From the NCBI RefSeq assembly GCF_020037125.1, contig NZ_JAIQDG010000001.1:310001-374000 (forward strand): a DNA stretch of 64,000 nucleotides, read 5' to 3'. This DNA is from Myxococcus sp. RHSTA-1-4 (GTDB lineage Bacteria; Myxococcota; Myxococcia; Myxococcales; Myxococcaceae). Positions 1 to 64,000 of this stretch are shown in pieces (the first letter of the stretch is position 1; each line of letters begins with the position of its first letter). Position numbers and translations under genes: made by a program. The notes below the pieces were generated by a model that ran no database searches, was not told where the DNA came from, and was given only the letters and a program-made list of their open reading frames with translations.

Positions 1-19
1 CTCGGCCTCGCGCGGGGCG

Positions 20-1366
20 CTACGACTCCGCCTCCGTCCCGTGCGCCTCCAGCAGCTTGTAGAGCGTCTTGCGGTCCACGTCGAGCAGCCGCGCCGCCTC
101 GCTCTTGTTGCCTCCCACGTGCTGGAGCACGTGCGCCGCGTACCGGCGTGACAGCTCCGCGAGGCTGGGCATGTCTCCCGCCAGCCCCGACAGCTTCGGC
201 GTCGCCTCGCCAATGGGCTCCGGGAAGTCCTGCGGCCCCAGCACGCCCGTCACGTTCAGCGCCAGCGCCCGCGCCACCACGTTCTCCAGCTGCCGCACGT
301 TGCCCGGCCAGTCGTAGCCCGTCAGCCGGGCCATCGCCTCGGGCGTCACCACCGGCCTCGCTCCGCCCCGCGCGTGCCTCGCCGCGAAGTGCTCCACCAG
401 CGCCGGCACGTCCTCGCGCCGCTCCCGCAGCGGCGGCAGGTGCAGGTGCACCACGTCCAGCCGGTACAGCAGGTCCTCGCGGAACAGCCCCTCCTCCACC
501 CGCTCCTTCAGGTCCTTGTTCGTCGCCGCCACCACCCGCACGTCCACCTTCACCGGCACGCTCTCGCCCACGCGGCGAATCTCGCCCTCCTGCAGCACGC
601 GCAGCAGCTGCGACTGCACCTTCATCCCCACGTCGCCAATCTCGTCCAGGAAGAGCGTGCCGCCGCTCGCCTCCTCGAAGACGCCCCGCCGCGCGCCCGA
701 GGCGCCCGTGAAGCTGCCCTTCGCGTGACCGAACAGCTCGCTCTCCATCAGCGACTCCGTAATCGCCCCGCAGTCCACCGGGATGAACGGCCCCGCCGCC
801 CTCGGCGAGCGCTTGTGCAGCGCCCTCGCCACCATCTCCTTGCCCGTCCCCGTCTCGCCCGTAATCAGCACCGGCACGTTGCTCGCCGCCGCCCGCGCCA
901 CCTGCTTGTAGACCTCCAGCAGCGCGGGGCTGCGCCCCACCAGCACCAGCGAGGTGCGCTCCACCTGCTGCCGCAGCGAGCGGTTCTCCTCCACCAGCCG
1001 CTTCTGCTCCAGCGCCCGCTTCGCCACCCGCAGAATCGCGTCCACGTCGAACGGCTTCGCCAGGTAGTCGAAGGCGCCCTGCTGGATGCTGTCCAGCGCG
1101 CCCTCGATGTTGCCGAACGCCGTCACCACGATGACGGGTGTGTCCGGCAGGTGCGTCTTCACCGCCTGGAGGACCTTCAGCCCGTCCCCCGGCTCGGGCA
1201 TGGCCATGTCCGTCATCACCAGGTCGAACGACCCCTCCGCCAGCCGCTCCGCCGCGCGCTTCGGGTCCGGCGCCTGCGTCACCGTCCCCAGCACGCCCAG
1301 CAGCCGCTGGAGCAAATCTCGAGCCTGGGGGTCATCGTCCACGACGAGGATGCGGGCTGTGCTCAT
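20..1366 (-). CDS. NtrC-type sigma54-dependent response regulator
   Basis: 448 aa. The order is receiver domain (about 5-120, phospho-acceptor D53 in VMTDMAMPEPGDG), AAA+ sigma54-activation domain (about 145-370, Walker A GETGTGKE, the sigma54-contact loop reads GSFTGA instead of the commoner GAFTGA) and a C-terminal Fis-type helix-turn-helix (SEAARLLDVDRKTLYKLL). It should activate sigma54 promoters after phosphorylation by the histidine kinase encoded just upstream. The ATG overlaps the end of that kinase gene by 4 nt (ATGA), so the two are translationally coupled. The target genes cannot be told from the sequence. Confidence 0.95.
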   Translation of the reverse strand: MSTARILVVDDDPQARDLLQRLLGVLGTVTQAPDPKRAAERLAEGSFDLVMTDMAMPEPGDGLKVLQAVKTHLPDTPVIVVTAFGNIEGALDSIQQGAFDYLAKPFDVDAILRVAKRALEQKRLVEENRSLRQQVERTSLVLVGRSPALLEVYKQVARAAASNVPVLITGETGTGKEMVARALHKRSPRAAGPFIPVDCGAITESLMESELFGHAKGSFTGASGARRGVFEEASGGTLFLDEIGDVGMKVQSQLLRVLQEGEIRRVGESVPVKVDVRVVAATNKDLKERVEEGLFREDLLYRLDVVHLHLPPLRERREDVPALVEHFAARHARGGARPVVTPEAMARLTGYDWPGNVRQLENVVARALALNVTGVLGPQDFPEPIGEATPKLSGLAGDMPSLAELSRRYAAHVLQHVGGNKSEAARLLDVDRKTLYKLLEAHGTEAES

Positions 1367-2817
1367 GTGCCGACCTTGCGCATTCCGGAGGCGGCGGGGG
1401 AAGTCCGTGCGTCACCGGCGCCACCCGCCGCCACCGGGCGCACCACGCGAGGAAAGCGCACCACCACCCGCGTGCCCTTCCCCTCTTCCGAGCGAACCAC
1501 CAGCGTGCCTCCGTGCGCCTCCACCACCCGCTTCGTGGTGACCAGCCCCAGGCCATGGCCCGGAAGGCCCCGCACCTCGGCCGCGCGGAAGAAGGGCTGG
1601 AACAGCGAGGCCAGCGTCACCTGCGACATGCCGATGCCGTTGTCCTCCACCTCCAGCACCGCCTCGCCGCCCTCCGACGCCACCCGCACCCTCACCTTCG
1701 GCTCCGGCCGGCCCGCCGTGTACTTCACCGCGTTGGTCAGCAGGTTGCGCGCGCTCACCTGCAGGAGCTGGCCCGGGCAGTCCACCGCCACGCCGGGCTC
1801 CAGCTCCCGCTCCAGCGCCACGCCCTGTGACGCCGCCGTCTGCGCCACCTCCAGCAGCACCGTGGTGACGGCCGTGTCCAGCTCCGCCACCGTCTTCTCC
1901 CCGCGCGTGCCCGCCCGGCAGAAGCGCAGCAGCGCCTCAATCAGCTCGCCCATCCGCACCGCGCTGGACTCGCACTGCGCCAGCATCTCCAGCGCCCCCG
2001 CGTCCTTCACCGCGCCCGTGCGGCGGATGAGCGTCAGGTAGCCCTTCAGCGGCGCCAGCGGAGAGATGAGGTCGTGCGCCACGCGCCGCGTGAAGGCGTC
2101 CAGCTCCTGGTTGTGGCGGCCCAGCTCCTCGAGCTGCCCCTGGATGGTGGCGTCCTGCCGCTTGAGCACGGAGGTGATGTGCAGGCCCACGACCAGCGAC
2201 ACCAGAATCGCCATCAGCGTGGCGACCGCGCCGAACGCCGTCGTGCGCACGCGCAGGTCCGCCAGGTGCCCCGCCAGCCTGCGCGCCTCGTCCGCGTTCT
2301 CCTGCGCCAGCGTGCCGGCCAGCGCGTCCAGCTCCGCCGCCAGCGGGCGGATGCGCTCGGCCAGGTGGCGCCGCGCCCGCTCCCCCTCGCGCCGCTGGGA
2401 GAACACCGCCGCCGCCCGCACCTGGTCCGCCAGCCCCTGGCACGCGGCGTTGAAGCGCTGCCACACCGCCTTCTCCCCCGGCGGCAGGTTGCGCGTGTAC
2501 GCCTCCGACGAGGCGCGGATGTCCGCGAGAATCTCCTCCATCACCGCGTCCGCGGCGGCGCGCTCGGCGTCGTCCGTGGCGCGCACGTGCGCCTCAATCG
2601 CCGACTCCAGCGACAGCGCGTCCACGCGGATGCGGCCGATGAGGCCCGCGCGCGCCAGCGCCTCCTGGACGAGCGCGTCCACCTGCCGTCCCGTGCGGAC
2701 CTCCGTCCACAGCGTGAAGGCGGTGACGGCCGACAGCAGCGCCACCGCGAAGAAGAAGCCGGCGCGGTAGCCGCGAATGGGCGTGGGGGAGCTCACCAGG
2801 GACGAGTCCTCTAACAC
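1363..2817 (-). CDS. Membrane sensor histidine kinase
   Basis: 484 aa from a GTG start. Membrane helix at about 18-38, an extracytoplasmic helical region to about 200 that resembles a four-helix-bundle sensor, second helix at about 203-225, HisKA with phospho-acceptor H248 in RRVAHDLISPLAPLKG, then HATPase_c with N box (NLLTNAVKYT), G1 (DNGIGM) and G2 (GHGLGL). It is the cognate kinase of the NtrC-type regulator that overlaps its 3' end. The start is uncertain: the GTG at 2817 has no clear ribosome binding site, while a GTG at 2796 lies 9 nt after AGAGGA. Both give the same domains. Confidence 0.93.
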   Translation of the reverse strand: MLEDSSLVSSPTPIRGYRAGFFFAVALLSAVTAFTLWTEVRTGRQVDALVQEALARAGLIGRIRVDALSLESAIEAHVRATDDAERAAADAVMEEILADIRASSEAYTRNLPPGEKAVWQRFNAACQGLADQVRAAAVFSQRREGERARRHLAERIRPLAAELDALAGTLAQENADEARRLAGHLADLRVRTTAFGAVATLMAILVSLVVGLHITSVLKRQDATIQGQLEELGRHNQELDAFTRRVAHDLISPLAPLKGYLTLIRRTGAVKDAGALEMLAQCESSAVRMGELIEALLRFCRAGTRGEKTVAELDTAVTTVLLEVAQTAASQGVALERELEPGVAVDCPGQLLQVSARNLLTNAVKYTAGRPEPKVRVRVASEGGEAVLEVEDNGIGMSQVTLASLFQPFFRAAEVRGLPGHGLGLVTTKRVVEAHGGTLVVRSEEGKGTRVVVRFPRVVRPVAAGGAGDARTSPAASGMRKVGT

Positions 2818-2852
2818 GGCGGCCCCGCGTCGCGCAGGCCGCGCGCCGTCCT

Positions 2853-3308
2853 TCAGGGTGCCGCCGTCCCGTTGCCCGCCGGAGGAGCGGACTCACGCGG
2901 AGGATGCATGCGCCGCCGGGCGCGCTCGAGCGCGGACTCGTACCAGACCTCCGACAGCTCCTCGTGCATCTCCTTCAGTTCCTTCAGCTCGTTGAGCTGG
3001 CGCTCCAGCGACAGGAGCTGCGCGTTGTGCTCCTCCAGCGCGTGCCGGTCCGCCTCCGTGCGCACCAGCTCCTCCAGCACCGCCACGCGCCCCTGCTCCG
3101 CCTCGGCGCGCTCCAGCGCCAGCCGCTCCATGGCCGACTCCAGCGACGCCAGCCGTGCCGCCAGCGCCTCGGTGCGCTCCCGCTCCGCCTCGAGCTCACG
3201 GCGCCACCGCTCCGTCTCCAGCACCTGGGCCTCCAGGCGCGCGGGAGGGATTCCCGCGCATCCGACGCCCAGCCAGGACACCGCCGTCACGAGCCGCAGG
3301 TACCGCAT
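2853..3308 (-). CDS. Putative coiled-coil lipoprotein
   Basis: 151 aa. The N-terminus MRYLRLVTAVSWLGVGCAG looks like a lipoprotein signal with Cys17 as the lipidation site, although the lipobox (GVGC) is weak. Residues about 30-135 are Glu/Arg/Leu-rich with heptad character, predicting a long coiled coil, and the tail is Pro/Ala-rich. It ends 35 nt before the histidine kinase gene on the same strand and may be the first gene of that operon, perhaps an envelope-anchored partner of the sensor. No family was recognised. The open frame continues upstream to 3866, but that part is antisense to another gene and lacks a plausible start. Confidence 0.75.
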   Translation of the reverse strand: MRYLRLVTAVSWLGVGCAGIPPARLEAQVLETERWRRELEAERERTEALAARLASLESAMERLALERAEAEQGRVAVLEELVRTEADRHALEEHNAQLLSLERQLNELKELKEMHEELSEVWYESALERARRRMHPPRESAPPAGNGTAAP

Positions 3309-3585
3309 ACACCGTCTCTCCCGCACCGCGGCCGCGCGACATGCGCGGCGAGGGAACCGGGTAGCGCGTGCAGCTTGCTCAACTGCCCCGGTGCCGTCAA
3401 AGCGGCACGTGCCCGCCTGGGGAGCAGGCCCCCAGCGTGCCACGGCCCGCTGCGGAGTTTCTCCCCACGAGCAGCATCTCCCACATGGACGCTTCCCTCT
3501 GGAGGCGGCGCTGGCACGCCGGCTGCTCAAGGAACGGGGCACACAGCGACGCAATCCCGCGTCGTCCCCCCCGACGGAGCTTTCC

Positions 3586-3837
3586 ATGAAGACCGTGTTC
3601 GCCGCCGCCCTCCTCGCCGCCGCCACCGCGTTCGCCAACACCCCGGCTCCCGCCGCCGCGGAGACCAAGCCGGCCGCCGCCGAGGCCAAGCCCGCCGCCG
3701 AGGTGAAGGCCGCCGAAGCTGCCCCCGCCCCCGCCGCGGAGGCCCCCAAGGCCGAGGCGAAGCCCGAGGCCAAGCCCGCGAAGAAGTCCTCCAAGAAGGC
3801 CGCTCCGAAGACGGAGACCGCCGCCGAGACCAAGTAA
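3586..3837 (+). CDS. Small Ala/Lys/Pro-rich secreted protein
   Basis: 83 aa. A clean signal peptide (MKTVFAAALLAAATAFA, cleavage likely after AFA) is followed by about 65 residues made almost only of A, K, E, P and T, with PAKKSSKKAAPK near the C-terminus. The composition resembles histone H1-like or PAKKAT-repeat tails, but with export to the periplasm. The start is supported by GGAG about 8 nt upstream of the ATG. A strong Rho-independent terminator follows 30 nt after the stop, so it is probably a monocistronic, well-expressed gene. Function is unknown; cation or polyanion binding at the envelope is only a guess from composition. Confidence 0.8.
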   Translation: MKTVFAAALLAAATAFANTPAPAAAETKPAAAEAKPAAEVKAAEAAPAPAAEAPKAEAKPEAKPAKKSSKKAAPKTETAAETK

Positions 3838-3866
3838 TTCCTGACTTTCAGGTCCGAAGCACACAC

Positions 3867-3909
3867 GCGGGGGCGCTCCTTCCAAGGGGAGCGCCCCCGC
3901 TGTCTTTTT
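3867..3909 (+). terminator. Rho-independent terminator
   Basis: Perfect 13-bp stem (GCGGGGGCGCTCC at 3867-3879 pairing with 3888-3900), 8-nt loop, then TGTCTTTTTC. It terminates the small secreted-protein gene. Confidence 0.93.
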
Positions 3910-4036
3910 CCGGGTCTCCCCGCACCCGTACCGCCCGTCGGTGCCGGGCCTCACTCGAAATCAAATGGAGGTTATTTCCGACCCTCCCGGGTCATCCTGC
4001 TTTCAGCGGCTTTGCGTCATTCAATGAGTATGAGAT

Positions 4037-4065
4037 TTGACAGGAACAGAGGAATCCTGCTTAAT
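4037..4065 (+). promoter_or_regulatory. sigma70-type promoter for the GAF-protein gene
   Basis: Perfect -35 TTGACA at 4037-4042, 17-nt spacer, and CTTAAT at 4060-4065 as the -10 (4 of 6 matches to TATAAT). It sits in a locally AT-richer stretch (about 3955-4090), unlike the surrounding sequence. It would give a leader of about 85 nt before the ATG at 4156. Confidence 0.65.
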
Positions 4066-4155
4066 GTGACTTAAGCGAATGACAGACCGGTCCGGATAGT
4101 GTCGGAACTCGCTGGCAGTCGCCCTTTTCTGGAGCCCCCCTCCTGGAGTCCCCCA

Positions 4156-4743
4156 ATGATTGAAGCCTTCTCGAAGGTGTCCGAAGCCTCGAAGCTCCTG
4201 CTGGAGAAGGGACTGGGCGCGACCACGGGCATCGAGACGCTGGCCATGGTGGGCCACGCGCTCGGCGTGCATCGGGCCTACATCTTCGAGAACCGCACGC
4301 AGGGCACGTATGGCCGGTTCATCACGGACATGCGCTACGGCTGGGCGGAGCCGCCCACGCCGTCGCCGCTGGCCAACCCCGTGCTGCGCGCCTTCAGCTT
4401 CCGGGACTTCGCGCCGGGCTGGGTGGACATGCTGGAGGCGGGCATGGTGGTGGCCTGCCCCACCCGCGACGCCCCGCCGATGATGCGTGAGTTGCTGGAG
4501 CGACAGGGTACGCAATCGGTGCTGATGTGCCCCATCAACCCCACGCGTCAGCAATGGTGGGGCATGGTGGCCTTCGAGGACTGCCGGCAGCCTCGCGGCT
4601 GGAAGCCGGAGGAGGTCAGCCTCCTCAAGTCGCTGTCGCGGGCGGTGGCGGCGTCGGTGCGCCACGGGCAGATGCGCTCGTCGCTGGACCAGGTCCGCAA
4701 CAGCCTGCGGCAGGCGGTCAGCCGCACGGCGTCCGGGCGCTGA
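4156..4743 (+). CDS. GAF-domain protein
   Basis: 195 aa. Residues about 15-180 have the GAF pattern: an N-terminal helix (VSEASKLLLEKGLGATTGIETL), a central ligand pocket and the C-terminal signature MCPINPTRQQWWGMVAFED followed by a helix (EVSLLKSLSRAVAASV). No output domain is present, so it is a stand-alone small-molecule or redox sensor. The ATG at 4156 has GGAG about 8 nt upstream. A GTG at 4099 in the same frame would add 19 residues and is less likely. It lies 98 nt before the Ser/Thr kinase gene on the same strand, so the GAF protein may feed into that kinase, but this is inference. Confidence 0.85.
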   Translation: MIEAFSKVSEASKLLLEKGLGATTGIETLAMVGHALGVHRAYIFENRTQGTYGRFITDMRYGWAEPPTPSPLANPVLRAFSFRDFAPGWVDMLEAGMVVACPTRDAPPMMRELLERQGTQSVLMCPINPTRQQWWGMVAFEDCRQPRGWKPEEVSLLKSLSRAVAASVRHGQMRSSLDQVRNSLRQAVSRTASGR

Positions 4744-4841
4744 CGGACGCCTGCCCGGGGGGGTGGCGGCGACGTCATCCGGGCGGATAGTCAGGCGGCG
4801 GATTTCTGCTACCCTGGCGCCCCCCCCCGCGCCCACCGCCA

Positions 4842-6680
4842 ATGTCCTCAATCGACCCCACCGCGATCAGCCGGCCCCGCTCCCCGGACCTCATCAGCGG
4901 CTACCACCTCGAGAAGCTCGTCGGGAGTGGCGGCATGGGTGAGGTCCACAAGGCCACCCAGCTCTCGCTTGGCCGCACGGTCGCCGTGAAGCTCCTCAAC
5001 CCGGAGCTGGCCAAGGACCCCTCCTTCATCGCCCGGTTCCAGAAGGAGGCCGCGGCGCTCGCCGCGCTGAGCCATCCCCACATCGTCTCCATCGTCGACA
5101 AGGGGAAGACGGACACCACGTACTACCTGGTGATGGAGTTCGTGGACGGCCCGTCGCTGCGCGAGTTGATCCGCGCGCCGGAGCTGGACGTCACGGGCGC
5201 GCTGCGGCGGATGCTCGAAATCTGCCGGGCCATCGAGTACGCGCACGGCCGCGGCGTCATCCACCGGGACCTGAAGCCGGAGAACATCCTGCTGGACCAG
5301 CAGGCCGGCGGCATCGCCAAGGTGTCGGACTTCGGGCTCGCGTCGTTCCTGGCGGATGCCAGCCCGTCCTCGCGCTACGCGCTGACCTCCACGCACGTGT
5401 CCATGGGCACGCTGTCGTACATGGCGCCCGAGCAGCGCGTGGACGCGAAGAACGCGGACGCGCGCGCGGACATCTTCTCGCTGGGCGTCATCCTCTACGA
5501 GTGGCTCACCGGGGAGGTGCCGCTGGGCACCTTCGACCCGCCCTCGCAGCGCAAGGAGGGGCTGGACCCGCGGCTGGACGCCATCGTCACCCGGTGCCTC
5601 AAGCCGGACCCGGAGGACCGCTACCCCTCGGTGCGGGCGCTCATCGAGGACCTGGAGCTGCTGGTGCCCGGCAGCATGTCGTCCCTGCCGGCGGTGAGGC
5701 CGACACGCATCCACCGCCTCCGCCAGGGCGTGCGCAAGGTGGTGCGCAAGACGCTGCAGGCCGCCGCCGCGCTGGTGGTGCTGGCGGCGCTGGGCGTGCT
5801 GGCCAGGGAGTGGCTGCGCGACGGCGAGGCGCGCCCGCGGGTGCAGCCCGGCGCGGCCATCATGGAGGACCTGGGCCCCATGTCGGCCCTCACGGGGCCC
5901 GGGCGCAGCGAGGATGCCTCGGAGAGGCGCACGCTGGCCCTGGGCGAGGGCCCGGAGCAACTGAACCTGCTGGTGTCGGGCCGCCCGGTGGAGTTCCAGG
6001 AGAACGCCGTCATCTTCCCGGCGGTGGACGGACAGTCGCGCGTGGGCCGCGTCCGCATGAACGTGGTGGGCCGGGAGGGAGACATCGCCACGCTCAGCGC
6101 GCGCCTGCGGGCGGACGCCGCGCCCCCCACGCCCATGCGCCGCGCGCTGGCCTTCTGGAACGGGCCGCCACGGGCGACGCAGGCCGCGGTGCTGCTGGTG
6201 GGCAGCACGGACCTCGACTACGTGGCGCTCATCCACAATGGCGCCGGCGAGCCCGTGCGGCTGGAGTGGGCGCTGGACGAGCGCCGCGGCACCATGCTGG
6301 GCCCGGACGCCCCCGAGGGCGAGGCGGTGCTGGAGCTGAAGGTGGACGCGGAAGGCGTCCTCCAGGCCTTCGTGGGCAAGGGGAAGGAGCAGCGCGCCAT
6401 CGCCGAGCCCATCAACCTGGGGCCGGGCTGGATGGAGCACTTCGGTGAGCTGCCCCCCGTGCCCGCCGTCGGCTGCATCGAGGGCACCTGCCGCATCGAG
6501 GGACTCACCTTCACCGTGCGCAAGGCGCCCCCTCCGGGGACGACGGCCCCGGTGCCCACCCTGGCGGTGAGGCCCGCCGCCCCGGTGCCCGCCAAGGCGG
6601 TGGCGCCCAAGAAGGCCCCGCCACCTCCGCCCAAGAAGCAGCCCGCGAAGGCGCCCCCGAAGGGCGGCAAGCGGCGGTAG
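4842..6680 (+). CDS. Transmembrane Ser/Thr protein kinase
   Basis: 612 aa. Hanks-type kinase domain at about 21-275 with all key motifs: G-loop GSGGMGEV, K50 in VAVK, HRDLKPEN with its His at 141, DFG at 163-165 and APEQ. It should be catalytically active. A membrane helix at about 305-325 (AAAALVVLAALGVLA) is followed by a 270-residue extracytoplasmic region of beta-rich character with the pair VGCIEGTCRIEG and a Pro/Lys tail. This is the usual PknB-like topology of cytoplasmic kinase and external sensor. The ligand is unknown. The lipoprotein gene 85 nt downstream on the same strand may be co-transcribed. Confidence 0.95.
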   Translation: MSSIDPTAISRPRSPDLISGYHLEKLVGSGGMGEVHKATQLSLGRTVAVKLLNPELAKDPSFIARFQKEAAALAALSHPHIVSIVDKGKTDTTYYLVMEFVDGPSLRELIRAPELDVTGALRRMLEICRAIEYAHGRGVIHRDLKPENILLDQQAGGIAKVSDFGLASFLADASPSSRYALTSTHVSMGTLSYMAPEQRVDAKNADARADIFSLGVILYEWLTGEVPLGTFDPPSQRKEGLDPRLDAIVTRCLKPDPEDRYPSVRALIEDLELLVPGSMSSLPAVRPTRIHRLRQGVRKVVRKTLQAAAALVVLAALGVLAREWLRDGEARPRVQPGAAIMEDLGPMSALTGPGRSEDASERRTLALGEGPEQLNLLVSGRPVEFQENAVIFPAVDGQSRVGRVRMNVVGREGDIATLSARLRADAAPPTPMRRALAFWNGPPRATQAAVLLVGSTDLDYVALIHNGAGEPVRLEWALDERRGTMLGPDAPEGEAVLELKVDAEGVLQAFVGKGKEQRAIAEPINLGPGWMEHFGELPPVPAVGCIEGTCRIEGLTFTVRKAPPPGTTAPVPTLAVRPAAPVPAKAVAPKKAPPPPPKKQPAKAPPKGGKRR

Positions 6681-6765
6681 CCCCGCCGAAGCGCCCACAG
6701 CGGACATCTCCGCGCAGGGGAATATGGCCACCCACGGGGGATTGCATTATCCCTTCGGCCCTCCT

Positions 6766-9700
6766 ATGCGCACCTTCCGCCGCGGCCTGGCCGCGCTCGC
6801 CTTCCTCGCAGCCCTGTCCGGCTGCCCCAAGTCCCCCTCCTCCGTCACGCCCCGCGTCCTCGAGTCCGCCGCCGAGCGGGCGGAGAAGGGCGCCGACGAG
6901 GCCCGCACGCTCGCGCTGGCGGGCTTCCATGCGTACCTGGTGGCGGGCAACCCCGCGCTGGCGCAGCAGCGCTTCGACGCGGCCGTGGCGAAGGACCCGG
7001 GCGACCCGTACGCGCTGATGGGGCAGCACTGGCTGGCGCGGCGCGCGGGCCGCCCGGACCGGGCGCTGGCGGCCTCGCTGGAGCTGGCGGCGCGCGCGCC
7101 CCGGCACCCGCTGGCGGTGCCCGCCGCGCGGTACACGCTGGACCTGGTGGGCACGTCGCGCGCGCTGGACGACGACATCCTCAAGGGCGTGGAGCGCGCG
7201 CTGGCGGCGGGCGCGACGGGCGAGACGGCCTTCCTGCTGCGCGGCGCGCGCCTGTCCGTGCACGTGGTGCGGGGGGACGCGAAGGCACGGGACGCGGTGC
7301 TGCGCGAGCTGGGTGGCGTGGGCGAGGCGGCGCTGGTGGGCCCCTTCTCCCCCTTCCACGTGCTGGCGTGGGACGAGGCGGACCCGGTGAGCCAATCCGG
7401 CTCGCTGGCGGGCCCCTTCACCGGCGCCTTCGGCCCGCTGCCCGTGCGCACGCTGCGCGCGCCGGACGGCCGGCTGGACCTGGGCGGCGAGCCCGGCGAG
7501 GGTGACCTGTACCTGCTGGCCTTCGACGCGGAGGTGACGGAGCCGGGCACCTACGTGGCGCGCTCGGTGAGCGGCACCTCGCACCAGGTGCTGCTGGACG
7601 GAGCGCCGCTGATGGAGCGCCGAGCCTGGGAGCGCGCCGCCTCCACCGTCACCACGCGCGCCGTGGAGCTGCCCGCGGGCAAGCACCGCTTCCTCATCCG
7701 GCAGTTCAAGGCCGGCACCTCCGGCCTCCTCACCTTCGCCCTGCTGCGCGAGGACGGGCGCCCCTCCGGCGTGCGCTTCACCCCCGCCGCCGGGCCTGCG
7801 CCCCAGACGTGGGGCAAGGCGCCGGACAGCTCCGAGGAGACGCCGGGCGTGTACCCCACGGTGGAGTCGCTGAAGACGGCGCTGGAGGAGGAGGCCGGTG
7901 GGCTGCTGGCCACGGTGCTGGCGGTGCGCGACGGCATGGCCCGGGACGCGGACGGGGCGCGGCGGCTGATGGCGGCGGTGGAGGCCAACACCCCGGCCCT
8001 GCTGGCGCTGCGCGCGGAGCTGGCGGCCGTGGACCGCACGGTGCCCGCCAAGGTGGCGCGGGGCCGGGCCACGAGGGATTTGGAGGCGGTGCTGGCGAAG
8101 GACCCGGGCAACGTGGCCGCGCTGCTGGTGCGCGCGGACCTCTTCATGGATGACGGGCAGCCGGCCGCGTCGCTGGAGACGCTGAAGGCGGTGGACCCGG
8201 CGGCGGCCGCCGCCAGCCCCGCGGTGTCCATGGCGCGGGCGCGCGCGGCGCTGGCGCTGGACGTGGAGGCGCTCGCGGAGGAGTCGCTGACGGTGGCGCT
8301 GGAGGCGCAGCCGGGCCACTGCGAGGCGCTGGGGCTCCAGTACAACCTGGCGCGCCGGCGAGACGCGGTGGAGCGCGGAGACCGGCTGGTGGAGGCCCTG
8401 AGCGGCTGCCCCGGCGCGGTGGTGCGCGAGGCCGAGCACGCGCGCACGCGGGGCGACATGGAGACCGCGGCGAAGCTGTACGCGGACCTGCTCTCCAGGG
8501 ACCCCAGCAGCGCGAGCACGGGCAACTCGCTGGCCAACCTCTACGTGTCCCTGCGCCGCTACGATGACGCCACGGCGGTGCTGAAGGCGCTGGCGGCGGT
8601 GTGGCCGCGCAACGCGGAGCTGGTGAAGCGGATGGCGGACGTGCGCGAGCACGCGGGCCAGCCGGCCGAGGCGCTCGCGCTGCGGGAGAAGGCGCTGGCC
8701 ATGGAGGGAGACGACCTGTCCCTGCGCCGCGCGGTGGAGCGGACGAAGACGGGCCGCGAGCTGCTGCAGGAGTACGCCATCGACGCACGGGAGGCCATCC
8801 GCGCCTACGAGGCGGAGCCCGTCACCGGCGGCAGCGCGGCGGCCTTCGTGCTGGATGCGGCGGCGGTGCGCGTGTACCCGGATGGCAGCATCGTCAACCG
8901 CATCCACACGGTGCAGAAGGCGCTGGAGCAGTCCGGCGTGCAGGACATCGCCGAGGTCAACGTGCCCCGCGGCGCGCAGGTGCTGGCGCTGCGCACGCTG
9001 AAGGCGGACGGCCGCGTGCTGGAGCCGGAGAACATCGAGGGCAAGGACACGGTGAGCCTGCCGGGCGTGCAGGTGGGCGACTACATCCAGGTGGAGTACC
9101 TGCTGGCGGAGGGCCCCCGCGGCCCCGCGCAGCCGGGCTTCACGGCGTCCGCGTTCTACTTCCAAATCGCCAACCAGCCGAACGCGTGGACGACGTACAC
9201 CGTGGTGGCGCCGAAGGGCAGCGGCATGAAGGTGGACGCGCACGGCATGAAGGCGCCCGCGCCGAAGGTGGAGGGAGACGTGGAGGTCTTCCACTACGAG
9301 GCGCGCCGGGTGCCGCCGTTCATCGCCGAGCCGGACGCCCCGCAGTCCAGCAACGAGTACCTGCCCTTCGTCCTGGTGGGCGCGGGCGCCACGGGCAATG
9401 ACGGGCTGGTGCGCGTCTACGGCGATGCCTTCCAGGACCGCTGGCAGCGCACGGCGGAGGTGGAGGCCTTCGCGCGCAAGGCGGCGGAGGGGAAGCAGGG
9501 CCTGGAGGCGGTGAAGGCGCTGCACGCGGCGGTGATGCAGCGCTTCTCCGGGCGGGATTCGGGGCTGGCGCAGTCCGCGGCGTCCACCGTGGCGCAGGAC
9601 CGCGGCAGCCGGCTGACGGTGCTGAAGGCCGGACTGGACGCGCTGGGGATTCCGGCGCGCGTGGTGGCGATTCGCACCTTCAGCACGGACCCGGCGCCGT

Positions 9701-10545
9701 ACCTCTTCCCGCAGGACAGCCTGCTGCCCTTCGTGGCCCTGCGCGTGGAGCCGCCGGGCAGCGAGCCGGTGTGGGTGGACACGTCGGTGCGCTTCGGCCC
9801 CTTCGGCGAGCTGCCGGAGCCGGCCATGGGCGAGCGCGAGGCGTACCTGCTGCCGGAGCCCGGCCGCCCGCTGGAGAAGGTGAAGACGCCGCCGATGAAG
9901 GAGGCTCCCGGCAAGGAGGTGCGGCTGGCGCTGGAGCTGGACGCGGAGGGGCAGCTCACCGGGAAGGGTGAGGAGGTGTACTCGGGCTTCGAGGCGGCGC
10001 AGATTGCCGAGGCCTTCAGCCAGCTGTCCGCGGAGAGCCGCAACCAGGCGCTCCAGGGGGCGGTGGCGCGGTACTTCGGCGGCGCGGCGCTGTCGAGCGT
10101 GAAGCTGGACCACCAGGAGCAGGTGGGCGCGCCCTTCGTGCTGCACTACGAGTTCACCGTGCCGCGCTTCGGCCGGCTGGAGGGAGACAAGCGCATGGCG
10201 CTGGGGCCCCTCACCTTCCCCGCGCAGCTCGGCCGGCGCTACGTGCAGCTCAGCACGCGCCGCACGCCGCTCTACATCGACAACACGGAGGCCAGCCACA
10301 CGCAGGTGACGCTGAAGATGCCGGCGGGCTGGAAGCTGGCGGACCCGCAGGCGGCGCTCAACGTGGACAGCGCCTTCGGCCGCTTCACGCGCTCGGAGAA
10401 GCAGGAGGGCGGAGTCCTCACCATCACCGAGTCCCTGCGCCTGCCGCGCACCCGCGTCGCACCCGGCCAGTACGAGCAGTTCGCCGGCTTCACCGGCGAC
10501 GTGGACCTCATCCAGACGCGTGAGCTGGTGCTGGTGAAGCAGTAG
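6766..10545 (+). CDS. TPR/DUF3857 lipoprotein with degenerate transglutaminase fold
   Basis: 1259 aa. Lipoprotein signal MRTFRRGLAALAFLAALSGC with a good lipobox (LSGC, Cys20), so it is anchored in the envelope. Residues about 30-660 hold TPR-like helical repeats, about 680-840 is DUF3857 and about 900-1010 is a transglutaminase-like core. The catalytic Cys position in DRGSRLTVLK is S948 and the expected His (F-x-H in the family) is A991. The Asp (D1005 in VWVDTS) is kept. It therefore looks like a pseudoenzyme used for binding or scaffolding. The ATG at 6766 is chosen over 6724 because it yields the signal peptide directly. Confidence 0.9.
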   Translation: MRTFRRGLAALAFLAALSGCPKSPSSVTPRVLESAAERAEKGADEARTLALAGFHAYLVAGNPALAQQRFDAAVAKDPGDPYALMGQHWLARRAGRPDRALAASLELAARAPRHPLAVPAARYTLDLVGTSRALDDDILKGVERALAAGATGETAFLLRGARLSVHVVRGDAKARDAVLRELGGVGEAALVGPFSPFHVLAWDEADPVSQSGSLAGPFTGAFGPLPVRTLRAPDGRLDLGGEPGEGDLYLLAFDAEVTEPGTYVARSVSGTSHQVLLDGAPLMERRAWERAASTVTTRAVELPAGKHRFLIRQFKAGTSGLLTFALLREDGRPSGVRFTPAAGPAPQTWGKAPDSSEETPGVYPTVESLKTALEEEAGGLLATVLAVRDGMARDADGARRLMAAVEANTPALLALRAELAAVDRTVPAKVARGRATRDLEAVLAKDPGNVAALLVRADLFMDDGQPAASLETLKAVDPAAAAASPAVSMARARAALALDVEALAEESLTVALEAQPGHCEALGLQYNLARRRDAVERGDRLVEALSGCPGAVVREAEHARTRGDMETAAKLYADLLSRDPSSASTGNSLANLYVSLRRYDDATAVLKALAAVWPRNAELVKRMADVREHAGQPAEALALREKALAMEGDDLSLRRAVERTKTGRELLQEYAIDAREAIRAYEAEPVTGGSAAAFVLDAAAVRVYPDGSIVNRIHTVQKALEQSGVQDIAEVNVPRGAQVLALRTLKADGRVLEPENIEGKDTVSLPGVQVGDYIQVEYLLAEGPRGPAQPGFTASAFYFQIANQPNAWTTYTVVAPKGSGMKVDAHGMKAPAPKVEGDVEVFHYEARRVPPFIAEPDAPQSSNEYLPFVLVGAGATGNDGLVRVYGDAFQDRWQRTAEVEAFARKAAEGKQGLEAVKALHAAVMQRFSGRDSGLAQSAASTVAQDRGSRLTVLKAGLDALGIPARVVAIRTFSTDPAPYLFPQDSLLPFVALRVEPPGSEPVWVDTSVRFGPFGELPEPAMGEREAYLLPEPGRPLEKVKTPPMKEAPGKEVRLALELDAEGQLTGKGEEVYSGFEAAQIAEAFSQLSAESRNQALQGAVARYFGGAALSSVKLDHQEQVGAPFVLHYEFTVPRFGRLEGDKRMALGPLTFPAQLGRRYVQLSTRRTPLYIDNTEASHTQVTLKMPAGWKLADPQAALNVDSAFGRFTRSEKQEGGVLTITESLRLPRTRVAPGQYEQFAGFTGDVDLIQTRELVLVKQ

Positions 10546-10565
10546 CCGGGCGGCCCAGGCCGGAG

Positions 10566-10590
10566 CGGCGCGCGGCTACCCCGCGCGCCG
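10566..10590. terminator. Bidirectional hairpin at a convergent junction
   Basis: Perfect 10-bp arms CGGCGCGCGG (10566-10575) and CCGCGCGCCG (10581-10590) around the loop CTACC. The loop contains the stop codon of the leftward ankyrin gene. There is no T tract on either strand. Confidence 0.6.
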
Positions 10591-11460
10591 GGCCTGGGCC
10601 TCCTCGAGGAGGGCCACGACGGACGCGTGCCCCTCGGCGCGGGCCACGTCCAGCGGGGTGAGCTTCAAGTCATTGCGGGCCTGGGGGTCCGCGCCGGCGG
10701 CGAGCAGCCCGGAGACGAGGTCGTCCAGGCCGCGCAGGGCGGCGAGGTGCAGGGGGGTGAACTCCAGCGGGCCCCGGGCATGGGGGCTCGCGCCGTGGGC
10801 CACCAGCAGGGCGGCCAGCGCGTTGCGCTTGTAGGTCAGCGCCAGCATCAGCGGCGTCTGCTCCAGGCAGTCCACCGCATCCACCGCGCAGCCGAGCTCC
10901 AGCAGCCGCCGCGCCACCTCCACCGAGCCGGAGCGCGCGGCCACCTCGTGCAGCGCGGTGAGGCCCTTCTCGTCCACCGCGTCCCAGGCCGCGCCCTTCT
11001 CCACCAGCAGGTCCAGCACCGCGAGCTGGCCGGCGCCGCAGGCGAAGTGGACGCTGGTGGCGCCAGCACGGGACGGCACCTTCTCGGAGGTGGCCCGCCC
11101 CGCCCGCAGGTTCACGTCCACCCCCAGCTCCAGGAAGCGCCGCACCAGGTCGACGTGGCCGTGCAGCGCCGCCACGTGCAGCGCGCTCTGCCCCCAGGCG
11201 TCGATGCCCGCCGGGTCCACCCCGCGGGCCAGCAGCAGCTCGACGATGTCGCGGCTGCCCACCGAGGCCGCGGCCTGGAGCGGCCCACGCACGGAGTCCC
11301 GGGCCGCCGCGAGCACCCCCGGCCGCTTCCGCAGCAGCGCCTCCACCCGCGCGGCACTCCCCTGCCGGATGGTGGACACGAGGTCCCTCCGGGAGCGCAG
11401 GGCACGGCGGATGACCAGGGACAGGCCCACCAGGACGACCAGGGCGGCGACGTAGTACAT
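10576..11460 (-). CDS. Membrane-anchored ankyrin-repeat protein
   Basis: 294 aa. The chosen start gives MYYVAALVVLVGLSLVI, an N-terminal membrane anchor, followed by about seven ankyrin repeats (for example GPLQAAASVGSRDIVELLL, SALHVAALHGHVDLVRRFLE, TPLHLAALRGLDDLVSGLL) spaced at about 33 residues. Such proteins mediate protein-protein contacts. A longer reading from 11559 would add a Pro-rich segment and run through the hairpin after the tetR gene, so it is less likely. The neighbour genes do not point to a specific partner. Confidence 0.88.
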   Translation of the reverse strand: MYYVAALVVLVGLSLVIRRALRSRRDLVSTIRQGSAARVEALLRKRPGVLAAARDSVRGPLQAAASVGSRDIVELLLARGVDPAGIDAWGQSALHVAALHGHVDLVRRFLELGVDVNLRAGRATSEKVPSRAGATSVHFACGAGQLAVLDLLVEKGAAWDAVDEKGLTALHEVAARSGSVEVARRLLELGCAVDAVDCLEQTPLMLALTYKRNALAALLVAHGASPHARGPLEFTPLHLAALRGLDDLVSGLLAAGADPQARNDLKLTPLDVARAEGHASVVALLEEAQARRAG

Positions 11461-11515
11461 GCCCTGAGTTTCGTCGGAAATCCCCGTCTTGCAACAGTAG
11501 GCCCGCCGCTGACTC

Positions 11516-11546
11516 CGGCCCTCCCCAGGGGGCGGGGGGGGGGCCG
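11516..11546 (-). terminator. Hairpin downstream of the TetR gene
   Basis: CGGCCCTCCCC (11516-11526) can pair with GGGGGGGGCCG (11536-11546) with one G-T pair, 10 nt past the TetR stop codon. It lacks a T tract, so intrinsic termination is uncertain. Confidence 0.45.
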
Positions 11547-11555
11547 ATACATGTT

Positions 11556-12185
11556 TCACACAGGCATCAGTGTCCGGGCGATGTGCTTGACATAGTCGGC
11601 GCGGGCCCGTCCCGTGCCCAGCGTGTCCGGGCTGGAGATGGCGAGGTGCAGCAGCCCCACGTACGTGGAATACGCCTGCACCGCCCAGTTGCGGGCCTCA
11701 CGGGCCGGCAGGCCGAGCGCCCGGTAGAGCTTCACCAGGTAGTCGATGCGCCGCTGGGAGACACGCGCCAGGACGGGCTGGATGCGCGGGTCCGAGGCGG
11801 CGCCCGCGACGATGGCGACCTCAATCCTCCCGTGCGGGTCGGGCTCGAACGTCAGCGCCAGCAGCCGGTGCAGCCGCTCCCTCGGGTCCGGCAGGGCGTC
11901 CAGCTGGGTGATGACCTCGGTGGTGGCCAGGTGCTCCCAGCGGGCGAGCGCGGCCTGGAGCAGCTCCGCCCGGTCCTTGAAGTGCCAGTAGAAGCCGCCC
12001 TTCGTCACCCCGAGCCGCCGGGCCAGCCGCTCCACCGAGAGGGCCTCGACGCCGTCCGCCAGGCTCCAGAGGGCCGCGTCGGCCCAGTCCTCGGCCGAGA
12101 GCCCCGGCCCCCGGCGCTGCTTGCGGATGTCCTCGAGCGTCCGGAAGCCCGTGGGCACGGGCGGGCGGTCAGAAGTGCGGCTCAT
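11556..12185 (-). CDS. TetR-family transcriptional regulator
   Basis: 209 aa. Residues about 30-80 form the TetR DNA-binding domain, with the recognition helix region VERLARRLGVTKGGFYWHF. The C-terminal 120 residues are the ligand/dimer domain. It is divergent from the DUF6463-DUF2867 gene across a 123-bp gap that contains four regularly spaced inverted half-sites, so it most likely represses that gene and itself. The inducer is unknown. Confidence 0.92.
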   Translation of the reverse strand: MSRTSDRPPVPTGFRTLEDIRKQRRGPGLSAEDWADAALWSLADGVEALSVERLARRLGVTKGGFYWHFKDRAELLQAALARWEHLATTEVITQLDALPDPRERLHRLLALTFEPDPHGRIEVAIVAGAASDPRIQPVLARVSQRRIDYLVKLYRALGLPAREARNWAVQAYSTYVGLLHLAISSPDTLGTGRARADYVKHIARTLMPV

Positions 12186-12251
12186 CGTTCACCGCAGTCT
12201 GGCGGAGCCCCTCCTTGGCGTCCAGGCCTGTGTCCTGACGGGCTCCGCACT

Positions 12252-12283
12252 ATACGGTCCCGTATCGCGATACGGATGCGTAT
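12252..12283. promoter_or_regulatory. Four-half-site TetR-type operator
   Basis: ATACG at 12252 and 12270 alternates with its complement CGTAT at 12261 and 12279, so half-sites begin exactly every 9 bp. The central CCGTATCGCGATACGG (12260-12275) is a perfect 16-bp palindrome. The array lies in the tetR/DUF6463 intergenic region and ends 25 bp before the start codon at 12309, which fits binding of two TetR dimers and repression. Confidence 0.75.
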
Positions 12284-12308
12284 CCGATGACAGGAACGGA
12301 GGCCGCAC

Positions 12309-13181
12309 ATGCGAGTGACGAACGGGGCGCTGGTGATGCTCATCGGCGCGGTGCATCAGGTCGCGGGGCTGGTGCTCTTCAAGGACCCGCTGCTGGAGAT
12401 GGTCCGGGAAGGCGTGTTCATGAGCGTGCGCATGGACACCCCCGCCCGGGGTGAGGCCTTCTGGTTCCTGATGACGGGCTGGGGAATGCTCATCATGGGA
12501 GCGCTGGCCCGCTGGGTGGAGCGGGAGCTGAACCGCCCGCTCCCCGCGAGCTTCGGCTGGGGACTGCTCGGGTGGGTGCTCTTCAACGGGGTCCCCATGC
12601 CCGACACGGGCGCGTGGCTCTTCGTCCCGGTGGGCCTTCGCGTCATCTTCCAGGCCCGGAAACCCACGCGGCTGCCGGAGGCGCTGCGCCCCTTCGCGAA
12701 AGGCGCGGACCACGTGGACGTGAAGACGGTGGAGTCGGAGGCGTCGCTGCGCGCCTTCCTCGCGGGGCTGATGTCGTACCAGCCCGCGTGGGTGACGGCC
12801 CTGTACCGGGTGCGCGCCGTCTTCGTCCGGCTGCTCGGGATGCGGCAGGAGGGCATGCCCCGGCCCCAGCGCCTGCGCCCCGAGGACATCCCCATGACGC
12901 CGGGCAGCGCCGCGTCGTTCTTCACGGTGCGCCACGCGGAGGAGGAGCACGCCTGGGTGGTGGCCGCAGAGGACAAGCACCTGGAGGCCACCCTGGCCGT
13001 CGTCGTGGAGCCCGAGCCCGCCGGTGGGCCCCGGCGGCGGTTCCATGTCGTGACGCTGGTGCACTACCGGAACTGGGCGGGGCCCGTGTACTTCAACGTC
13101 ATCCGGCCCTTCCACCACGCCGTGGTGGGGGGCATGGCCCGGAACGCGGCGCGGGTGGGGCCCACGCCGCGCACGGCCTGA
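12309..13181 (+). CDS. DUF6463-DUF2867 fusion membrane protein
   Basis: 290 aa. Residues 1-115 resemble DUF6463, with hydrophobic helices at about 5-25, 55-75 and 80-110. The C-terminal part, about 150-285, resembles DUF2867, including KHLEATLAVVVE and the ending VTLVHYRNWAGPVYFNVIRPFHHAVV that is typical of that family. Neither domain has a firm biochemical role. The gene is divergent from a TetR regulator with operator sites just upstream, so it is likely inducible. The stop TGA lies in the loop of a small hairpin shared with the convergent peptidase gene. Confidence 0.82.
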   Translation: MRVTNGALVMLIGAVHQVAGLVLFKDPLLEMVREGVFMSVRMDTPARGEAFWFLMTGWGMLIMGALARWVERELNRPLPASFGWGLLGWVLFNGVPMPDTGAWLFVPVGLRVIFQARKPTRLPEALRPFAKGADHVDVKTVESEASLRAFLAGLMSYQPAWVTALYRVRAVFVRLLGMRQEGMPRPQRLRPEDIPMTPGSAASFFTVRHAEEEHAWVVAAEDKHLEATLAVVVEPEPAGGPRRRFHVVTLVHYRNWAGPVYFNVIRPFHHAVVGGMARNAARVGPTPRTA

Positions 13182-13187
13182 GGGCCG

Positions 13188-14312
13188 CTACTTCGGCTCC
13201 GCGTCCCTGAAGATGGCGACGTGGGGCTGGCCGTCCTCGCCCATGTAGCCGCGGTACATGCCGCTGGAGTTGAAGGGCATGGCCACGTTGCCGTGGCGGT
13301 CCATGGCGATGACGCCGCCCTCGCCGCCGGCCTTCACCAGGACGTCGTTGACGACGCGGTCGGCGGCCTCGGGCAGGGGCAGTTGCTGGTACTCCACGCG
13401 GGCGCAGATGTCGCGCGCCACCGTGTAGCGGATGAAGTACTCACCGTGGCCGGTGGCGGAGACGGCGCAGCCCGGGTCCGCGTAGGTGCCGGCGCCGATG
13501 ATGGGCGAGTCCCCCACCCGGCCGTAGCGCTTGTTCGTCATGCCGCCGGTGGACGTGCCCGCCGCGAGGTTGCCGGCCTGGTCCAGCGCCACCGCGCCCA
13601 CGGTGCCGAATTTGTGGTCCCCCGTCACGGGGTCATACCCCGGCTGGAGCGCGGAGGAAGGCTGTCCCGGAGGGGCCGCCTGCTGCTGCTCGCGCTCCTT
13701 CTGGAGCGCGCGCTGGAGGCCCTGCCAGCGCTCCTCCGTGTAGAAGTACTTCGCGTCCACCAGCTCCACGCCCTGGGCCTTCGCGAAGGCCTCCGCGCCC
13801 TCGCCAATCATCATCACGTGCGGCGACTTCTCCATCACCCGCCGCGCCAGGTCGATGGGGTTCTTCACGTGCCGCAGGCCCGCCACCGAGCCGGCCATGC
13901 GCGTCTTTCCATCCATGATGGCGGCGTCCAATTCGTTGACGCCGTCATGGTTGAAGACGGCGCCCCTGCCGGCGTTGAAGTACGGCGAGTCCTCCAGCAC
14001 GCGGATGGCGGCGCCCACCGCATCCAGGCTGCTGCCGCCCTTCGCCAGCACGGCGTGGCCGGCCTGGAGTGCCTGGGTGAGCGCGGCGCGGACCTCGGCC
14101 TCGCGCTGGGGGGTGAGGTTCTCCCGGGAGATGACGCCCGCGCCGCCGTGGATGACGAGGCCCCACTTCTGTTTCACTGCGGGCGCGTCCTTCGTGGAGA
14201 GCCGGGACTCCTCCACCCGGGCCGACTCGACGCTGGTACAGCCCACGGGGCCGAGGAGCAACGCGGTGCCCGCGAGCAGTCCGCGGTGAAGGGGGGAGAG
14301 CGAGGTGAGCAT
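13188..14312 (-). CDS. Isoaspartyl peptidase/L-asparaginase (Ntn-hydrolase)
   Basis: 374 aa. It matches plant-type asparaginase/beta-aspartyl peptidase: VIHGGAG near the N-terminus, FNAGRGAVF, and the autocleavage site FGTVGAVALD, where T237 would become the N-terminal nucleophile after self-processing; GTSTGGMTNK and GAGTYAD follow. It should hydrolyse isoaspartyl dipeptides and/or asparagine. The N-terminus MLTSLSPLHRGLLAGTALLL ends in GPVGC, so it may be an exported lipoprotein with Cys25, though the lipobox is imperfect. The start at 14312 is preferred to one further upstream because it begins the signal peptide. Confidence 0.9.
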   Translation of the reverse strand: MLTSLSPLHRGLLAGTALLLGPVGCTSVESARVEESRLSTKDAPAVKQKWGLVIHGGAGVISRENLTPQREAEVRAALTQALQAGHAVLAKGGSSLDAVGAAIRVLEDSPYFNAGRGAVFNHDGVNELDAAIMDGKTRMAGSVAGLRHVKNPIDLARRVMEKSPHVMMIGEGAEAFAKAQGVELVDAKYFYTEERWQGLQRALQKEREQQQAAPPGQPSSALQPGYDPVTGDHKFGTVGAVALDQAGNLAAGTSTGGMTNKRYGRVGDSPIIGAGTYADPGCAVSATGHGEYFIRYTVARDICARVEYQQLPLPEAADRVVNDVLVKAGGEGGVIAMDRHGNVAMPFNSSGMYRGYMGEDGQPHVAIFRDAEPK

Positions 14313-14568
14313 TCGGTGGGCCTCCGGCGAGTCATCAACCGCAACCCCCTGGACGGGGTGCACTCCGCCCGCCGCCAGACGGTCCGCCGGGTCGCTAGCA
14401 CGCCCTCCAGGGAGGCACAACGCCAGCCCCCGCCGCCATGACGCGGAGCTTCACGCCCGGGACGAAGGGAGAAGGGGGCCCCTGCCCGCTCCCCTCCTCC
14501 ATTCACGGGCCCGGCCGTCATGCACAGGGTCAGGAGCGACAGCCTTTCGGGACGACAAGGTGAGCGAG

Positions 14569-15237
14569 ATGAAGAAGCTGACGGGTTTGCGAGTGGCCGT
14601 GCTGGCGGCGGATGGCTTCGAGCAGGTGGAGCTGACGATTCCCCTCGTGGTGCTGAAGAGCCTGGGCGCGGACGTGACGGTTGTCTCGCTGCACAAGGGG
14701 AAGATTCGGGGAATGAACCTGATGTCTCCCGGGAAGAAGGTCTCCGTGGACGCGACGCTGAAGGACGTGAAGGCCGCGGACTTCGACGCGGTGTTCATCC
14801 CCGGCGGATTCATCAATCCGGACACCCTGCGGCAGAGCGCGCTGGCGCAGGACTTCGTGCGCGACGCGGACACGCTGAACCTGCCCACGGCCGTCATCTG
14901 CCACGGCCCCTGGGTGCTGGCCTCCGCGGGCCTCGTGGAGGGGCGGAAGCTGACGTCCTGGCCCGGCATCCAGGACGACGTGAAGAACGCGGGCGGAGAG
15001 TGGGTGGACGCGCCCGTCATCCGCGACCGGAACTGGGTATCCAGCCGGGGCCCCCACGACATGTCCGCCTTCGTGCACCGGATGGTGGAGATGTTCGCGG
15101 AGAAGATGCCGGAGGTGGAGGCCCGTATCGCGGTCCAGGCCGAGAAGCCCCGGCGGCGCTGGCCGAAGCTGCTCGCGGGCAGCCTCGCGACGGCGGCGCT
15201 CGGCGTGGGGGCGCGCAGGCTGGTCGCGCTGCGCTGA
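14569..15237 (+). CDS. DJ-1/PfpI family protein
   Basis: 222 aa. Class I glutamine-amidotransferase-like fold typical of PfpI/YhbO: VAVLAADGFEQVEL at the N-terminus, the acidic residue E18 before the beta strand, and the nucleophile elbow AVICHGPWVL with C111. PfpI homologues act as glyoxalase/deglycase or stress proteins. A basic, hydrophobic C-terminal extension (KLLAGSLATAALGVGARR) beyond the usual family length could attach it to the membrane. AAGG 8 nt upstream supports this ATG over the in-frame GTG at 14560. Confidence 0.9.
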   Translation: MKKLTGLRVAVLAADGFEQVELTIPLVVLKSLGADVTVVSLHKGKIRGMNLMSPGKKVSVDATLKDVKAADFDAVFIPGGFINPDTLRQSALAQDFVRDADTLNLPTAVICHGPWVLASAGLVEGRKLTSWPGIQDDVKNAGGEWVDAPVIRDRNWVSSRGPHDMSAFVHRMVEMFAEKMPEVEARIAVQAEKPRRRWPKLLAGSLATAALGVGARRLVALR

Positions 15238-15248
15238 CGCGCCCCCCG

Positions 15249-15791
15249 CTACATCCACCCGAGCTGGAGCCGGGCCACGTCCGTCATGCGGCTCTGGTCC
15301 CAGGGCGGGTCCCAGACCAGCTCGACGTTGGCCTCCTTCACGCCCGGCACGGAGGACACCTTCTGGCGCACGTCGTCCACCAGCACCGGGCCCATGCCGC
15401 AGCCGGGCGCCGTCAGCGTCATCTGGATGTCCACCCGCTGCCCACCCTCCGGCAGCGGCTCCGCCTTGCACGCGTAGACCAGCCCCAGCTCCACGATGTT
15501 CACCGGAATCTCCGGGTCATACACCGTGCGGAGCTGCTCCCAGACCTGCTCCTCGTCGAAGGTGCCCGGGTCCGCCGCCGCCCTCTCCTTCGGCGCGTAC
15601 TCCTCGCCCAGCGCGCCGCCGTCCTTCTCGTCGATGCGGAAGAGCTGGCCGTACGGGTCCTGCACCGTGATGTTGCCGCCGAGCGTCTGCATCACCCGCA
15701 GCTCCGCGCCGGCCGGCAGGGCCACCCGGTCTCCACTCGGGATGATGGTCGCGGGCACCTCCCGCTCCAGCACCGCTGTCATTCCTCTCAT
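15249..15791 (-). CDS. sufT: SufT, Fe-S cluster assembly/maturation factor
   Basis: 180 aa. The C-terminal half is a MIP18/DUF59 domain (TVYDPEIPVNIVELGLVY, TAPGCGMGPVLVDDV with the conserved Cys). The N-terminal 70 residues form the SufT-specific extension. SufT is an auxiliary factor for cluster delivery in SUF systems. It is the last gene of the suf operon, 15 nt after sufU. It could begin at the fourth codon (15782), which is also ATG. Confidence 0.92.
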   Translation of the reverse strand: MRGMTAVLEREVPATIIPSGDRVALPAGAELRVMQTLGGNITVQDPYGQLFRIDEKDGGALGEEYAPKERAAADPGTFDEEQVWEQLRTVYDPEIPVNIVELGLVYACKAEPLPEGGQRVDIQMTLTAPGCGMGPVLVDDVRQKVSSVPGVKEANVELVWDPPWDQSRMTDVARLQLGWM

Positions 15792-15806
15792 GGCGCCCTC
15801 GCTCCC

Positions 15807-16259
15807 CTACTCGGTGGACACGGCCTCGCCGCGTCCCTCCAGCGCCGCGCGCAGCGTGTGCCACGCGAGGCTCGCGCACTTCACCCGGGCCGGGAACTCA
15901 CTCACACCGGACAGCACCGCCAGCTTCCCCAGCGCGTCCATGTCCACGCCCTCCGGCCCCTCCGTCACCAGCTTGTGCACCTGCTCGAAGAGCGCCTCCG
16001 CCTCCGCCCGCGTCTTGTCCTTCACCGCCCCCGTCATCAGCGACGCGGAGGCCTTGGAGATGGCGCAGCCCTGCCCCTGGAAGCCGACGTCGCGGATGAC
16101 GTCGCCCTCCACCTTCAGCGTCAGCAGGAGCTGGTCGCCGCACAGCGGGTTGTGGCCCGCCGCCTCGCGGTTGTGGCCCTCCACCACGCGGTAGTTGCGT
16201 GGCCGCTTGGAGTGCTCCAGCACCACCTCTTGATAGAGGTCCGACAGGTCCGAGCTCAC
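15807..16259 (-). CDS. sufU: SufU, Zn-dependent sulfur-transfer/scaffold protein
   Basis: 150 aa. IscU/SufU fold beginning DLYQEVVLEHSKRPRN. The three ligand cysteines lie in NPLCGDQL, GQGCAISKAS and KCASLAWHTL, with the Asp following the first Cys. The long insertion typical of SufU is present between the second and third Cys. In SUF systems it accepts sulfur from SufS. The start overlaps the sufS stop by 4 nt. Confidence 0.94.
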   Translation of the reverse strand: MSSDLSDLYQEVVLEHSKRPRNYRVVEGHNREAAGHNPLCGDQLLLTLKVEGDVIRDVGFQGQGCAISKASASLMTGAVKDKTRAEAEALFEQVHKLVTEGPEGVDMDALGKLAVLSGVSEFPARVKCASLAWHTLRAALEGRGEAVSTE

Positions 16260-17479
16260 TTGAACACCTCCAGCACCTTGTGCAGCCCGCGCACGAGCGC
16301 GTCCACGTCCTCACGCGTGTTGTAGAGCGCCAGCGATGCCCGCGACGTGGCCGGCACCTGGAAGTACTGCATCACCGGCTGCGCGCAGTGGTGGCCCGTG
16401 CGGATGCAGATGCCCTCGCGGTCCAGAATCGTGCCCACGTCGTGCGGGTGGATGTCCTCCAGAAGGAAGGACAGCACGGCCGACTTCTCCCGTGCCCTTC
16501 CCACGATTCGCAGCCCGGGCACCGACTCCAGCGCCTGCGTCGCGTACGCCAGCAGCTCCTGGTCATGCGCCGCCACGGCGTCCATGCCCAGCGCCTCCAG
16601 GTAGCGGATGGCCGCCGCCAGTCCCACCGCGCCCGCCAGGTCCGGCGTGCCCGCCTCGAAGCGGTGCGGCACCCGGTTGTACGTCACCTTCTCCATCGTC
16701 ACGGAGAGAATCATGTCCCCGCCGCCCTGGTACGGCGGCAGCGGCTCCAGGCGCTCCAGGCGGCCGTACAGCACGCCGATGCCCGTAGGGCCGAACATCT
16801 TGTGCCCGCTGAAGGCGTAGAAGTCGCAGCCGAGGTCCTGCACGTCCACCGGGAAGTGCGTCACCGCCTGCGCCCCGTCCACCAGCACGGGGATGCCCTT
16901 CGCATGCGCCCGGCGCGTCAGCTCCTTCACCGGCGCCACCGTCCCCAGCGCGTTGGACACGTGCGTCACCGCGAGGATGCGCGTGCGCTCCGTCAGCAGC
17001 GCGTCCACCGCGTCCATCACCAGCTCGCCGCGCTCATCCACCGGAATCACCTTCAGCACGGCGCCGGTCTGCTCGCACAGCATCCGCCAGGGGACGATGT
17101 TGGCGTGGTGCTCGATGTGGGTGATGAGCACCTCGTCACCCGGGCCGATGTTCTTGCGCCCGTACGTCTGCGCCACCAGGTTGATGGCCTCGGTGGTGCC
17201 GCGCACGAAGATGACCTCCCTCGCGTCGCGCGCGTTGATGAAGCGGCGCACCGTCTCCCGCGCGCCCTCGTACGCCTCGGTGGCGCGCTCGGAGAGCACG
17301 TGGACGCCGCGGTGCACGTTGGCGTTGTCGTGCTGGTAGAAGCGGACGATGGCGTCGATGACCGCCTGTGGCTTCTGCGCGGTGGCCGCGCTGTCCAGGT
17401 ACACCAGCGGGCGGCCCCGCACCTCCTGCCGGAGGATGGGGAAGTCACCACGGACGCGCTGCACGTCGAACCCGCTCAT
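16256..17479 (-). CDS. sufS: SufS cysteine desulfurase
   Basis: 407 aa. Class V aminotransferase fold, group II desulfurase. The PLP-binding Lys is in AFSGHKMFGPTG and the persulfide Cys365 is in RTGHHCAQP. It removes sulfur from cysteine and passes it to SufU. The start codon overlaps the sufD stop by 4 nt, and the stop overlaps the sufU start by 4 nt. Length and motifs are complete. Confidence 0.96.
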   Translation of the reverse strand: MSGFDVQRVRGDFPILRQEVRGRPLVYLDSAATAQKPQAVIDAIVRFYQHDNANVHRGVHVLSERATEAYEGARETVRRFINARDAREVIFVRGTTEAINLVAQTYGRKNIGPGDEVLITHIEHHANIVPWRMLCEQTGAVLKVIPVDERGELVMDAVDALLTERTRILAVTHVSNALGTVAPVKELTRRAHAKGIPVLVDGAQAVTHFPVDVQDLGCDFYAFSGHKMFGPTGIGVLYGRLERLEPLPPYQGGGDMILSVTMEKVTYNRVPHRFEAGTPDLAGAVGLAAAIRYLEALGMDAVAAHDQELLAYATQALESVPGLRIVGRAREKSAVLSFLLEDIHPHDVGTILDREGICIRTGHHCAQPVMQYFQVPATSRASLALYNTREDVDALVRGLHKVLEVFK

Positions 17480-18804
17480 GCCCGCACCTCCCGCCGGGCC
17501 GCGCCCGGCAGCTTCAGGGCCAGCAGGCCCTCCACCTTCTCCCGCACCGGCCCCGCCGGCACCGCGTCCACCACCTCGCGCGCGAAGGCGTGGGTGAGCA
17601 GCCGCTCGGCCTCCGCCCGGGGGATGCCGCGCGAGCGCAGGTAGAACAGCGCCTGCGCATCCAGCCGCCCCACCGCCGCTCCGTGCGCGCACTTCACGTC
17701 ATCCGCCAGGATTTCCAGCTGCGGCCGCGCGTCCGCCTGCGCCGACTCGGACAGCAGCAGGTTGCGGTTCTGCTGCCGCGAGTCCGTGCGCTGCGCGTCC
17801 GGCCGCACCCGGATGAGCCCGTGGAACGTGCCCCGCGCCCGGTCGTCCAGCACGCCCTTGTACAGCTCGCGGCTGGTGCACCGGGGCACCGCGTGGTCCA
17901 GCGCCGTGCGGTTGTCCAGGTGCTGCGAGCCCCGGCCCACGTACAGGCCGTTGAGGGTGGCCTCCCCCCCCTCGCCCGCGAAGGCCGAGTGCACCTCGTT
18001 GCGCGACAGCACCCCGCCGAACGAGAAGGCAAACGAGGCGAAGCGGCTGTCCCGCCCCTGCCTCACGTGCAGCCCGCCCACGTGCACCGCCGCGTCCGCC
18101 TCCGCCTGCAGCTTGTAGTGGTGCAGGCTGGCGTTGTCCTCCAGCGTCACCTCCGTCACCGCGTTGGTGAAGGTGGCACCCGCCCCCGGGCCCGCGCTGG
18201 CGTACGTCTCCACCAGCGTGGCCTCGCTGCTCTCCCCCGCCACCACGAGGATGCGCGGGCTGGCCAGCACCGGCGCGTCACCTCGCGTGAGGAAGAGGAG
18301 CTGCACCGGCACCTCGCTCAGCGTGCCCGGCGCCAGCCTCAGCAGCGCGCCCTCCTCCAGCAGGGCCGCGTTGAGCGCGGTGAACGTGTGCTCCGAGGCC
18401 AGGGCCCGCTGGCCCACCAGTGCCTCCAGCACCTCGCCGTCCTCGCGCAGCGCGTCCCGCAGAGGCTTCAGCGTCAGCCCGCGCGGCAGGCCGGACAGCG
18501 ACGACAGCTCCGGCGCCAGCCGTCCGTCCACGAAGACGAGCCTCGGCCCAGGCAGCCCGAGCCGGTCCACCACCGCCGCCAGGTCCCCAGCCCTCCGCGC
18601 CTCCTCCGGTGGAACGAACGTTCCTTCCACGAGGGGCGCCAGGTGCGTGTACTTCCACGCCTCGTCGCGCGAGGTGGGCAGGCCCTGCCGCTCGAAGTGG
18701 GCCAGCCCCTCGGCGCGCACCCGCCGCAGCCACTCCGGCGCGGACGCGTCGCGCGCGTGGAAGCGCGAGGCCACGTCCAGGTAGTGCGCCAGGGCGGACG
18801 TCAT
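17476..18804 (-). CDS. sufD: SufD, subunit of the SufBCD scaffold
   Basis: 442 aa. SufB/SufD core beta-helix with the conserved end region KCAHGAAVGRLDAQALFYLRS (written here in part) and RGIPRAEAERLLTHAF. It forms the SufBC2D complex on which clusters are built. It overlaps sufC upstream and sufS downstream by 4 nt each, so the genes are tightly coupled. Confidence 0.95.
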   Translation of the reverse strand: MTSALAHYLDVASRFHARDASAPEWLRRVRAEGLAHFERQGLPTSRDEAWKYTHLAPLVEGTFVPPEEARRAGDLAAVVDRLGLPGPRLVFVDGRLAPELSSLSGLPRGLTLKPLRDALREDGEVLEALVGQRALASEHTFTALNAALLEEGALLRLAPGTLSEVPVQLLFLTRGDAPVLASPRILVVAGESSEATLVETYASAGPGAGATFTNAVTEVTLEDNASLHHYKLQAEADAAVHVGGLHVRQGRDSRFASFAFSFGGVLSRNEVHSAFAGEGGEATLNGLYVGRGSQHLDNRTALDHAVPRCTSRELYKGVLDDRARGTFHGLIRVRPDAQRTDSRQQNRNLLLSESAQADARPQLEILADDVKCAHGAAVGRLDAQALFYLRSRGIPRAEAERLLTHAFAREVVDAVPAGPVREKVEGLLALKLPGAARREVRA

Positions 18805-19598
18805 CGCCGGACCTCCCCGCCCTTCGCGGCCACCGCCGTGCTCGCGCCGTCCTTCAGGCCCAGCCAGCCGTAGCCCTTCTCCTCCAGCTCCAGCGCCAGC
18901 TCGCGCCCACCCGAGCGGATGATGCGGCCCGCCGCCATGACGTGCACCTTGTCCGGGACGATGTAGTCCAGGAGCCGCTGGTAGTGCGTAATCAGCACCA
19001 TGCCGCGCTCCGGCGAGCGCAGCGCGTTGACGCCGCCGGCCACCGTGCGCAGCGCGTCGATGTCCAGGCCGGAGTCCGTCTCGTCGAGGATGGCCAGCCG
19101 CGGCTCCAGCACCGCCATCTGGAACACCTCGTTGCGCTTCTTCTCGCCGCCGGAGAACCCCTCGTTGACGGAGCGGTTCATGAAGGCCGTGTCGAGCTTC
19201 ACCAGCTTCGACTTCTCCTTGGCGAGCTGGAGGAAGTCCATCGCGTCCAGCTCCTCCAGCCCCCGCACCCGGCGCTGCGCGTTGAGCGCGGTGCGCAGGA
19301 AGTGCAGGTTGCCCACGCCCGGAATCTCCACCGGGTACTGGAAGGCGAGGAAGACGCCCGCCGTGGCGCGCTCCTCGGGCGACAGCTCCAGGAGGGGCTT
19401 GCCGTCGAACAGCACCTCCCCCTGCGTCACCTCGTAGCCGTCACGGCCCGCCAGCACGCTGGCCAGCGTGCTCTTCCCGGAGCCGTTGGGGCCCATGATG
19501 GCGTGCACCTCTCCCGGGCGCACCTCCAGGTCGATTCCCTTGAGGATGTCCTTGCCCGCCACGCGGGCGTGCAGGTTGCGAACAGTCAGCAATGCCAT
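18801..19598 (-). CDS. sufC: SufC ATPase
   Basis: 265 aa. Cytosolic ABC-type ATPase with Walker A GPNGSGKST, signature FSGGEKKR and Walker B LAILDETDSGLD. It powers conformational change in SufBC2D during Fe-S cluster assembly. It follows sufB by 4 nt and overlaps sufD by 4 nt. Confidence 0.96.
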   Translation of the reverse strand: MALLTVRNLHARVAGKDILKGIDLEVRPGEVHAIMGPNGSGKSTLASVLAGRDGYEVTQGEVLFDGKPLLELSPEERATAGVFLAFQYPVEIPGVGNLHFLRTALNAQRRVRGLEELDAMDFLQLAKEKSKLVKLDTAFMNRSVNEGFSGGEKKRNEVFQMAVLEPRLAILDETDSGLDIDALRTVAGGVNALRSPERGMVLITHYQRLLDYIVPDKVHVMAAGRIIRSGGRELALELEEKGYGWLGLKDGASTAVAAKGGEVRR

Positions 19599-19602
19599 GG
19601 GC

Positions 19603-21035
<1,433 letters not shown>

Positions 21036-21039
<4 letters not shown>

Positions 21040-21548
21040 GAGCGGACTCCTGTGACGGAAACGGAAGGAGGTGTGACGGCGCCGGCGCCGGCCGGGGGCG
21101 TGCCCAGGCCCACCAGCCGCTCGGGGACGCGGGGCGCGGGGGCCACCAGGTCCGCCAGCGTCAGGCGGCCCAGTGCCTCCTGGATGGCGTTGTTGATGAG
21201 GCGCCAGTGGCTGCGCACCTGGCAGATGGGCTCCAGCCCGCAGGGCGCCCCGGCCGCGGTGGTGTGGGTGCCACACTCGGTGAGGGCGACGGGGCCCTCC
21301 AGCGCGGCGACCAGCTCCGCCAGCGACAGCTCGGGGGGAGGACGCGCCAGGCCGTAGCCGCCGTTGGCGCCACGGTGGGACACCACCAGCCCCGCCTGGA
21401 GCAGGCTCTTGAGCACCTTGCTGACCGAGGGCAGCGGCACACGGGTGCGCGCGGCCAGCTCACGGGTGGTGCGCGTGTCACCGTCCGCGCGTGCCAGCTC
21501 GGTCATCAGCACGATGCCGTAGTCGGTCATCTTGCTCATCCGAAGCAT
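21036..21548 (-). CDS. Rrf2-family SUF regulator
   Basis: 170 aa. The N-terminus [19 protein letters not shown] is typical of the Rrf2 subfamily placed at the head of suf operons. The winged helix-turn-helix covers residues about 5-80 ([20 protein letters not shown]). Three cysteines in [18 protein letters not shown] (C-x10-C-x5-C) are likely Fe-S cluster ligands; the first spacing is longer than the C-x5-C-x5-C of IscR. It probably senses cluster demand and represses its own operon through the inverted repeat 65 bp upstream. A Pro/Gly-rich tail of about 35 residues is not part of the domain. Confidence 0.92.
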
Positions 21549-21612
21549 GGGTGCGGGTGTCTCCTCTCTGAGTCGGTTCCTGCCGGGGCCTCCGGGCCAC
21601 CGGGGGCGTCAT

Positions 21613-21645
21613 ATGTAATGTGGACCAGTTCAGTCCACATTACAT
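21613..21645. promoter_or_regulatory. Inverted-repeat operator upstream of the suf operon
   Basis: Perfect 13-bp arms, ATGTAATGTGGAC (21613-21625) and its complement (21633-21645), separated by 7 nt. The site is 65 bp upstream of the rrf2 start and stands out as AT-rich in a very GC-rich gap. The inner half, GGAC-N7-GTCC, resembles the two-fold sites bound by IscR/Rrf2 dimers. It is the best candidate for the autoregulatory site and could also affect the divergent substrate-binding-protein gene. Confidence 0.75.
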
Positions 21646-21781
21646 TTCGTACCCCGGCGGGAGGGCCCCTGGCCAGCGGGCGGGCGGGCCGGGGGGCCTC
21701 CATGAAGAAGAGAAGTCCCCGCCATCCATGAGACGGGATTAGGGTTGAGCGTCCGCTTCCCCCTCTGGAGGAACCCCACCG

Positions 21782-22978
21782 ATGCGCCGTCCCCTGATGC
21801 TGCTCGCCACGCTGGCCCTGGCCGCCGTGGCCTGCGAGAAGAAGTCCGCGCCCGCGCCGACGGAGCCCCAGCCGGGCGGGCAGGCGGCGGGTGCCCCGAG
21901 TACCCCCACCCCCGCGGACGCCAACACCATCCTCCTGGGTGAGGTGGGCAGCCTGACGGGCCCCGAGGCGACCTTCGGCATCTCCGCGCGCAACGGAATC
22001 GAGCTGGCGCTGAACGAGGCGAACGCCGCGGGGGGCGTGAAGGGCAAGAAGCTGGCGGTGCGCGTGTATGACAGCCAGGGCCGCCCCGAGGAGGGTGCCC
22101 AGGCGGTGACGCGGCTGATTACCCAGGACAAGGTGGTGCTCATCCTGGGCGAGGCGGCCTCGTCGGTGTCCATGGCGATGGCGGAGAAGGCGCAGGTGGC
22201 GAAGGTGCCGATGATTACGCCCACGTCCACCAGCCCCGAGGTGACGAAGAAGGGCGACTACATCTTCCGCGTCTGCTTCATCGACCCCTTCCAGGGGCTC
22301 GTCATGGCGAAGTTCGCGAAGGAGCACCTGAAGCTCTCCAGCGTGGCGGTGCTGCGCGACAACAAGAGCGCGTTCTCCATGGGCCTGGCGGACGTGTTCA
22401 ACCAGAAGTTCACGGAGTTCGGCGGGAAGATTGTCGGGGACGAGAGCTACTCGAAGGGCGACACGGACTTCCGCGCGCAGCTCACGGCCATCAAGCAGCT
22501 CAAGCCCGAGGCCGTCTTCGTGCCGGGGTACTACACGGACGTGGGCATCATCGCGCGGCAGGCGCGCGAGGTGGGCCTGCGGGTGCCGCTGCTGGGTGGT
22601 GACGGCTGGGACTCCGACAAGCTGTACGAGCTGGGCGGGTCCGCGCTGGAGGGCAGCTACTTCGCCAACCACTACTCGCCGGACAACCCGGACCCGGTGC
22701 TCCAGCAGTTCCTGGCGAAGTACAAGCAGGCCTACGGCAGCGTGCCGGACAGCGTGGGCGTGCTGGCGTACGACGCGGCCCGCGTGGCGATCGAGGCCAT
22801 GAAGCGCGCCCCGGATTTGAGCGGCCCGGCCCTGCGCGACGCGATTGCGGCGACGAAGGACTTCCCGGGCATCTCGGGCCGAATCACCATCGACGCCAAC
22901 CGCGACGCCGTGAAGGAGGCCGTGGTGCTCAAGGTCTCCGGGGGCAAGGCGGAGTTCGTCACCACCGTGAAGCCGTAG
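21782..22978 (+). CDS. ABC-transporter substrate-binding lipoprotein (LivK type)
   Basis: 398 aa. Signal MRRPLMLLATLALAAVAC with Cys18 as the likely lipid site. The rest is a type I periplasmic-binding fold of the branched-chain amino-acid group (ILLGEVGSLTGPEATFG, INEAN-like LNEANAAGG, TPTSTSPEVT, VFVPGYYTDVGIIARQAR). It probably binds an amino acid or related small molecule. No permease or ATPase genes (livHMGF) lie next to it, so it is an orphan here. The ribosome site GGAGG is about 10 nt upstream. Confidence 0.9.
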   Translation: MRRPLMLLATLALAAVACEKKSAPAPTEPQPGGQAAGAPSTPTPADANTILLGEVGSLTGPEATFGISARNGIELALNEANAAGGVKGKKLAVRVYDSQGRPEEGAQAVTRLITQDKVVLILGEAASSVSMAMAEKAQVAKVPMITPTSTSPEVTKKGDYIFRVCFIDPFQGLVMAKFAKEHLKLSSVAVLRDNKSAFSMGLADVFNQKFTEFGGKIVGDESYSKGDTDFRAQLTAIKQLKPEAVFVPGYYTDVGIIARQAREVGLRVPLLGGDGWDSDKLYELGGSALEGSYFANHYSPDNPDPVLQQFLAKYKQAYGSVPDSVGVLAYDAARVAIEAMKRAPDLSGPALRDAIAATKDFPGISGRITIDANRDAVKEAVVLKVSGGKAEFVTTVKP

Positions 22979-22993
22979 CCGGCCCGACCCTCG

Positions 22994-23017
22994 CGCCCGT
23001 GCCTCAGGGCACGGGCG
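22994..23017. terminator. Bidirectional hairpin at a convergent junction
   Basis: Perfect 10-bp arms CGCCCGTGCC (22994-23003) and GGCACGGGCG (23008-23017) with loop TCAG. The loop holds the stop codon (TCA on this strand) of the leftward Flp-like gene, and the hairpin starts 15 nt after the stop of the rightward gene. No T tract. Confidence 0.6.
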
Positions 23018-23180
23018 ACTGGATGATGTAGTAGATGGAGCTGAAGTACCGGTGCAGCCCGTTCAGGAGCTGCACCAGGAACGGCCAGCCCAGCACGGTG
23101 AAGCCGAGCAGCGCCGCGGTGACGACGGAGTACTCCACCATGGACTGCCCTCGGGAGCGCTGACGGAGCCCTGCCTTCAT
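23004..23180 (-). CDS. Flp-type prepilin-like small protein
   Basis: 58 aa. A basic leader ending RQRSRG is followed by QSMVEY, which matches the Flp/Tad prepilin processing motif G/xxxxEY (Glu at +5, Tyr at +6), and then a 20-residue hydrophobic helix (SVVTAALLGFTVLGWPFLV). Mature length would be about 47 residues, as in Flp pilins. It is the last gene of a six-gene leftward operon, and its ATG overlaps the preceding stop by 4 nt. The short C-terminus is rich in Tyr/Ile/Ser. No prepilin peptidase gene is nearby. Confidence 0.8.
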   Translation of the reverse strand: MKAGLRQRSRGQSMVEYSVVTAALLGFTVLGWPFLVQLLNGLHRYFSSIYYIIQSPVP

Positions 23181-23434
23181 TTCGCGCCTCCCCGGGACTC
23201 GGGCGCCGGCCTCGCCGGAGCCGCGCAGGCCTCCATGCACGGCTTCTTCTGGTCGGAGCAGGCCGACTGGCACTTCGCCACGTTGCTGCCCGCGTACTTC
23301 TTGCAGATGGCCTTGCACTGCTTCACGTCATCGTCGCAGTGCTGCTCGCAGGTCTTCCTTCCCGCGGCCACCGACGTGCCGGACAGCAGCAACCCCAGAC
23401 AGGCCACGGCGACGCGCCCCCAAGTCTTCTTCAT
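23177..23434 (-). CDS. Secreted protein with duplicated twin-CX3C motif
   Basis: 85 aa. Signal peptide MKKTWGRVAVACLGLLLSGTSVAAG, then eight cysteines in a strict pattern: C29-x3-C33-x6-C40-x3-C44, ten residues, and C55-x3-C59-x6-C66-x3-C70. Such twin-CX3C helices are usually held together as disulfide-linked helical hairpins. The tail is Pro/Ala-rich. The start is chosen because AGGGG lies 8 nt upstream; a longer form from 23461 would overlap the previous stop by 4 nt and add nine residues. Function is unknown; the operon suggests export with or near a Tad-like pseudopilin complex. Confidence 0.82.
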   Translation of the reverse strand: MKKTWGRVAVACLGLLLSGTSVAAGRKTCEQHCDDDVKQCKAICKKYAGSNVAKCQSACSDQKKPCMEACAAPARPAPESRGGAK

Positions 23435-23457
23435 CGATGCACCCCTACGCGCTTCCA

Positions 23458-24318
23458 TCATGGCGCGGCCCCCCGCTGCAGCAGCGACAACTGCACCTCC
23501 ACCCCAGGCTGGGATGGACGCTCGCGCAGCACCGCCCGGCCCTGCATGACACCCTGGCTCACCTCGAACGAGACGCCCTTCGGCTCCAGCGGCTCCGTCG
23601 CCCCCATCGCCCAGCCCTTCTCACGCAGCACCGCCCGGTAGCGCGCCTCCGCCCCACCCAGCGTTTCCTCCGGCAACTGCCCGGACACCGCGTGGTGCGT
23701 GGCCCCCTCCATCTCGAAGCTCATCGCCCGCAAGTCGGTCAGCTCCCCCGGAAGCGGCACCCACGCGGGCATCTCGATGGCCCGCTCCAGCAGGCCATGC
23801 ACCTGCCCGGCCGACACGAAGACCAGCGTCTCCCCGCCCTGCTCCAGCGCCGACACCAGCCGGACCTCCATCGTCGCGGGGCTCCAGTAGCCCACGTACC
23901 CGCCCTTCTCCCCGTGCACCTGGCGGAGGACGGGCAGCCCCTTCTCCAGCAGCGCCTTCGCGTAGTGCTCCATCACCTGCGCGGGCGTGTCCTTCGTGGA
24001 GAACCACGCCACGGCCATGGGCACGCCGGGCCCCAGGTAGTCCGACGCCAGCACCTCCGGACGGCTCGCTCGCGGGTAGGGCGGGAAGTGCGACAGCGCC
24101 CGCTTCAGCACGGCCTCCTCACCGGGCGTGCGCGCACCCCCACGCGTCGCCCCCGCCTCGCCATGCCCCGGTTGCGCGGGAGGCTCCCACTCCCCGTCCA
24201 CGGGGGCGTTCCGGTACGCGACGCGCTCCCAGGCGAAGCCGATGAGACAGCCCACCACCGCCACGGAGAACAGGAGCGCCGGTACGCGGATGACCGGATG
24301 GGAGGCCGACGCCTTCAA
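23458..24318 (-). CDS. Membrane-anchored protein of the Tad-like operon
   Basis: 286 aa from a TTG start. The TTG overlaps the preceding stop (TTGA) and is preceded by GGAGGAG at good spacing, whereas an ATG start at 24405 would lie inside the upstream gene. One N-terminal membrane helix (ALLFSVAVVGCLIGFAW, about 15-31) is followed by a soluble region in which two similar parts can be seen, about 75-165 and 180-275 (STKDTPAQVMEHYAKALLEK versus GAEARYRAVLREKGWAMG), a pattern often found in proteins that process or guide a substrate outside the membrane. No family was recognised. Confidence 0.8.
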   Translation of the reverse strand: MKASASHPVIRVPALLFSVAVVGCLIGFAWERVAYRNAPVDGEWEPPAQPGHGEAGATRGGARTPGEEAVLKRALSHFPPYPRASRPEVLASDYLGPGVPMAVAWFSTKDTPAQVMEHYAKALLEKGLPVLRQVHGEKGGYVGYWSPATMEVRLVSALEQGGETLVFVSAGQVHGLLERAIEMPAWVPLPGELTDLRAMSFEMEGATHHAVSGQLPEETLGGAEARYRAVLREKGWAMGATEPLEPKGVSFEVSQGVMQGRAVLRERPSQPGVEVQLSLLQRGAAP

Positions 24319-25391
24319 CAGGTCTCCTCCTGGTTGCAGCCCATGTACCAGTTGCCCCGCTGCTGGTAGCTCTCCTTGTTGTTGTCCTGGTCCCAGTCCT
24401 GCCACTCGCTGTTGAAGTAGTTCTGGCTGCTGCCCTGCTGGGTGATGGTCTCCTCCGGAGCCGGCTCACCCTCCAGGTGGGGCTTGATGGCGATGCTGGG
24501 CTTGCGCGGGTCATCCCCCGGCGGCGTGCTGTCGGTGATGGCCAGGCTCGGGGCGAGCAGCTCGTCCTGGATGGCCTCCTGGACGAAGTTGACGGCCTCG
24601 CTCTGCATCTGGGTGAAGCCCGGGTTGTCCTGGTGCTCGTACTGCTGGAGCACGCGGTCATAGAGCTCGCCCTGGGCGGTGCCCGGACGGATGTCGGCGT
24701 GCTCGGTCAGGGCCCACGTGTCGGTGACGATGGAGCTGCGCTCCCAGGGCAGCAGGTAGACGTCACCCGCGACGCCCTTGGCGTCGTCCTCGTACGTGCC
24801 GCCCTGCGCGTTGGCGTGGATGCCCGAGCCCCGGTCCTTCTTGTCCCGGGCCAGGTCCACCTTGGAGAACTGCGCGAAGACCTTGCGCTGCAGCAGGTAG
24901 TTCTGCACGCCCAGGCGCGCCGTGCAGCGGATGAGGCCGCCCTTGCCGAACTCGTCCATATAGGACTGGTGCTGCGACACCCCGAGCTCCCCCACGTCGC
25001 GGCTGAGCGTGCACTGCACCTGCTCGGAGCCGGGGTTGAGCCAGCAGGCATGGGACACCAGCTCGTGGTGGTGGTTCTCGAGCGAGCCACACTCCCCGGC
25101 CTCGCCCTCCTCGTAGCTGTCGATGCCGGACTCGTGGTCACAGTACATCTGCCGCACGTGCCCCTGGACGTTGCCGAAGCCCGCGAAGGCCTCACCCTGC
25201 GGCTGCTTGGCGTAGTCCTGGACGGTGTAGTCCCAGATGGTGGAGAGCGCGGCCTCCTGCGCGTCCAGCACGTGGCGCAGCAGGTCGTCCAGGAAGAGCG
25301 CGTAGAGGAACACGGGGATGAGCACCAGCATGCTCAGGGCCAGCTCCACCGCGGCGGCGCCCCGGGCCGCACGACGTTGCGCGCGCCTCAC
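24315..25391 (-). CDS. TadE/F-like pseudopilin protein
   Basis: 358 aa. The N-terminus MRRAQRRAARG/AAAVEL keeps the TadE/F processing motif (Gly at -1, Glu at +5) before the hydrophobic helix ALSMLVLIPVFLYALFLD. The remaining 300 residues are a large Gln/Asp/Glu-rich exported domain with several Cys (MYCDHES, GECGSL, HACWLNPG, IRCTARL, MGCNQEETC), much longer than ordinary TadE (about 150-200 aa). Both ends overlap neighbours by 4 nt. It likely forms part of a pilus-like or secretion assembly, but the machinery genes are elsewhere. Confidence 0.8.
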   Translation of the reverse strand: MRRAQRRAARGAAAVELALSMLVLIPVFLYALFLDDLLRHVLDAQEAALSTIWDYTVQDYAKQPQGEAFAGFGNVQGHVRQMYCDHESGIDSYEEGEAGECGSLENHHHELVSHACWLNPGSEQVQCTLSRDVGELGVSQHQSYMDEFGKGGLIRCTARLGVQNYLLQRKVFAQFSKVDLARDKKDRGSGIHANAQGGTYEDDAKGVAGDVYLLPWERSSIVTDTWALTEHADIRPGTAQGELYDRVLQQYEHQDNPGFTQMQSEAVNFVQEAIQDELLAPSLAITDSTPPGDDPRKPSIAIKPHLEGEPAPEETITQQGSSQNYFNSEWQDWDQDNNKESYQQRGNWYMGCNQEETC

Positions 25392-26950
25392 AGCGACACC
25401 CCCGGCACCTGGGCCATCTCGGCCGCATCCGAGTTCCCCGCCGCGTCGAGCACCTTCGCGGCCTCATCCGGCTTGAAGGGGTGCAGCTTCGCGCGCCAGT
25501 AGGGGCCGAAGAGGTTGGGTGCCTCCCTCCAGCCGTTGGCCCCGAAGCGGTGGTAGTAGACCATCGCCTTGGACAGGCTCATGCCCTCGGCCGCCGCGAG
25601 CGTGAGCTGGCCCTCTCCCTGCCCCCCGTGCGTCATCCTCACGGTGGCGGAGGAGTTCAGCTCCCAGGGCGCCTTCGAGGTGTCCCCCGCCCGGAGCTGC
25701 CGCGTCAGGTAGCTGTACACGCGCGGCTGGCCCCAGTCGCGCGCGGCGGACGGGTTGGCGCGGAACTTCATGAAGCAGTTGCCGGACTGCGAGCACGCGG
25801 TCAGCGCCCGGGCGTTGACGCCCTCGAACTGGTGCGTGCCGCTGTGCGCGCCGCTGGGCTCGTGGCCACCGCCGTTCTCGTCGCTCCAGACCTTGGACTC
25901 GTAGGACGACAGCATGGCTCCATCCCGCCAGCTGTGAAAGAGCATGCCCTCCTCCCTGGCGGCGACGGTGGTGCCCTCGTTGCCGTCCTGCTCCCCAGGC
26001 CCGTTGACGCTGCCCTCGTCCTGCACCGTCTTCGCGGTGCCCACGTGGCGGAGGACCTGGAAACGGTTCAGGCCACTGCCCGGGATGTCCTCGAACTCCT
26101 GCATGAAATTCGAATGCAGGTAGGACGGAATCTGGAAGGACGGCATCGCGTTGGCGACGTCCCGCGTCGCCGGCCAGCCCGAGCGGCTCGCGTTGGCGAT
26201 TTCGGTCATCACCTTGGCGCGCGCCTTCTCGTCGGAGTTGCCCACGCTGCCCTGGCATTCCAGCCCGTCCACCGCGCAGTTGAACTCGTTCGCGTTGATG
26301 CTGCCCACTTCCTGGGGCAGGTCGCTCGCGCCCGGCGCGTTGTGCTCCACCAGCTGGCCGAGCCCGTGGCTCTTCCCGTCCTTCACCGCCTGGAGCGTCT
26401 TCTCGTGCACCGACTTCTGCGCGGTGTGGATGTTGTCCACCAGCAGGTCCAGGCCCTCCATGGCGGTCCTGAAGCTGCTCTCGGTGCCCTGGGCCTTCTT
26501 CTCGTAGTCCCGCCCCGTCTGGCCGAAATCGCCGGCGATCTGCAGGGCCTCCATGCCGTGGATGCAATGCTGCCAGCACCCGTAGCAGGCGCACTGCGCG
26601 AACTCCTGCGCGGCGATGATGTAGAAGTTCTGCTGCGCGGCGCGCATCATGTCGCCCGTCACGCTGATGGCGGCCATGTACGCGTGCAGGCTGTTCATGG
26701 CCACGTAGGAGCCGGCGATGGCCCGGTTGCTCACCGCGTAGTAGTTGAGCGCGCGCGCCTCCAGCACCGCCATGGAGTAGGCCAGCGCGTCGCTGTGCTG
26801 CTGCAGGCCCATCTTCTGGCGCAGCGCGTGGCTGAGGTTGAAGCTCAGCGTCACCATCAGCGCGAGCACCAGGAAGGACAGGGCGCTCAGCACCATGGCC
26901 TGCCCTCGCCGGGCACGGCTCCTCACTCGTACGAGAACGGGAACACGCAT
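25388..26950 (-). CDS. TadG-like exported protein
   Basis: 520 aa. A basic leader ending RARRG/QAMVLSALSFLVLALMVTLSF places it in the TadG-like group of Tad pseudopilin-related proteins; unlike its neighbours it lacks Glu at +5. The first 110 residues (HSDALAYSMAVLEARALNYYAVSNRAIAG) resemble the helical stem of TadG proteins. A Cys cluster CACYGCWQHC follows at about 138. No von Willebrand MIDAS motif was seen. The ATG at 26950 overlaps the upstream gene by 28 nt; a GTG at 26926 that forms a GTGA overlap is an equally good start. Confidence 0.8.
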   Translation of the reverse strand: MRVPVLVRVRSRARRGQAMVLSALSFLVLALMVTLSFNLSHALRQKMGLQQHSDALAYSMAVLEARALNYYAVSNRAIAGSYVAMNSLHAYMAAISVTGDMMRAAQQNFYIIAAQEFAQCACYGCWQHCIHGMEALQIAGDFGQTGRDYEKKAQGTESSFRTAMEGLDLLVDNIHTAQKSVHEKTLQAVKDGKSHGLGQLVEHNAPGASDLPQEVGSINANEFNCAVDGLECQGSVGNSDEKARAKVMTEIANASRSGWPATRDVANAMPSFQIPSYLHSNFMQEFEDIPGSGLNRFQVLRHVGTAKTVQDEGSVNGPGEQDGNEGTTVAAREEGMLFHSWRDGAMLSSYESKVWSDENGGGHEPSGAHSGTHQFEGVNARALTACSQSGNCFMKFRANPSAARDWGQPRVYSYLTRQLRAGDTSKAPWELNSSATVRMTHGGQGEGQLTLAAAEGMSLSKAMVYYHRFGANGWREAPNLFGPYWRAKLHPFKPDEAAKVLDAAGNSDAAEMAQVPGVSL

Positions 26951-27729
26951 TCGTTCTTCTCGGGCAGGCTGTTGCGGTTCAGATAGAAATTCGACTGCAT
27001 CCGCATGGTGTAGGTGGCGCGGATGGGCATGATGTAGACGCCCTGCGCGGCCGCGCCCTCGTAGGTCCCCTCCGAGGTGCTGGCGCCCGCGAACTTCCGC
27101 TTCGACGTCTTGTTCTGTTCCTCGGCGGTGACCTTGCCCATCATCAGGACGGACGGGATTTCCCGCCCCCGGGCGGACTGGTAGATGACCCAGTCCGCGA
27201 AGGGGATGATCATCCGGTAGTTGAAGGTCACCTGGATGCGCAGCTTGGTGCGCTGGCTCTGACGCCAGCCGTCCGGGCTGGTGTTCTTCGGGTCATCGAA
27301 GTCCAGCTCCGAGGCGTTCGAGCCGATGTCTTCCTTCGTGGGCCCGCAGACGGTGACCTCCGCGTACTTCAGGCCCACGCCCGGCATCTCGTTGCTCTGC
27401 AGCTCGTTCCACTTGGTGGCGAACTCCTGCGCGCTGCCGACGGGCCGGATGTACTCGATGCCGTCCGGGCCTCCCGCCCGGGTGCCCACCATGGGCAGCA
27501 GCACCGCGAGCGCGGCCTTCTCCATCTCCTCGACCTTGGCGTTGTGCAGAGAGCCGGCGCGCACGGCCTTGTAGGCCGCGTACTTCGTCAGCAAGCGCGC
27601 CTGGTGCATCAGCCCGAGCTGCAGGATGCCGAGGATGAGGAACACGAACAGCGGCAGGATGATGGCCGACTCCACCGCCGCCTGTCCGGATTGCGCCCCC
27701 GAGCGCATGTGGCTCCCCAGCCTGTTCAT
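26923..27729 (-). CDS. TadE-like pseudopilin protein
   Basis: 268 aa. MNRLGSHMRSGAQSG/QAAVES gives a TadE-type cleavage site with Glu at +5, followed by the helix AIILPLFVFLILGILQLGLM. The rest is an exported domain with three hydrophilic insertions and the segment YNYRMI-like FNYRMIIPFADWV. It is the first gene of the six-gene overlapping operon that runs to 23004. A structured stretch lies in the 5' region. Confidence 0.83.
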   Translation of the reverse strand: MNRLGSHMRSGAQSGQAAVESAIILPLFVFLILGILQLGLMHQARLLTKYAAYKAVRAGSLHNAKVEEMEKAALAVLLPMVGTRAGGPDGIEYIRPVGSAQEFATKWNELQSNEMPGVGLKYAEVTVCGPTKEDIGSNASELDFDDPKNTSPDGWRQSQRTKLRIQVTFNYRMIIPFADWVIYQSARGREIPSVLMMGKVTAEEQNKTSKRKFAGASTSEGTYEGAAAQGVYIMPIRATYTMRMQSNFYLNRNSLPEKNECVFPFSYE

Positions 27730-28187
27730 GCGCGGAAGGTTGCCGGGGTTTCAGGGGGCGAGCAATCCGCACATTGGCCGCGACACGGTGGCGCACGGAG
27801 GCGCCATTTCACTCCCCTCGCCTCAGAGGGTGAGAGCCCCACGGCGGACGTTGAAGTCTCGCTGAAAAACCAGCAAGGGAAGCGAATCTGTCTGAGACTT
27901 CCCTCAGGAAGCGGCTCCTGCGCACCCGAGTCTTTCCCAACGGCTGCGAAAATGGAATGCGCGCTCCACGGCCACGGAGCGGCGCGTGAAGGTCCGCTTC
28001 CAGCCCCGGTGAGCAGGCATGGCGCACGCTCGGCTGCCTGCCTGTCCTCTGTGTCCACTGCCGCCGCTCGGGCCGCGTGGGGTGTCCTCCAACAACACCC
28101 GCGCGCCATTCCCGCTGACCTGGGCACGGGCCCGGCCGCACCATGCGCTCCACACCCGGCCTGACGCCGGCTCGCGAGGGGGTCCTC
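27730..28187. other. Intergenic region between the Tad-like operon and wrbA
   Basis: 458 bp without a convincing gene. It is the divergent promoter region for the leftward Tad-like operon and rightward wrbA. It holds an inverted repeat (27853-27901) and two small hairpins (CGCTCC/GGAGCG at 27962-27981 and GGGTGT/ACACCC at 28080-28100). A short segment around 27855-27900 is AT-richer than its surroundings. No clear -35/-10 or -24/-12 promoter could be assigned. Confidence 0.6.
27853..27901. repeat. Inverted repeat in the Tad-like operon leader
   Basis: GAAGTCTC (27853-27860) and GAGACTTC (27894-27901) are perfect 8-bp arms. Directly inside the first arm is a second small hairpin GCTG-aaaaac-CAGC (27861-27874). 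It lies about 125-172 nt upstream of the first Tad-like gene and could fold in the leader RNA or bind a dimeric regulator. Confidence 0.45.
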
Positions 28188-28787
28188 ATGGTGAAGGTCG
28201 CGATCATCTACTACAGCGCGACGGGCACGACGTATCAGCTCGCCCGCGCCGTCGAGGAGGGCGCGAAGGCGGCCGGCGCCGAGGTGCGGCTGCGCAAGGT
28301 GCACGAGCTGGCTCCGGAGGAGGCCATCGCCTCCAACCAGGGCTGGGCGGCGCACCGCCTGCAGACGCAGCACGTCACGGAGGCGAGCAAGGACGACCTC
28401 GTCTGGGCGGACGCGTTCATCTTCGGCACGCCCACCCGCTTCGGCCTGCCCTCCGCCCAGCTCAAGCAGTTCATCGACACACAGGGGAAGCTGTGGGCCG
28501 CGGGGAAGCTGGCCGACAAGATTGTCTCCAGCTTCGCCACCACCGCGACGGCGCACGGCGGGCAGGAGACGACCATCGTGGCGCTGAACAACGTCTTCTA
28601 CCACTGGGGCGCCATCATCGTTCCGCCGGGATACCTGGACCCCATCCAGTACCAGTCCGGCAACCCCTACGGCACCTCGCACATCTCCAACAACGGCACG
28701 GTGCCACCGGGCGAGGTGCAGCTCGCCGCCGCGCGCTTCCAGGGCCGCCGCGTCGTGGAGGTGGCCGCGAGGTTCCTCCGGCCCTGA
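28188..28787 (+). CDS. wrbA: WrbA-type NAD(P)H:quinone oxidoreductase
   Basis: 199 aa, the usual WrbA length. Flavodoxin-like fold with the FMN phosphate loop YYSATGTTYQLA, the WrbA insert region, FGTPTRFGLPSAQLKQFID and SFATTATAHGGQETT. It performs two-electron reduction of quinones with FMN, limiting redox cycling. The ATG at 28188 has GAGGGGG just upstream, so the longer frame from 28143 is not needed. Confidence 0.93.
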   Translation: MVKVAIIYYSATGTTYQLARAVEEGAKAAGAEVRLRKVHELAPEEAIASNQGWAAHRLQTQHVTEASKDDLVWADAFIFGTPTRFGLPSAQLKQFIDTQGKLWAAGKLADKIVSSFATTATAHGGQETTIVALNNVFYHWGAIIVPPGYLDPIQYQSGNPYGTSHISNNGTVPPGEVQLAAARFQGRRVVEVAARFLRP

Positions 28788-28811
28788 AGCGCGCCGCTCA
28801 GCGCCGCTTCA
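28785..28811. terminator. Hairpin covering both stops of a convergent pair
   Basis: TGAAGCG (28785-28791, beginning with the wrbA stop) pairs with CGCTTCA (28805-28811). The stop of the leftward gene (TCA at 28798-28800) lies in the loop. It has no T tract. Confidence 0.45.
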
Positions 28812-30336
28812 CGATTTCCTGGATGAGCTCCACGTAGCGGCGGTTCTTCGGGTTCAGCTTGAAGGCCTTGCGGAAGGCGTCCTCCGCCAGCGGCCACTGG
28901 CCCTCGCCCTGGGCCACCTCGCCCAGAAAGGCCCAGCCCTCCTCCATGCCCGGCTCCTGCCGCACCACCTCCTGCAACTCCTGGAGCGCCAGCCGCCCGT
29001 GCGCGTCGGGCTTCATGAGGTAGCGCGCGAAGGCCCGGTGCGCCTGGTACAGCGGCTTCGGGTCGATGTCGCACGCGTATTCGAAGTACTCGAAGGCGCC
29101 CGCGAAGTTGCGCGCCTGCAGGCGCCGCTTCGCCTCCTCGAACTGCGTCGTCGCGTCCAGCAGGTCCGTGCGGATGCGGAACTGCTCCGCCGTGCTCGGC
29201 CGCGCCGTGCCGCGCTCCTTCTCGCGCTGCGCGGCCCGCCGCTTGCGCCAGAGCAGGTTCTGCTCCGCGTCCGACAGGGCGCCGAAGGCCTTCGCGTACG
29301 CCGCCAGCAGCGCCTCCGCCTTCTCCCGCAGCTCCGGCGTCTGGAAGCGCAGCGGTGAGTGCCGGTCCGCCAGAGCGAAGAACGCCTTGCGCAACGGCAC
29401 CGGCTGCACGTCCTCCGGCACCTCCAGCAGCGCGAAGGGGTCCTTGCTCCGGTGCGCGAGGAAGGCGCTCACCAGCGCGTTGCGAGCCGCCTCGTCCTCG
29501 TCCGCGAAGGGCGTGCCCTGGGGCTGCTGCGCCGCGGGCGCCGGCACGGGCGCGGGCACCGGAGCCGGGGTGGCCGGCGCCGCGGCGGCCAGCTTCGCCG
29601 CGCGCTCGTCCACGTCCTCCACGAAGCCGGCGACCTCCAGGAGACACAGCGCGTACAGCCGGCGCAGCACCGTCTCCGTGTCGAAGCCCGTGCGCTCCAT
29701 CAGCTCATTGAACGTGGGCCGCTGGCGCAGGGCCTGGAACAGGCGCGCGTCCTTCGACGACAGCTTCAGCCCGGCGTCCACGCCCGGCATCTGCCCGAAG
29801 CGGCGCTCGTCGGTGAAGGTGAAGTGCGTGGCCACGGCGTCGAAGGGCATCACGTTGGCCACGCCGGTGAGGATGAGCTGCGCGGTGTTCGTGCGCACGC
29901 TGGCGTCCGGGGAGTCCACGTCGGCGATGAGCCGGTACTTCGCGTCCGTCCACCGGAAGCAGTCCAGCAGCTTGTGCGCCAGGTTGGCCTGGAGCTGCTT
30001 GTAGAGGTCGAAGGGGCTGATGAGCCCCTTCTGGATGAGCAGCGCCCCCATCTGCAGGCCCGAGGACACGCTCTCCGCCAGCGCCTTCTGGTAGTCCGCC
30101 TCCGCCAGCCGCCCCTTCTCCACGAGGTACTTGCCCAGCGTCTCGTGCAGCAGGTTGGACTGGCACCCCACCGGCGAGCCGTCCTCGAAGACGATGCGCT
30201 TCTCACGCTGGCGCACCTTCAGCTCCAGCGTGCAGGTGCGCTCCTCCACCATCAGGGCATGCAGCAGCAGGGGAAAGGGCGTGTCGGCCAGCGTCCCTTC
30301 GCGTTGGCGGAGCACCTGCGACGGCGTGGGGAACAT
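28798..30336 (-). CDS. DUF4388 protein with J-like and TPR regions
   Basis: 512 aa. N-terminal DUF4388 (about 15-60, VEERTCTLELKVRQREKRI), then paired helices like the MshEN/T2SSE_N units (LGKYLVEKGRLAEADYQKAL, MGALLIQKGLISPFDLYKQL), a Pro/Ala linker at about 240-265, a DnaJ-like segment (DPFALLEVPEDVQPVPLRKA) whose HPD motif is replaced by RHSP, and C-terminal TPR-like repeats. Such proteins are common regulators in myxobacteria. It is the last gene of the HemW operon, 26 nt after the TPR gene. Confidence 0.85.
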   Translation of the reverse strand: MFPTPSQVLRQREGTLADTPFPLLLHALMVEERTCTLELKVRQREKRIVFEDGSPVGCQSNLLHETLGKYLVEKGRLAEADYQKALAESVSSGLQMGALLIQKGLISPFDLYKQLQANLAHKLLDCFRWTDAKYRLIADVDSPDASVRTNTAQLILTGVANVMPFDAVATHFTFTDERRFGQMPGVDAGLKLSSKDARLFQALRQRPTFNELMERTGFDTETVLRRLYALCLLEVAGFVEDVDERAAKLAAAAPATPAPVPAPVPAPAAQQPQGTPFADEDEAARNALVSAFLAHRSKDPFALLEVPEDVQPVPLRKAFFALADRHSPLRFQTPELREKAEALLAAYAKAFGALSDAEQNLLWRKRRAAQREKERGTARPSTAEQFRIRTDLLDATTQFEEAKRRLQARNFAGAFEYFEYACDIDPKPLYQAHRAFARYLMKPDAHGRLALQELQEVVRQEPGMEEGWAFLGEVAQGEGQWPLAEDAFRKAFKLNPKNRRYVELIQEIVKRR

Positions 30337-30362
30337 GCGGGGGAGCCTCGCTGCGATGGGGG

Positions 30363-31181
30363 CTACTCGTCCAGGTCCTCCTCCAGGCCCGCGGCCGAGG
30401 GCGGCTGCTGGGAGTAGCGGCCGTACCCGTTCGAGCGCGGGGTGAGGTCCATGCGACTCACCACCGCCCCGGCGGTGCCCAGCACCACCGCCAGCACCGC
30501 CGCGTACAACAGCGGCCGGCTGGGGCGCGCGCGCCACGCCCACTTGCGCTCACGGCGGCGCTGGAAGCGCGGCGCCACCACGTAGTCATTCCACGCCAGC
30601 TCGCGCATCCGCTTCGCCTCGTCCGCCCGCCCCGCCTTCGCCAGCGCCCGGGCCAGGAGGAACCGCCCCTCCACCGAGCCGTGCCGCACGGCGCAGAAGC
30701 GCTCCAGCGCCTCCACCGCGCCCTGCACGTCCCCGCGCTTCAGCCGGAAGCGGCCCCGCTCCAGGTGGATGGAGCCCTGCTTGAAGTCCGCGTCCAGCTT
30801 CTCCGCCTCGTCCAGCAGCAGCTCGCCGCGCTGCGCGTCCCCCGCCCCCAGGTAGGCCACGCCCAGCAGGTACAGCGTGTCCACGTCCTCGTCGCCCGCC
30901 TCCAGGTTGGGCTTGAGGATGTCCACCGCCTCCGCGTAGCGCTTCTGCGCCACGCGGATGTCCGCCAGCTCGTGCCGGGCCCGCCGCTCGTGCGGGTTGG
31001 TGAGGATGACGCCGGCCAGGAGCCCCGCGCGCTGGAAGCGCTTGATGAGCCGCACCGGGCTGGGCAACAGCTGCCACGTGAAGTGGTCCGCCACGAAGAC
31101 GAAGACCACCACCAGCCCGAGCGACAGCAGCGGGCTGCCGGTCAGCAGCGTCAGAAACATCCACAACATCCACTTGCTCAT
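30363..31181 (-). CDS. TPR membrane protein
   Basis: 272 aa. N-terminal hydrophobic helices (LWMFLTLLTGSPLLSLGLVVVFVFVADHF, given in part), TPR repeats at about 65-195 (ARHELADIRVAQKRYAEAVD, TLYLLGVAYLGAGDAQRGEL), and another membrane helix at about 222-242 (LLYAAVLAVVLGTAGAVV). It probably scaffolds a membrane complex. It sits between hemW and the DUF4388 gene with short gaps (34 and 26 nt), so all are likely one transcript. Confidence 0.85.
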   Translation of the reverse strand: MSKWMLWMFLTLLTGSPLLSLGLVVVFVFVADHFTWQLLPSPVRLIKRFQRAGLLAGVILTNPHERRARHELADIRVAQKRYAEAVDILKPNLEAGDEDVDTLYLLGVAYLGAGDAQRGELLLDEAEKLDADFKQGSIHLERGRFRLKRGDVQGAVEALERFCAVRHGSVEGRFLLARALAKAGRADEAKRMRELAWNDYVVAPRFQRRRERKWAWRARPSRPLLYAAVLAVVLGTAGAVVSRMDLTPRSNGYGRYSQQPPSAAGLEEDLDE

Positions 31182-31215
31182 TCGCCCCTCGAAGTCCTCT
31201 TCGCCGGCCCGCTCC

Positions 31216-32421
31216 CTACAGCAGCCGCGCGCACACGGCGCTGTGCACGTCCGCGCCCTTCTCCGTCAAGGCCAGCCGTCCGTCCCGCAGCGTGGCGAAG
31301 CCATGCTCCACCAGCCGGGCCACCTCCGCCCGCCGTGGCGCCACCGGCTGCCCGTACCGCTCGCACACCGCCTCCCAGTCCACCCCCGACACCAGCCTCA
31401 AGCCCATGGCCAGCCGCTCCGCGAACAGCTCCTCCGGCCCCAGCGCCTCGCGCTCGGCCTCCGGCAGCCGCCCCGCCTCCGCCTCCACCAGGTACTTCTC
31501 CGCGCTGCGCAGGTTGACGTACCGGTGCGGCTCGGGCTCCAGCAGCATGCCCGTGGCCCCCACGCCCAGCGCCAGGTACTCGCCCCCCGTCCAGTAGAGC
31601 GCGTTGTGCCGCGAGCCGTACCCCGGCCGCGCGTGGTTGGACACCTCGTAGCGGTGCAGCCCCGCCGCCCCGTACACCTCGCGCACCACCCGGGCCATGG
31701 CCACCACCTCTTCGTCCGGGGGCAGCTCCAGCTCGCCGCGCTTCAGCCGCTTCGACAGCGGCGTGTCCACCGCCAGCACGTCGCGCTCCACCGTCAGCGC
31801 GTACGTGGACAGGTGCTCCGGCGCCAGCGCCACCGCCCGGCGCGCGTCCGCCTCCACCAGCGCCACCGTCTGCCCGTGCACGCCATAGATGAAGTCCATG
31901 GCCACCACGGGGAAGCCCGCCCGCCGCGCCGCGTCCACCGCCCCCTCCACCATGGCCGCGTCGTGCGCGCGCCCCAGCGCCTTCAGCGTCTGGGGCTGGA
32001 AGGACTGCACCCCCAGCGACAGCCGGTTCACCCCCGCCGCCCGGTAGCCCGCGAAGCGCTCCGCGTCCGCGCGCTCCGGGTTGGCCTCCAGCGACACCTC
32101 CACGTTGGGCGCCACCAGCAGCCTCGCGGCGATTCCTTCCAGCACCCGCGCCACGTAGCGCGGGTGCCATAGCGAGGGCGTGCCGCCGCCCAGGAAGATG
32201 GACTCCAGGGGCTTGTGCCTCAGCGCCGGCAGGGCGGCCAGCCGGGCATCCAGCTCCGCCAGCACCGCGAGAGCGTAGCGCTCCTCCGGCACCCGCCGCG
32301 CCACCGCCACCGCGAAGTCGCAGTAGGGGCACTTCGCCAGGCAGTACGGGAAGTGCAGGTACAGCCCGAAGCGGGCCGCCTGCATCCCGGTGAGTGGGTC
32401 CACTGGCGCGTCGAAGGGCAT
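31216..32421 (-). CDS. hemW: HemW-like radical SAM heme chaperone
   Basis: 401 aa. Radical SAM Cys triad C27-x3-C31-x2-C34 in YCLAKCPYCDF, then FLGGGTPSLW (SAM binding), LGVQSFQPQTLKALGR and the C-terminal HemN_C region. It lacks the N-terminal extension of true oxygen-independent coproporphyrinogen oxidase, and the single Cys after the triad seen in HemN is replaced (CDF), consistent with HemW, which binds heme and inserts it into respiratory proteins. It is 13 nt after the coiled-coil gene. Confidence 0.93.
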   Translation of the reverse strand: MPFDAPVDPLTGMQAARFGLYLHFPYCLAKCPYCDFAVAVARRVPEERYALAVLAELDARLAALPALRHKPLESIFLGGGTPSLWHPRYVARVLEGIAARLLVAPNVEVSLEANPERADAERFAGYRAAGVNRLSLGVQSFQPQTLKALGRAHDAAMVEGAVDAARRAGFPVVAMDFIYGVHGQTVALVEADARRAVALAPEHLSTYALTVERDVLAVDTPLSKRLKRGELELPPDEEVVAMARVVREVYGAAGLHRYEVSNHARPGYGSRHNALYWTGGEYLALGVGATGMLLEPEPHRYVNLRSAEKYLVEAEAGRLPEAEREALGPEELFAERLAMGLRLVSGVDWEAVCERYGQPVAPRRAEVARLVEHGFATLRDGRLALTEKGADVHSAVCARLL

Positions 32422-32434
32422 GAGGGGGAAACCT

Positions 32435-34747
32435 CTACTTCTTGCCCTTCAATTGCGCCTCCAGCCGGGCAATCTTCGCCTTGTAACCGGCCGCGTTCTC
32501 GAGCGCCGTCTCGGCCGCCACCAGCTTCCGCTTCAGGTTGGCCAGGTCCGCCTTGAGGCTCTCGCGCTCCGCCTCCCAGTCGGACGGGGCCCCCGGGGCC
32601 GCCGCCCCGGCGAGCTTCTCCTCCAGCGCCTTCCGGGCCTCCTGCTCGGCCTTCAGCGAGGCCTCCACCTGGGCCAGCCTCGCCTCCGCCTCCGCGCGCG
32701 CCGCGCCCGCCTGCGTCGCCTTCGCTTCCGCCTCCGCCCGGGCCTGTCCGGCCTGCGCGAGCTTCGCCTCCGCCTCCGCGCGGGCCGCCTCCAGCTTGCC
32801 GGCCGCCGCCGTCTGGGACCTGGCCGTCTGGAGCGCGCCCTCCAGCAGCTTCACCTGCTGCTGCAGGCGCTCCGCCTTGTCCGCCTCCGCGCGCGTCGCC
32901 TCCAGCTCCTCCTGGAGCTCCACGAGCTTCACCCCGAGCTCCGCCACCTGCGCCTCGGCGCCGCCCTGCCCCTCCGCCAGCGCGTCCACGCGCGCCTCGA
33001 CCTCGGCCGCCTTCACCCGCGCGTCCGCGAGCTCGGCCTCCGCCGCCTCGCGCCGCACCCGCTCCAGCGAGACCTCCTCCCGCGCCTGCGCCAGGGCCCC
33101 TTGCAGGCGCGCCAGCTCCGCCTCGCGCTGCGCGGACGCGGTCTCCAGCATGGACACGCGCGCGGCCAGTCCCACGCGCTCCGCGTCCTTGGTGGCCACC
33201 TTCATCTCCGTGGCGGCGAGCTGCTTCTTCAGCTCCTCGTGCTGGGCCTGGGCCGCCTCCACGGCCCCGGTCAGCTCCGTCACCTTCGCCTCGGCCTGGT
33301 GCACCGCCTCGCCCAGCGCCGCCGCGTCCTGCTCCATCCGGTCCCGCAGGGACACCTGTTCGACTTCGGCCGCCTCCAGCGCCTCCTTCAGCGCCGCCAC
33401 CTCGCCCTCGGCCACCTGGGCGCGCTCGCTGGCCTGGGAGAGTCCCTCCTCCAGGGCCTGCGCCCGCTCCGCGGCCTTGGAGGCCTCCGCCTCCACCTTC
33501 GCGTTCGCCCGCGCCAGCTCCGCGGTGCGCGCCTCCAGCGCCTGGCGCAGCGCGGGCAGCTCCGCCGCCTCGGCCGTGCGCGCGGTGAGCGCCGCCCGCA
33601 GGCCGATGATTTCGGCGTCCTTCAGCGCCAGCGCCTTCTCCAGCTCCGCCACCTGCCCTTGCAGGGTGCGCAGCCCGTCCTCCACCACGGAGAGCTGCTT
33701 GCGCGCCTCGTCCCGCTCCGACTCCAGCGTGCGCGCCCGGGCCTGCGCCTCCTCCAGCGAGCTCTTGGACCACTCGCTCTCGCTCTCCAGCGCGCTCAGC
33801 CCGCCCTGGGCCTCCGCCAGGGCCGCCTCGAGCTGCGCGGTGCGCAGGGCCAGCGAGTCCTTCTCCGCCGTGGCCGCCTCCAGCTCGCCCCCCAGCCGCT
33901 CCACGTCGGCGATGGCCTGCTGGTACTGCTCCTGCACCGCCTCCAGCGCGCCCTGGGACTCGGACTTCTCCGCGGCCAGCTCCGCCACGCGGTCCTGCGC
34001 CAGCGACAGCGCCTCCTTGGCGCCCACCAGCTCCTCGGCCACCGAGCCCCGCGACTCGCGCTCCGCCTGGAGCTCCGCGGTGAGGCGCGGCACCTCCGAC
34101 TCCACCTCCGCCAGCGCGCGCGACAAATCCTTGCGCTCGGCCTCCGCCTCGGCCAGCTCCGCCTGCAGCGAAGCCACCTTCGCCTCGGCCCGTGTCGCCC
34201 GCTCCTCCGCGCGCGCCAGCGCCTCCGTGGCCTGGGCCAGCTTCGCCGGCGCGTCCTTCACCGCGGCGAGCTGCGCCTTTGCCTCCGCGGCCTCCTTGCG
34301 CGCCAGCGTCAGCGCCTGCTTCGCGCCGTTCAGCTCCCCGTCCCGCTCCGCGTACAGGGTGCGGGCGCGGGCCAGCGTCTCCGTCTTCTGGCGGACGACG
34401 GCCCGGAAGTACTCCAGCTTCTCCTCCGGGGAGCCCCCCATGGGCATCCGGATTTCCGGCGGCTCACCGAAGGGGTCATTGCCCGGCACCCGCACGGCCC
34501 GTGCCGCGGGGGCCGCACCCGTGGGCGCGGTCGCGGACGCGGGGGCCGCTGGAGAAGCGGGCGCCCCCGTCCCGGCCGGCGTGGCGGCCGAGGGGGCGGC
34601 CGGACGACGGGGCGGCAGCGGCGGCGGTGCAGCGGGTGGTGGGGCCGCGGGCGGGGCCTTGGGCAGGGGCCTGGGGGGTGACTCTTCCAGGTCCAGGCTG
34701 TCGCGCAGGTCCGCGAGCGGATCCACCTCTTCCGGAGGTGACGGCAT
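32435..34747 (-). CDS. Large coiled-coil protein
   Basis: 770 aa. An acidic start, a Pro/Ala-rich low-complexity stretch (about 25-85), a short conserved-looking motif DPFGEPPEIRMPMGGSPEEK (about 90-110), and then more than 600 residues of Ala/Glu/Leu heptads forming an unbroken coiled coil that ends in LEAQLKGKK. No head domain is present, unlike FrzS/AglZ. It may serve as a cytoskeletal or polar scaffold. It heads the leftward operon with hemW, the TPR gene and the DUF4388 gene. Low-complexity composition limits homology calls. Confidence 0.85.
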   Translation of the reverse strand: MPSPPEEVDPLADLRDSLDLEESPPRPLPKAPPAAPPPAAPPPLPPRRPAAPSAATPAGTGAPASPAAPASATAPTGAAPAARAVRVPGNDPFGEPPEIRMPMGGSPEEKLEYFRAVVRQKTETLARARTLYAERDGELNGAKQALTLARKEAAEAKAQLAAVKDAPAKLAQATEALARAEERATRAEAKVASLQAELAEAEAERKDLSRALAEVESEVPRLTAELQAERESRGSVAEELVGAKEALSLAQDRVAELAAEKSESQGALEAVQEQYQQAIADVERLGGELEAATAEKDSLALRTAQLEAALAEAQGGLSALESESEWSKSSLEEAQARARTLESERDEARKQLSVVEDGLRTLQGQVAELEKALALKDAEIIGLRAALTARTAEAAELPALRQALEARTAELARANAKVEAEASKAAERAQALEEGLSQASERAQVAEGEVAALKEALEAAEVEQVSLRDRMEQDAAALGEAVHQAEAKVTELTGAVEAAQAQHEELKKQLAATEMKVATKDAERVGLAARVSMLETASAQREAELARLQGALAQAREEVSLERVRREAAEAELADARVKAAEVEARVDALAEGQGGAEAQVAELGVKLVELQEELEATRAEADKAERLQQQVKLLEGALQTARSQTAAAGKLEAARAEAEAKLAQAGQARAEAEAKATQAGAARAEAEARLAQVEASLKAEQEARKALEEKLAGAAAPGAPSDWEAERESLKADLANLKRKLVAAETALENAAGYKAKIARLEAQLKGKK

Positions 34748-34922
34748 GGGCGGGCGCAGGTTACCCCCCGGACGCGCGCATCACCAGGGACGCGTGGAGG
34801 GACCGGGCAGGGCAGCCTCAAGGTCCGCTCGACGTGGGGGCACCCGGGCGTTAGCCAGTGGGGGAAACATCACACCTTGTCTTGCCGACCCGCAGGGGCG
34901 GTGACAGCTTCGGGCGTTCCAT

Positions 34923-37526
34923 ATGGCCATCCGCTACGCGCTACCCAACGGGCTCACCGTCGTCTTCGAGGAGCAGCACGCCGCCAAGGTCGCGGCCTTC
35001 CAGGTCTGGGTCAAGGCCGGCAGCGCCGACGAGCGGCCGGACCAGGCGGGCCTGGCCCACCTCCACGAGCACATGCTCTTCAAGGGCACCGAGCGCCGGG
35101 GCCCCGGTGAAATCGCCCGCGACGTGGAGTCCCACGGCGGCGAAATCAACGCCTGGACCTCCTACGACCAGACCGTCTACCACATCGTCATCGCCAGCCA
35201 GTTCGCCCGCACGGGCCTGGACATCCTGGGTGACGCCGTCCGCCGCTCCGCCTTCGACGCGGGCGAGCTGGCGCGCGAAATCGAGGTGGTGTGCGAGGAA
35301 ATCAAGCGCAGCCAGGACACGCCCTCGCGGCGCGCCTCCCGGGACTTGTTCTCCACCGCCTACCAGGTGCACCCCTACCGGCTGCCCGTCATCGGCACCG
35401 AGCAGAGCGTGCGCGGCTTCACGCGGGAGAAGGTGCTGGAGTTCTACCACCGGCACTACACGCCGAAGAACCTGGTGCTCTCCGTGGCCGGCGACATGCG
35501 CGAGGCGGAGCTGCGCCAGTGGGTGGATGAAATCTTCGGAGGGGACTGGGGCCGTCCGTACGAGGGCGAGGTGAAGCGCCCGGCCGAGCCCGCCACTCCG
35601 GGCCGCCGCATCCTCCTGCGCCCGGACGACGTGAAGGAGGCGTGGCTCCACCTGTCCTTCGGCATCCCCCAGGCGGACCACCCGGACGTGCCCGCGCTGG
35701 ACGTGCTGGCGATGATTGCCGGCCAGGGTGACGCGTCCCGGCTGGTGCGCGAGGTGAAGCGCCGGCACAACCTGGTCAACGACATCCACTCCTACGCCTA
35801 TACGCCCAGGGACCCGGGCCTCTTCTCCGCGACGATGACGCTGCAGCCTGGCAACTCCGTCCGCGCGCTGGAGGAGACGGCGCGGGTGCTGGCCACGCTG
35901 CGCGCCACGCCCGTGTCCGCGGACGAGCTGGCCACGGCCAAGGCGCTGGTGGAGGCCGAGGCCGTGTACCAGCGCGAGACGGTGCAGGGCATGGCGCGGA
36001 AGATGGGCTTCTATCAGTCCGGCATGGGCAGCCTGGAGGCGGAGGCGCGCTACTACGAGGCGGTGCGCGGCCTCACGCCCGAGCACCTGCGGGCGGCCGC
36101 CGAGCGCTACCTGCGCTTCGACCGCGCCGTCGTCACCGGCCTGCTGCCCCCCGGCACCGACTTCACCGAGGCCCACGTGCACGAGGTGCTGGACCGGGTG
36201 GAGCGCGAGCCGGCCTCCGCCCCGCCCGAGCGCAAGGCGCGCAAGGTGGCGGCGGGCGAGCCGTCCATGCGCATCGCCCGGTCCACGGGCGCCGGCCCCA
36301 GCGACATCATCCAGGAGAAGCTCCCGTCCGGGGCCACGGTGCTGGTGCGCGTGGAGCCCGCGGTGCCGCTGTTCGCCGTGCGCGCCGTCTTCGCCGGCGG
36401 CCTGCGCTACGAGACGCCCGCCGACAACGGCATCACCACCCTGCTCACCCGCAGCCTCACCCGCGGCACGCCCTCGCACGACGCGGAGGACATCTCCCAG
36501 CTCGTGGACATGTACGCCGGCAGCCTGGGCGGCCAGGGCGGACGCAACTCGGTGAGCCTGCGCGGCGAGTTCCTGTCGCGCCACTTCGAGCCGGCCTTCC
36601 GCCTCTTCGCGGACTGCCTCCTCAACCCGTCCTTCCCGGAGGTGGAGGTGGCCCGGGAGCGCACGCTGATGCTCCAGGACATCCTCACCCGCGAGGACAA
36701 GCCCGCCAGCGTGGCCTTCGACCTGTTCAGCCGGACGCTGTACCGCACGCACCCGTACCGCCTGCCCAACCTGGGCGAGCAGGCCTCCGTGGAGGCGCTG
36801 ACGCCGGACATGCTGCGCGCGTGGCACGCGGCGCACATGGACCCGTCGCAGCTCACGCTCAGCGTGGTGGGCGACGTGAAGGTGGACGAGGTGCTCGCCC
36901 TGGCGCGCGAGTACTTCGGCAGGCCCCGAGGCAAGGCCGCCCCGCCGCCCATGGTCGCGGCGGAACCGCCTCCCGAGGCGCCGCGCCAGGAGAAGAAGGT
37001 GCTGGCCCGCGCCCAGTCCCACCTCGTGCTGGGCTTCCCGGGCGCGCGCGTGGGGGACCCGTGGCGGCACGAGCTGGAGGTCCTCTCCACGGTGCTGTCC
37101 GGCCAGGGCGGGCGGCTCTTCGTGGAGCTGCGCGACAAGCGCTCCATGGCCTACAGCGTCAGCTCGTTCGCCATCGAGGGCGTGGACCCGGGCTACTTCG
37201 CCGTCTACATGGGCACCAGCCCGGAGAAGGTGGACGCGGCGCTGGCCGGCATCCGGACGGAGCTGGAGCGCGTGCGCGACGAGCCCATCCCCGAGGAGGA
37301 GCTGGCACGCGCGAAGCAGCACCTCATCGGCACGCACGAGATTGGCCTGCAGCGCAACGGCTCGCGCGCGGGGCTGCTGGCCATGGACGCCTGCTACGGC
37401 CTGGGCCTGGACAACTTCCTCCACTACGCGGACCACGTGGCCGCGGTGACGGCGAAGGGCGTCCAGGAGGTGGCGCGCCGGGTCATCGACTTCAACCGCG
37501 GCGCGCTCGCCATCGTCGGCCCGTAG
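34923..37526 (+). CDS. M16-family zinc protease, fused active/inactive halves
   Basis: 867 aa. The N-terminal M16 unit (about 1-430) has the inverted zinc motif H46-x-x-E49-H50 (HLHEH) and the distal acidic ligand E125/E126 in VVCEEIKRS. The C-terminal unit (about 450-860) keeps the fold but lacks the zinc motif, as in paired M16 proteases (PqqL/pitrilysin/processing-peptidase type). It probably degrades small peptides. No signal peptide is evident, so the location is likely cytoplasmic. The start is close to a divergent promoter gap of 175 bp. Confidence 0.93.
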   Translation: MAIRYALPNGLTVVFEEQHAAKVAAFQVWVKAGSADERPDQAGLAHLHEHMLFKGTERRGPGEIARDVESHGGEINAWTSYDQTVYHIVIASQFARTGLDILGDAVRRSAFDAGELAREIEVVCEEIKRSQDTPSRRASRDLFSTAYQVHPYRLPVIGTEQSVRGFTREKVLEFYHRHYTPKNLVLSVAGDMREAELRQWVDEIFGGDWGRPYEGEVKRPAEPATPGRRILLRPDDVKEAWLHLSFGIPQADHPDVPALDVLAMIAGQGDASRLVREVKRRHNLVNDIHSYAYTPRDPGLFSATMTLQPGNSVRALEETARVLATLRATPVSADELATAKALVEAEAVYQRETVQGMARKMGFYQSGMGSLEAEARYYEAVRGLTPEHLRAAAERYLRFDRAVVTGLLPPGTDFTEAHVHEVLDRVEREPASAPPERKARKVAAGEPSMRIARSTGAGPSDIIQEKLPSGATVLVRVEPAVPLFAVRAVFAGGLRYETPADNGITTLLTRSLTRGTPSHDAEDISQLVDMYAGSLGGQGGRNSVSLRGEFLSRHFEPAFRLFADCLLNPSFPEVEVARERTLMLQDILTREDKPASVAFDLFSRTLYRTHPYRLPNLGEQASVEALTPDMLRAWHAAHMDPSQLTLSVVGDVKVDEVLALAREYFGRPRGKAAPPPMVAAEPPPEAPRQEKKVLARAQSHLVLGFPGARVGDPWRHELEVLSTVLSGQGGRLFVELRDKRSMAYSVSSFAIEGVDPGYFAVYMGTSPEKVDAALAGIRTELERVRDEPIPEEELARAKQHLIGTHEIGLQRNGSRAGLLAMDACYGLGLDNFLHYADHVAAVTAKGVQEVARRVIDFNRGALAIVGP

Positions 37527-37536
37527 GGCCCGGTGG

Positions 37537-40500
37537 CTACTTGCAGGCCCGCGCGTCCACGTGGCGGCAGACGTGGACGCTGCGCGGCACCTCCACCCAG
37601 GAGATGTCGGACGCGGGGTTGGAGTTCTCGCGCAGCGTCTCCTGCGTGGGCGAGCTGCCCACGCCCATGTCCAGCGTGGTGTAGCGGATGGCCCCCGTGC
37701 GGGAGAGGGTGATGAGGCTGGCCGGCTCCGGCGGCGGTGACACCACGTCTCGCGACTTGAAGGGCATGTAGCCCACCAGGTTGCCGTGTTCGTCGAAGAG
37801 CTTGAAGCTCTCCGCCTGGTCCGGCCAGCCGGTGATGAAGTCCATCTGCCACGAGCGGCCCACGTCGCCCGCCCCCGCCGCGCGGCAGGTGCCGGGCACG
37901 GACACCGGTGGAGTGAAGGAGGGCCAGAAGACGATGCCGCCGAGGAGGCTGGAGCCCGCGGCCGTCTTCTCGTCCAGGCCGCCGTAGCGAACGAACCAGC
38001 CGGCCCCCGTGGTGGACGCGCGCGGCAGCGAGGCCAGCGCGTCCGGCGTGAGGTAGCTCTGCAACGTCCCATCCGGCAGCCGGCGCGCCCGCAGGAGGTC
38101 CGGCGGCACGGTGACGTCGCGCAGGCCGCAGCCCTGGCCGGTGGGACACGCGTCGTCCGTGTCCGTCCAGCGCAGCGCATCCAGGGCCTGGGCGGACGCG
38201 GCGTCCGAGAAGACGCGCGCGCCGCCGTAGTTGTAGAAGCCCACGTAGGTGTTGCGCGGCACCTGCTCGCGGTCCGCGTTCCCCAGCCGCAGGTCGCTCC
38301 TGCCCCCGGAGGCGAGCCGCCGCGACTCGCAACTCCACCGGCCGCCCACCAGCGTGCACTCGCTCTTCGAGCCCGACGGCACGGTGGCGTTGGGAGGGAA
38401 CAGGTAGCTGCCGGAGCCCAGCGCGGCGCCGCCGCAGTCGATGGACAGCCGCGTCAGCTCCAGCTTCCCGGCGGAGCACACGCTCACCGGCGCGCCCGAG
38501 GCCGTGTCCTCGTTCCGGGTGAGCACGCCGCCGGTGTACTCGAGCGCGTGGGTGCGCGACACGCCGCCCACCGCGCCGGCCAGCGTCAGGGCCACGTCAC
38601 ACCGCATGCGCACGCAGGCCAGCAGGTTGTCCGGGCCGCACGCGTCGCCCTCCGTATCGCGCAGGTGCTGCCGGTCGCCGGTGCCCAGGTACGTGCGCAG
38701 CCAGCCCGTCTCCGGCTGGAGCGTGTTGGAGGCGATGTGGAAGAAGGGCGTCTTCTGGTGGGCGGGCGCGTCCCGCGCGATTTCGAAGGTGCGCGCGCCG
38801 TGCCAGTTGCTCACCGTCCCGCCGGAGGTGTCCCCCGGCTCGAAGAGGCGGAAGGTCCACACCTGCCCGCCCAGGTCGCCCACCACCACCGTGTCGAAGA
38901 AGCCGTCCTGGTCCGCCTTGATGTCGAGCGCCTTGCCCACGTCCACCAGCGCGGGCGCCGCGGCCACCGGCATCATCGGCTCGCCGGTGAAGCTCCACAG
39001 CTTCTGTCCCGTCCACGCGTCCACCACGTACAGGCCGCGCCCGCGCGTGAGGTCGGCGCTGTACCCGCCGTTGAGGAACACGGCCCAGCGCTCCTCCCAG
39101 CCTCGCGACTCACGCTCACTGCGCAGCCGCACCGGGCCGATGGGAGGGGGCTTGGGCGCGAAGTTCATCCACGCCTGCCCCATGCGCGTCGCCTCCGCAT
39201 CACAGGCCTGGGGGAACATCCAGCGGAAGGAGCCGGCCGCCCCGGCCACGTTGCCCAGCATCCCGTACGGGTCCGTCACGTCCAGGGCGCTGTAGCGCTG
39301 GCCTCCGCTCCGCTCGGTGATGACGGCCAGGGTGCGGAACTCCTCCGGCTGCTTCACGCCGTCGGCCCCGCCGCCGAGCCCGTCCACCCAGACGTCGCGC
39401 ACCATGGGAGTGCCGTCCACGAGGTACTCGTGCCCCCGGACGAGCAGCCCCAGCTTCGGCAGCAGGTCCGGCGGGATGAAGGCCCACAGCTCCTGGCCGG
39501 TGCCCAGGTCATAGAGGTCGTCCAGCACGGTGCCGCGCCGGCCCGAGTCGAGGGCACTGCCCGCATGCACCGCGTGCAGCATGCCGCCGTTGGAGCCCAC
39601 CAGCAGGAAGCGGTCCCGCTGTCCCCGCGCCGCGAGGTATTCGCCATAGGCACCGTAGTTCCCCTCCCTCATGCGCAGCGGCGGCTGCATGGGCGTGGCC
39701 CGGTAGCACGGCGTCGCGGACGGGCCGCTCCCGCACACCGGCTCCGACGAGGGAGGTGTGCCCTCCTGGACGTAGTCCGCATAGAGCGTCCGCAGGCACT
39801 GCGGGGCCAGGCCCATATCACACAGGAACGGCTCCGCGGGCGGCTCCACCAGGATGGGCGAGGAGTGGAAGATGTCGCCCAGCTTGCAGGAGCGGCGGCT
39901 GTCCCCGGTGCACGGCCGGTCCTCGTCGCGGTCCTTGTCGCCGTCCGCGTCGAAGACGTCCTGCCCGCGCACGAAGCGGATGACGGCGCGGGCGCACTCG
40001 GCCTCCTCCGCCGCGCCGCCCGTCCACACCCGGTCCAGCCGGGCGAAGACGTCCGGGCAGAAGGTGTCCCCCCCGGCCAGCAGCAGCGGGCGCAGGTCCT
40101 CCGCGTTCTGCTCGTCGAAGGGCACCGGCGGGTTGTCCGCCGCGTCATAGCGGCCATTCCCGTCCCGGTCCTTCAGGGTGAAGATGCAGCGGCCCCCCGT
40201 CTCGCGGATGGGCGTGCCCGGGCTGCCGAGCTGCTCGCACGCAGCGGAGGCGCTGCGGCGGCCGAGCGTCTCGCCCAAATCCCAGAAGGGCACCGCCGGC
40301 GCCCCCCCCTCCAGCCGGCCCTCGGCGTTGCGACGGGCCGTGGCGGCCTTCACCCACTCGCCGGAGACGTTCTCCTCGACGATGTTGTTCGCGGTGAAGG
40401 CAGTGGGCGCCGGCACGCGGCCGGGCCCGGGAGTGAAGCCCGCCGGCCGGTCCAGGTAGAAGGAGTCCTCGCAGTCCCCGTCGTCGTTGAGGTCCAGCGG

Positions 40501-42414
40501 GTCCCCGGCCTCCGTGCGGGCGCGGGCCGCGTCGCAGCCCTGGGAGAACTCGCCATAGAAGTAGAAGCGGTAGAGGTGGCCTTCGTACGGCTGGCCCCTG
40601 CGAGGGATGAAGCGCGGCACGTAGGCGGAGGTCTGCGAGCTGCCGGCCTGCACGCTGGCGACGCTGGCGGAGGAGAAGGAGGTGGCCGTCTCCCGCAGGT
40701 CGCCGATGGCGGTCATCAGCGCATCACGAAGCTGGCCCGGCTCGTCCGCGCGGTAGAACCGGCCGCCGCCCGCGTGCGCCATGCTGCGAAGCATGGGGCT
40801 GTTGTCGCCATAGCCGATGGTGTACGTGCGCACCGACTGCATGCCGTCCAGGTCGCCGCGCAGGTCCGTGTGCGCGAGGAAGAAGGCCACGTCATCCATG
40901 TAGTTGCGGTTGTGGGTGTCACCGCCCTTGGGGCCGCTGGTGTCCTCGTCCAGGCCGTCGCCGTTGGTGTCGATGAAGTAGTCGCACTCCTCCTTCGTGG
41001 CGCCGTACCGGTCGCAGTAGTTCACCCCGCCCGGGTTCCCATCCACGCCCGGGTTGAAGGTGAGAAGCGTGCCGTCCGGGTGCCTCGCGCCCGCCGCCTT
41101 CAGCATCTCCAGCATCTTGAAGACGGGCACGGTGTTGTCGTTGTCCGGCCGGCCGTCGGACAGGACGATGACGGCGCTCGCCTGGCAGGCGACACAAACG
41201 GACCTGTCCTCGCCACCGCCCTCCAGCGGCAGCGGGTATTCGTAGCCGCCGGACAGGTGGGTGAAGTCGTGTTCCTTGCGCGCCCACGCGTTGCCGCGCC
41301 CGTCCGCGTCGTCGCGCGTGCCGTCCGGTCCTCCGGGGTAGCCCTCCGTGGAGCCCAGCGGGTTGGTGAACCAGCCCGCCCACACGTTGTCCCGCTGCTG
41401 CGAGGAGAAGTACGCCCCGAGGCTGTAGAGCGACTCGCCGATGGAGCGCTCACTGTTGATGAACTCCACCTGGTTGACGGCCGTCACCAGCCCGGAGCGC
41501 TGGAGGTCGTCCTCGGAGAAGAGGGGCCACGTCTTGTCGCACGACGGGCGCAGGGGCCGCAGGAGCCAGGCGGGGTCGAAGAGGTCATCGCTGTGGCTGA
41601 AGGTGGCCACGCCCATGCGCAGCTCCGGCACGGTGTTGATGACGTCCTTCAGCACCTTGCGCGCGCTGACGAACTTGGGCGGCCGCACGTTCAGCACGCG
41701 GCCACTGAGCACCCAGCGGCGGCGCCCGCCACCGTCCGTGTCGCCGCGGTACCAGCCCACCGAGCCCAGGCAGGACGCGCAGGCCGCCTGCATCGCCGCG
41801 TCCCGGGGCCAGTAGCGCGCGCACGCATCCTCGGGGCTCGCGCTGCCCTGTGTGCCGCTGAAGTTCCGCAGCACCGTGTAGGCGGTCATCGAGTCGCCCG
41901 CGTTGTCGCTGTTGTCGCGCCGCTGCAGCGGCAGGCGCGTGCCGTAGGACAGGTAGTACTGGTCCGGGTCGAAGAAGCCGCGCCCGGCCCCCAGCGCGGC
42001 GTCCGGGTCGAAGACGCGCGAGCCGTTGAGACGGGGGTTCGCCGACTGCCGGTCGAACCAGGACATGGCGGTGCGCAGCTCCGGGTCCTCGCAGCCGGTG
42101 ACGTCGGGGATGGACTCCGGCTCCGGCAGCGGCGTGTGGAAGTCCTGCATGGAGGCGTTGTTTCCCAGCAGGAAGACGGCGGAGGGCGGAGGTGTCTGCG
42201 CCTCGAAGAACGCCTTGTCCCCGCCGGACGTGAGCTGGAGCATGGCATCTCCCGTCGCCAGCGGGCCGGTGCAGCACGCGGCGCGAGGCGGCGGGTCCAT
42301 GGCCCCGGAGAGGGCGAGCCCGGCGGTGAGGAGGACGGCGGCCCCGGTCAGACTTCCCGCGAGGGCGGCACGGCGGCGGAGGGCAGGACGGAGGAACGTG
42401 GGGGACAGGCGCAT
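37537..42414 (-). CDS. PilY1-like pilus-tip/adhesin protein
   Basis: 1625 aa, longer than Pseudomonas PilY1 (about 1160). A signal peptide (residues about 1-40) precedes a von Willebrand A-like region at about 75-560, with VIVLSDGRPDNDN in its core. The MIDAS motif is degenerate: GNNASM instead of DxSxS. The C-terminal half is the PilY1 beta-propeller (WMFP, LWSFTGEPMMPVAAAPALVD) with possible Ca2+ loops (DRDGNGRYDAAD and DADGDKDRDED). PilY1 primes type IVa pili together with minor pilins. It is the last gene of the minor-pilin operon, 40 nt after pilX. Many Cys suggest disulfides. Confidence 0.92.
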   Translation of the reverse strand: MRLSPTFLRPALRRRAALAGSLTGAAVLLTAGLALSGAMDPPPRAACCTGPLATGDAMLQLTSGGDKAFFEAQTPPPSAVFLLGNNASMQDFHTPLPEPESIPDVTGCEDPELRTAMSWFDRQSANPRLNGSRVFDPDAALGAGRGFFDPDQYYLSYGTRLPLQRRDNSDNAGDSMTAYTVLRNFSGTQGSASPEDACARYWPRDAAMQAACASCLGSVGWYRGDTDGGGRRRWVLSGRVLNVRPPKFVSARKVLKDVINTVPELRMGVATFSHSDDLFDPAWLLRPLRPSCDKTWPLFSEDDLQRSGLVTAVNQVEFINSERSIGESLYSLGAYFSSQQRDNVWAGWFTNPLGSTEGYPGGPDGTRDDADGRGNAWARKEHDFTHLSGGYEYPLPLEGGGEDRSVCVACQASAVIVLSDGRPDNDNTVPVFKMLEMLKAAGARHPDGTLLTFNPGVDGNPGGVNYCDRYGATKEECDYFIDTNGDGLDEDTSGPKGGDTHNRNYMDDVAFFLAHTDLRGDLDGMQSVRTYTIGYGDNSPMLRSMAHAGGGRFYRADEPGQLRDALMTAIGDLRETATSFSSASVASVQAGSSQTSAYVPRFIPRRGQPYEGHLYRFYFYGEFSQGCDAARARTEAGDPLDLNDDGDCEDSFYLDRPAGFTPGPGRVPAPTAFTANNIVEENVSGEWVKAATARRNAEGRLEGGAPAVPFWDLGETLGRRSASAACEQLGSPGTPIRETGGRCIFTLKDRDGNGRYDAADNPPVPFDEQNAEDLRPLLLAGGDTFCPDVFARLDRVWTGGAAEEAECARAVIRFVRGQDVFDADGDKDRDEDRPCTGDSRRSCKLGDIFHSSPILVEPPAEPFLCDMGLAPQCLRTLYADYVQEGTPPSSEPVCGSGPSATPCYRATPMQPPLRMREGNYGAYGEYLAARGQRDRFLLVGSNGGMLHAVHAGSALDSGRRGTVLDDLYDLGTGQELWAFIPPDLLPKLGLLVRGHEYLVDGTPMVRDVWVDGLGGGADGVKQPEEFRTLAVITERSGGQRYSALDVTDPYGMLGNVAGAAGSFRWMFPQACDAEATRMGQAWMNFAPKPPPIGPVRLRSERESRGWEERWAVFLNGGYSADLTRGRGLYVVDAWTGQKLWSFTGEPMMPVAAAPALVDVGKALDIKADQDGFFDTVVVGDLGGQVWTFRLFEPGDTSGGTVSNWHGARTFEIARDAPAHQKTPFFHIASNTLQPETGWLRTYLGTGDRQHLRDTEGDACGPDNLLACVRMRCDVALTLAGAVGGVSRTHALEYTGGVLTRNEDTASGAPVSVCSAGKLELTRLSIDCGGAALGSGSYLFPPNATVPSGSKSECTLVGGRWSCESRRLASGGRSDLRLGNADREQVPRNTYVGFYNYGGARVFSDAASAQALDALRWTDTDDACPTGQGCGLRDVTVPPDLLRARRLPDGTLQSYLTPDALASLPRASTTGAGWFVRYGGLDEKTAAGSSLLGGIVFWPSFTPPVSVPGTCRAAGAGDVGRSWQMDFITGWPDQAESFKLFDEHGNLVGYMPFKSRDVVSPPPEPASLITLSRTGAIRYTTLDMGVGSSPTQETLRENSNPASDISWVEVPRSVHVCRHVDARACK

Positions 42415-42454
42415 GGGGAGGCTCCTGCGTGGGGAAGGGATGGGGTGGCCGGGG

Positions 42455-42976
42455 CTACAGGCCGAAGCGGACGGTGAACTCGACCTCGCTCTGCGCGCCG
42501 CGGCCGTCCACGCAGTGGACGACGACCTGGTAGGTCTGGCCGCCGAGCCCGGAAGCGGGGGCGATGACGTTGGTGAGGTCTCTCGCGCTGGAGCGGCGGC
42601 CGAGCGTGGCCTGAGGCACCAGCCTCACGCCGCTGATGGCGGGCGGCTCGCCCAGGTGCCCGCTGCGGATGCAGCGCGCGTCATCGGTGGGCGTGGCGCC
42701 GTTGCACCCGGGCAGGCCCGCCAGGTCGAGCCGCTGGTCGGTGGGAGCGAGCTGCGTGGGCGAGCCGCCGATGAGCCGGAAGCGCGACAGGAGGTACTGG
42801 CGGCCGGCGTCGGCGCAGGCCACCAGCTCCTCGCTGGAGCGGAAGCTGCTGGCCGCGCCACGCTCGGAGCCGGAGAAGCCGATGGCGGCCATGGCCAGCA
42901 CCGTCACCACCGCCAGCAGCACCACGACGAGCAGCAGCACCGCGCCCCGGGAGGGGCGCACGGACGTGTTCTTCAT
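42455..42976 (-). CDS. pilX: PilX-like minor pilin
   Basis: 173 aa. Leader PSRG followed by AVLLLVVVLLAVVTVLAMAA (no Glu at +5, as usual in PilX/GspK), then the PilX signature GERGAASS-like SGSERGAASSFRSSEELVAC. It is 3 nt from pilW and 40 nt from pilY1. PilX links the minor-pilin complex to PilY1. Confidence 0.88.
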   Translation of the reverse strand: MKNTSVRPSRGAVLLLVVVLLAVVTVLAMAAIGFSGSERGAASSFRSSEELVACADAGRQYLLSRFRLIGGSPTQLAPTDQRLDLAGLPGCNGATPTDDARCIRSGHLGEPPAISGVRLVPQATLGRRSSARDLTNVIAPASGLGGQTYQVVVHCVDGRGAQSEVEFTVRFGL

Positions 42977-42979
42977 GGT

Positions 42980-44095
42980 TCAGCCTCCAGCGCAGAGGAG
43001 CCCGTCGGCGGGCGCGCGGCCCTGACACGCGCCGGGCGTGGTGGTGTCCTGGGAGTAGGCCGGCAGCGGCATCTCCGTGGAGCGGAGGTTCCGGGGCAGG
43101 ACCGTGGTCTCATAGAGGAAGCGCCGGAAGCCGGCCGGCGCGGGCAGCACCGGCTCGCCGGGGAGCGCGGGGAGGGAGGCCTCCATTCCGGCCTCGCGCA
43201 GGACGGAGTCCGCCCGCGTGGCGCGCGCCACCATGCGCAGGCGCACGGCGCGCACGTTGGCCGGGTTGCGGTTGCGGCGCAGGGGGGAGCTGGCCGGCGT
43301 CTCGTACGTGGGCGGCGGGTGGCCCGCTTCCCACGTGGGCACGAAGGCGGTGCCGTCCTCGCGCAGGAAGGTGACACGCAGGGCCTCGATGCCCTCGGCC
43401 ACCGGCTCGCCCACCGCGTCCGGCCGGGTGCCCAGGCCATGCGCGCGGAAGAGGTACGGCCGGTCCGCCGTGGCCGGGTCGCCGTCGTCGTCCACCATCC
43501 GCACGGAGTAGTCGTGCACGTCCACCTTGAAGACGCGCGCGGGCAGGCCCGGGGCCCCGTCGAAACACGGCTCGTCGAACACAGCGCCCAGGTCCGGGAA
43601 GGTGCCCGTGGCGGGGCTCAGCGGCAGCAGCGTGGCGCCCGGAGCCGCGGGCACGTCCTCGGCCAGCCGGCCGTAGCCCCAGCGCATGGCACCGGGGCAG
43701 ACGACCTGGAGCACCTGCCCGCGGCGCAGCGGCACCGGCAGCGACGCCACCCGGAGGCCTCCCGCGGAGGCGCCGTCCTGGAGCACGGCGGCGCTGAACA
43801 TCAAATCCCGCGAGCGCACCACCAGCCGGTCCGACGCGTTGGGCCCCGTACCCTCCCAGCCCGCCGGCAGGCCGAAGGCATGCTCGGGCTCCAGGCCGTA
43901 GCCCGCCATGCGGAGCTGCCGCGTCAGGTCATGCAGCGCCTGGCGCATTCCGGCCTGCCCACCGCGGATGCCCTCCTGCGTATAGACGCCGCGGGTGAAG
44001 GCGATGAAGGCCGCGGCCACCGCCGTCACGGTGAGCATGGCCACCGCGGTGCCCATCAACATCTCAATCAACGTGAAGCCCCGGCGCGAGCGCAT
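42980..44095 (-). CDS. pilW: PilW-like minor pilin
   Basis: 371 aa. Type IV prepilin cleavage site MRSRRG/FTLIEM, then a hydrophobic helix (TAVAMLTVTAVAAAFIAF) and a PilW region (MRQALHDLTRQLRMAGYG). A DDDGDPATADRP loop may bind Ca2+. It overlaps the pilV stop by 1 nt. It is longer than typical PilW and ends with a Cys-containing tail. Confidence 0.9.
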   Translation of the reverse strand: MRSRRGFTLIEMLMGTAVAMLTVTAVAAAFIAFTRGVYTQEGIRGGQAGMRQALHDLTRQLRMAGYGLEPEHAFGLPAGWEGTGPNASDRLVVRSRDLMFSAAVLQDGASAGGLRVASLPVPLRRGQVLQVVCPGAMRWGYGRLAEDVPAAPGATLLPLSPATGTFPDLGAVFDEPCFDGAPGLPARVFKVDVHDYSVRMVDDDGDPATADRPYLFRAHGLGTRPDAVGEPVAEGIEALRVTFLREDGTAFVPTWEAGHPPPTYETPASSPLRRNRNPANVRAVRLRMVARATRADSVLREAGMEASLPALPGEPVLPAPAGFRRFLYETTVLPRNLRSTEMPLPAYSQDTTTPGACQGRAPADGLLCAGG

Positions 44096-44700
44096 CACCG
44101 GCCCCCCCCGATTCCCGTGAGCGCCACCGGGTTGAACTTGACGGCCTGGCTGGTGATGCGGCGGACCGTCGCGCCCTCGGGCCACGTCACCAGCACCCAG
44201 ACGACCTTGCGCGCGCCGGAGTGCGCCAGCCCCGGGGGCACCGGCCGGCCATCCGCGTCCACCTCCTGGACGATGAAGTAGCGCCGGTAGCGGTCCCACG
44301 CGCCGTCGCCCACGGGGAAGTCCGCTTCCGTCAGGCCCGCCCAGGGACGCGAGCGGAGCTGCGTCTCGCCATGGAGGCAGGCGACGAAGGCGGCGTGGCC
44401 GGGCGCGTTCGGGTCCAGCAGCACGCCGGCCGCGTCCGTGGGGTCCTCCGCGCACGGGGAGCCGGAGGGCACCAGCCGCGCGTCGTCGTACGCCCACAAC
44501 TGCACCTGCGCCACCAGGTCCGTGGCCACGGCGACGGCGTGCACGTGGCGGCGGGCGCTGGCGGTGGCGGTGCGCGCCTGGATGATGGCGCCGAGCAGGC
44601 CCGTCATGCCGAGAAGGAAGACGATGGAGGCGACCATCGCCTCGATGAGCGTGAAGCCGGCGGCGCGCCGGCGGGAGTGCATTCGGGACATGACGTTCAC
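44095..44700 (-). CDS. pilV: PilV-like minor pilin
   Basis: 201 aa. Prepilin site RRRAAG/FTLIEAMVASIVFLLGM, then a PilV-like N-terminal region (LLGAIIQARTATASARR). It overlaps the fimU-like gene by 4 nt. It belongs to the minor-pilin initiation complex. An alternative start at the third or seventh Met is possible. Confidence 0.9.
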   Translation of the reverse strand: MNVMSRMHSRRRAAGFTLIEAMVASIVFLLGMTGLLGAIIQARTATASARRHVHAVAVATDLVAQVQLWAYDDARLVPSGSPCAEDPTDAAGVLLDPNAPGHAAFVACLHGETQLRSRPWAGLTEADFPVGDGAWDRYRRYFIVQEVDADGRPVPPGLAHSGARKVVWVLVTWPEGATVRRITSQAVKFNPVALTGIGGGR

Positions 44701-45464
44701 GGGTCGCGGGAGAAGGAGCGGAAGAGGCCGGTGTCCAGCAGCACGAGGGCGCGCACGTCGGCGTCGGCCTCATGCCCGCCGAAGACGATGGAGCCCGCGC
44801 CGCGCGGGTCCTCCCGGCCCTCGGCGTCGAGGAGCGCCACGCGCCCGTCCGGCTCGAAGAGGATGGCGCCACGCACCGTGCCCCCATCCGACGAGCAGAA
44901 GGTGCAGGGCCGGTTGTCGGGCACCTGGCAGAAGGGAGGCGGGAAGGACCAGGAGCCATCCATCGTCCCCGAGGACAGCTCCACCGAGGGCGCGCGCGGG
45001 TCGGCACAGGCCGGCTGGATGGGAGGGTTCGCCAGCGAGCGGAAGCCCGAGGGCGCCAGGCGCACGGCGTCTCCGAAGAGCCCCATGCCCAGCACCTGGA
45101 ACCCGGAGCCGGACGGCGCCGGCAGCGGCGGCTGAAGCTCGTCCGGCCCGCTCCAGCCCGGCCGCGCCGCCATGCTCTCATCCAGCAGGAACCACGGGTC
45201 CACCACCGTCCAGTAGCGGATGCGCGCGTCCGGCCTCGCGGAGCCCTCGGCGGTGTCGATGAGCACCGCCGTGCGGACACCGCGCCCCAGGCTGTGAGCG
45301 CGCGCGGCGGACAGCGCCGCGTTCAGCTCCAACACCCCGCTGGACATCCGCGCCCGCGCGGGCAGCACGCCCAGCGCCATGACGGACAGGGTGAGAAGGA
45401 TGGAGAGGATGGCGAGGACGACCACCACCTCGATGAGCGTGAAACCCCCTCGGTGACTTCGCAT
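44697..45464 (-). CDS. fimU: FimU/GspH-like minor pilin
   Basis: 255 aa from the ATG at 45464. Prepilin site MRSHRG/GFTLIEVVVVLAILSILLTL, a GspH/FimT-like domain and four Cys near residues 150-195 (PACADPRAP, PPFCQVPDN, CTFCSSDGG). It is the first gene of the minor-pilin operon. The frame is open to 45569, but the prepilin leader fixes the start. Confidence 0.9.
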   Translation of the reverse strand: MRSHRGGFTLIEVVVVLAILSILLTLSVMALGVLPARARMSSGVLELNAALSAARAHSLGRGVRTAVLIDTAEGSARPDARIRYWTVVDPWFLLDESMAARPGWSGPDELQPPLPAPSGSGFQVLGMGLFGDAVRLAPSGFRSLANPPIQPACADPRAPSVELSSGTMDGSWSFPPPFCQVPDNRPCTFCSSDGGTVRGAILFEPDGRVALLDAEGREDPRGAGSIVFGGHEADADVRALVLLDTGLFRSFSRDP

Positions 45465-45602
45465 CGGCCCCAGCCCCCCAAGCTGTGAATTCTCGCGGCC
45501 CTCGCACTCGAATGCGTGCGAGCCCGCTCGCCCACGCCCGCCACCTCGCCCGGAATGAACGGTGGACACGCGTTGCGGGTTTCACCCCGTACCGGAGGGC
45601 AG

Positions 45603-45636
45603 GTGCGTGGATTAGCGAACGGTGCTGTCCACGCAC
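45603..45636 (-). terminator. Hairpin after the upstream lipoprotein gene
   Basis: GTGCGTGGA (45603-45611) and TCCACGCAC (45628-45636) are perfect 9-bp arms with a 16-nt loop, directly after the stop codon at 45637. It likely separates the lipoprotein operon from the minor-pilin operon. No T tract. Confidence 0.5.
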
Positions 45637-46545
45637 TCACTCTTCATTCGCGAGAATCGAGTCGAGAGCGTCCAGCAGCGGGCGGACGGGAGCACCGGGA
45701 AGCGTGGTGCAGGTCCGCGCGAGCCCGCGCCTCATGCGCAGCCGCTCCGGGTGCTCCTTCGCCTCGCGGGCCAGGGCCTCGGGGTTCACCGGCGCGGACA
45801 GCAGGATGGCGCAGGTGCGGAACGTCTCCAGCCGGTCGCGGTCCTCCTCGTCGAGGAGGACGGGCGTGCCGTCCAGCAGCAGTCCGGTGAAGGACAGCCC
45901 GCGTACCTCGTCCGCGGTGAGGCGCAGCGCCGCATTGGAAGTCATGCGCGCCGGGGGCGGTGGACCGTGTCCTCCGGCCAGCTCCACCACGCCATCCGCG
46001 GGCTGCGCCTGGCAGGGCACCTCGCGCAGGGCGACCATCTCATCCATCTTGCGCGTCTCGCGCTTCTCGCCGCTCCGAGACAGCTCGACGATGCCCGTGA
46101 CGAGCGCGGGCACGCCGAGGATGAGCAGCGCGGTGCCCCACCCCGTGGCCAGCTCGCGGTTGGAGGCGCCGTAGTGCCCCGTGCGGTCGATGGCCATCAG
46201 GCGCGGCTTGTCCGAGAAGAGCGTGCGCCCCACCAGCAGGAAACCACCCACGGCGGTGAGCGCGCCGCCGGTGCTCACGGACGGCGCGGCCCCCCGCGAA
46301 GAGTAGGTGGAGATGATTTCCTCGGCGTACTCCTCGTGGTGCTCCGTGCGGCAGATGTCCGCGGTGGTGAAGCTCACGGTGAGCTCGGGCCACTGCGCCT
46401 GGATGTCCGCGAAGGGCTGACGCTCGCCCAGCGCCTTCTCCTGGGTGTAGGTCCGCAGCACCGGCCCGCGCTCCGTGCGCCGCTCCACGTCCAGGGGCGC
46501 GCACCCCACCGCCAGGACGAGCACCGCCGCGCCGGCCCGCCTCAT
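45637..46545 (-). CDS. Hypothetical lipoprotein
   Basis: 302 aa. MRRAGAAVLVLAVGC gives a fair lipobox (AVGC, Cys15). Two hydrophobic helices at about 95-115 (GALTAVGGFLLVG) and 135-155 (GWGTALLILGVPALVTGIVE) follow, then a soluble C-terminal part with GTPVLLDEEDRDRL. No family was recognised. It overlaps the upstream lipoprotein gene by 4 nt and sits just before the minor-pilin operon on the same strand. Confidence 0.85.
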   Translation of the reverse strand: MRRAGAAVLVLAVGCAPLDVERRTERGPVLRTYTQEKALGERQPFADIQAQWPELTVSFTTADICRTEHHEEYAEEIISTYSSRGAAPSVSTGGALTAVGGFLLVGRTLFSDKPRLMAIDRTGHYGASNRELATGWGTALLILGVPALVTGIVELSRSGEKRETRKMDEMVALREVPCQAQPADGVVELAGGHGPPPPARMTSNAALRLTADEVRGLSFTGLLLDGTPVLLDEEDRDRLETFRTCAILLSAPVNPEALAREAKEHPERLRMRRGLARTCTTLPGAPVRPLLDALDSILANEE

Positions 46546-46904
46546 GGCTGGCCTCCCCGAAAGAAGCCCACCACGTCCTGACATTCCGAGAGGAACTCGA
46601 GGGTGTCCGAGCAGGCCGGGGCCTGCTGGGTGGTGATGCCCTGGCGCAGCAGCGGCTCGCGGCAGGTCAGGAAGCGCTCGCGCGTGGGTGTCGAGAAGGC
46701 GAAGTCCTCTGCCTCACACCCGGTCCGCTCCAGCAGGGTGGCCTCGCAGTCGAGGCCGGGGGAGAGCTGCGCCGACACGCCGGGACAGGCGGACGAAAGG
46801 CACAGGCGGGTGACGACATCCTGGCAGAGCGCCGCGTCGGGGGCCGGGGGGCCGGAGCAGGCAGCCAGGCAGCACAGGGGCCACAGGATGAAAGGGTGTT
46901 TCAC
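46542..46904 (-). CDS. Small Cys-rich lipoprotein
   Basis: 120 aa. MKHPFILWPLCCLAAC has a good lipobox (LAAC, Cys16). The mature part has about eight Cys in pairs (ALCQDVVTRLCLSSACPG, GCEAEDF, LTCREP, APACSDTLEFLSECQD), suggesting disulfides. No family was recognised. It is co-transcribed with the next lipoprotein (4-nt overlap) and starts only 40 nt from divergent prmA. Confidence 0.82.
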   Translation of the reverse strand: MKHPFILWPLCCLAACSGPPAPDAALCQDVVTRLCLSSACPGVSAQLSPGLDCEATLLERTGCEAEDFAFSTPTRERFLTCREPLLRQGITTQQAPACSDTLEFLSECQDVVGFFRGGQP

Positions 46905-46944
46905 AGCGCTTCCACGCTAGGCACAGGGGGATTAAACGGCCCGC

Positions 46945-47811
46945 ATGTCCCAGACCTATTTGTCACTCACAGTGGAGTTGCCCGAGGAAGCGTCGGAGGC
47001 CGTACAGGACCTCGTCCATGAGTCGGGTGCGCTGGGCCTCGAGGTGAGGGACCGCGAGACGCCCCCGATGCCGGGCGTGCGCGGCCCCCAGCCGGGCGAG
47101 GCCATCGTCATCGGCTACTTCGAGGACCGGGAAACGGCCGAGGCCGCCCAGGCCGAGGTGAAGGAGTCCTTCCCCGCCGCGCGGGTGAGCCTGGAGGAGC
47201 AGCCGCAGCAGGACTGGAGCAACGAGTGGAAGTCGCTCATCAAGTCCGTGCACGTGGGGCGGCTGTGGGTGGGCCCGCCGTGGGACGTGGCGAACGCCCC
47301 GGCGGACGCGGTGCGGCTGGTGATTGAGCCGAAGATGGCCTTCGGCACGGGAGACCACCCGACGACGGCGCTGTGCCTGGCGGCGGTGGACGCGTACATG
47401 AAGGACCACCCCGGCGCGAGCGTGCTGGACGTGGGCACCGGCACGGGCGTGCTGGCCATCGCCGCGAAGAAGCTGGGCGCGGGCCGGGTGGTGGGCACGG
47501 ACAATGACCCCACCTCCGTGGAGCTGGCCCGGGAGAACATCGCGGACAACGGCACCCCGGACATCGACGTGTCCGGCAGGGAGCTGACGCAGGTGGAGGG
47601 CACCTTCGACCTGGTGCTGGCCAACATCCTGGCGAACACGCTCATCGAGCTGGCACCGCTGATTGCGCCCAAGGTGAAGGACCGGGCGATTCTCGCGGGC
47701 GTGCTGGCGCACCAGCGCGCGGACGTGGAGGCGGCCTACCGCAACCTGGGCTTCACCGTGCTGCCCGGCGCCCAGCAGGGCGAGTGGGTTCGCATCGACC
47801 TGAAGCGCTGA
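46945..47811 (+). CDS. prmA: Ribosomal protein L11 methyltransferase
   Basis: 288 aa, the usual length. SAM-dependent class I methyltransferase with VLDVGTGTGVLAIAA and the family NPP-like motif NILANTLIEL. PrmA trimethylates L11. The N-terminal substrate-recognition domain (MSQTYLSLTVELPEEASEAV) is present. The start is near the promoter gap shared with the Cys-rich lipoprotein. Confidence 0.95.
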   Translation: MSQTYLSLTVELPEEASEAVQDLVHESGALGLEVRDRETPPMPGVRGPQPGEAIVIGYFEDRETAEAAQAEVKESFPAARVSLEEQPQQDWSNEWKSLIKSVHVGRLWVGPPWDVANAPADAVRLVIEPKMAFGTGDHPTTALCLAAVDAYMKDHPGASVLDVGTGTGVLAIAAKKLGAGRVVGTDNDPTSVELARENIADNGTPDIDVSGRELTQVEGTFDLVLANILANTLIELAPLIAPKVKDRAILAGVLAHQRADVEAAYRNLGFTVLPGAQQGEWVRIDLKR

Positions 47812-47829
47812 CGGGCACCGCGGTGTGGT

Positions 47830-47862
47830 GGCACCGTTCCTCCGGCTTCGAGGGACGGTGCC
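47830..47862. terminator. Hairpin between convergent prmA and ydjM-like genes
   Basis: GGCACCGTTCCTC (47830-47842) pairs with 47850-47862, 13 bp with one G-T pair, loop CGGCTTC. It ends directly beside the stop of the leftward gene (47863-47865). No T tract. Confidence 0.55.
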
Positions 47863-48987
47863 CTACTCCCGGGTCCGTGTCTTCACGGGCCGGAGCTCCC
47901 GGTCCAGCTCCACCACGGCGGTGCCCAGCCCGTTGCCCTGCATGCGCGAGTAGCGCACGTCGCGGATGGAGACGCGCCAGCCGTCCGGCGTCGGGTCGAC
48001 CCGGTACGTGGGCAGGCGCAGCCAGTTGGCGAGTCCGCGAATCTCCGGCGCGGACAGGGCCGCCAGGATGACGGGACCGGGTTGGGGCTCGCGTGGCTGG
48101 CTCGGGTCGCTGAAGCGGAAGCGGTCCTCGCTGCCGGCCAGGAAGTTCGCGCTGACGAAGTGATAGCGGTCCGGCGCCAGGGCGATGATGTCCCGCCTGA
48201 AGGGATTGGCCGGAATGGGGCCGGCGAGGGTGCGCTCCACGTCCAGGCCCTGCGCGCGCAGCCACGCCTGCGCCCCGGGCGCCGCCACCTGCGAGCCCAC
48301 CAGGATGGCGCCCAGGTAGAGGACGAGCGCCACGCCGCACACGGTGGCCACGCGCTGCGCGGAGAGCAGGTGCATCCCGCGCAGCCGCAGCCAGAGGATG
48401 GCCGCCACGCCCACGGCCCACAGCACCTTGGCGGGCCACGGCACGAAGCTGGGAAGGGTGACGAGCGCGGTGGTGGCGGCTCCCAGGACCAGCCAGCCCG
48501 CGGCGGACCCTCGCGTCCGCGCGTCCGCCATCACCACGGAGGCGCCCGCGAGCAACCACACCCACGGGTCGATGATGAAGAGCGTGTCCCCGTAGAACCA
48601 CGTCCCGTCGAAGGGCATCAGCAAGCGCACGCCATACGTGTTGAGCCAGTCCAGCGCGGGGTGGCTGAGCACGGACAGCACCGAGCACACGAGCAGCGGG
48701 CCGAAGCGCGCGGGCGGCAGGTCCGGATACTTGCGTCTGCGCACGTACCGGTCCCAGAGCAGCATCAGCCCCGTGAGCACGAAGGGCCACAGCGCCAGCG
48801 CGAGCACGCCATGCGTCCAGCCCCGGCGCCAGTAGAGCGCCGCGTCCGAGCCCGCGAAGGTGACGAAGCCATCCACGTCCGGGAGGTTGGCGCCGATGAC
48901 GAGCGTCGCGGTGGCCAGCGGCGTGGTGCGCTTCAGTCCCGCCTCCGCCATCCACGCACCGAGGAGCGAGTGGGCCAGGTTGTCCAT
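47863..48987 (-). CDS. YdjM-family membrane-bound metal-dependent hydrolase
   Basis: 374 aa from the ATG at 48987. MDNLAHSLLGAWMAEAGLKR and the metal-ligand segments GANLPDVDGFVTF, RRGWTHGVLAL and LSHPALDWLNTYG match the YdjM/DUF457 family. Membrane helices span about 80-250 (LALALWPFVLTGLMLL, AAILWLRLRG). The C-terminal soluble part (about 255-370) is longer than in many members. The substrate is unknown; related genes are often SOS-regulated, but no LexA box was seen. Confidence 0.9.
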   Translation of the reverse strand: MDNLAHSLLGAWMAEAGLKRTTPLATATLVIGANLPDVDGFVTFAGSDAALYWRRGWTHGVLALALWPFVLTGLMLLWDRYVRRRKYPDLPPARFGPLLVCSVLSVLSHPALDWLNTYGVRLLMPFDGTWFYGDTLFIIDPWVWLLAGASVVMADARTRGSAAGWLVLGAATTALVTLPSFVPWPAKVLWAVGVAAILWLRLRGMHLLSAQRVATVCGVALVLYLGAILVGSQVAAPGAQAWLRAQGLDVERTLAGPIPANPFRRDIIALAPDRYHFVSANFLAGSEDRFRFSDPSQPREPQPGPVILAALSAPEIRGLANWLRLPTYRVDPTPDGWRVSIRDVRYSRMQGNGLGTAVVELDRELRPVKTRTRE

Positions 48988-49128
48988 GGGCGAGAAGCAC
49001 TCCAGAAGGTGACCAGCCGGATGCCCGCCATCCCGGGCACGGCGGGTGGCATGACATTGGCCGTTGCCGTACGGCGCGCCCTCACGGGGCCGGCCACTCC
49101 CACAGGGCATCAGTATAGGAGGCGCGCG

Positions 49129-49167
49129 ATGAGCAAGGAGCCCATTCCCCCCTTCCCATCCTCCTGA
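49129..49167 (+). CDS. Possible 12-residue leader peptide
   Basis: MSKEPIPPFPSS, preceded by TAGGAGG at ideal spacing (AGGAGG then CGCGCG then ATG), which is the strongest ribosome site around. It ends 59 nt before the GTG of the AraC gene, whose own ribosome site is weak. The PIPPFP run could slow translation, so a leader-peptide role in expression of the regulator is possible. It is too short to support by codon usage. Confidence 0.3.
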   Translation: MSKEPIPPFPSS

Positions 49168-49226
49168 ACGGCCCCGCCGCGCGCCCATTGGGCCCGGCGC
49201 CCGGGACGGAGTAGCGTCCCGCCCGC

Positions 49227-50276
49227 GTGGAGACGCCGACCCCTTCCCGGCCGCCAACCGACGTCCGCTCGCAGCTCGTGGGCCCGCTGCTCGCGTACCT
49301 GCGCGCGACGGGGCATGACCCGGCCCCGCTCGTGGAGCGCTTCGGGCTCCCCGCCCATGCCGAGTCCCTGCCCGAGGTCACCCTCCCGCTGACCACGCTC
49401 CACGCCTTCCTCGACGCGGCCGAGGCCCTCTCCGGCGACGCGTTCCTCGGCCTGCACGTGGCGCAGCGGGTGCCGCGCGGCACGTACGGCCTCGTGGAGT
49501 ACATCGCCCGGGCCTCGCCCACGGTGCGAGACACCTTCCGCTCCCTGGCCCGGTACATGGCGCTGCTGGAGCCCGCCTGGCACGCGTCCTTCCACGAGGC
49601 GGCCGACGGAAGCGGCACCTTCGCCTACGGCATCCCCGGCGAGCCGCTGGCCTACGGCCGCCATGCCAGCGAGTACGGCCTCGCCCTCTTCATCCACGTG
49701 GGACGCCAGCTCACCGAGCGCCCCTGGAACCCGCGTGCCGTCGCCTTCGCCCACCCCGCCCCGCCGGACATCCGCCCCCTGGTGGAGCACTTCGGCGTCA
49801 CCCCGGAGTTCGGCGGCGGGCTCAACGTCCTCACCCTGGACGCGGCCACCCTGGACCAGCCCGTGGAGGGCGCCGACCCCGCCCTCCTCTCCGTACTGGA
49901 GCGCGCGGCCGGGGTACCTCCGGTCGCCACATCTTCCGCTGAACCGCCGGTGCCCGACTTCGTCCAGCGGGTGCGCGAGGCCATCCGCGCCTCGCTGCGC
50001 GAAGGAGCGCCGCAGGTGGGCGACGTGGCGAAGGGGCTCCACGTCAGCCTCCGCACCCTCCAGCGCCGCCTCTCCGAGCACGGCACCGCCTTCCAGGACG
50101 AGGTCGACGCGGTGCGCCGTGAGCTGGCCTTCCAGTACCTGAAGGACCCGCACCTGGGCGTCAGCCAGGTGGCCTTCCTCCTGGGCTACGCGGAGCTGAG
50201 CACCTTCGACCGCGCCTTCAAGCGCTGGACGGGTTTGACGCCCCGCGTCTGGCGCGAGGGCGCGGAGAGCGCCTGA
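49227..50276 (+). CDS. AraC-family regulator
   Basis: 349 aa from a GTG start. Residues about 10-195 resemble the arabinose-binding-like domain of the OruR/ArgR-like AraC group (YLRATGHDPAPLVERFGLP at the start). The C-terminal HTH domain at about 245-345 has RTLQRRLSEHG and VAFLLGYAELSTFDRAFKRW. It probably activates the two downstream DUF962 genes through the direct repeats at 50280-50328. Inducer unknown, possibly a lipid breakdown product given the targets. Confidence 0.92.
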   Translation: METPTPSRPPTDVRSQLVGPLLAYLRATGHDPAPLVERFGLPAHAESLPEVTLPLTTLHAFLDAAEALSGDAFLGLHVAQRVPRGTYGLVEYIARASPTVRDTFRSLARYMALLEPAWHASFHEAADGSGTFAYGIPGEPLAYGRHASEYGLALFIHVGRQLTERPWNPRAVAFAHPAPPDIRPLVEHFGVTPEFGGGLNVLTLDAATLDQPVEGADPALLSVLERAAGVPPVATSSAEPPVPDFVQRVREAIRASLREGAPQVGDVAKGLHVSLRTLQRRLSEHGTAFQDEVDAVRRELAFQYLKDPHLGVSQVAFLLGYAELSTFDRAFKRWTGLTPRVWREGAESA

Positions 50277-50279
50277 GGC

Positions 50280-50328
50280 TGGCGCCGGATGCCAGGAGAT
50301 TGGCGCATCCGGCCAGGAAACGTGGCGC
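50280..50328. promoter_or_regulatory. Direct-repeat operator for the AraC regulator
   Basis: TGGCGC occurs at 50280, 50301 and 50323 (spacing 21 and 22 bp) and CCAGGA at 50292 and 50313 (spacing 21 bp), giving a two-copy 21-bp direct repeat plus a third half. The arms CCGGATGC/GCATCCGG (50285-50312) are also inverted. Direct repeats on one helix face at two-turn spacing are typical for AraC-type sites. It begins 4 nt after the araC stop and lies upstream of the first DUF962 gene. Confidence 0.65.
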
Positions 50329-50385
50329 GACTTCACCTAGCTTATCGAGCCCCCCACACCCCGCCATTCCTTGGAGGACGGACAC

Positions 50386-50877
50386 ATGCTCAAGCCCCAG
50401 GTGGTCGCCCTGTTCGACGAGTACTACTCCTCGCACCAGCACCCCACCAACCGCCTCACGCACAAGATCGCCATCCCCATCATCATCCTGCACATCGTCG
50501 CGATGCTGGACTGGGTGAAGCTGGTGGCCGTGCCCGCGCTGCCCGGCGGCGTGCTCACGCTGGGCATGGTGGCGATGGTGACGACCGCCATCTGGTACCT
50601 GCGCGCCGATGTGAAGCTGGGCCTCGTGGTGATGGCGTTCATGGTGGCCTGCCTGCCCGTGGGCCGGATGATTCCCACGTGGGGCGTGGTGGGCATCGCC
50701 GTGTTCGGCTGGCTGGTGCAGCTCGCCGGCCACGCCGTCTGGGAGAAGAAGTCCCCTTCGTTCCTCACCAACCTCGTCCACGCGCTGGTGGGCCCGCTCT
50801 TCTTCGTCGCGGTGCTCTTCGGGGACTACGTCCTCAAGCCCGTGCCACAGCCCGGCAACACCCCGGTCCGCGCCTGA
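50386..50877 (+). CDS. Mpo1/DUF962-like membrane protein
   Basis: 163 aa. It resembles the DUF962 family (yeast Mpo1, a 2-hydroxy-fatty-acid dioxygenase), with the His-containing start YYSSHQHPTNRLTHKIAIPI, four to five membrane helices (IIILHIVAMLDW, GGVLTLGMVAMVTTAIWY) and the conserved second His region LVQLAGHAVWEKKSPSF. These histidines would bind Fe2+ in active members. GGAGG is 8 nt upstream of the ATG. It precedes a paralogue by 11 nt and follows an AraC regulator. The enzymatic role is an inference from the family. Confidence 0.83.
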   Translation: MLKPQVVALFDEYYSSHQHPTNRLTHKIAIPIIILHIVAMLDWVKLVAVPALPGGVLTLGMVAMVTTAIWYLRADVKLGLVVMAFMVACLPVGRMIPTWGVVGIAVFGWLVQLAGHAVWEKKSPSFLTNLVHALVGPLFFVAVLFGDYVLKPVPQPGNTPVRA

Positions 50878-50888
50878 GCCCCTCCGCC

Positions 50889-51404
50889 ATGAGCTTCGCC
50901 GCCAAGCTGCGCGCCTGGATGCCCCTGCACGAGAACGGCGTCAGCCGCGCCGTGCACTTCGTGGGGGCGTACCTGTTCATCTTCGCCCTGCTCGCGCCCC
51001 TGAGCCTGGTGCGCCTGCCCGTGGGCGGCCCGGGGCTCACCGCGGCGCACGTGCTGGTGGCGGCGGTGGTGCTGTACGCCGTGACACTGGAGTGGACGGC
51101 GGGGCTGCTGATGGCCCTGCCCCTGGTGCCCACGCTCGCCGCCGCCGAGTCCGTGGCGCGCCTGCCCGGAAGCACCGTCGCCGCCGTGGCCGTGGGGGTC
51201 ATGGTGGTGCGCTTCGCGCTCGTCATCGGCGCGCACGTCTTCTTCGAGAAGAAGACCCACGGACTGTCGCTGGGCGGGCCGATGCTCTTCTTCATCGAGC
51301 CCGTGTACCTCCTCACGCTCGTGCTGTTCGCGCTGGGGCTGAAGCGGGAGCTGCACGCCCGGGTGATGGCGGGCGGCGAGCCCTCGGCCGGGCTGGCGGC
51401 GTGA
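50889..51404 (+). CDS. Second Mpo1/DUF962-like membrane protein
   Basis: 171 aa. Four membrane helices and the same His pattern (HENGVSRAVHFVGAYLF and VIGAHVFFEKKTHGLSLGGP), so it is a paralogue of the preceding gene, 11 nt away in one operon. The N-terminal His pair is spaced like its neighbour. It may form a heteromer with it or use a different chain length; neither is proven. Confidence 0.8.
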   Translation: MSFAAKLRAWMPLHENGVSRAVHFVGAYLFIFALLAPLSLVRLPVGGPGLTAAHVLVAAVVLYAVTLEWTAGLLMALPLVPTLAAAESVARLPGSTVAAVAVGVMVVRFALVIGAHVFFEKKTHGLSLGGPMLFFIEPVYLLTLVLFALGLKRELHARVMAGGEPSAGLAA

Positions 51405-51423
51405 GGGGCTGAAGTCCGGGCCG

Positions 51424-52749
51424 CTACGTCCCCGTGGCGGCCTGGACCGCGGGCACGACCCCGGAGGGGAGGCGGCGCTCGAGCGTGTAGACGACCACCG
51501 CCTCGCGCCGGCCCCTCACGTGGGCTTCTCCCAGGCGCTCGCCGGCGAAGCGTTCGCCGCCCTTGAGCCAGGTGCTCTCGCTCACCAGGATGTCCACGCC
51601 ATGCGCCTTGGTGAGCCCCTCCACGCGCGAGGCCAGGTTCACCGCGTCGCCGATGACGGTGTACTCGTGCTGCTCGGCGCCGCCGAGCATGCCCGCCGCC
51701 ACGACACCGGTGTGCAGGCCGATGCCGATGCGCAGCCTCGGCTGGCCCTGCTGTTCCCGGTGCGCGTTGAGCTCTTGCAGCTTCGCGCGCATGTCCAGCG
51801 CCGCCCGCATCGCCAGCTCCGCGTGGTCCTCACGCTCGTCCGGCACGCCCCAGCACGCCAGCATCCCGTCACCCAGGAACTTGTTCACGATGCCGTCGCG
51901 GGCCATGACGATTTGAGTCATGTGCGCGAAGTAGTCGTCCAGCAGCTCCAGCACCTCGCGCGGCTGCAGCGTCTCGCTCAGCGAGGTGAAGTCGCGGATG
52001 TCGCTGAAGAGGATGGTCACCTCGCGCTGCACCGGCTGGAGTGACTCGTCCCCGAGATGCATCATCCGCTCCACCAGTTGCTTCGGCAGGAAGCGGGAGA
52101 GTCCGTCACGGCGGCGCAGGTTGAGGAACATGCCGCCCACGTCCGCGTTGGTGAGGGCGATGAGGGTGCCCAGGGCCACGTAGCAGCAGACGACGAAGCT
52201 GACGCGCGCCGGAGAGCCGTGCCCCGTCATCCCCGCGAGCAGCGCGTACCCCATGGACGACAGCACCGTGGACAGCAGCACGTGCAGCCACGAGTAGCGC
52301 GCCACCGAGAAGGCCAGCACCATGCCCAGGCTGCCGGCCAGCATCCCGGCGTCGAAGTGGCCCGTGCGCGTCCAGGTGTGCCACGCCATGAACGAGAAGA
52401 AGCTGGTGTCCACCACCGTCGTGGGCAGCGGGAACCATTGGGCCCGGCGGGGAGCCGGCTTCTGGTGGCGCAGCACGACGATGGCGGTGAGGGAGAAGAG
52501 CAGATAGCCGGCGATGGCCAGGAAGCGCGCCTCATCCATCACCGGCGCATAGGGCTCGGTGCCCCACCTCGCGACGAGGAACTGGCTGAAGGCCATGAGC
52601 ACCAGCACCGCGAGGCGGACGACGGACACCCGGCGCTCCCCTTGCAGGGAGCTGTCCGCCAGAACCATCTCCTCGTTGGCCCGAGCCAGCGCGAAGCGGG
52701 CCACGGTGGTGTCGCGGCCGTGGCGGTGCCCCTTGTCGCGTCGGCGCAT
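51424..52749 (-). CDS. Membrane class III adenylate cyclase
   Basis: 441 aa. Membrane helices at about 45-62, 75-95, 105-120, 135-150, 155-175 and 185-205, then the class III cyclase domain (about 235-430). The metal-binding Asp residues are in TILFSDIRDF and KFLGDGML. The residues that choose ATP (Lys in VNKFLGDG and Asp in TVIGDAVN) support cAMP rather than cGMP. It should make cAMP in response to a membrane signal. The signal domain is not a recognised type. It follows a 67-aa gene by 45 nt. Confidence 0.92.
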   Translation of the reverse strand: MRRRDKGHRHGRDTTVARFALARANEEMVLADSSLQGERRVSVVRLAVLVLMAFSQFLVARWGTEPYAPVMDEARFLAIAGYLLFSLTAIVVLRHQKPAPRRAQWFPLPTTVVDTSFFSFMAWHTWTRTGHFDAGMLAGSLGMVLAFSVARYSWLHVLLSTVLSSMGYALLAGMTGHGSPARVSFVVCCYVALGTLIALTNADVGGMFLNLRRRDGLSRFLPKQLVERMMHLGDESLQPVQREVTILFSDIRDFTSLSETLQPREVLELLDDYFAHMTQIVMARDGIVNKFLGDGMLACWGVPDEREDHAELAMRAALDMRAKLQELNAHREQQGQPRLRIGIGLHTGVVAAGMLGGAEQHEYTVIGDAVNLASRVEGLTKAHGVDILVSESTWLKGGERFAGERLGEAHVRGRREAVVVYTLERRLPSGVVPAVQAATGT

Positions 52750-52794
52750 GTTGACGTCGTCCTCCAGGTCCAGGTCCGTCCGAAGCGCGGGGGT

Positions 52795-52998
52795 TCAGTG
52801 GAAGCGCAGCGCGCCGGTGGCCCGCGGCTCGCCAATGGGCTCGCCCCGGGTGGTGCGCGGCACCGGCTCCGCATGCTGCCTCAACTCCGCCACCGGCAGC
52901 GAGAGCCCTCGCCGCTCCCCCACCTGCCGCGGCACGGACACGGAGTGGAGGGACTCGACCCGCCCCGAGCGGGTGGTCTCGATGGTGAGCGTGGACAT
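52795..52998 (-). CDS. Small hypothetical protein
   Basis: 67 aa starting MSTLTIETTRSGRVESLHSV. About 95% of third codon positions are G or C over the whole length, which supports real coding. It is hydrophilic, without signal peptide, Cys or membrane helix. It lies 45 nt upstream of the adenylate-cyclase gene on the same strand, so it may be co-transcribed. Function unknown. Confidence 0.65.
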   Translation of the reverse strand: MSTLTIETTRSGRVESLHSVSVPRQVGERRGLSLPVAELRQHAEPVPRTTRGEPIGEPRATGALRFH

Positions 52999-53251
52999 GG
53001 CACGCCGCCATAGCAGGACCGGCGCCGCTTTGCTCGCCCGCCCGCCCCGGGCCGTCCGCTTCCTCGCCTGCCCCACCCTGGCGGGACAACCCTCGAGGCA
53101 GCAAGGAAGACTCGCCGCCGCTCGGCAAGAAGCCCGAGGACGACAGCGCGGAAGAGTGAGCCGGCGCTGGCGCGGGGCGGCGGCTTCCTGTTGAAGTCGC
53201 GCCCCCTGACACGGGACGCACAGACCCGCCGTCCCGCCGGAGGAAGTCACC

Positions 53252-53986
53252 GTGGTCCGCCTCTTCGTCCCGCTGCCGGAGCCCGCCCCCACCGAGGTGG
53301 AGCTGACCGGAGAACGCCGCCACTACCTGCTCCACGTCCTCCGACTGGAGGAAGGTGACGCGCTGGAGGTCTTCGACGGCCAGGGCCGCGCCTTCGAGGC
53401 GCGCGTGCGGACCGTGGGCACGGAGGCCGTGCGCGTGTCGCTCGGCGCCGTGCGCGTGGCCCCTCCGCGCCGCGCGGTGAGCGTGCTGCAAGGGCTGCCC
53501 AAGGGGGACAAGCTGGAGTGGGTGCTGCAGAAGGGCACGGAGCTGGGTGCCGCCGCGTTCCACCCCGTGGCGACGGCGCGCAGCGTGGTGAAGCTGGAGC
53601 CGAAACGCGCGGAGGAGCGCACCGCGCGGTGGACGAAGATTGTCGAGGAGGCCTCGCGCCAGTGCCGCCGCGACGACGTGCCGCGCGTGGCGCCGCCGGC
53701 CCCGCTGCTGGAGGCGGCGCGCGCGCTGGCTCCCGGCACCGTGCTGCTGGTGCTGGACGAGGAGGAGTCCTCGGTGCCCCTGGGCGAGGCGTTTCGCGCA
53801 GCGGGCCCGGGCACGCCGGTGGCGCTGGTGGTGGGGCCGGAGGGCGGGCTCGCGCGCGAGGAGGTGGATGCGCTCGGAAGACTGGGGGCTCGTGGCGTCA
53901 CCCTGGGCCGGCGCATCCTCCGGACCGAGACGGCGGCGCTGGCCGCGCTCGCGGTGATGATGCACCTGGACGGGGAACTCGGATAG
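53252..53986 (+). CDS. rsmE: 16S rRNA m3U1498 methyltransferase
   Basis: 244 aa from a GTG start with GGAGGAAG just upstream. RsmE features: N-terminal PUA-like part (RRHYLLHVLRLEEGDAL), LPKGDKLEWVLQKGTELG, and the SPOUT knot VVGPEGGLAREEVDAL and LGRRILRTETAALAALA. It methylates U1498 of 16S rRNA. The 253-bp gap upstream is divergent from the 67-aa gene. Confidence 0.95.
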   Translation: MVRLFVPLPEPAPTEVELTGERRHYLLHVLRLEEGDALEVFDGQGRAFEARVRTVGTEAVRVSLGAVRVAPPRRAVSVLQGLPKGDKLEWVLQKGTELGAAAFHPVATARSVVKLEPKRAEERTARWTKIVEEASRQCRRDDVPRVAPPAPLLEAARALAPGTVLLVLDEEESSVPLGEAFRAAGPGTPVALVVGPEGGLAREEVDALGRLGARGVTLGRRILRTETAALAALAVMMHLDGELG

Positions 53987-54059
53987 CGGGCGGCCGGGCA
54001 GCCGGCCGGTGTGCGCGGGTTCACACTGTCACGTGGTGATTCCTACGTTTCTGCCGTCC

Positions 54060-54077
54060 GGGACCGCATGAGGTCCC
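54060..54077 (+). promoter_or_regulatory. Hairpin in the leader of the GlsB-like gene
   Basis: GGGACC-gcatga-GGTCCC, a 6-bp perfect stem ending 22 nt before the ATG and just before the ribosome site AGGAG. It could affect mRNA stability or translation. Confidence 0.35.
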
Positions 54078-54099
54078 CCAACACAGGAGAGAGACACTC

Positions 54100-54366
54100 A
54101 TGGGGATCATCGCATTCATCGTCATCGGCCTCATCGCGGGTCTCATTGCCCGCGCCATCCTTCCGGGACGGCAGAGCATGGGCCTGTTGGCCACGACGTT
54201 GCTGGGCATGGTCGGCTCGCTCGTGGGCGGCTTGATTGGCTCTCTGTTCCAGCGTGACGGCAAGCTCTTCGACCTGCACCCGGCAGGCATCATCATGTCG
54301 GTGATTGGCGCCATCGTCGTTCTCTTGTTGGTCGGGGCAGCGGGACGAAGGCGCGTCCATGCCTAG
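54100..54366 (+). CDS. GlsB/YeaQ/YmgE-family stress membrane protein
   Basis: 88 aa. Three hydrophobic helices and the family pattern GIIAFIVIGLIAGLIARAI, LPGRQSMGLLATTLLGMVGS and VGGLIGSLF. The family is stress-induced in several bacteria and its role is not defined. AGGAG lies about 12 nt upstream and a terminator follows. Confidence 0.92.
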   Translation: MGIIAFIVIGLIAGLIARAILPGRQSMGLLATTLLGMVGSLVGGLIGSLFQRDGKLFDLHPAGIIMSVIGAIVVLLLVGAAGRRRVHA

Positions 54367-54422
54367 GGGTGAAGCCCCTCACACGGAACGTCCCGAAGGG
54401 GACGTGTTGGGTCGGCCGTTGA

Positions 54423-54475
54423 CGAGCCCCTGACGGTTCCTCAGGCGAGGGACCTCGGGGGCTCGCACTTTTCTT
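54423..54475 (+). terminator. Rho-independent terminator
   Basis: CGAGCCCC (54423-54430) pairs with GGGGCTCG (54458-54465), with a small inner hairpin CCTC/GAGG, followed by CACTTTTCTT. It terminates the GlsB-like gene and separates it from the RDD operon. A short hairpin ACGTCCC-gaag-GGGACGT lies at 54388-54405. Confidence 0.7.
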
Positions 54476-54531
54476 GCCCCCCGCGCTGGGACGTCTTTTC
54501 ATGGCGCCGCCGTCCAGCCGGGAGGAGTCCG

Positions 54532-55938
54532 TTGTCCAAGTGCCTGAAATGCGGTGCCGCGCTTCCGCCCGTGGGTGATTGCACCGCCTGCGCCATCACC
54601 GTCCGCGACACCCCGGTGCCGAGCCTGCTCGACCGCGACATCCGCATCGACCGCCGCGCCGCGGACCGCCCCGCCGCGGCTCCGGCCTCGCCTGCCTTCG
54701 TGGACGCCGCTCACGCGCCGCCGTCCGTGGCCCCGCTGGCCGCGCCGCTGCCTCCTCCCGCCACGCCCCGCGCCGCGGCGCCGCAGCCCGGCCATCCCGG
54801 TGTCCCCGCTCCGCGTGCGCCCGCGCCGCAGCCCGGCCATCCGGGTGTCGCCGCTCCGCGTGCAGCCGCGCCGCAGCCCGGCCAGCCGGGTGTCGCCGCT
54901 CCGCGTGCAGCCGCGCCGCAGCCTGGCGCGGCGGCGCCACGAGCCGCGAGCGCACAGCCTCCGCCTCCAGGCGCGGCACCGCGGGCTCCCGTGCCCCAGG
55001 GCGCCGCTCCGCACGCGGCCCCTCCGCAGGCTCCGGCCGCGCAGCCCCGCGCGGCCCAGGCTCCGGCGGCGGCCTCGCCCATGACTCCCGCCTACGGCAC
55101 GCCCGCGGCCGCCGCTGCACCTCGCGCGCAGGCCCCGAGGCCTCCGGGTGCCGCGGCCCCCACTCCCGCTCCGTCAGGTCTGCCCCGCATGGAGTCCGCG
55201 TTCCCCGCGCCGGCTCCGTCGGGTCTGCCCCACATGGAGCCCGCGGCCCCCGCTCCCGCTCCGTCGGGTCTCCCCCACATGGAGTCCGCGGCTCCGATGA
55301 GCGCCGCGCCCGCTCCGTCAGGTCTGCCCCACATGGAGCCCGCGGCTCCGGCGGGCCTGCCGCGCATGGAGTCCATGCCTCCGGCTCCCGTGGTCGCCAT
55401 GGGTGTGGCGCGCGCGGAGCACGGCAATGCTCCCGCCGCGAGGGCGAAGTCCGCGTCCGGTGTCACCGAGGTGCACGCGCGTCCGGCGTCCCTGTGGCGG
55501 CGCCTGCTGTCCTTCACCATCGACACGGCGGCCATCGCGGGCGTGGCCGCGCTCTACATCACGCTGGCCTCGTCGGTGACGGGGATGAAGGCGCCGGAGG
55601 CCGGGCTGAGCGGCCTGGATGGCTTCGTGGCGTGGCTGCGCGCGCTCCACACCGTCCTGCTGCCGGGCTTTTTCCTGGTGCTGGTCCTGGCGCTCGTGTA
55701 CTGCGCGGTGGCGGCCTTCCTGTGGAACGGGCGCACGCTCGGCCGGCTGCTCCTGGGGCTGAGGCTCGTGGACACGCATGGCCTGGCGCCCGCGCCGGGA
55801 CGTGCCATCGTGCGCGCGCTGCTCGCCAGCGTATCCTTCCTCATCTTCCTCGGTGGTTTCTGGATGGCGCTTTTCGACCGGCGCGGGCAGACACTGCATG
55901 ACAAGCTGACGTCCACCTTCGTCGTTCAACCGAGCTGA
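54532..55938 (+). CDS. RDD-family membrane protein with zinc ribbon and tandem repeats
   Basis: 468 aa from a TTG start that is preceded by GGGAGGAG. N-terminal zinc ribbon (CLKCGAALPPVGDCTAC), a Pro/Ala-rich region with two kinds of 15-residue tandem repeats (about residues 83-130 and 213-285), then the RDD membrane domain (RPASLWRRLLSFTIDTAAIA, FLWNGRTLGRLLLGLRLVD, GQTLHDKLTSTFVV). RDD proteins are poorly characterised; some move ions. It is 51 nt before the MshEN gene in the same direction. Confidence 0.88.
   Translation: MSKCLKCGAALPPVGDCTACAITVRDTPVPSLLDRDIRIDRRAADRPAAAPASPAFVDAAHAPPSVAPLAAPLPPPATPRAAAPQPGHPGVPAPRAPAPQPGHPGVAAPRAAAPQPGQPGVAAPRAAAPQPGAAAPRAASAQPPPPGAAPRAPVPQGAAPHAAPPQAPAAQPRAAQAPAAASPMTPAYGTPAAAAAPRAQAPRPPGAAAPTPAPSGLPRMESAFPAPAPSGLPHMEPAAPAPAPSGLPHMESAAPMSAAPAPSGLPHMEPAAPAGLPRMESMPPAPVVAMGVARAEHGNAPAARAKSASGVTEVHARPASLWRRLLSFTIDTAAIAGVAALYITLASSVTGMKAPEAGLSGLDGFVAWLRALHTVLLPGFFLVLVLALVYCAVAAFLWNGRTLGRLLLGLRLVDTHGLAPAPGRAIVRALLASVSFLIFLGGFWMALFDRRGQTLHDKLTSTFVVQPS
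54781..54921 (+). repeat. 45-bp tandem repeat in the RDD gene
   Basis: The unit begins CCGCAGCCCGGCCA and recurs at 54781, 54826, 54871 and partly 54916 (exactly 45 bp apart), encoding PQPGHPGVAAPRAAA-type 15-residue units. The copies are nearly identical at the DNA level, showing recent expansion. Confidence 0.9.
55169..55370 (+). repeat. Second 45-bp repeat family in the RDD gene
   Basis: Copies begin at CCGTCAGG/CCGTCGGG at 55171, 55216, 55261 and 55315 (the last with a 9-bp insertion), with a degenerate fifth copy near 55350. They encode APSGLPHMEPAAPAP-type units. The family differs from the first in sequence but has the same 15-residue period. Confidence 0.85.
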
Positions 55939-55989
55939 CCTTTCGTTTCATTGTGCCTTGCGGCCGCGGCCGTAAGATGCCGCGCCTAC

Positions 55990-58947
55990 ATGCCTGCCCG
56001 TCTCGCCCAGCTCCTCGTCTCGCGCATGCTCCTCTCACCGGAGAAGGCGGGGGAGTTGCTGCGCCAGCACCAGGCCCAGGGCGGGCACCTGGACACGCTG
56101 CTGCTGGAGCGGGGCGTCGCCGGTGAAGCGGACGTGCTCGCCATGCTCGGCGAGGTCTCCGGCTTCCGGCCGGTGAACCTGGTGGACTTCGAGCCCAACC
56201 CGGACGTCGCCTCCTTCATCCCGCCGAAAATCGCCGAGCGCCTCTGCGTGGTGCCGCTGTCGCTGGACGGCAACACGCTGCACGTGGCCTGCGGCTACCC
56301 GGTGCCGAAGAAGGAGCTGGACGAGGTCGGCTTCCTGCTCGGCAAGCCGCTCGAGGTCTGGGTGGCCGCGGAGGTGCGCGTCCGCGAGTGGGTCTCCACC
56401 ATCTACCGCCAGCCGCTCCCTCCGCGCTTCGCCCAGCTCGCGGCCACGCTCGACCCGGAGCGCGTCGCGGCCGCGGCGCCCCCGCCCCCCGCGCCCACCG
56501 ACGACTCGCTCACGGCGGACATGGTGGAGCGCCTGGCGCGCACCGTGGCCCAGGAGCCGCTGCCCGCCGAGGTGAGGACCGCTCCGCGCGAGCAGGCCGC
56601 GCCGAAGCGTCCCGAGACGCCCGCGGCCGCTCCGCAGCGCCCGCCTCCGCCGCCCGCCGAGGAGACCAATGTCCCCCCGCCGGCCTTCGTCCGCGCGCCC
56701 CTGCGGCTGAACATGCCGAAGGACGAGGCGGCCGCGCGTCCGGCCCCGGCGCAGCCGCAGCGTCCGGCGCAGCAGCCCGCCCAGGCGCCGCAGCTCGCGC
56801 CCACGCCGCAGGTCACCGCCGGCGCCCAGCCCGCGGCCCGGCCCGCCACGCCACAAGCCGCGCCTCCCGTGGTCCAGGCCCAGCCCGCCACGCCGCAGGC
56901 CGCGCCTCCCGTGCTCCAGGCCCAGCCCACCGCCCGGCCCGCCACACCACAGGCCGCGCCCCCCGTGCTCCAGGCCCAGCCCACGACGGCGCCCGCCAAC
57001 GCTCCGGTGCCCACCAACGGCGCGCCGGCCGCTCCACGGGCCACGCCTCCGCAGCCGCCGCCGAGCGCCACCGCCACGCCCGCGCAGCGCCCCGCGACTC
57101 CGGGCACGCCCCAGGTGTGGCCTCCCGCGCCCGCCGCGCCGCCGCAGGCCAACGCGGTGACCGCCACCGGCACGCCGCAGGTGTGGCCTCCCGGCCCCAC
57201 CGCGAAGCCCTCCACCTCGGGCAACCCGCCGACGATGCGCTTCGGCACGCTGCCGGGAAGGCCCGGACCGGCGCAGCAGTCCGCTCCGGCCGCGGAGCCC
57301 TCGTTCCTCGTCTTCCCCAACCCGGCGCGTCCGAGCACGCCCGAGCCCTCCGCGCCCGCCACCCGCCCGGCGCCTCCGCCGCCCGCGGGGCAGGACGTGC
57401 CGGACTGGACGCTGGCCCAGGCGCGCGCCGCGCTGAAGGAGGCCACCAAGGACCGGGACCGGCTCATCGACGTGGCGCTGCGCTTCGGCCGCCGCACGTT
57501 CGACTACGTGGCCGCCTTCGCCGTGGTGCGCGGCGCCGCGACGGGCCTGGAGGCCCGGGGCGAGGGCATGACGGGCGACCCGCTCACGCTGGTGTCCGTC
57601 CCGCTCGACGCGAGCAGCGTCTTCCGCACGGTGGCCGTCACCCGCGGCAGCTACGCGGGCCCCCTTCCGCCGGACGCGCTCACGCGGCACTACCTGGAGC
57701 TGTTCGGCCGGCAGACGCCGCGCACCGTCTTCCTCTACCCGGTAGAGGTGAAGGGCCGGCTGGTGGCCATCCTCTACGGGGACTGCGGGCAGAAGCCCAT
57801 CAGCCAGCGCCGCCTGTCCGACTACATCCTCTTCTGCCAGGACCTGCCGGCCGCGTTCCAGGAGCTCATCCTCTTCCGCAAGCAGCGCGTGTCGGAGCTG
57901 CGCGCGCCGGAGGAGCCGGAGCTGACCATCGACGTGGACATGCCGGTCGCCGCCACACCGGCCCCCGCGCCCGCGGTGGTGGCGGGCCTGGGGTGGAGTC
58001 CCTTCTTCGGCCGGGGCGCCGCGGGCAGCGTGGGCCGCGCCGCCGCGCTGCCTCCGCGCGCGCAGTCGCAGGAGGAGCGCCCGCCGCCGGACTTCGCGCC
58101 GCTGCTCAAGCGCCTCACCGGTCCGGACGCCGCCCAGCGCGCCAACGCCATGGCGGAGCTGGCGCGCTCGCCCGAGGCCAGCGCGAAGGTGCTGGCGCAG
58201 CACTTCCCCGGCCCCACCGCGTGGAGCCGCCTGCCGGTGGTGGAGCTGCCCGAGGCGGACGAGCTGGGCCCCATTCCCGGCGCGCTGTCGCGCCTGGGCC
58301 GGCCCGCCGCGCACGCGCTGGCGCCGCTGTTGGACTCGCAGGACGCGGACACGCGCTACTTCGCGCTGCTCACCGCGGGCAACCTGCCCTACGTGGAGCT
58401 GGTGGACGGCGTGCTGCGCGGGCTGTTCGACCTGGAGCCCGACATCTCCAGCGCCGCGCGCGTGGCCGCCTCCGCCCTCAAGCACCTGCCCCGCCTGGAC
58501 GCCGCCCTGCGCGACTTGCGCCAGGAGCTGGGCAGCCGGGACGCGATGCGCCGCTCTCTGGCCGCGCGCGCCCTGGGCACGCTGCATGACCGCGAGGCGA
58601 TTGAAGGCCTCATCCAGCTCACCGGCAGCGACGACGAGATGTGCGCCCAGGCCGGAGCGGAGGCGCTGCGCGAGGTGACGCGCGCCACCTTCGGCCAGAG
58701 CCCGCGCCAGTGGGCGCAGTGGTGGGCGGAGAACCGCAGCCGCCGCCGCGCGGACTGGCTGGTGACGGCCCTGCGCCACCGCGAGCTGGACGTACGGCTG
58801 GCCGCCATCGAGGAGCTGAGCCGCGCCCTCAACGACACGCTCGGCTACTACGCGGACGCGCCCGAGACGGAGCGCGAGCTGGCGGTGCGCCGCTGGGAGT
58901 CCGCGGCGGTGGACCCGGCCAACGCGCGCCGGCTGGGCATGTTGTAG
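55990..58947 (+). CDS. MshEN-domain protein with Pro/Ala repeats, GAF-like domain and HEAT repeats
   Basis: 985 aa. The N-terminal MshEN/T2SSE_N domain (1-140; ARLAQLLVSRMLLSPEKAG and HLDTLLLERGVAGEADVLAM) is a known c-di-GMP receptor fold; the key Arg and Leu pattern is partly kept. A Pro/Ala-rich linker (about 155-455) with ATPQAAPPVLQAQP repeats follows, then a GAF-like domain (about 475-650) and HEAT-like repeats (about 700-980, AKVLAQHFP, ARVAASALKHLPRLDAALRD). It may transmit a nucleotide signal to the histidine kinase gene 21 nt downstream. The start is the ATG at 55990; a TTG at 55951 is less likely. Confidence 0.88.
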   Translation: MPARLAQLLVSRMLLSPEKAGELLRQHQAQGGHLDTLLLERGVAGEADVLAMLGEVSGFRPVNLVDFEPNPDVASFIPPKIAERLCVVPLSLDGNTLHVACGYPVPKKELDEVGFLLGKPLEVWVAAEVRVREWVSTIYRQPLPPRFAQLAATLDPERVAAAAPPPPAPTDDSLTADMVERLARTVAQEPLPAEVRTAPREQAAPKRPETPAAAPQRPPPPPAEETNVPPPAFVRAPLRLNMPKDEAAARPAPAQPQRPAQQPAQAPQLAPTPQVTAGAQPAARPATPQAAPPVVQAQPATPQAAPPVLQAQPTARPATPQAAPPVLQAQPTTAPANAPVPTNGAPAAPRATPPQPPPSATATPAQRPATPGTPQVWPPAPAAPPQANAVTATGTPQVWPPGPTAKPSTSGNPPTMRFGTLPGRPGPAQQSAPAAEPSFLVFPNPARPSTPEPSAPATRPAPPPPAGQDVPDWTLAQARAALKEATKDRDRLIDVALRFGRRTFDYVAAFAVVRGAATGLEARGEGMTGDPLTLVSVPLDASSVFRTVAVTRGSYAGPLPPDALTRHYLELFGRQTPRTVFLYPVEVKGRLVAILYGDCGQKPISQRRLSDYILFCQDLPAAFQELILFRKQRVSELRAPEEPELTIDVDMPVAATPAPAPAVVAGLGWSPFFGRGAAGSVGRAAALPPRAQSQEERPPPDFAPLLKRLTGPDAAQRANAMAELARSPEASAKVLAQHFPGPTAWSRLPVVELPEADELGPIPGALSRLGRPAAHALAPLLDSQDADTRYFALLTAGNLPYVELVDGVLRGLFDLEPDISSAARVAASALKHLPRLDAALRDLRQELGSRDAMRRSLAARALGTLHDREAIEGLIQLTGSDDEMCAQAGAEALREVTRATFGQSPRQWAQWWAENRSRRRADWLVTALRHRELDVRLAAIEELSRALNDTLGYYADAPETERELAVRRWESAAVDPANARRLGML
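56846..56990 (+). repeat. Tandem Pro/Ala repeat in the MshEN gene
   Basis: Three imperfect copies of an ATPQAAPPVLQAQP-type unit of 14-18 residues. A second pair, GTPQVWPP at about 57109 and 57172, lies downstream. Confidence 0.8.
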
Positions 58948-58968
58948 GCCCCTGCACGGGAGCACCGC

Positions 58969-60498
58969 ATGACGGGCGGGATGTGGTTCAGTCTGGTGGC
59001 CTGCGCGGGGCTGCTGGCCCTGGCGGGCATCGCGCTCGCGCGCGTGGGACGCAGCCCACTGGCGCTGCCGCTGGCGCTGCTGTCCATCATCCTGTCCACG
59101 CTGAACTTCTCGGGCTTCGCGCTGGAGCGCTCGGGCGAGCCGGGCTGGAAGCTGGTGGGCTTCGCCGCGGCGCTGATGACGGTGCCCTGCACGCTGCACT
59201 TCATCCTCGCCTTCGTGGGACGGCGGCGGCGCTCCGCGTGGGCCATGTTCGGCACCTATGCCGTCTTCTGCGCGCTGGCCGCGTTGATGCTGGCGGGACT
59301 GGGCGCGCCCTCGCTGGCGGAGCGCCTGCTCACGCTGCGCTTCGGCCTGACGGTGACGGGGCTGGTGACGCCGCCGATGGGCGGAGGCTTCGCGCTGCTG
59401 TGGCTGCACCTGCGCCGCGCGCAGCACCCGGACGAGCGTGCACGGGCGGGGCTGGTGCTGCTGGGGCTGACGCTGCTGGTGGCGCTGCTGCTGACGGACC
59501 TGGCGGCGGAACTGGGCCTCCAGGTGCCCCGGCTGGGCAACCTGGGAACGCTGCTGGGCCTGCCGGTAATGGCCACGGCGGCGCTGCGCTTCGGCCTGTT
59601 CGGCCGGGACGTGGGCGCGGCGCGCATGGCGCTGCACGCGGTGGGGGTGGCGGGCGTGGGCGTGCTGGCGTACCTCGCCGTCTTCCGGCTCTTTGGTGGG
59701 CAGGCCGGCGCGCTGGTGGTGTGCACCTCGGCGGTGACGTTCTCCCTGCTGGCCGCCACGCGCCGGGTCGTCACCGCCTATGTCAGCCGGAGCGAGCGGA
59801 TGGAGCGGCTGGCCACGCTGGGCCGCTTCTCCGCGCAGATGGCGCATGACCTGAAGAACCCCATCGCCGCGATGAAGGGCGCCGCGCAGTACCTCAAGGA
59901 GGAGCACGCGCGAGGGCGGCCGTGGGACGGGCACGGCGAGTTCCTGGACCTGCTGCTGGAGCAGGTGGAGCGGCTGGACCGGGTGGTGGACACGTACCAG
60001 CGGCTGGCGCGCGTGGAGCCGCTGCCCCGGCCGGTGGACCTGGGCCGGCTGGTGGAGGGCGTGCTGTCGCTGCAGTCCTTCGCGAGCCCCGGGCAGGTGT
60101 CCATCGTCCGCGAGCTGGCACCGGGGCTGCCACCGTGCTCGGGGGATGAGGACCTGCTGGCGAACGCGCTGGAGAACCTGGTGCGCAACGCCTTCGAGGC
60201 GATGCCCGGGGGAGGCACCCTCACCGTGCGCACGCTGCGGGACGGCGCGGACGTGGCGGTGGAGGTGGAGGACACCGGCGAGGGCATGGACGCACGCACC
60301 CGGGAGCGCGCCTTCGACGACTTCTTCACCACCAAGGCGGCGGGCAGCGGCCTGGGGCTGGCGTTCGTCCGGCGGGTGGTGGAGGCGCACGGCGGCGAGG
60401 TGGCCCTGACAAGCCGGGAGGGGCACGGTACCGTGGTCCGGCTGCGTCTGCCGGTGGGCATCCCGCACCTGGCGAATGGGGAAGGAGAGGCCGCGTGA
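58969..60498 (+). CDS. Multi-pass membrane histidine kinase
   Basis: 509 aa. Seven to eight membrane helices over residues 1-270 without a recognised sensor domain. HisKA with H293 in QMAHDLKNPIAAMKG, followed by HATPase_c with NLVRNAFEAMPGG, DTGEGM and GSGLGLAFVRRVVEAHGG. It is the cognate kinase for the NtrC-type regulator it overlaps by 4 nt. It follows the MshEN gene by 21 nt. Confidence 0.93.
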   Translation: MTGGMWFSLVACAGLLALAGIALARVGRSPLALPLALLSIILSTLNFSGFALERSGEPGWKLVGFAAALMTVPCTLHFILAFVGRRRRSAWAMFGTYAVFCALAALMLAGLGAPSLAERLLTLRFGLTVTGLVTPPMGGGFALLWLHLRRAQHPDERARAGLVLLGLTLLVALLLTDLAAELGLQVPRLGNLGTLLGLPVMATAALRFGLFGRDVGAARMALHAVGVAGVGVLAYLAVFRLFGGQAGALVVCTSAVTFSLLAATRRVVTAYVSRSERMERLATLGRFSAQMAHDLKNPIAAMKGAAQYLKEEHARGRPWDGHGEFLDLLLEQVERLDRVVDTYQRLARVEPLPRPVDLGRLVEGVLSLQSFASPGQVSIVRELAPGLPPCSGDEDLLANALENLVRNAFEAMPGGGTLTVRTLRDGADVAVEVEDTGEGMDARTRERAFDDFFTTKAAGSGLGLAFVRRVVEAHGGEVALTSREGHGTVVRLRLPVGIPHLANGEGEAA

Positions 60499-61901
60499 GC
60501 GAGCCCTTGAAGGGGAACGTACTGCTGGTGGACGACGACCCGGCCGTGGCCAAGGTGCTGGGCGCGCTGCTGGCGCAGGCGGGGCTGACGACGCACGCGG
60601 CGCGGGACGGGGCGGAAGCGCTCGCGCTGCTGGCGCGCAAGCCCATCGACGTGGTGGTGAGCGACGTGCGCATGCCGGGCATGGACGGCATGCAGTTGCT
60701 GGCGGAGGTGGCGCGGGGCTGGCCGGACGTGCCCGTCGTCCTGCTCACCGCGCACGGCACGGTGCCGCTGGCGGTGGAGGCGATGAAGGCGGGCGCGGCG
60801 GACTTCATGCTGAAGCCCTTCGACCGGGAGGAAATCCTCTTCACCATCCGCAAGGCACTGCTGCGCACGCAGGGCGACGCGCCCGAGCCGCTGCGGGCGC
60901 CGAGCCCCTTCATCGGCCGCAGCCGGGCCATGGCGGACGTGCAGGCGATGCTGGCGAAGGCGGCCACGGGCACGGCCACGGTGCTGCTGCGGGGCGAGTC
61001 CGGCACGGGCAAGGAGCTGGCGGCGAAGGCGGTGCACGACGGCAGCCCGCGGCACTCGGGGCCCTTCGTGAAGCTGCACTGCGCGGCGCTGCCGGACACG
61101 CTGCTGGAGAGCGAGCTGTTCGGCTACGAGAAGGGCGCCTTCACCGGCGCGGCCACGCGCAAGCCCGGCCGCGTGGAGCTGGCACATGGCGGCACGCTGT
61201 TCCTGGACGAGGTGGGCGACATCCCCCTGTCGGTGCAGGTGAAGCTCTTGCGCGTGATTCAGGAGCGCGAGCTGGAGCGGCTGGGCGGCACGCAGACGGT
61301 GAAGGTGGACGTGCGCTTCGTGGCGGCCACGCACCAGCCGCTGGAGGAGCTGGTGAAGGCGGGCCGCTTCCGCGAGGACCTCTTCTACCGGCTCAACGTG
61401 GTGCCGGTGGAGCTGCCGCCGCTGCGCGCGCGGCCGGAGGACATCGAGCCGCTGGCCCGGCACTTCCTGGAGGTCCATGCGAAGACCAACGGCCGGCCGC
61501 CCTTCACCCTCACGGATGACGGGCTCGCGGTGCTCCAGGCGCAGCCCTGGCCGGGCAACGTGCGCCAGCTCCAGAACTTCCTGGAGCGGCTGGTGGTGCT
61601 GTCGGACGGGCAGGTGCTCACAGGCGCGGAGGTAACGCGCGAGCTGGCACGTCAGCCGGGCCTGTCCCCCACTCCCGCGCCCACCCTGCCAGCGGCACCG
61701 GAGGTAACGAGCGCTCCTGGAGCGCAGGCGGCGGGCACGGACGCGGTGCCCACGCTGGAGTCCCAGCGCAAGGGCATGGAGCGGCAGGCGCTGGTGGACG
61801 CGCTGAAGCGGGCCCATGACAACCGCACCATGGCGGCGCGGTTGCTCGGCATCAGCCGGCGCACGCTCTACAACAAGCTGGAGGAGCACGGGCTGCTGTA
61901 G
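60495..61901 (+). CDS. NtrC-type sigma54-dependent response regulator
   Basis: 468 aa from a GTG start that overlaps the kinase stop (GTGA). Receiver domain with D57 in [16 protein letters not shown]+ domain with Walker A GESGTGKE and a full GAFTGA loop ([11 protein letters not shown]), and a Fis-type HTH ([18 protein letters not shown]). A Pro/Ala linker at about 390-415 precedes the HTH. It activates sigma54 promoters; the targets are unknown. Confidence 0.95.
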
Positions 61902-61910
61902 GACGACACC

Positions 61911-63293
61911 TCAACCGCTCGCGGCCGCCCCCGCCAGTGCCTCCACCTCGTCGTGGAACGCGCGGATGAGCTCATGCGGGTCCGGCACCCGGCCCGCGTC
62001 CGCCGCCACGCCCACCGTCACCTGCCCCGCGTAGCTGAAGAGGCTCACCCCCAGGCCCAGGTGGCCCGCCTGGGGCACCCAGAAGGTGAGCCCGCCCAGC
62101 GTCGTGCCCGCCAGCGACACGGCCTCGCGCGGGCCCGGCACGTTGGTGGCCACCAACGTGGCCTTGGAGCCGAAGATGTCCACCGCCGCCCGCTTCATGG
62201 CCGCGGGGGTGTACCCCAGCACCTCCAGCATGCCGAACGTCACCACCGCCTCCGGCGAGCGCTTCACCAGCCCCATCCGCCGCGCCAGCTCGAGCAGGCG
62301 CCGCCGGGGCTCCTCGATGTGGACCGGCAGCCGCAGGAACACCACGCCGAAGCGGTTGCCCAGCTCGCGAGGCACGGGCTCGTCCAGTGGCCGCAGGTTC
62401 ACCGGCACCAGCGCATGCACGTCCTCCGGCGGCACGTCGCGCGCCTCCAGGTACCGTCTCAGCGCGCCCGTCACCGCCGTCAGCAGCACGTCATTCACCG
62501 TACCGTCCAGCGCGCGCCCCAGCGCCTTCACCCGCTCCAGCGGCACCGGGTCCGACCACGCGGCGCGCTTCTCCGTGCCCAGCGGCCCACGCAGCGGCGT
62601 GCGCGGGTCCTGCGGAATCACCAGCAGCTTCCCCACCGCCGCCGCACCCCGGGCCCCCTGGCGCACCAGGTCTCCCGCGAGGATGGGCTCCGCCGCCAGC
62701 TCCGCGCCCTTGCGCAGCACCGTGCGCGCCGTCCCCGCCACCACCCGCGCCCCACGCATCCACCGCGCCAGCCCGCTCCCAGGCCCGTGCGTCCGCTCGC
62801 GCAGCTCCGGGGCCACGCCCTCGTGCGCGCCCTCCGCATCCGTGAGCGTCAGCAGCACCCGCGCCAACGCGATGCCATCCGCGAGGCAGTGGTGCAGGCG
62901 GCACAGCAGCACGTCCCCGCCACGTGCACCCTCCAGCACGTGGAACTGCCACAGCGGCCGGGAGCGCTCCAGGGGCGTGCTCATCCACTGCCCCACCAGC
63001 GTCTCCAGCGCCGCGCGGTCCCCCGGGGCCGGCACCGCGAGCCGCGACAGGTGCGCGTCCAGGTCGAAGTCCCGCGCCTCCTCCCAGTGCGGCACGCCCA
63101 GGCGCCCCAGCACCACGCGCTGCCGGAAGCGGGGGTAGCGCTCCACCAGCCGCTCACGCACCACCGCCTGGAGGCGCGCGAAGTCCAGCCGGCCCTCGAA
63201 CCAGAGCACGGCGGTAATCATCATCAGGTTGGCGGGTTCCTCCATGTGGAACCACAGCGCGTCCACGCTCGCCATCCGCTCGTGCGCCGGCAT
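61911..63293 (-). CDS. Wax ester synthase/diacylglycerol acyltransferase
   Basis: 460 aa. The HHxxxDG motif is H134-H135-x3-D139-G140 (HHCLADG) and the C-terminal NVPGPR signature is in ATNVPGPREAVSLAG. It makes wax esters or triacylglycerol from acyl-CoA. The start shows the expected segment MASVDALWFHMEEPANLMMI. It follows the gene at the window end by 57 nt on the same strand. Confidence 0.94.
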   Translation of the reverse strand: MPAHERMASVDALWFHMEEPANLMMITAVLWFEGRLDFARLQAVVRERLVERYPRFRQRVVLGRLGVPHWEEARDFDLDAHLSRLAVPAPGDRAALETLVGQWMSTPLERSRPLWQFHVLEGARGGDVLLCRLHHCLADGIALARVLLTLTDAEGAHEGVAPELRERTHGPGSGLARWMRGARVVAGTARTVLRKGAELAAEPILAGDLVRQGARGAAAVGKLLVIPQDPRTPLRGPLGTEKRAAWSDPVPLERVKALGRALDGTVNDVLLTAVTGALRRYLEARDVPPEDVHALVPVNLRPLDEPVPRELGNRFGVVFLRLPVHIEEPRRRLLELARRMGLVKRSPEAVVTFGMLEVLGYTPAAMKRAAVDIFGSKATLVATNVPGPREAVSLAGTTLGGLTFWVPQAGHLGLGVSLFSYAGQVTVGVAADAGRVPDPHELIRAFHDEVEALAGAAASG

Positions 63294-63350
63294 CTCTCCG
63301 CATCCCTCCAGGTGCGCCAGCCGGAGTCTCGCCTGTCCAGCCCCACCCGC

Positions 63351-64000
63351 CTACTTCTTCCCGCCCTCCGGCGGTGTGCGGTCGAACTGGAAGGTCTGCT
63401 TCGTGGGGTCGTCCACCATGAGCGTGAGCGTCCCGTCCTCCACCCTCCAGAGATAGCTGCCACCGCGGAACTTCAGCCTCTTCCGGCTGAGAGGAATGAC
63501 GCGTTTGTCCCCGCACACGGGGCCCACCGCCTGTCCGTCCCGCGTGCGCAGCGTCAGCCGGTCCTCGCCGGACAGCTCCACCGTCCCCCACGCGCGGACC
63601 ACCAGCTTGTTGCCCTGCCCCAGGGTGGCTTCCTCCAGTGCGGTGCGCAGCACGAAGCAGCCGTCGGGCCTCACCTGGAGCGTGCGCGCGTAGTCCGCGC
63701 GAGGCTCTGCCTCGATTCGCTCGGGCCCGCCGTCCTGTTCCTCCGGAAGGCTCGCGGCGGCCAGCGTCCAGAGCCCGACCAGCGCCTCGGGGGGCTTCGT
63801 GGCCGGAACGGGAAGCCCCTGGCACGGGTCCGCCCGCTCCTTCTCCGGACTGGGCGGAGCCGGCTCGAAGGAGCGCTGGCAGGTGCGGCCACAGGTGCGC
63901 GACGCGCACTGCGTATCGTCCGGAGCGCAGCCCGCCTTCACGGTGCAGGCCTTGAGCCTGTCCAGCGCCTTCTCGCAGTCCTCGCGCAGGCACTTGTCCA
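63351..64000 (-). CDS. Cys-rich hypothetical protein (cut by window end)
   Basis: At least 215 aa; the 5' end is outside the window. The visible start is Cys-rich (CLREDCEKALDRLKAC, KAGCAPDDTQC, CGRTC), followed by a Pro-rich segment and a beta-rich region that begins ALVGLWTLAAASL and resembles a lipocalin-like strand set (TLQVRPDGCFVLRTAL, YLWRVEDGTLTLMVDD). The Cys pattern suggests export. No family is certain. It is directly upstream of the WS/DGAT gene. Confidence 0.75.
   Translation of the reverse strand, partial: DKCLREDCEKALDRLKACTVKAGCAPDDTQCASRTCGRTCQRSFEPAPPSPEKERADPCQGLPVPATKPPEALVGLWTLAAASLPEEQDGGPERIEAEPRADYARTLQVRPDGCFVLRTALEEATLGQGNKLVVRAWGTVELSGEDRLTLRTRDGQAVGPVCGDKRVIPLSRKRLKFRGGSYLWRVEDGTLTLMVDDPTKQTFQFDRTPPEGGKK

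What the first reader, a model, noticed from the sequence alone, without database searches (positions are those of the whole stretch)
23004..27729. Six-gene overlapping operon of Tad-like proteins without Tad machinery
Every junction overlaps or nearly overlaps (27729 to 23004 on one strand). Three proteins carry prepilin-type leaders followed by Q/A-x-x-V sequences (RSG/QAAVES, RRG/QAMVL, ARG/AAAVEL), the last is a Flp-type G/QSMVEY protein, and between them are a membrane-anchored protein and a secreted Cys-rich protein. No motor ATPase (TadA), platform (TadB/C), secretin (RcpA) or peptidase gene is in the window. The large Gln/Asp-rich exported domains are unlike ordinary TadE/G. It may be a separate, remotely powered pilus-like or secretion device.
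Basis: partly seen in the sequence, partly recalled or inferred. Interest (0 to 1): 0.72.

Follow-up and report, generated by a model that had tools for sequence, protein, structure and literature searches.

The report
Spare tip for a predation pilus
These six genes encode one of several exchangeable tips for the known killing pilus with which myxobacteria attack prey bacteria; the pilus motor sits elsewhere in the genome, and two small helper genes in the set appear little described.

Summary
In detail: six tightly packed minus-strand genes (27729 to 23004), four with prepilin-type leaders, and no Tad ATPase or platform gene on the contig. It is the counterpart of the tip3 cluster of the Myxococcus xanthus Kil system (PMC12075869, 2025), a Tad-like predation pilus with interchangeable minor-pilin tips. 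Order: kilM3-kilN3-kilL3-accessory-Cys-rich-kilO. The machine is unlinked: FHA-ATPase, secretin and peptidase on contig C79; CpaB, platform proteins, a KilK-like pilin and a tip4-type cluster on C134; a major-pilin candidate on C41; two more tip clusters on C40 and C45. So 'remotely powered' is right, 'separate device' is not. Little-described parts: (1) a membrane-anchored, probably periplasmic protein with two repeats, two genes after kilN in 14 of 14 loci (12 genomes of the phylum) where it could be modelled, detectable in all four tip clusters here (weakly on C40 and C45), without a Pfam family; one repeat resembles DcrB and SciW in fold; (2) a secreted Cys-hairpin protein, absent from the 15 M. 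xanthus-group loci assessed. I propose that (1) is a tip-assembly chaperone. The tip system is known; I found neither helper named in the text I could read.

The parts
26923..27729 (-). kilM3: TadE-like minor prepilin, leader SG/QAAVE, 268 aa
   Evidence: Pfam TadE 4.1e-12; 65% identical to the M. xanthus AM003 protein in the same position
25388..26950 (-). kilN3: TadG-like large tip pilin, leader RG/QAMVL without Glu+5, 520 aa
   Evidence: Pfam Tad E=0.003, below cut-off; alignment A2; KilN-type matches in 91 of 96 family genomes; AF2 monomer model poor, pLDDT 49
24315..25391 (-). kilL3: minor prepilin, leader RG/AAAVE, 358 aa, GTG start
   Evidence: no Pfam match; leader found after 60 of 60 KilN-type genes
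23458..24318 (-). accessory protein: N-terminal membrane anchor plus two alpha/beta repeats, probably periplasmic, 286 aa, TTG start
   Evidence: no Pfam or NCBIfam match (tested as the 315-aa open frame); alignment A1; AF2 model; fold comparison; distribution and adjacency
23177..23434 (-). small secreted Cys-rich protein, Cys spacing 3-6-3-10-3-6-3 after the signal region; alternative start 23461
23004..23180 (-). kilO: Flp-type adapter prepilin, MKAGLRQRSRG/QSMVEY, 58 aa
   Evidence: M. xanthus AM003 counterpart 59 aa, Myxococcus sp. CA023 59 aa; the paper's KilO (mxan_1150) is 59 aa

Best explanation
The operon is the Tip3 module of the Kil system. KilM3, KilN3 and KilL3 are minor prepilins that are cleaved, assemble through their N-terminal helices into a heterotrimer and sit at the end of a pilus made of the major pilin KilP; KilO joins the tip to the filament. 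The pilus is extended by the single Kil machine encoded elsewhere. On contact with prey the exposed KilN/KilL domains help to recognise prey and, with the needleless T3SS, to kill and lyse it. Shown here: gene content, leaders, orthology to the M. xanthus locus, presence of the core machine genes and three further tip clusters in the same genome. Taken from the published M. xanthus work: assembly, priming and killing. Inferred: that this organism uses it the same way; and that the anchored two-repeat protein is a periplasmic assembly factor or chaperone for the tip pilins, helped in most genera by the Cys-hairpin protein.
For: Paper: four kilLMN tip clusters, with KilO (mxan_1150, 59 aa) in the tip3 cluster. 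M. xanthus AM003 (L047) has the same genes, save the Cys-rich one, between the same neighbours, KilM/N/L 65/64/55% identical, and a 59-aa Flp there. In single-contig genome G077 tip3 lies at 1.41 Mb and the tip4-type cluster at 5.80 Mb with exactly two genes between the KilK-like and KilL genes, as mxan_4655 and 4658 require. Own genome: FHA-T2SSE ATPase, secretin with T2SS-T3SS_pil_N domain, short A24 peptidase (L038), RcpC/CpaB and T2SSF (L030), a second T2SSF there, an 84-aa Flp as KilP candidate, two FHIPEP genes (that one belongs to a needleless T3SS was not tested). Against L050, KilN/L/accessory are 68-73% and KilM 79% identical while ten flanking genes are 80-97% and KilO 87%, as expected of an exposed tip with a buried adapter.
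Against: The DK1622 locus tags and the paper's supplementary alignments could not be read, so 'tip3' rests on synteny, on the Flp inside the cluster and on its 59 aa. The KilN3 model is too poor to test the tip fold. KilP was assigned only by a sub-cut-off Flp match. The divergence contrast is not clean everywhere: against L043 KilM3 (75%) falls within the range of the flanking genes, whose slowest reach 71-79%. No expression or function data for this organism.
Confidence: 0.93

Rival explanations
1. A separate Tad-like secretion or adhesion device with its own dedicated motor.
For: No ATPase or platform gene lies on its contig; another ATPase gene that looks CpaF-like exists on C40 (L037).
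Against: Of six T2SSF matches in the genome, the only two in separate single-domain genes are on C134 beside the tip4-type and KilK-like genes; the operon carries an Flp adapter and matches a published Kil tip.
Confidence: 0.04
2. The accessory protein is not a chaperone but a structural part of the tip or pilus base (for example a periplasmic collar), or a link to the needleless T3SS.
For: Two genomes of one genus (G040, G042) carry a solitary ORF joining a KilN-like N-terminus to the accessory domains, which suggests close association; it lies beside tip pilins in nearly every match.
Against: By eye, some versions have a cleavable-looking signal peptide and others an anchor, so no common fixed site is evident; the fused ORFs lack the prepilin motif and may be relics of a deletion; five tandem second tip3 copies lack the gene, so it need not be one per tip.
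Confidence: 0.4
3. The operon is a decaying paralogue without function.
For: KilN3, KilL3 and the accessory protein diverge faster than neighbours.
Against: All six frames are intact, overlaps and leaders are kept, and KilN-type genes of this kind are retained across the family.
Confidence: 0.02

Closest known systems
Kil-system Tip3 cluster of Myxococcus xanthus (kilLMN3 plus KilO, mxan_1150; PMC12075869)
   Same: pilin gene set and order, Flp adapter in the cluster, synteny with M. xanthus AM003, unlinked Kil machine
   Different: this genome adds a secreted Cys-rich gene, absent from the M. xanthus-group loci assessed; pilins 55-65% identical to AM003
Canonical Tad locus (TadE/TadF/TadG minor pilins; recalled: Caulobacter cpa, Aggregatibacter flp-tad)
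   Same: TadE-like and weakly Tad/TadG-like prepilins, Flp with G/xxxxE
   Different: ATPase and platform genes are not in the locus; I know of no accessory or Cys-rich counterparts in Tad loci (recalled, not searched)
DcrB / SciW / PA1624 (Mog1/PsbP-like fold; fold name and SciW's role as an Eag chaperone are recalled)
   Same: second repeat of the accessory protein aligns at Z 8.7-9.9
   Different: no sequence family match; tandem repeats with a membrane anchor; periplasmic side inferred

Membership tests
Kil Tip complex (Tip3) | three adjacent TadE/F/G-like minor prepilin genes with prepilin cleavage motifs | tested here: met
   only KilM passes a Pfam cut-off
Kil Tip complex (Tip3) | Flp adapter of about 59 aa with G/xxxxE inside the cluster | tested here: met
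   58 aa here, 59 aa in M. xanthus AM003
Kil Tip complex (Tip3) | synteny and orthology with the M. xanthus locus | tested here: met
   L047, AM003; identity with DK1622 tags by inference only
Kil Tip complex (Tip3) | pilin-like folds forming a heterotrimeric spearhead | tested here: inconclusive
   KilN3 monomer pLDDT 49; complex not modelled
Kil Tip complex (Tip3) | Kil core machine in the same genome (FHA-ATPase, secretin, CpaB, two platform proteins, short peptidase) | tested here: met
Kil Tip complex (Tip3) | needed for pilus priming and prey killing | not testable with these tools
   published for M. xanthus
Canonical Tad locus | ATPase and platform genes linked to the pilins | tested here: not met
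   none on C46; the secretin found lies on C79
Mog1/PsbP-like (DcrB, SciW) fold for the accessory protein | same fold as solved members | tested here: inconclusive
   Z 8.7-9.9 over 87-104 residues of the second repeat, 9-14% identity; Foldseek itself gave no believable match

The most novel reading that the evidence does not exclude
Tad/Kil tips in Myxococcota are built with a dedicated periplasmic chaperone: the tandem-repeat accessory protein encoded beside kilL, of a fold like that of the T6SS Eag chaperone SciW, which holds tip pilins by their N-terminal helices until the Flp adapter and the Kil platform take them; a Cys-stapled hairpin protein assists in most genera and was lost in the M. 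xanthus group. One chaperone can serve two tips, since tandem second tip3 copies lack it.
Probability: 0.35. Interest if true: 0.55.

Novelty: new member of a known kind. Interest (0 to 1): 0.38.

Why it matters
It places an orphan-looking operon in a published predation weapon and indicates that the conserved genetic unit of a Kil tip is larger than three pilins and an adapter. If the accessory protein is a tip-loading chaperone, it would offer a handle on a question that work leaves open: how the machine selects and mounts one of several tips. The Cys-hairpin gene, absent from the M. xanthus locus read here, could be overlooked in the model species.

Tried and rejected
Separate pilus or secretion device: disfavoured, because the genome's only single-domain platform pair belongs to the Kil locus. 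Fold of KilN3: model too poor, not searched. Foldseek of the accessory model against PDB: the only match under 0.001 (a dehydratase-cyclase, E 9e-4) has TM 0.18 and rmsd 14 and is not believed; START, PRELID and appendage domains at Z 5-7 are taken as a common arrangement. Leader patterns: my first were too narrow (KilM 52, KilN 54, KilL 36 of 59); the wider ones, written after seeing those misses, gave 58, 58 and 59 of 59. In some searches I had dropped L054 as a duplicate without evidence; with it back the counts are 59, 59 and 60 of 60. Flp pattern: it missed eight loci; two were recovered and the other six, all of one genus, (motif GQAMSEY). Cys-rich count: a second scan with other rules also gave 33 present but not the same loci; it missed L052, L063 and L064, whose proteins I had read (and L052), and reported L090, L091 and L102, where only 55-95 nt separate accessory gene and Flp cleavage site, so I keep the first. 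Accessory profile A1 alone found only the tip3 copy in the own genome; the other copies needed a wider profile (C134 1.3e-13, C40 7e-6, C45 6e-4; next unrelated protein 0.22; 631 proteins in all, the 20 training ones included). In the phylum search only the C46 and C134 copies passed 1e-5 in the own genome, with 12 candidates scored, so C40 and C45 are the weaker claims. On C45 the Cys-rich gene stands between kilL and the accessory gene. My Flp pattern found none in the C40 and C45 stretches. Numbering of those two tips was not possible from the text held.

Full report
Observation. The window lies in an 11.24-Mb genome in 134 contigs. The six ORFs are there, at the stated coordinates, with overlaps of 28, 4 and 4 nt, a 23-nt gap (or a 4-nt overlap with an alternative start), and a 4-nt overlap. 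The four leaders are as described. Pfam supports TadE for the first protein and only weakly Tad for the second; the other four have no family match.

Identity. Of PMC12075869 I read sections 6, 8, 9, 11-17, 19 and 26 and searched passages; figures and supplements were not seen. It describes the Kil pilus of M. xanthus: major pilin KilP, four interchangeable tips each made of KilL, KilM and KilN, and two Flp adapters, KilK and KilO; KilO (mxan_1150, 59 aa) lies in the tip3 cluster and works only with Tip3. Of the eLife 2021 paper (PMC8460266) I saw the abstract, the outline and found passages. A scan of named genomes with the 520-aa protein gave 12 loci, ten of them 62-73% identical over nearly the full length, one of these from M. 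xanthus AM003 with the same pilin order and neighbours; the Flp there is 59 aa. I take this as the tip3 cluster.

Machine. In the same genome the Kil core is unlinked to the operon: contig C79 has an FHA-fused T2SSE ATPase, a secretin and a 178-aa prepilin peptidase; C134 has RcpC/CpaB, two T2SSF genes, FHA-like proteins (by eye), a KilK-like Flp and a tip4-type cluster. C41 has an 84-aa Flp that may be KilP. Two further M-N-L clusters lie on C40 and C45, making four KilN-type matches, the number of tips in M. xanthus.

Evolution. KilN-type proteins match in 91 of 96 family genomes (the profile also picks up other tips). Compared with Pyxidicoccus caerfyrddinensis (L050), KilN, KilL and the accessory protein are 68-73% identical, KilM 79%, the Cys-rich protein 42%, KilO 87%, ten flanking genes 80-97%; against M. 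xanthus AM003 KilM/N/L and accessory are 55-65% and flanking genes 74-95%; against L043 KilM (75%) overlaps the flanking range. In one search, 58 KilN leaders could be read and in all 58 the residue at +5 is Leu or Met, not Glu; tip-most pseudopilins such as GspK also lack Glu5 (recalled). Nine of the 27 genomes labelled own or same genus carry two strong KilN3 matches about 5 kb apart (read from the capped list). Five second copies were examined: none has an accessory gene and all have an Flp; in three (L043, L045, L046) 30 nt separate kilL and the Flp cleavage site, leaving no room for a Cys-rich gene; in the other two this was not tested.

Accessory protein. A profile of the Tip3 version matches in 80 of 96 family genomes. 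Of its 95 matches, 92 lie within 5 kb of a KilN match on the same strand, 91 of them downstream; the three others are two ORFs that carry both domains and one near a contig end (the KilN list used was most of what displayed, itself a capped list). A wider profile, 12 candidates scored per genome, matches in 130 of 195 genomes of the phylum, the family included. Sixteen stretches were then fetched, all chosen by accessory matches, 15 of them from genomes outside the family; 14 stretches from 12 genomes gave an accessory gene model, and in 14 of 14 the order was KilN, one gene, accessory; in two (L126, L136) no model was called and they were dropped. By gene order the tip4 version would be mxan_4657 and the tip3 version mxan_1149; a search of the held library for six such tags found only mxan_1150, in PMC12075869. 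The AF2 model has mean pLDDT 70 (block means 64-93 over residues 61-280, low before that) and two beta-alpha-beta repeats behind an N-terminal helix. The second repeat aligns best with PA1624 (Z 9.9), DcrB (9.5) and SciW (8.7-9.2); START-like domains follow at 6.9 and below. The tool warns that unrelated models often reach 7 to 8, so this is suggestive only. One SciW entry is a complex with the Rhs1 transmembrane domain; that SciW is a chaperone for such segments is recalled, and is the basis of my proposal.

Cys-rich protein. Its cysteines are spaced as a mirror image (3-6-3-10-3-6-3; relatives 3-10-n-10-3 or 3-6-3-n-3-6-3), which suggests a disulfide-stapled helical hairpin. Of 54 non-duplicate loci with accessory and KilN genes, 33 have it by the scan, 20 do not, and one (L048) is cut off by its contig end. 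Fifteen of the 20 are Myxococcus-group loci (M. xanthus AM003 and G077 among them), the others are from G041, G036, G039, G038 and G049. In the 19 of the 20 measured, only 33-95 nt separate the accessory gene and the Flp cleavage site. It also occurs in other classes (L127, L129, read by eye) and in the C45 tip cluster (L032), so loss in the M. xanthus group is likelier than gain elsewhere.

Mechanism. Shown: gene content, conservation, machine in trans. Published for M. xanthus: priming, prey recognition and killing with the needleless T3SS. Inferred: that it works so here, that KilO is the adapter, that the accessory protein acts in the periplasm as an assembly factor. Neither 'chaperone' nor 'accessory' occurs in the held main text of PMC12075869, and I met no name for the accessory protein in the passages read; the supplements were not available, so I cannot say that it is unreported there. 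Searches for print: (listings).

Verdict. A real and well-conserved feature, already explained in kind by the 2025 work, with two extra conserved components that deserve a test.

Noticed in passing
window 37537-45428, minus strand: A T4a minor pilin cluster (PilW and N_methyl over cut-off, PilX_N below) with a 1568-aa protein weakly like PilY1, below cut-off.
   Followed up: partly
L057:5307-6893 and L058:4550-6022: Solitary ORFs in G042 and G040 join a KilN-like N-terminus without prepilin motif to the accessory protein's repeats.
   Followed up: partly
L043, L045, L046, L070, L072: Tandem second copies of tip3 with kilN, kilL and Flp but no accessory gene.
   Followed up: partly
L042 (BNCN01000002.1): Record titled Comamonas sp. 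KCTC 72670 carries this myxobacterial locus, and its contig length equals that of a contig of G067, placed in the window's genus; the title looks wrong.
   Followed up: partly
L053, L055, L056: A further tip cluster in G077, G054 and G060 with its own Flp-like gene (RGQALAEF in L053); the paper names only KilK and KilO as adapters in M. xanthus.
   Followed up: no
L037:8964-10754 (C40): Another T2SSE ATPase gene that looks CpaF-like, with no pilin seen by eye in the 10 kb listed around it.
   Followed up: no
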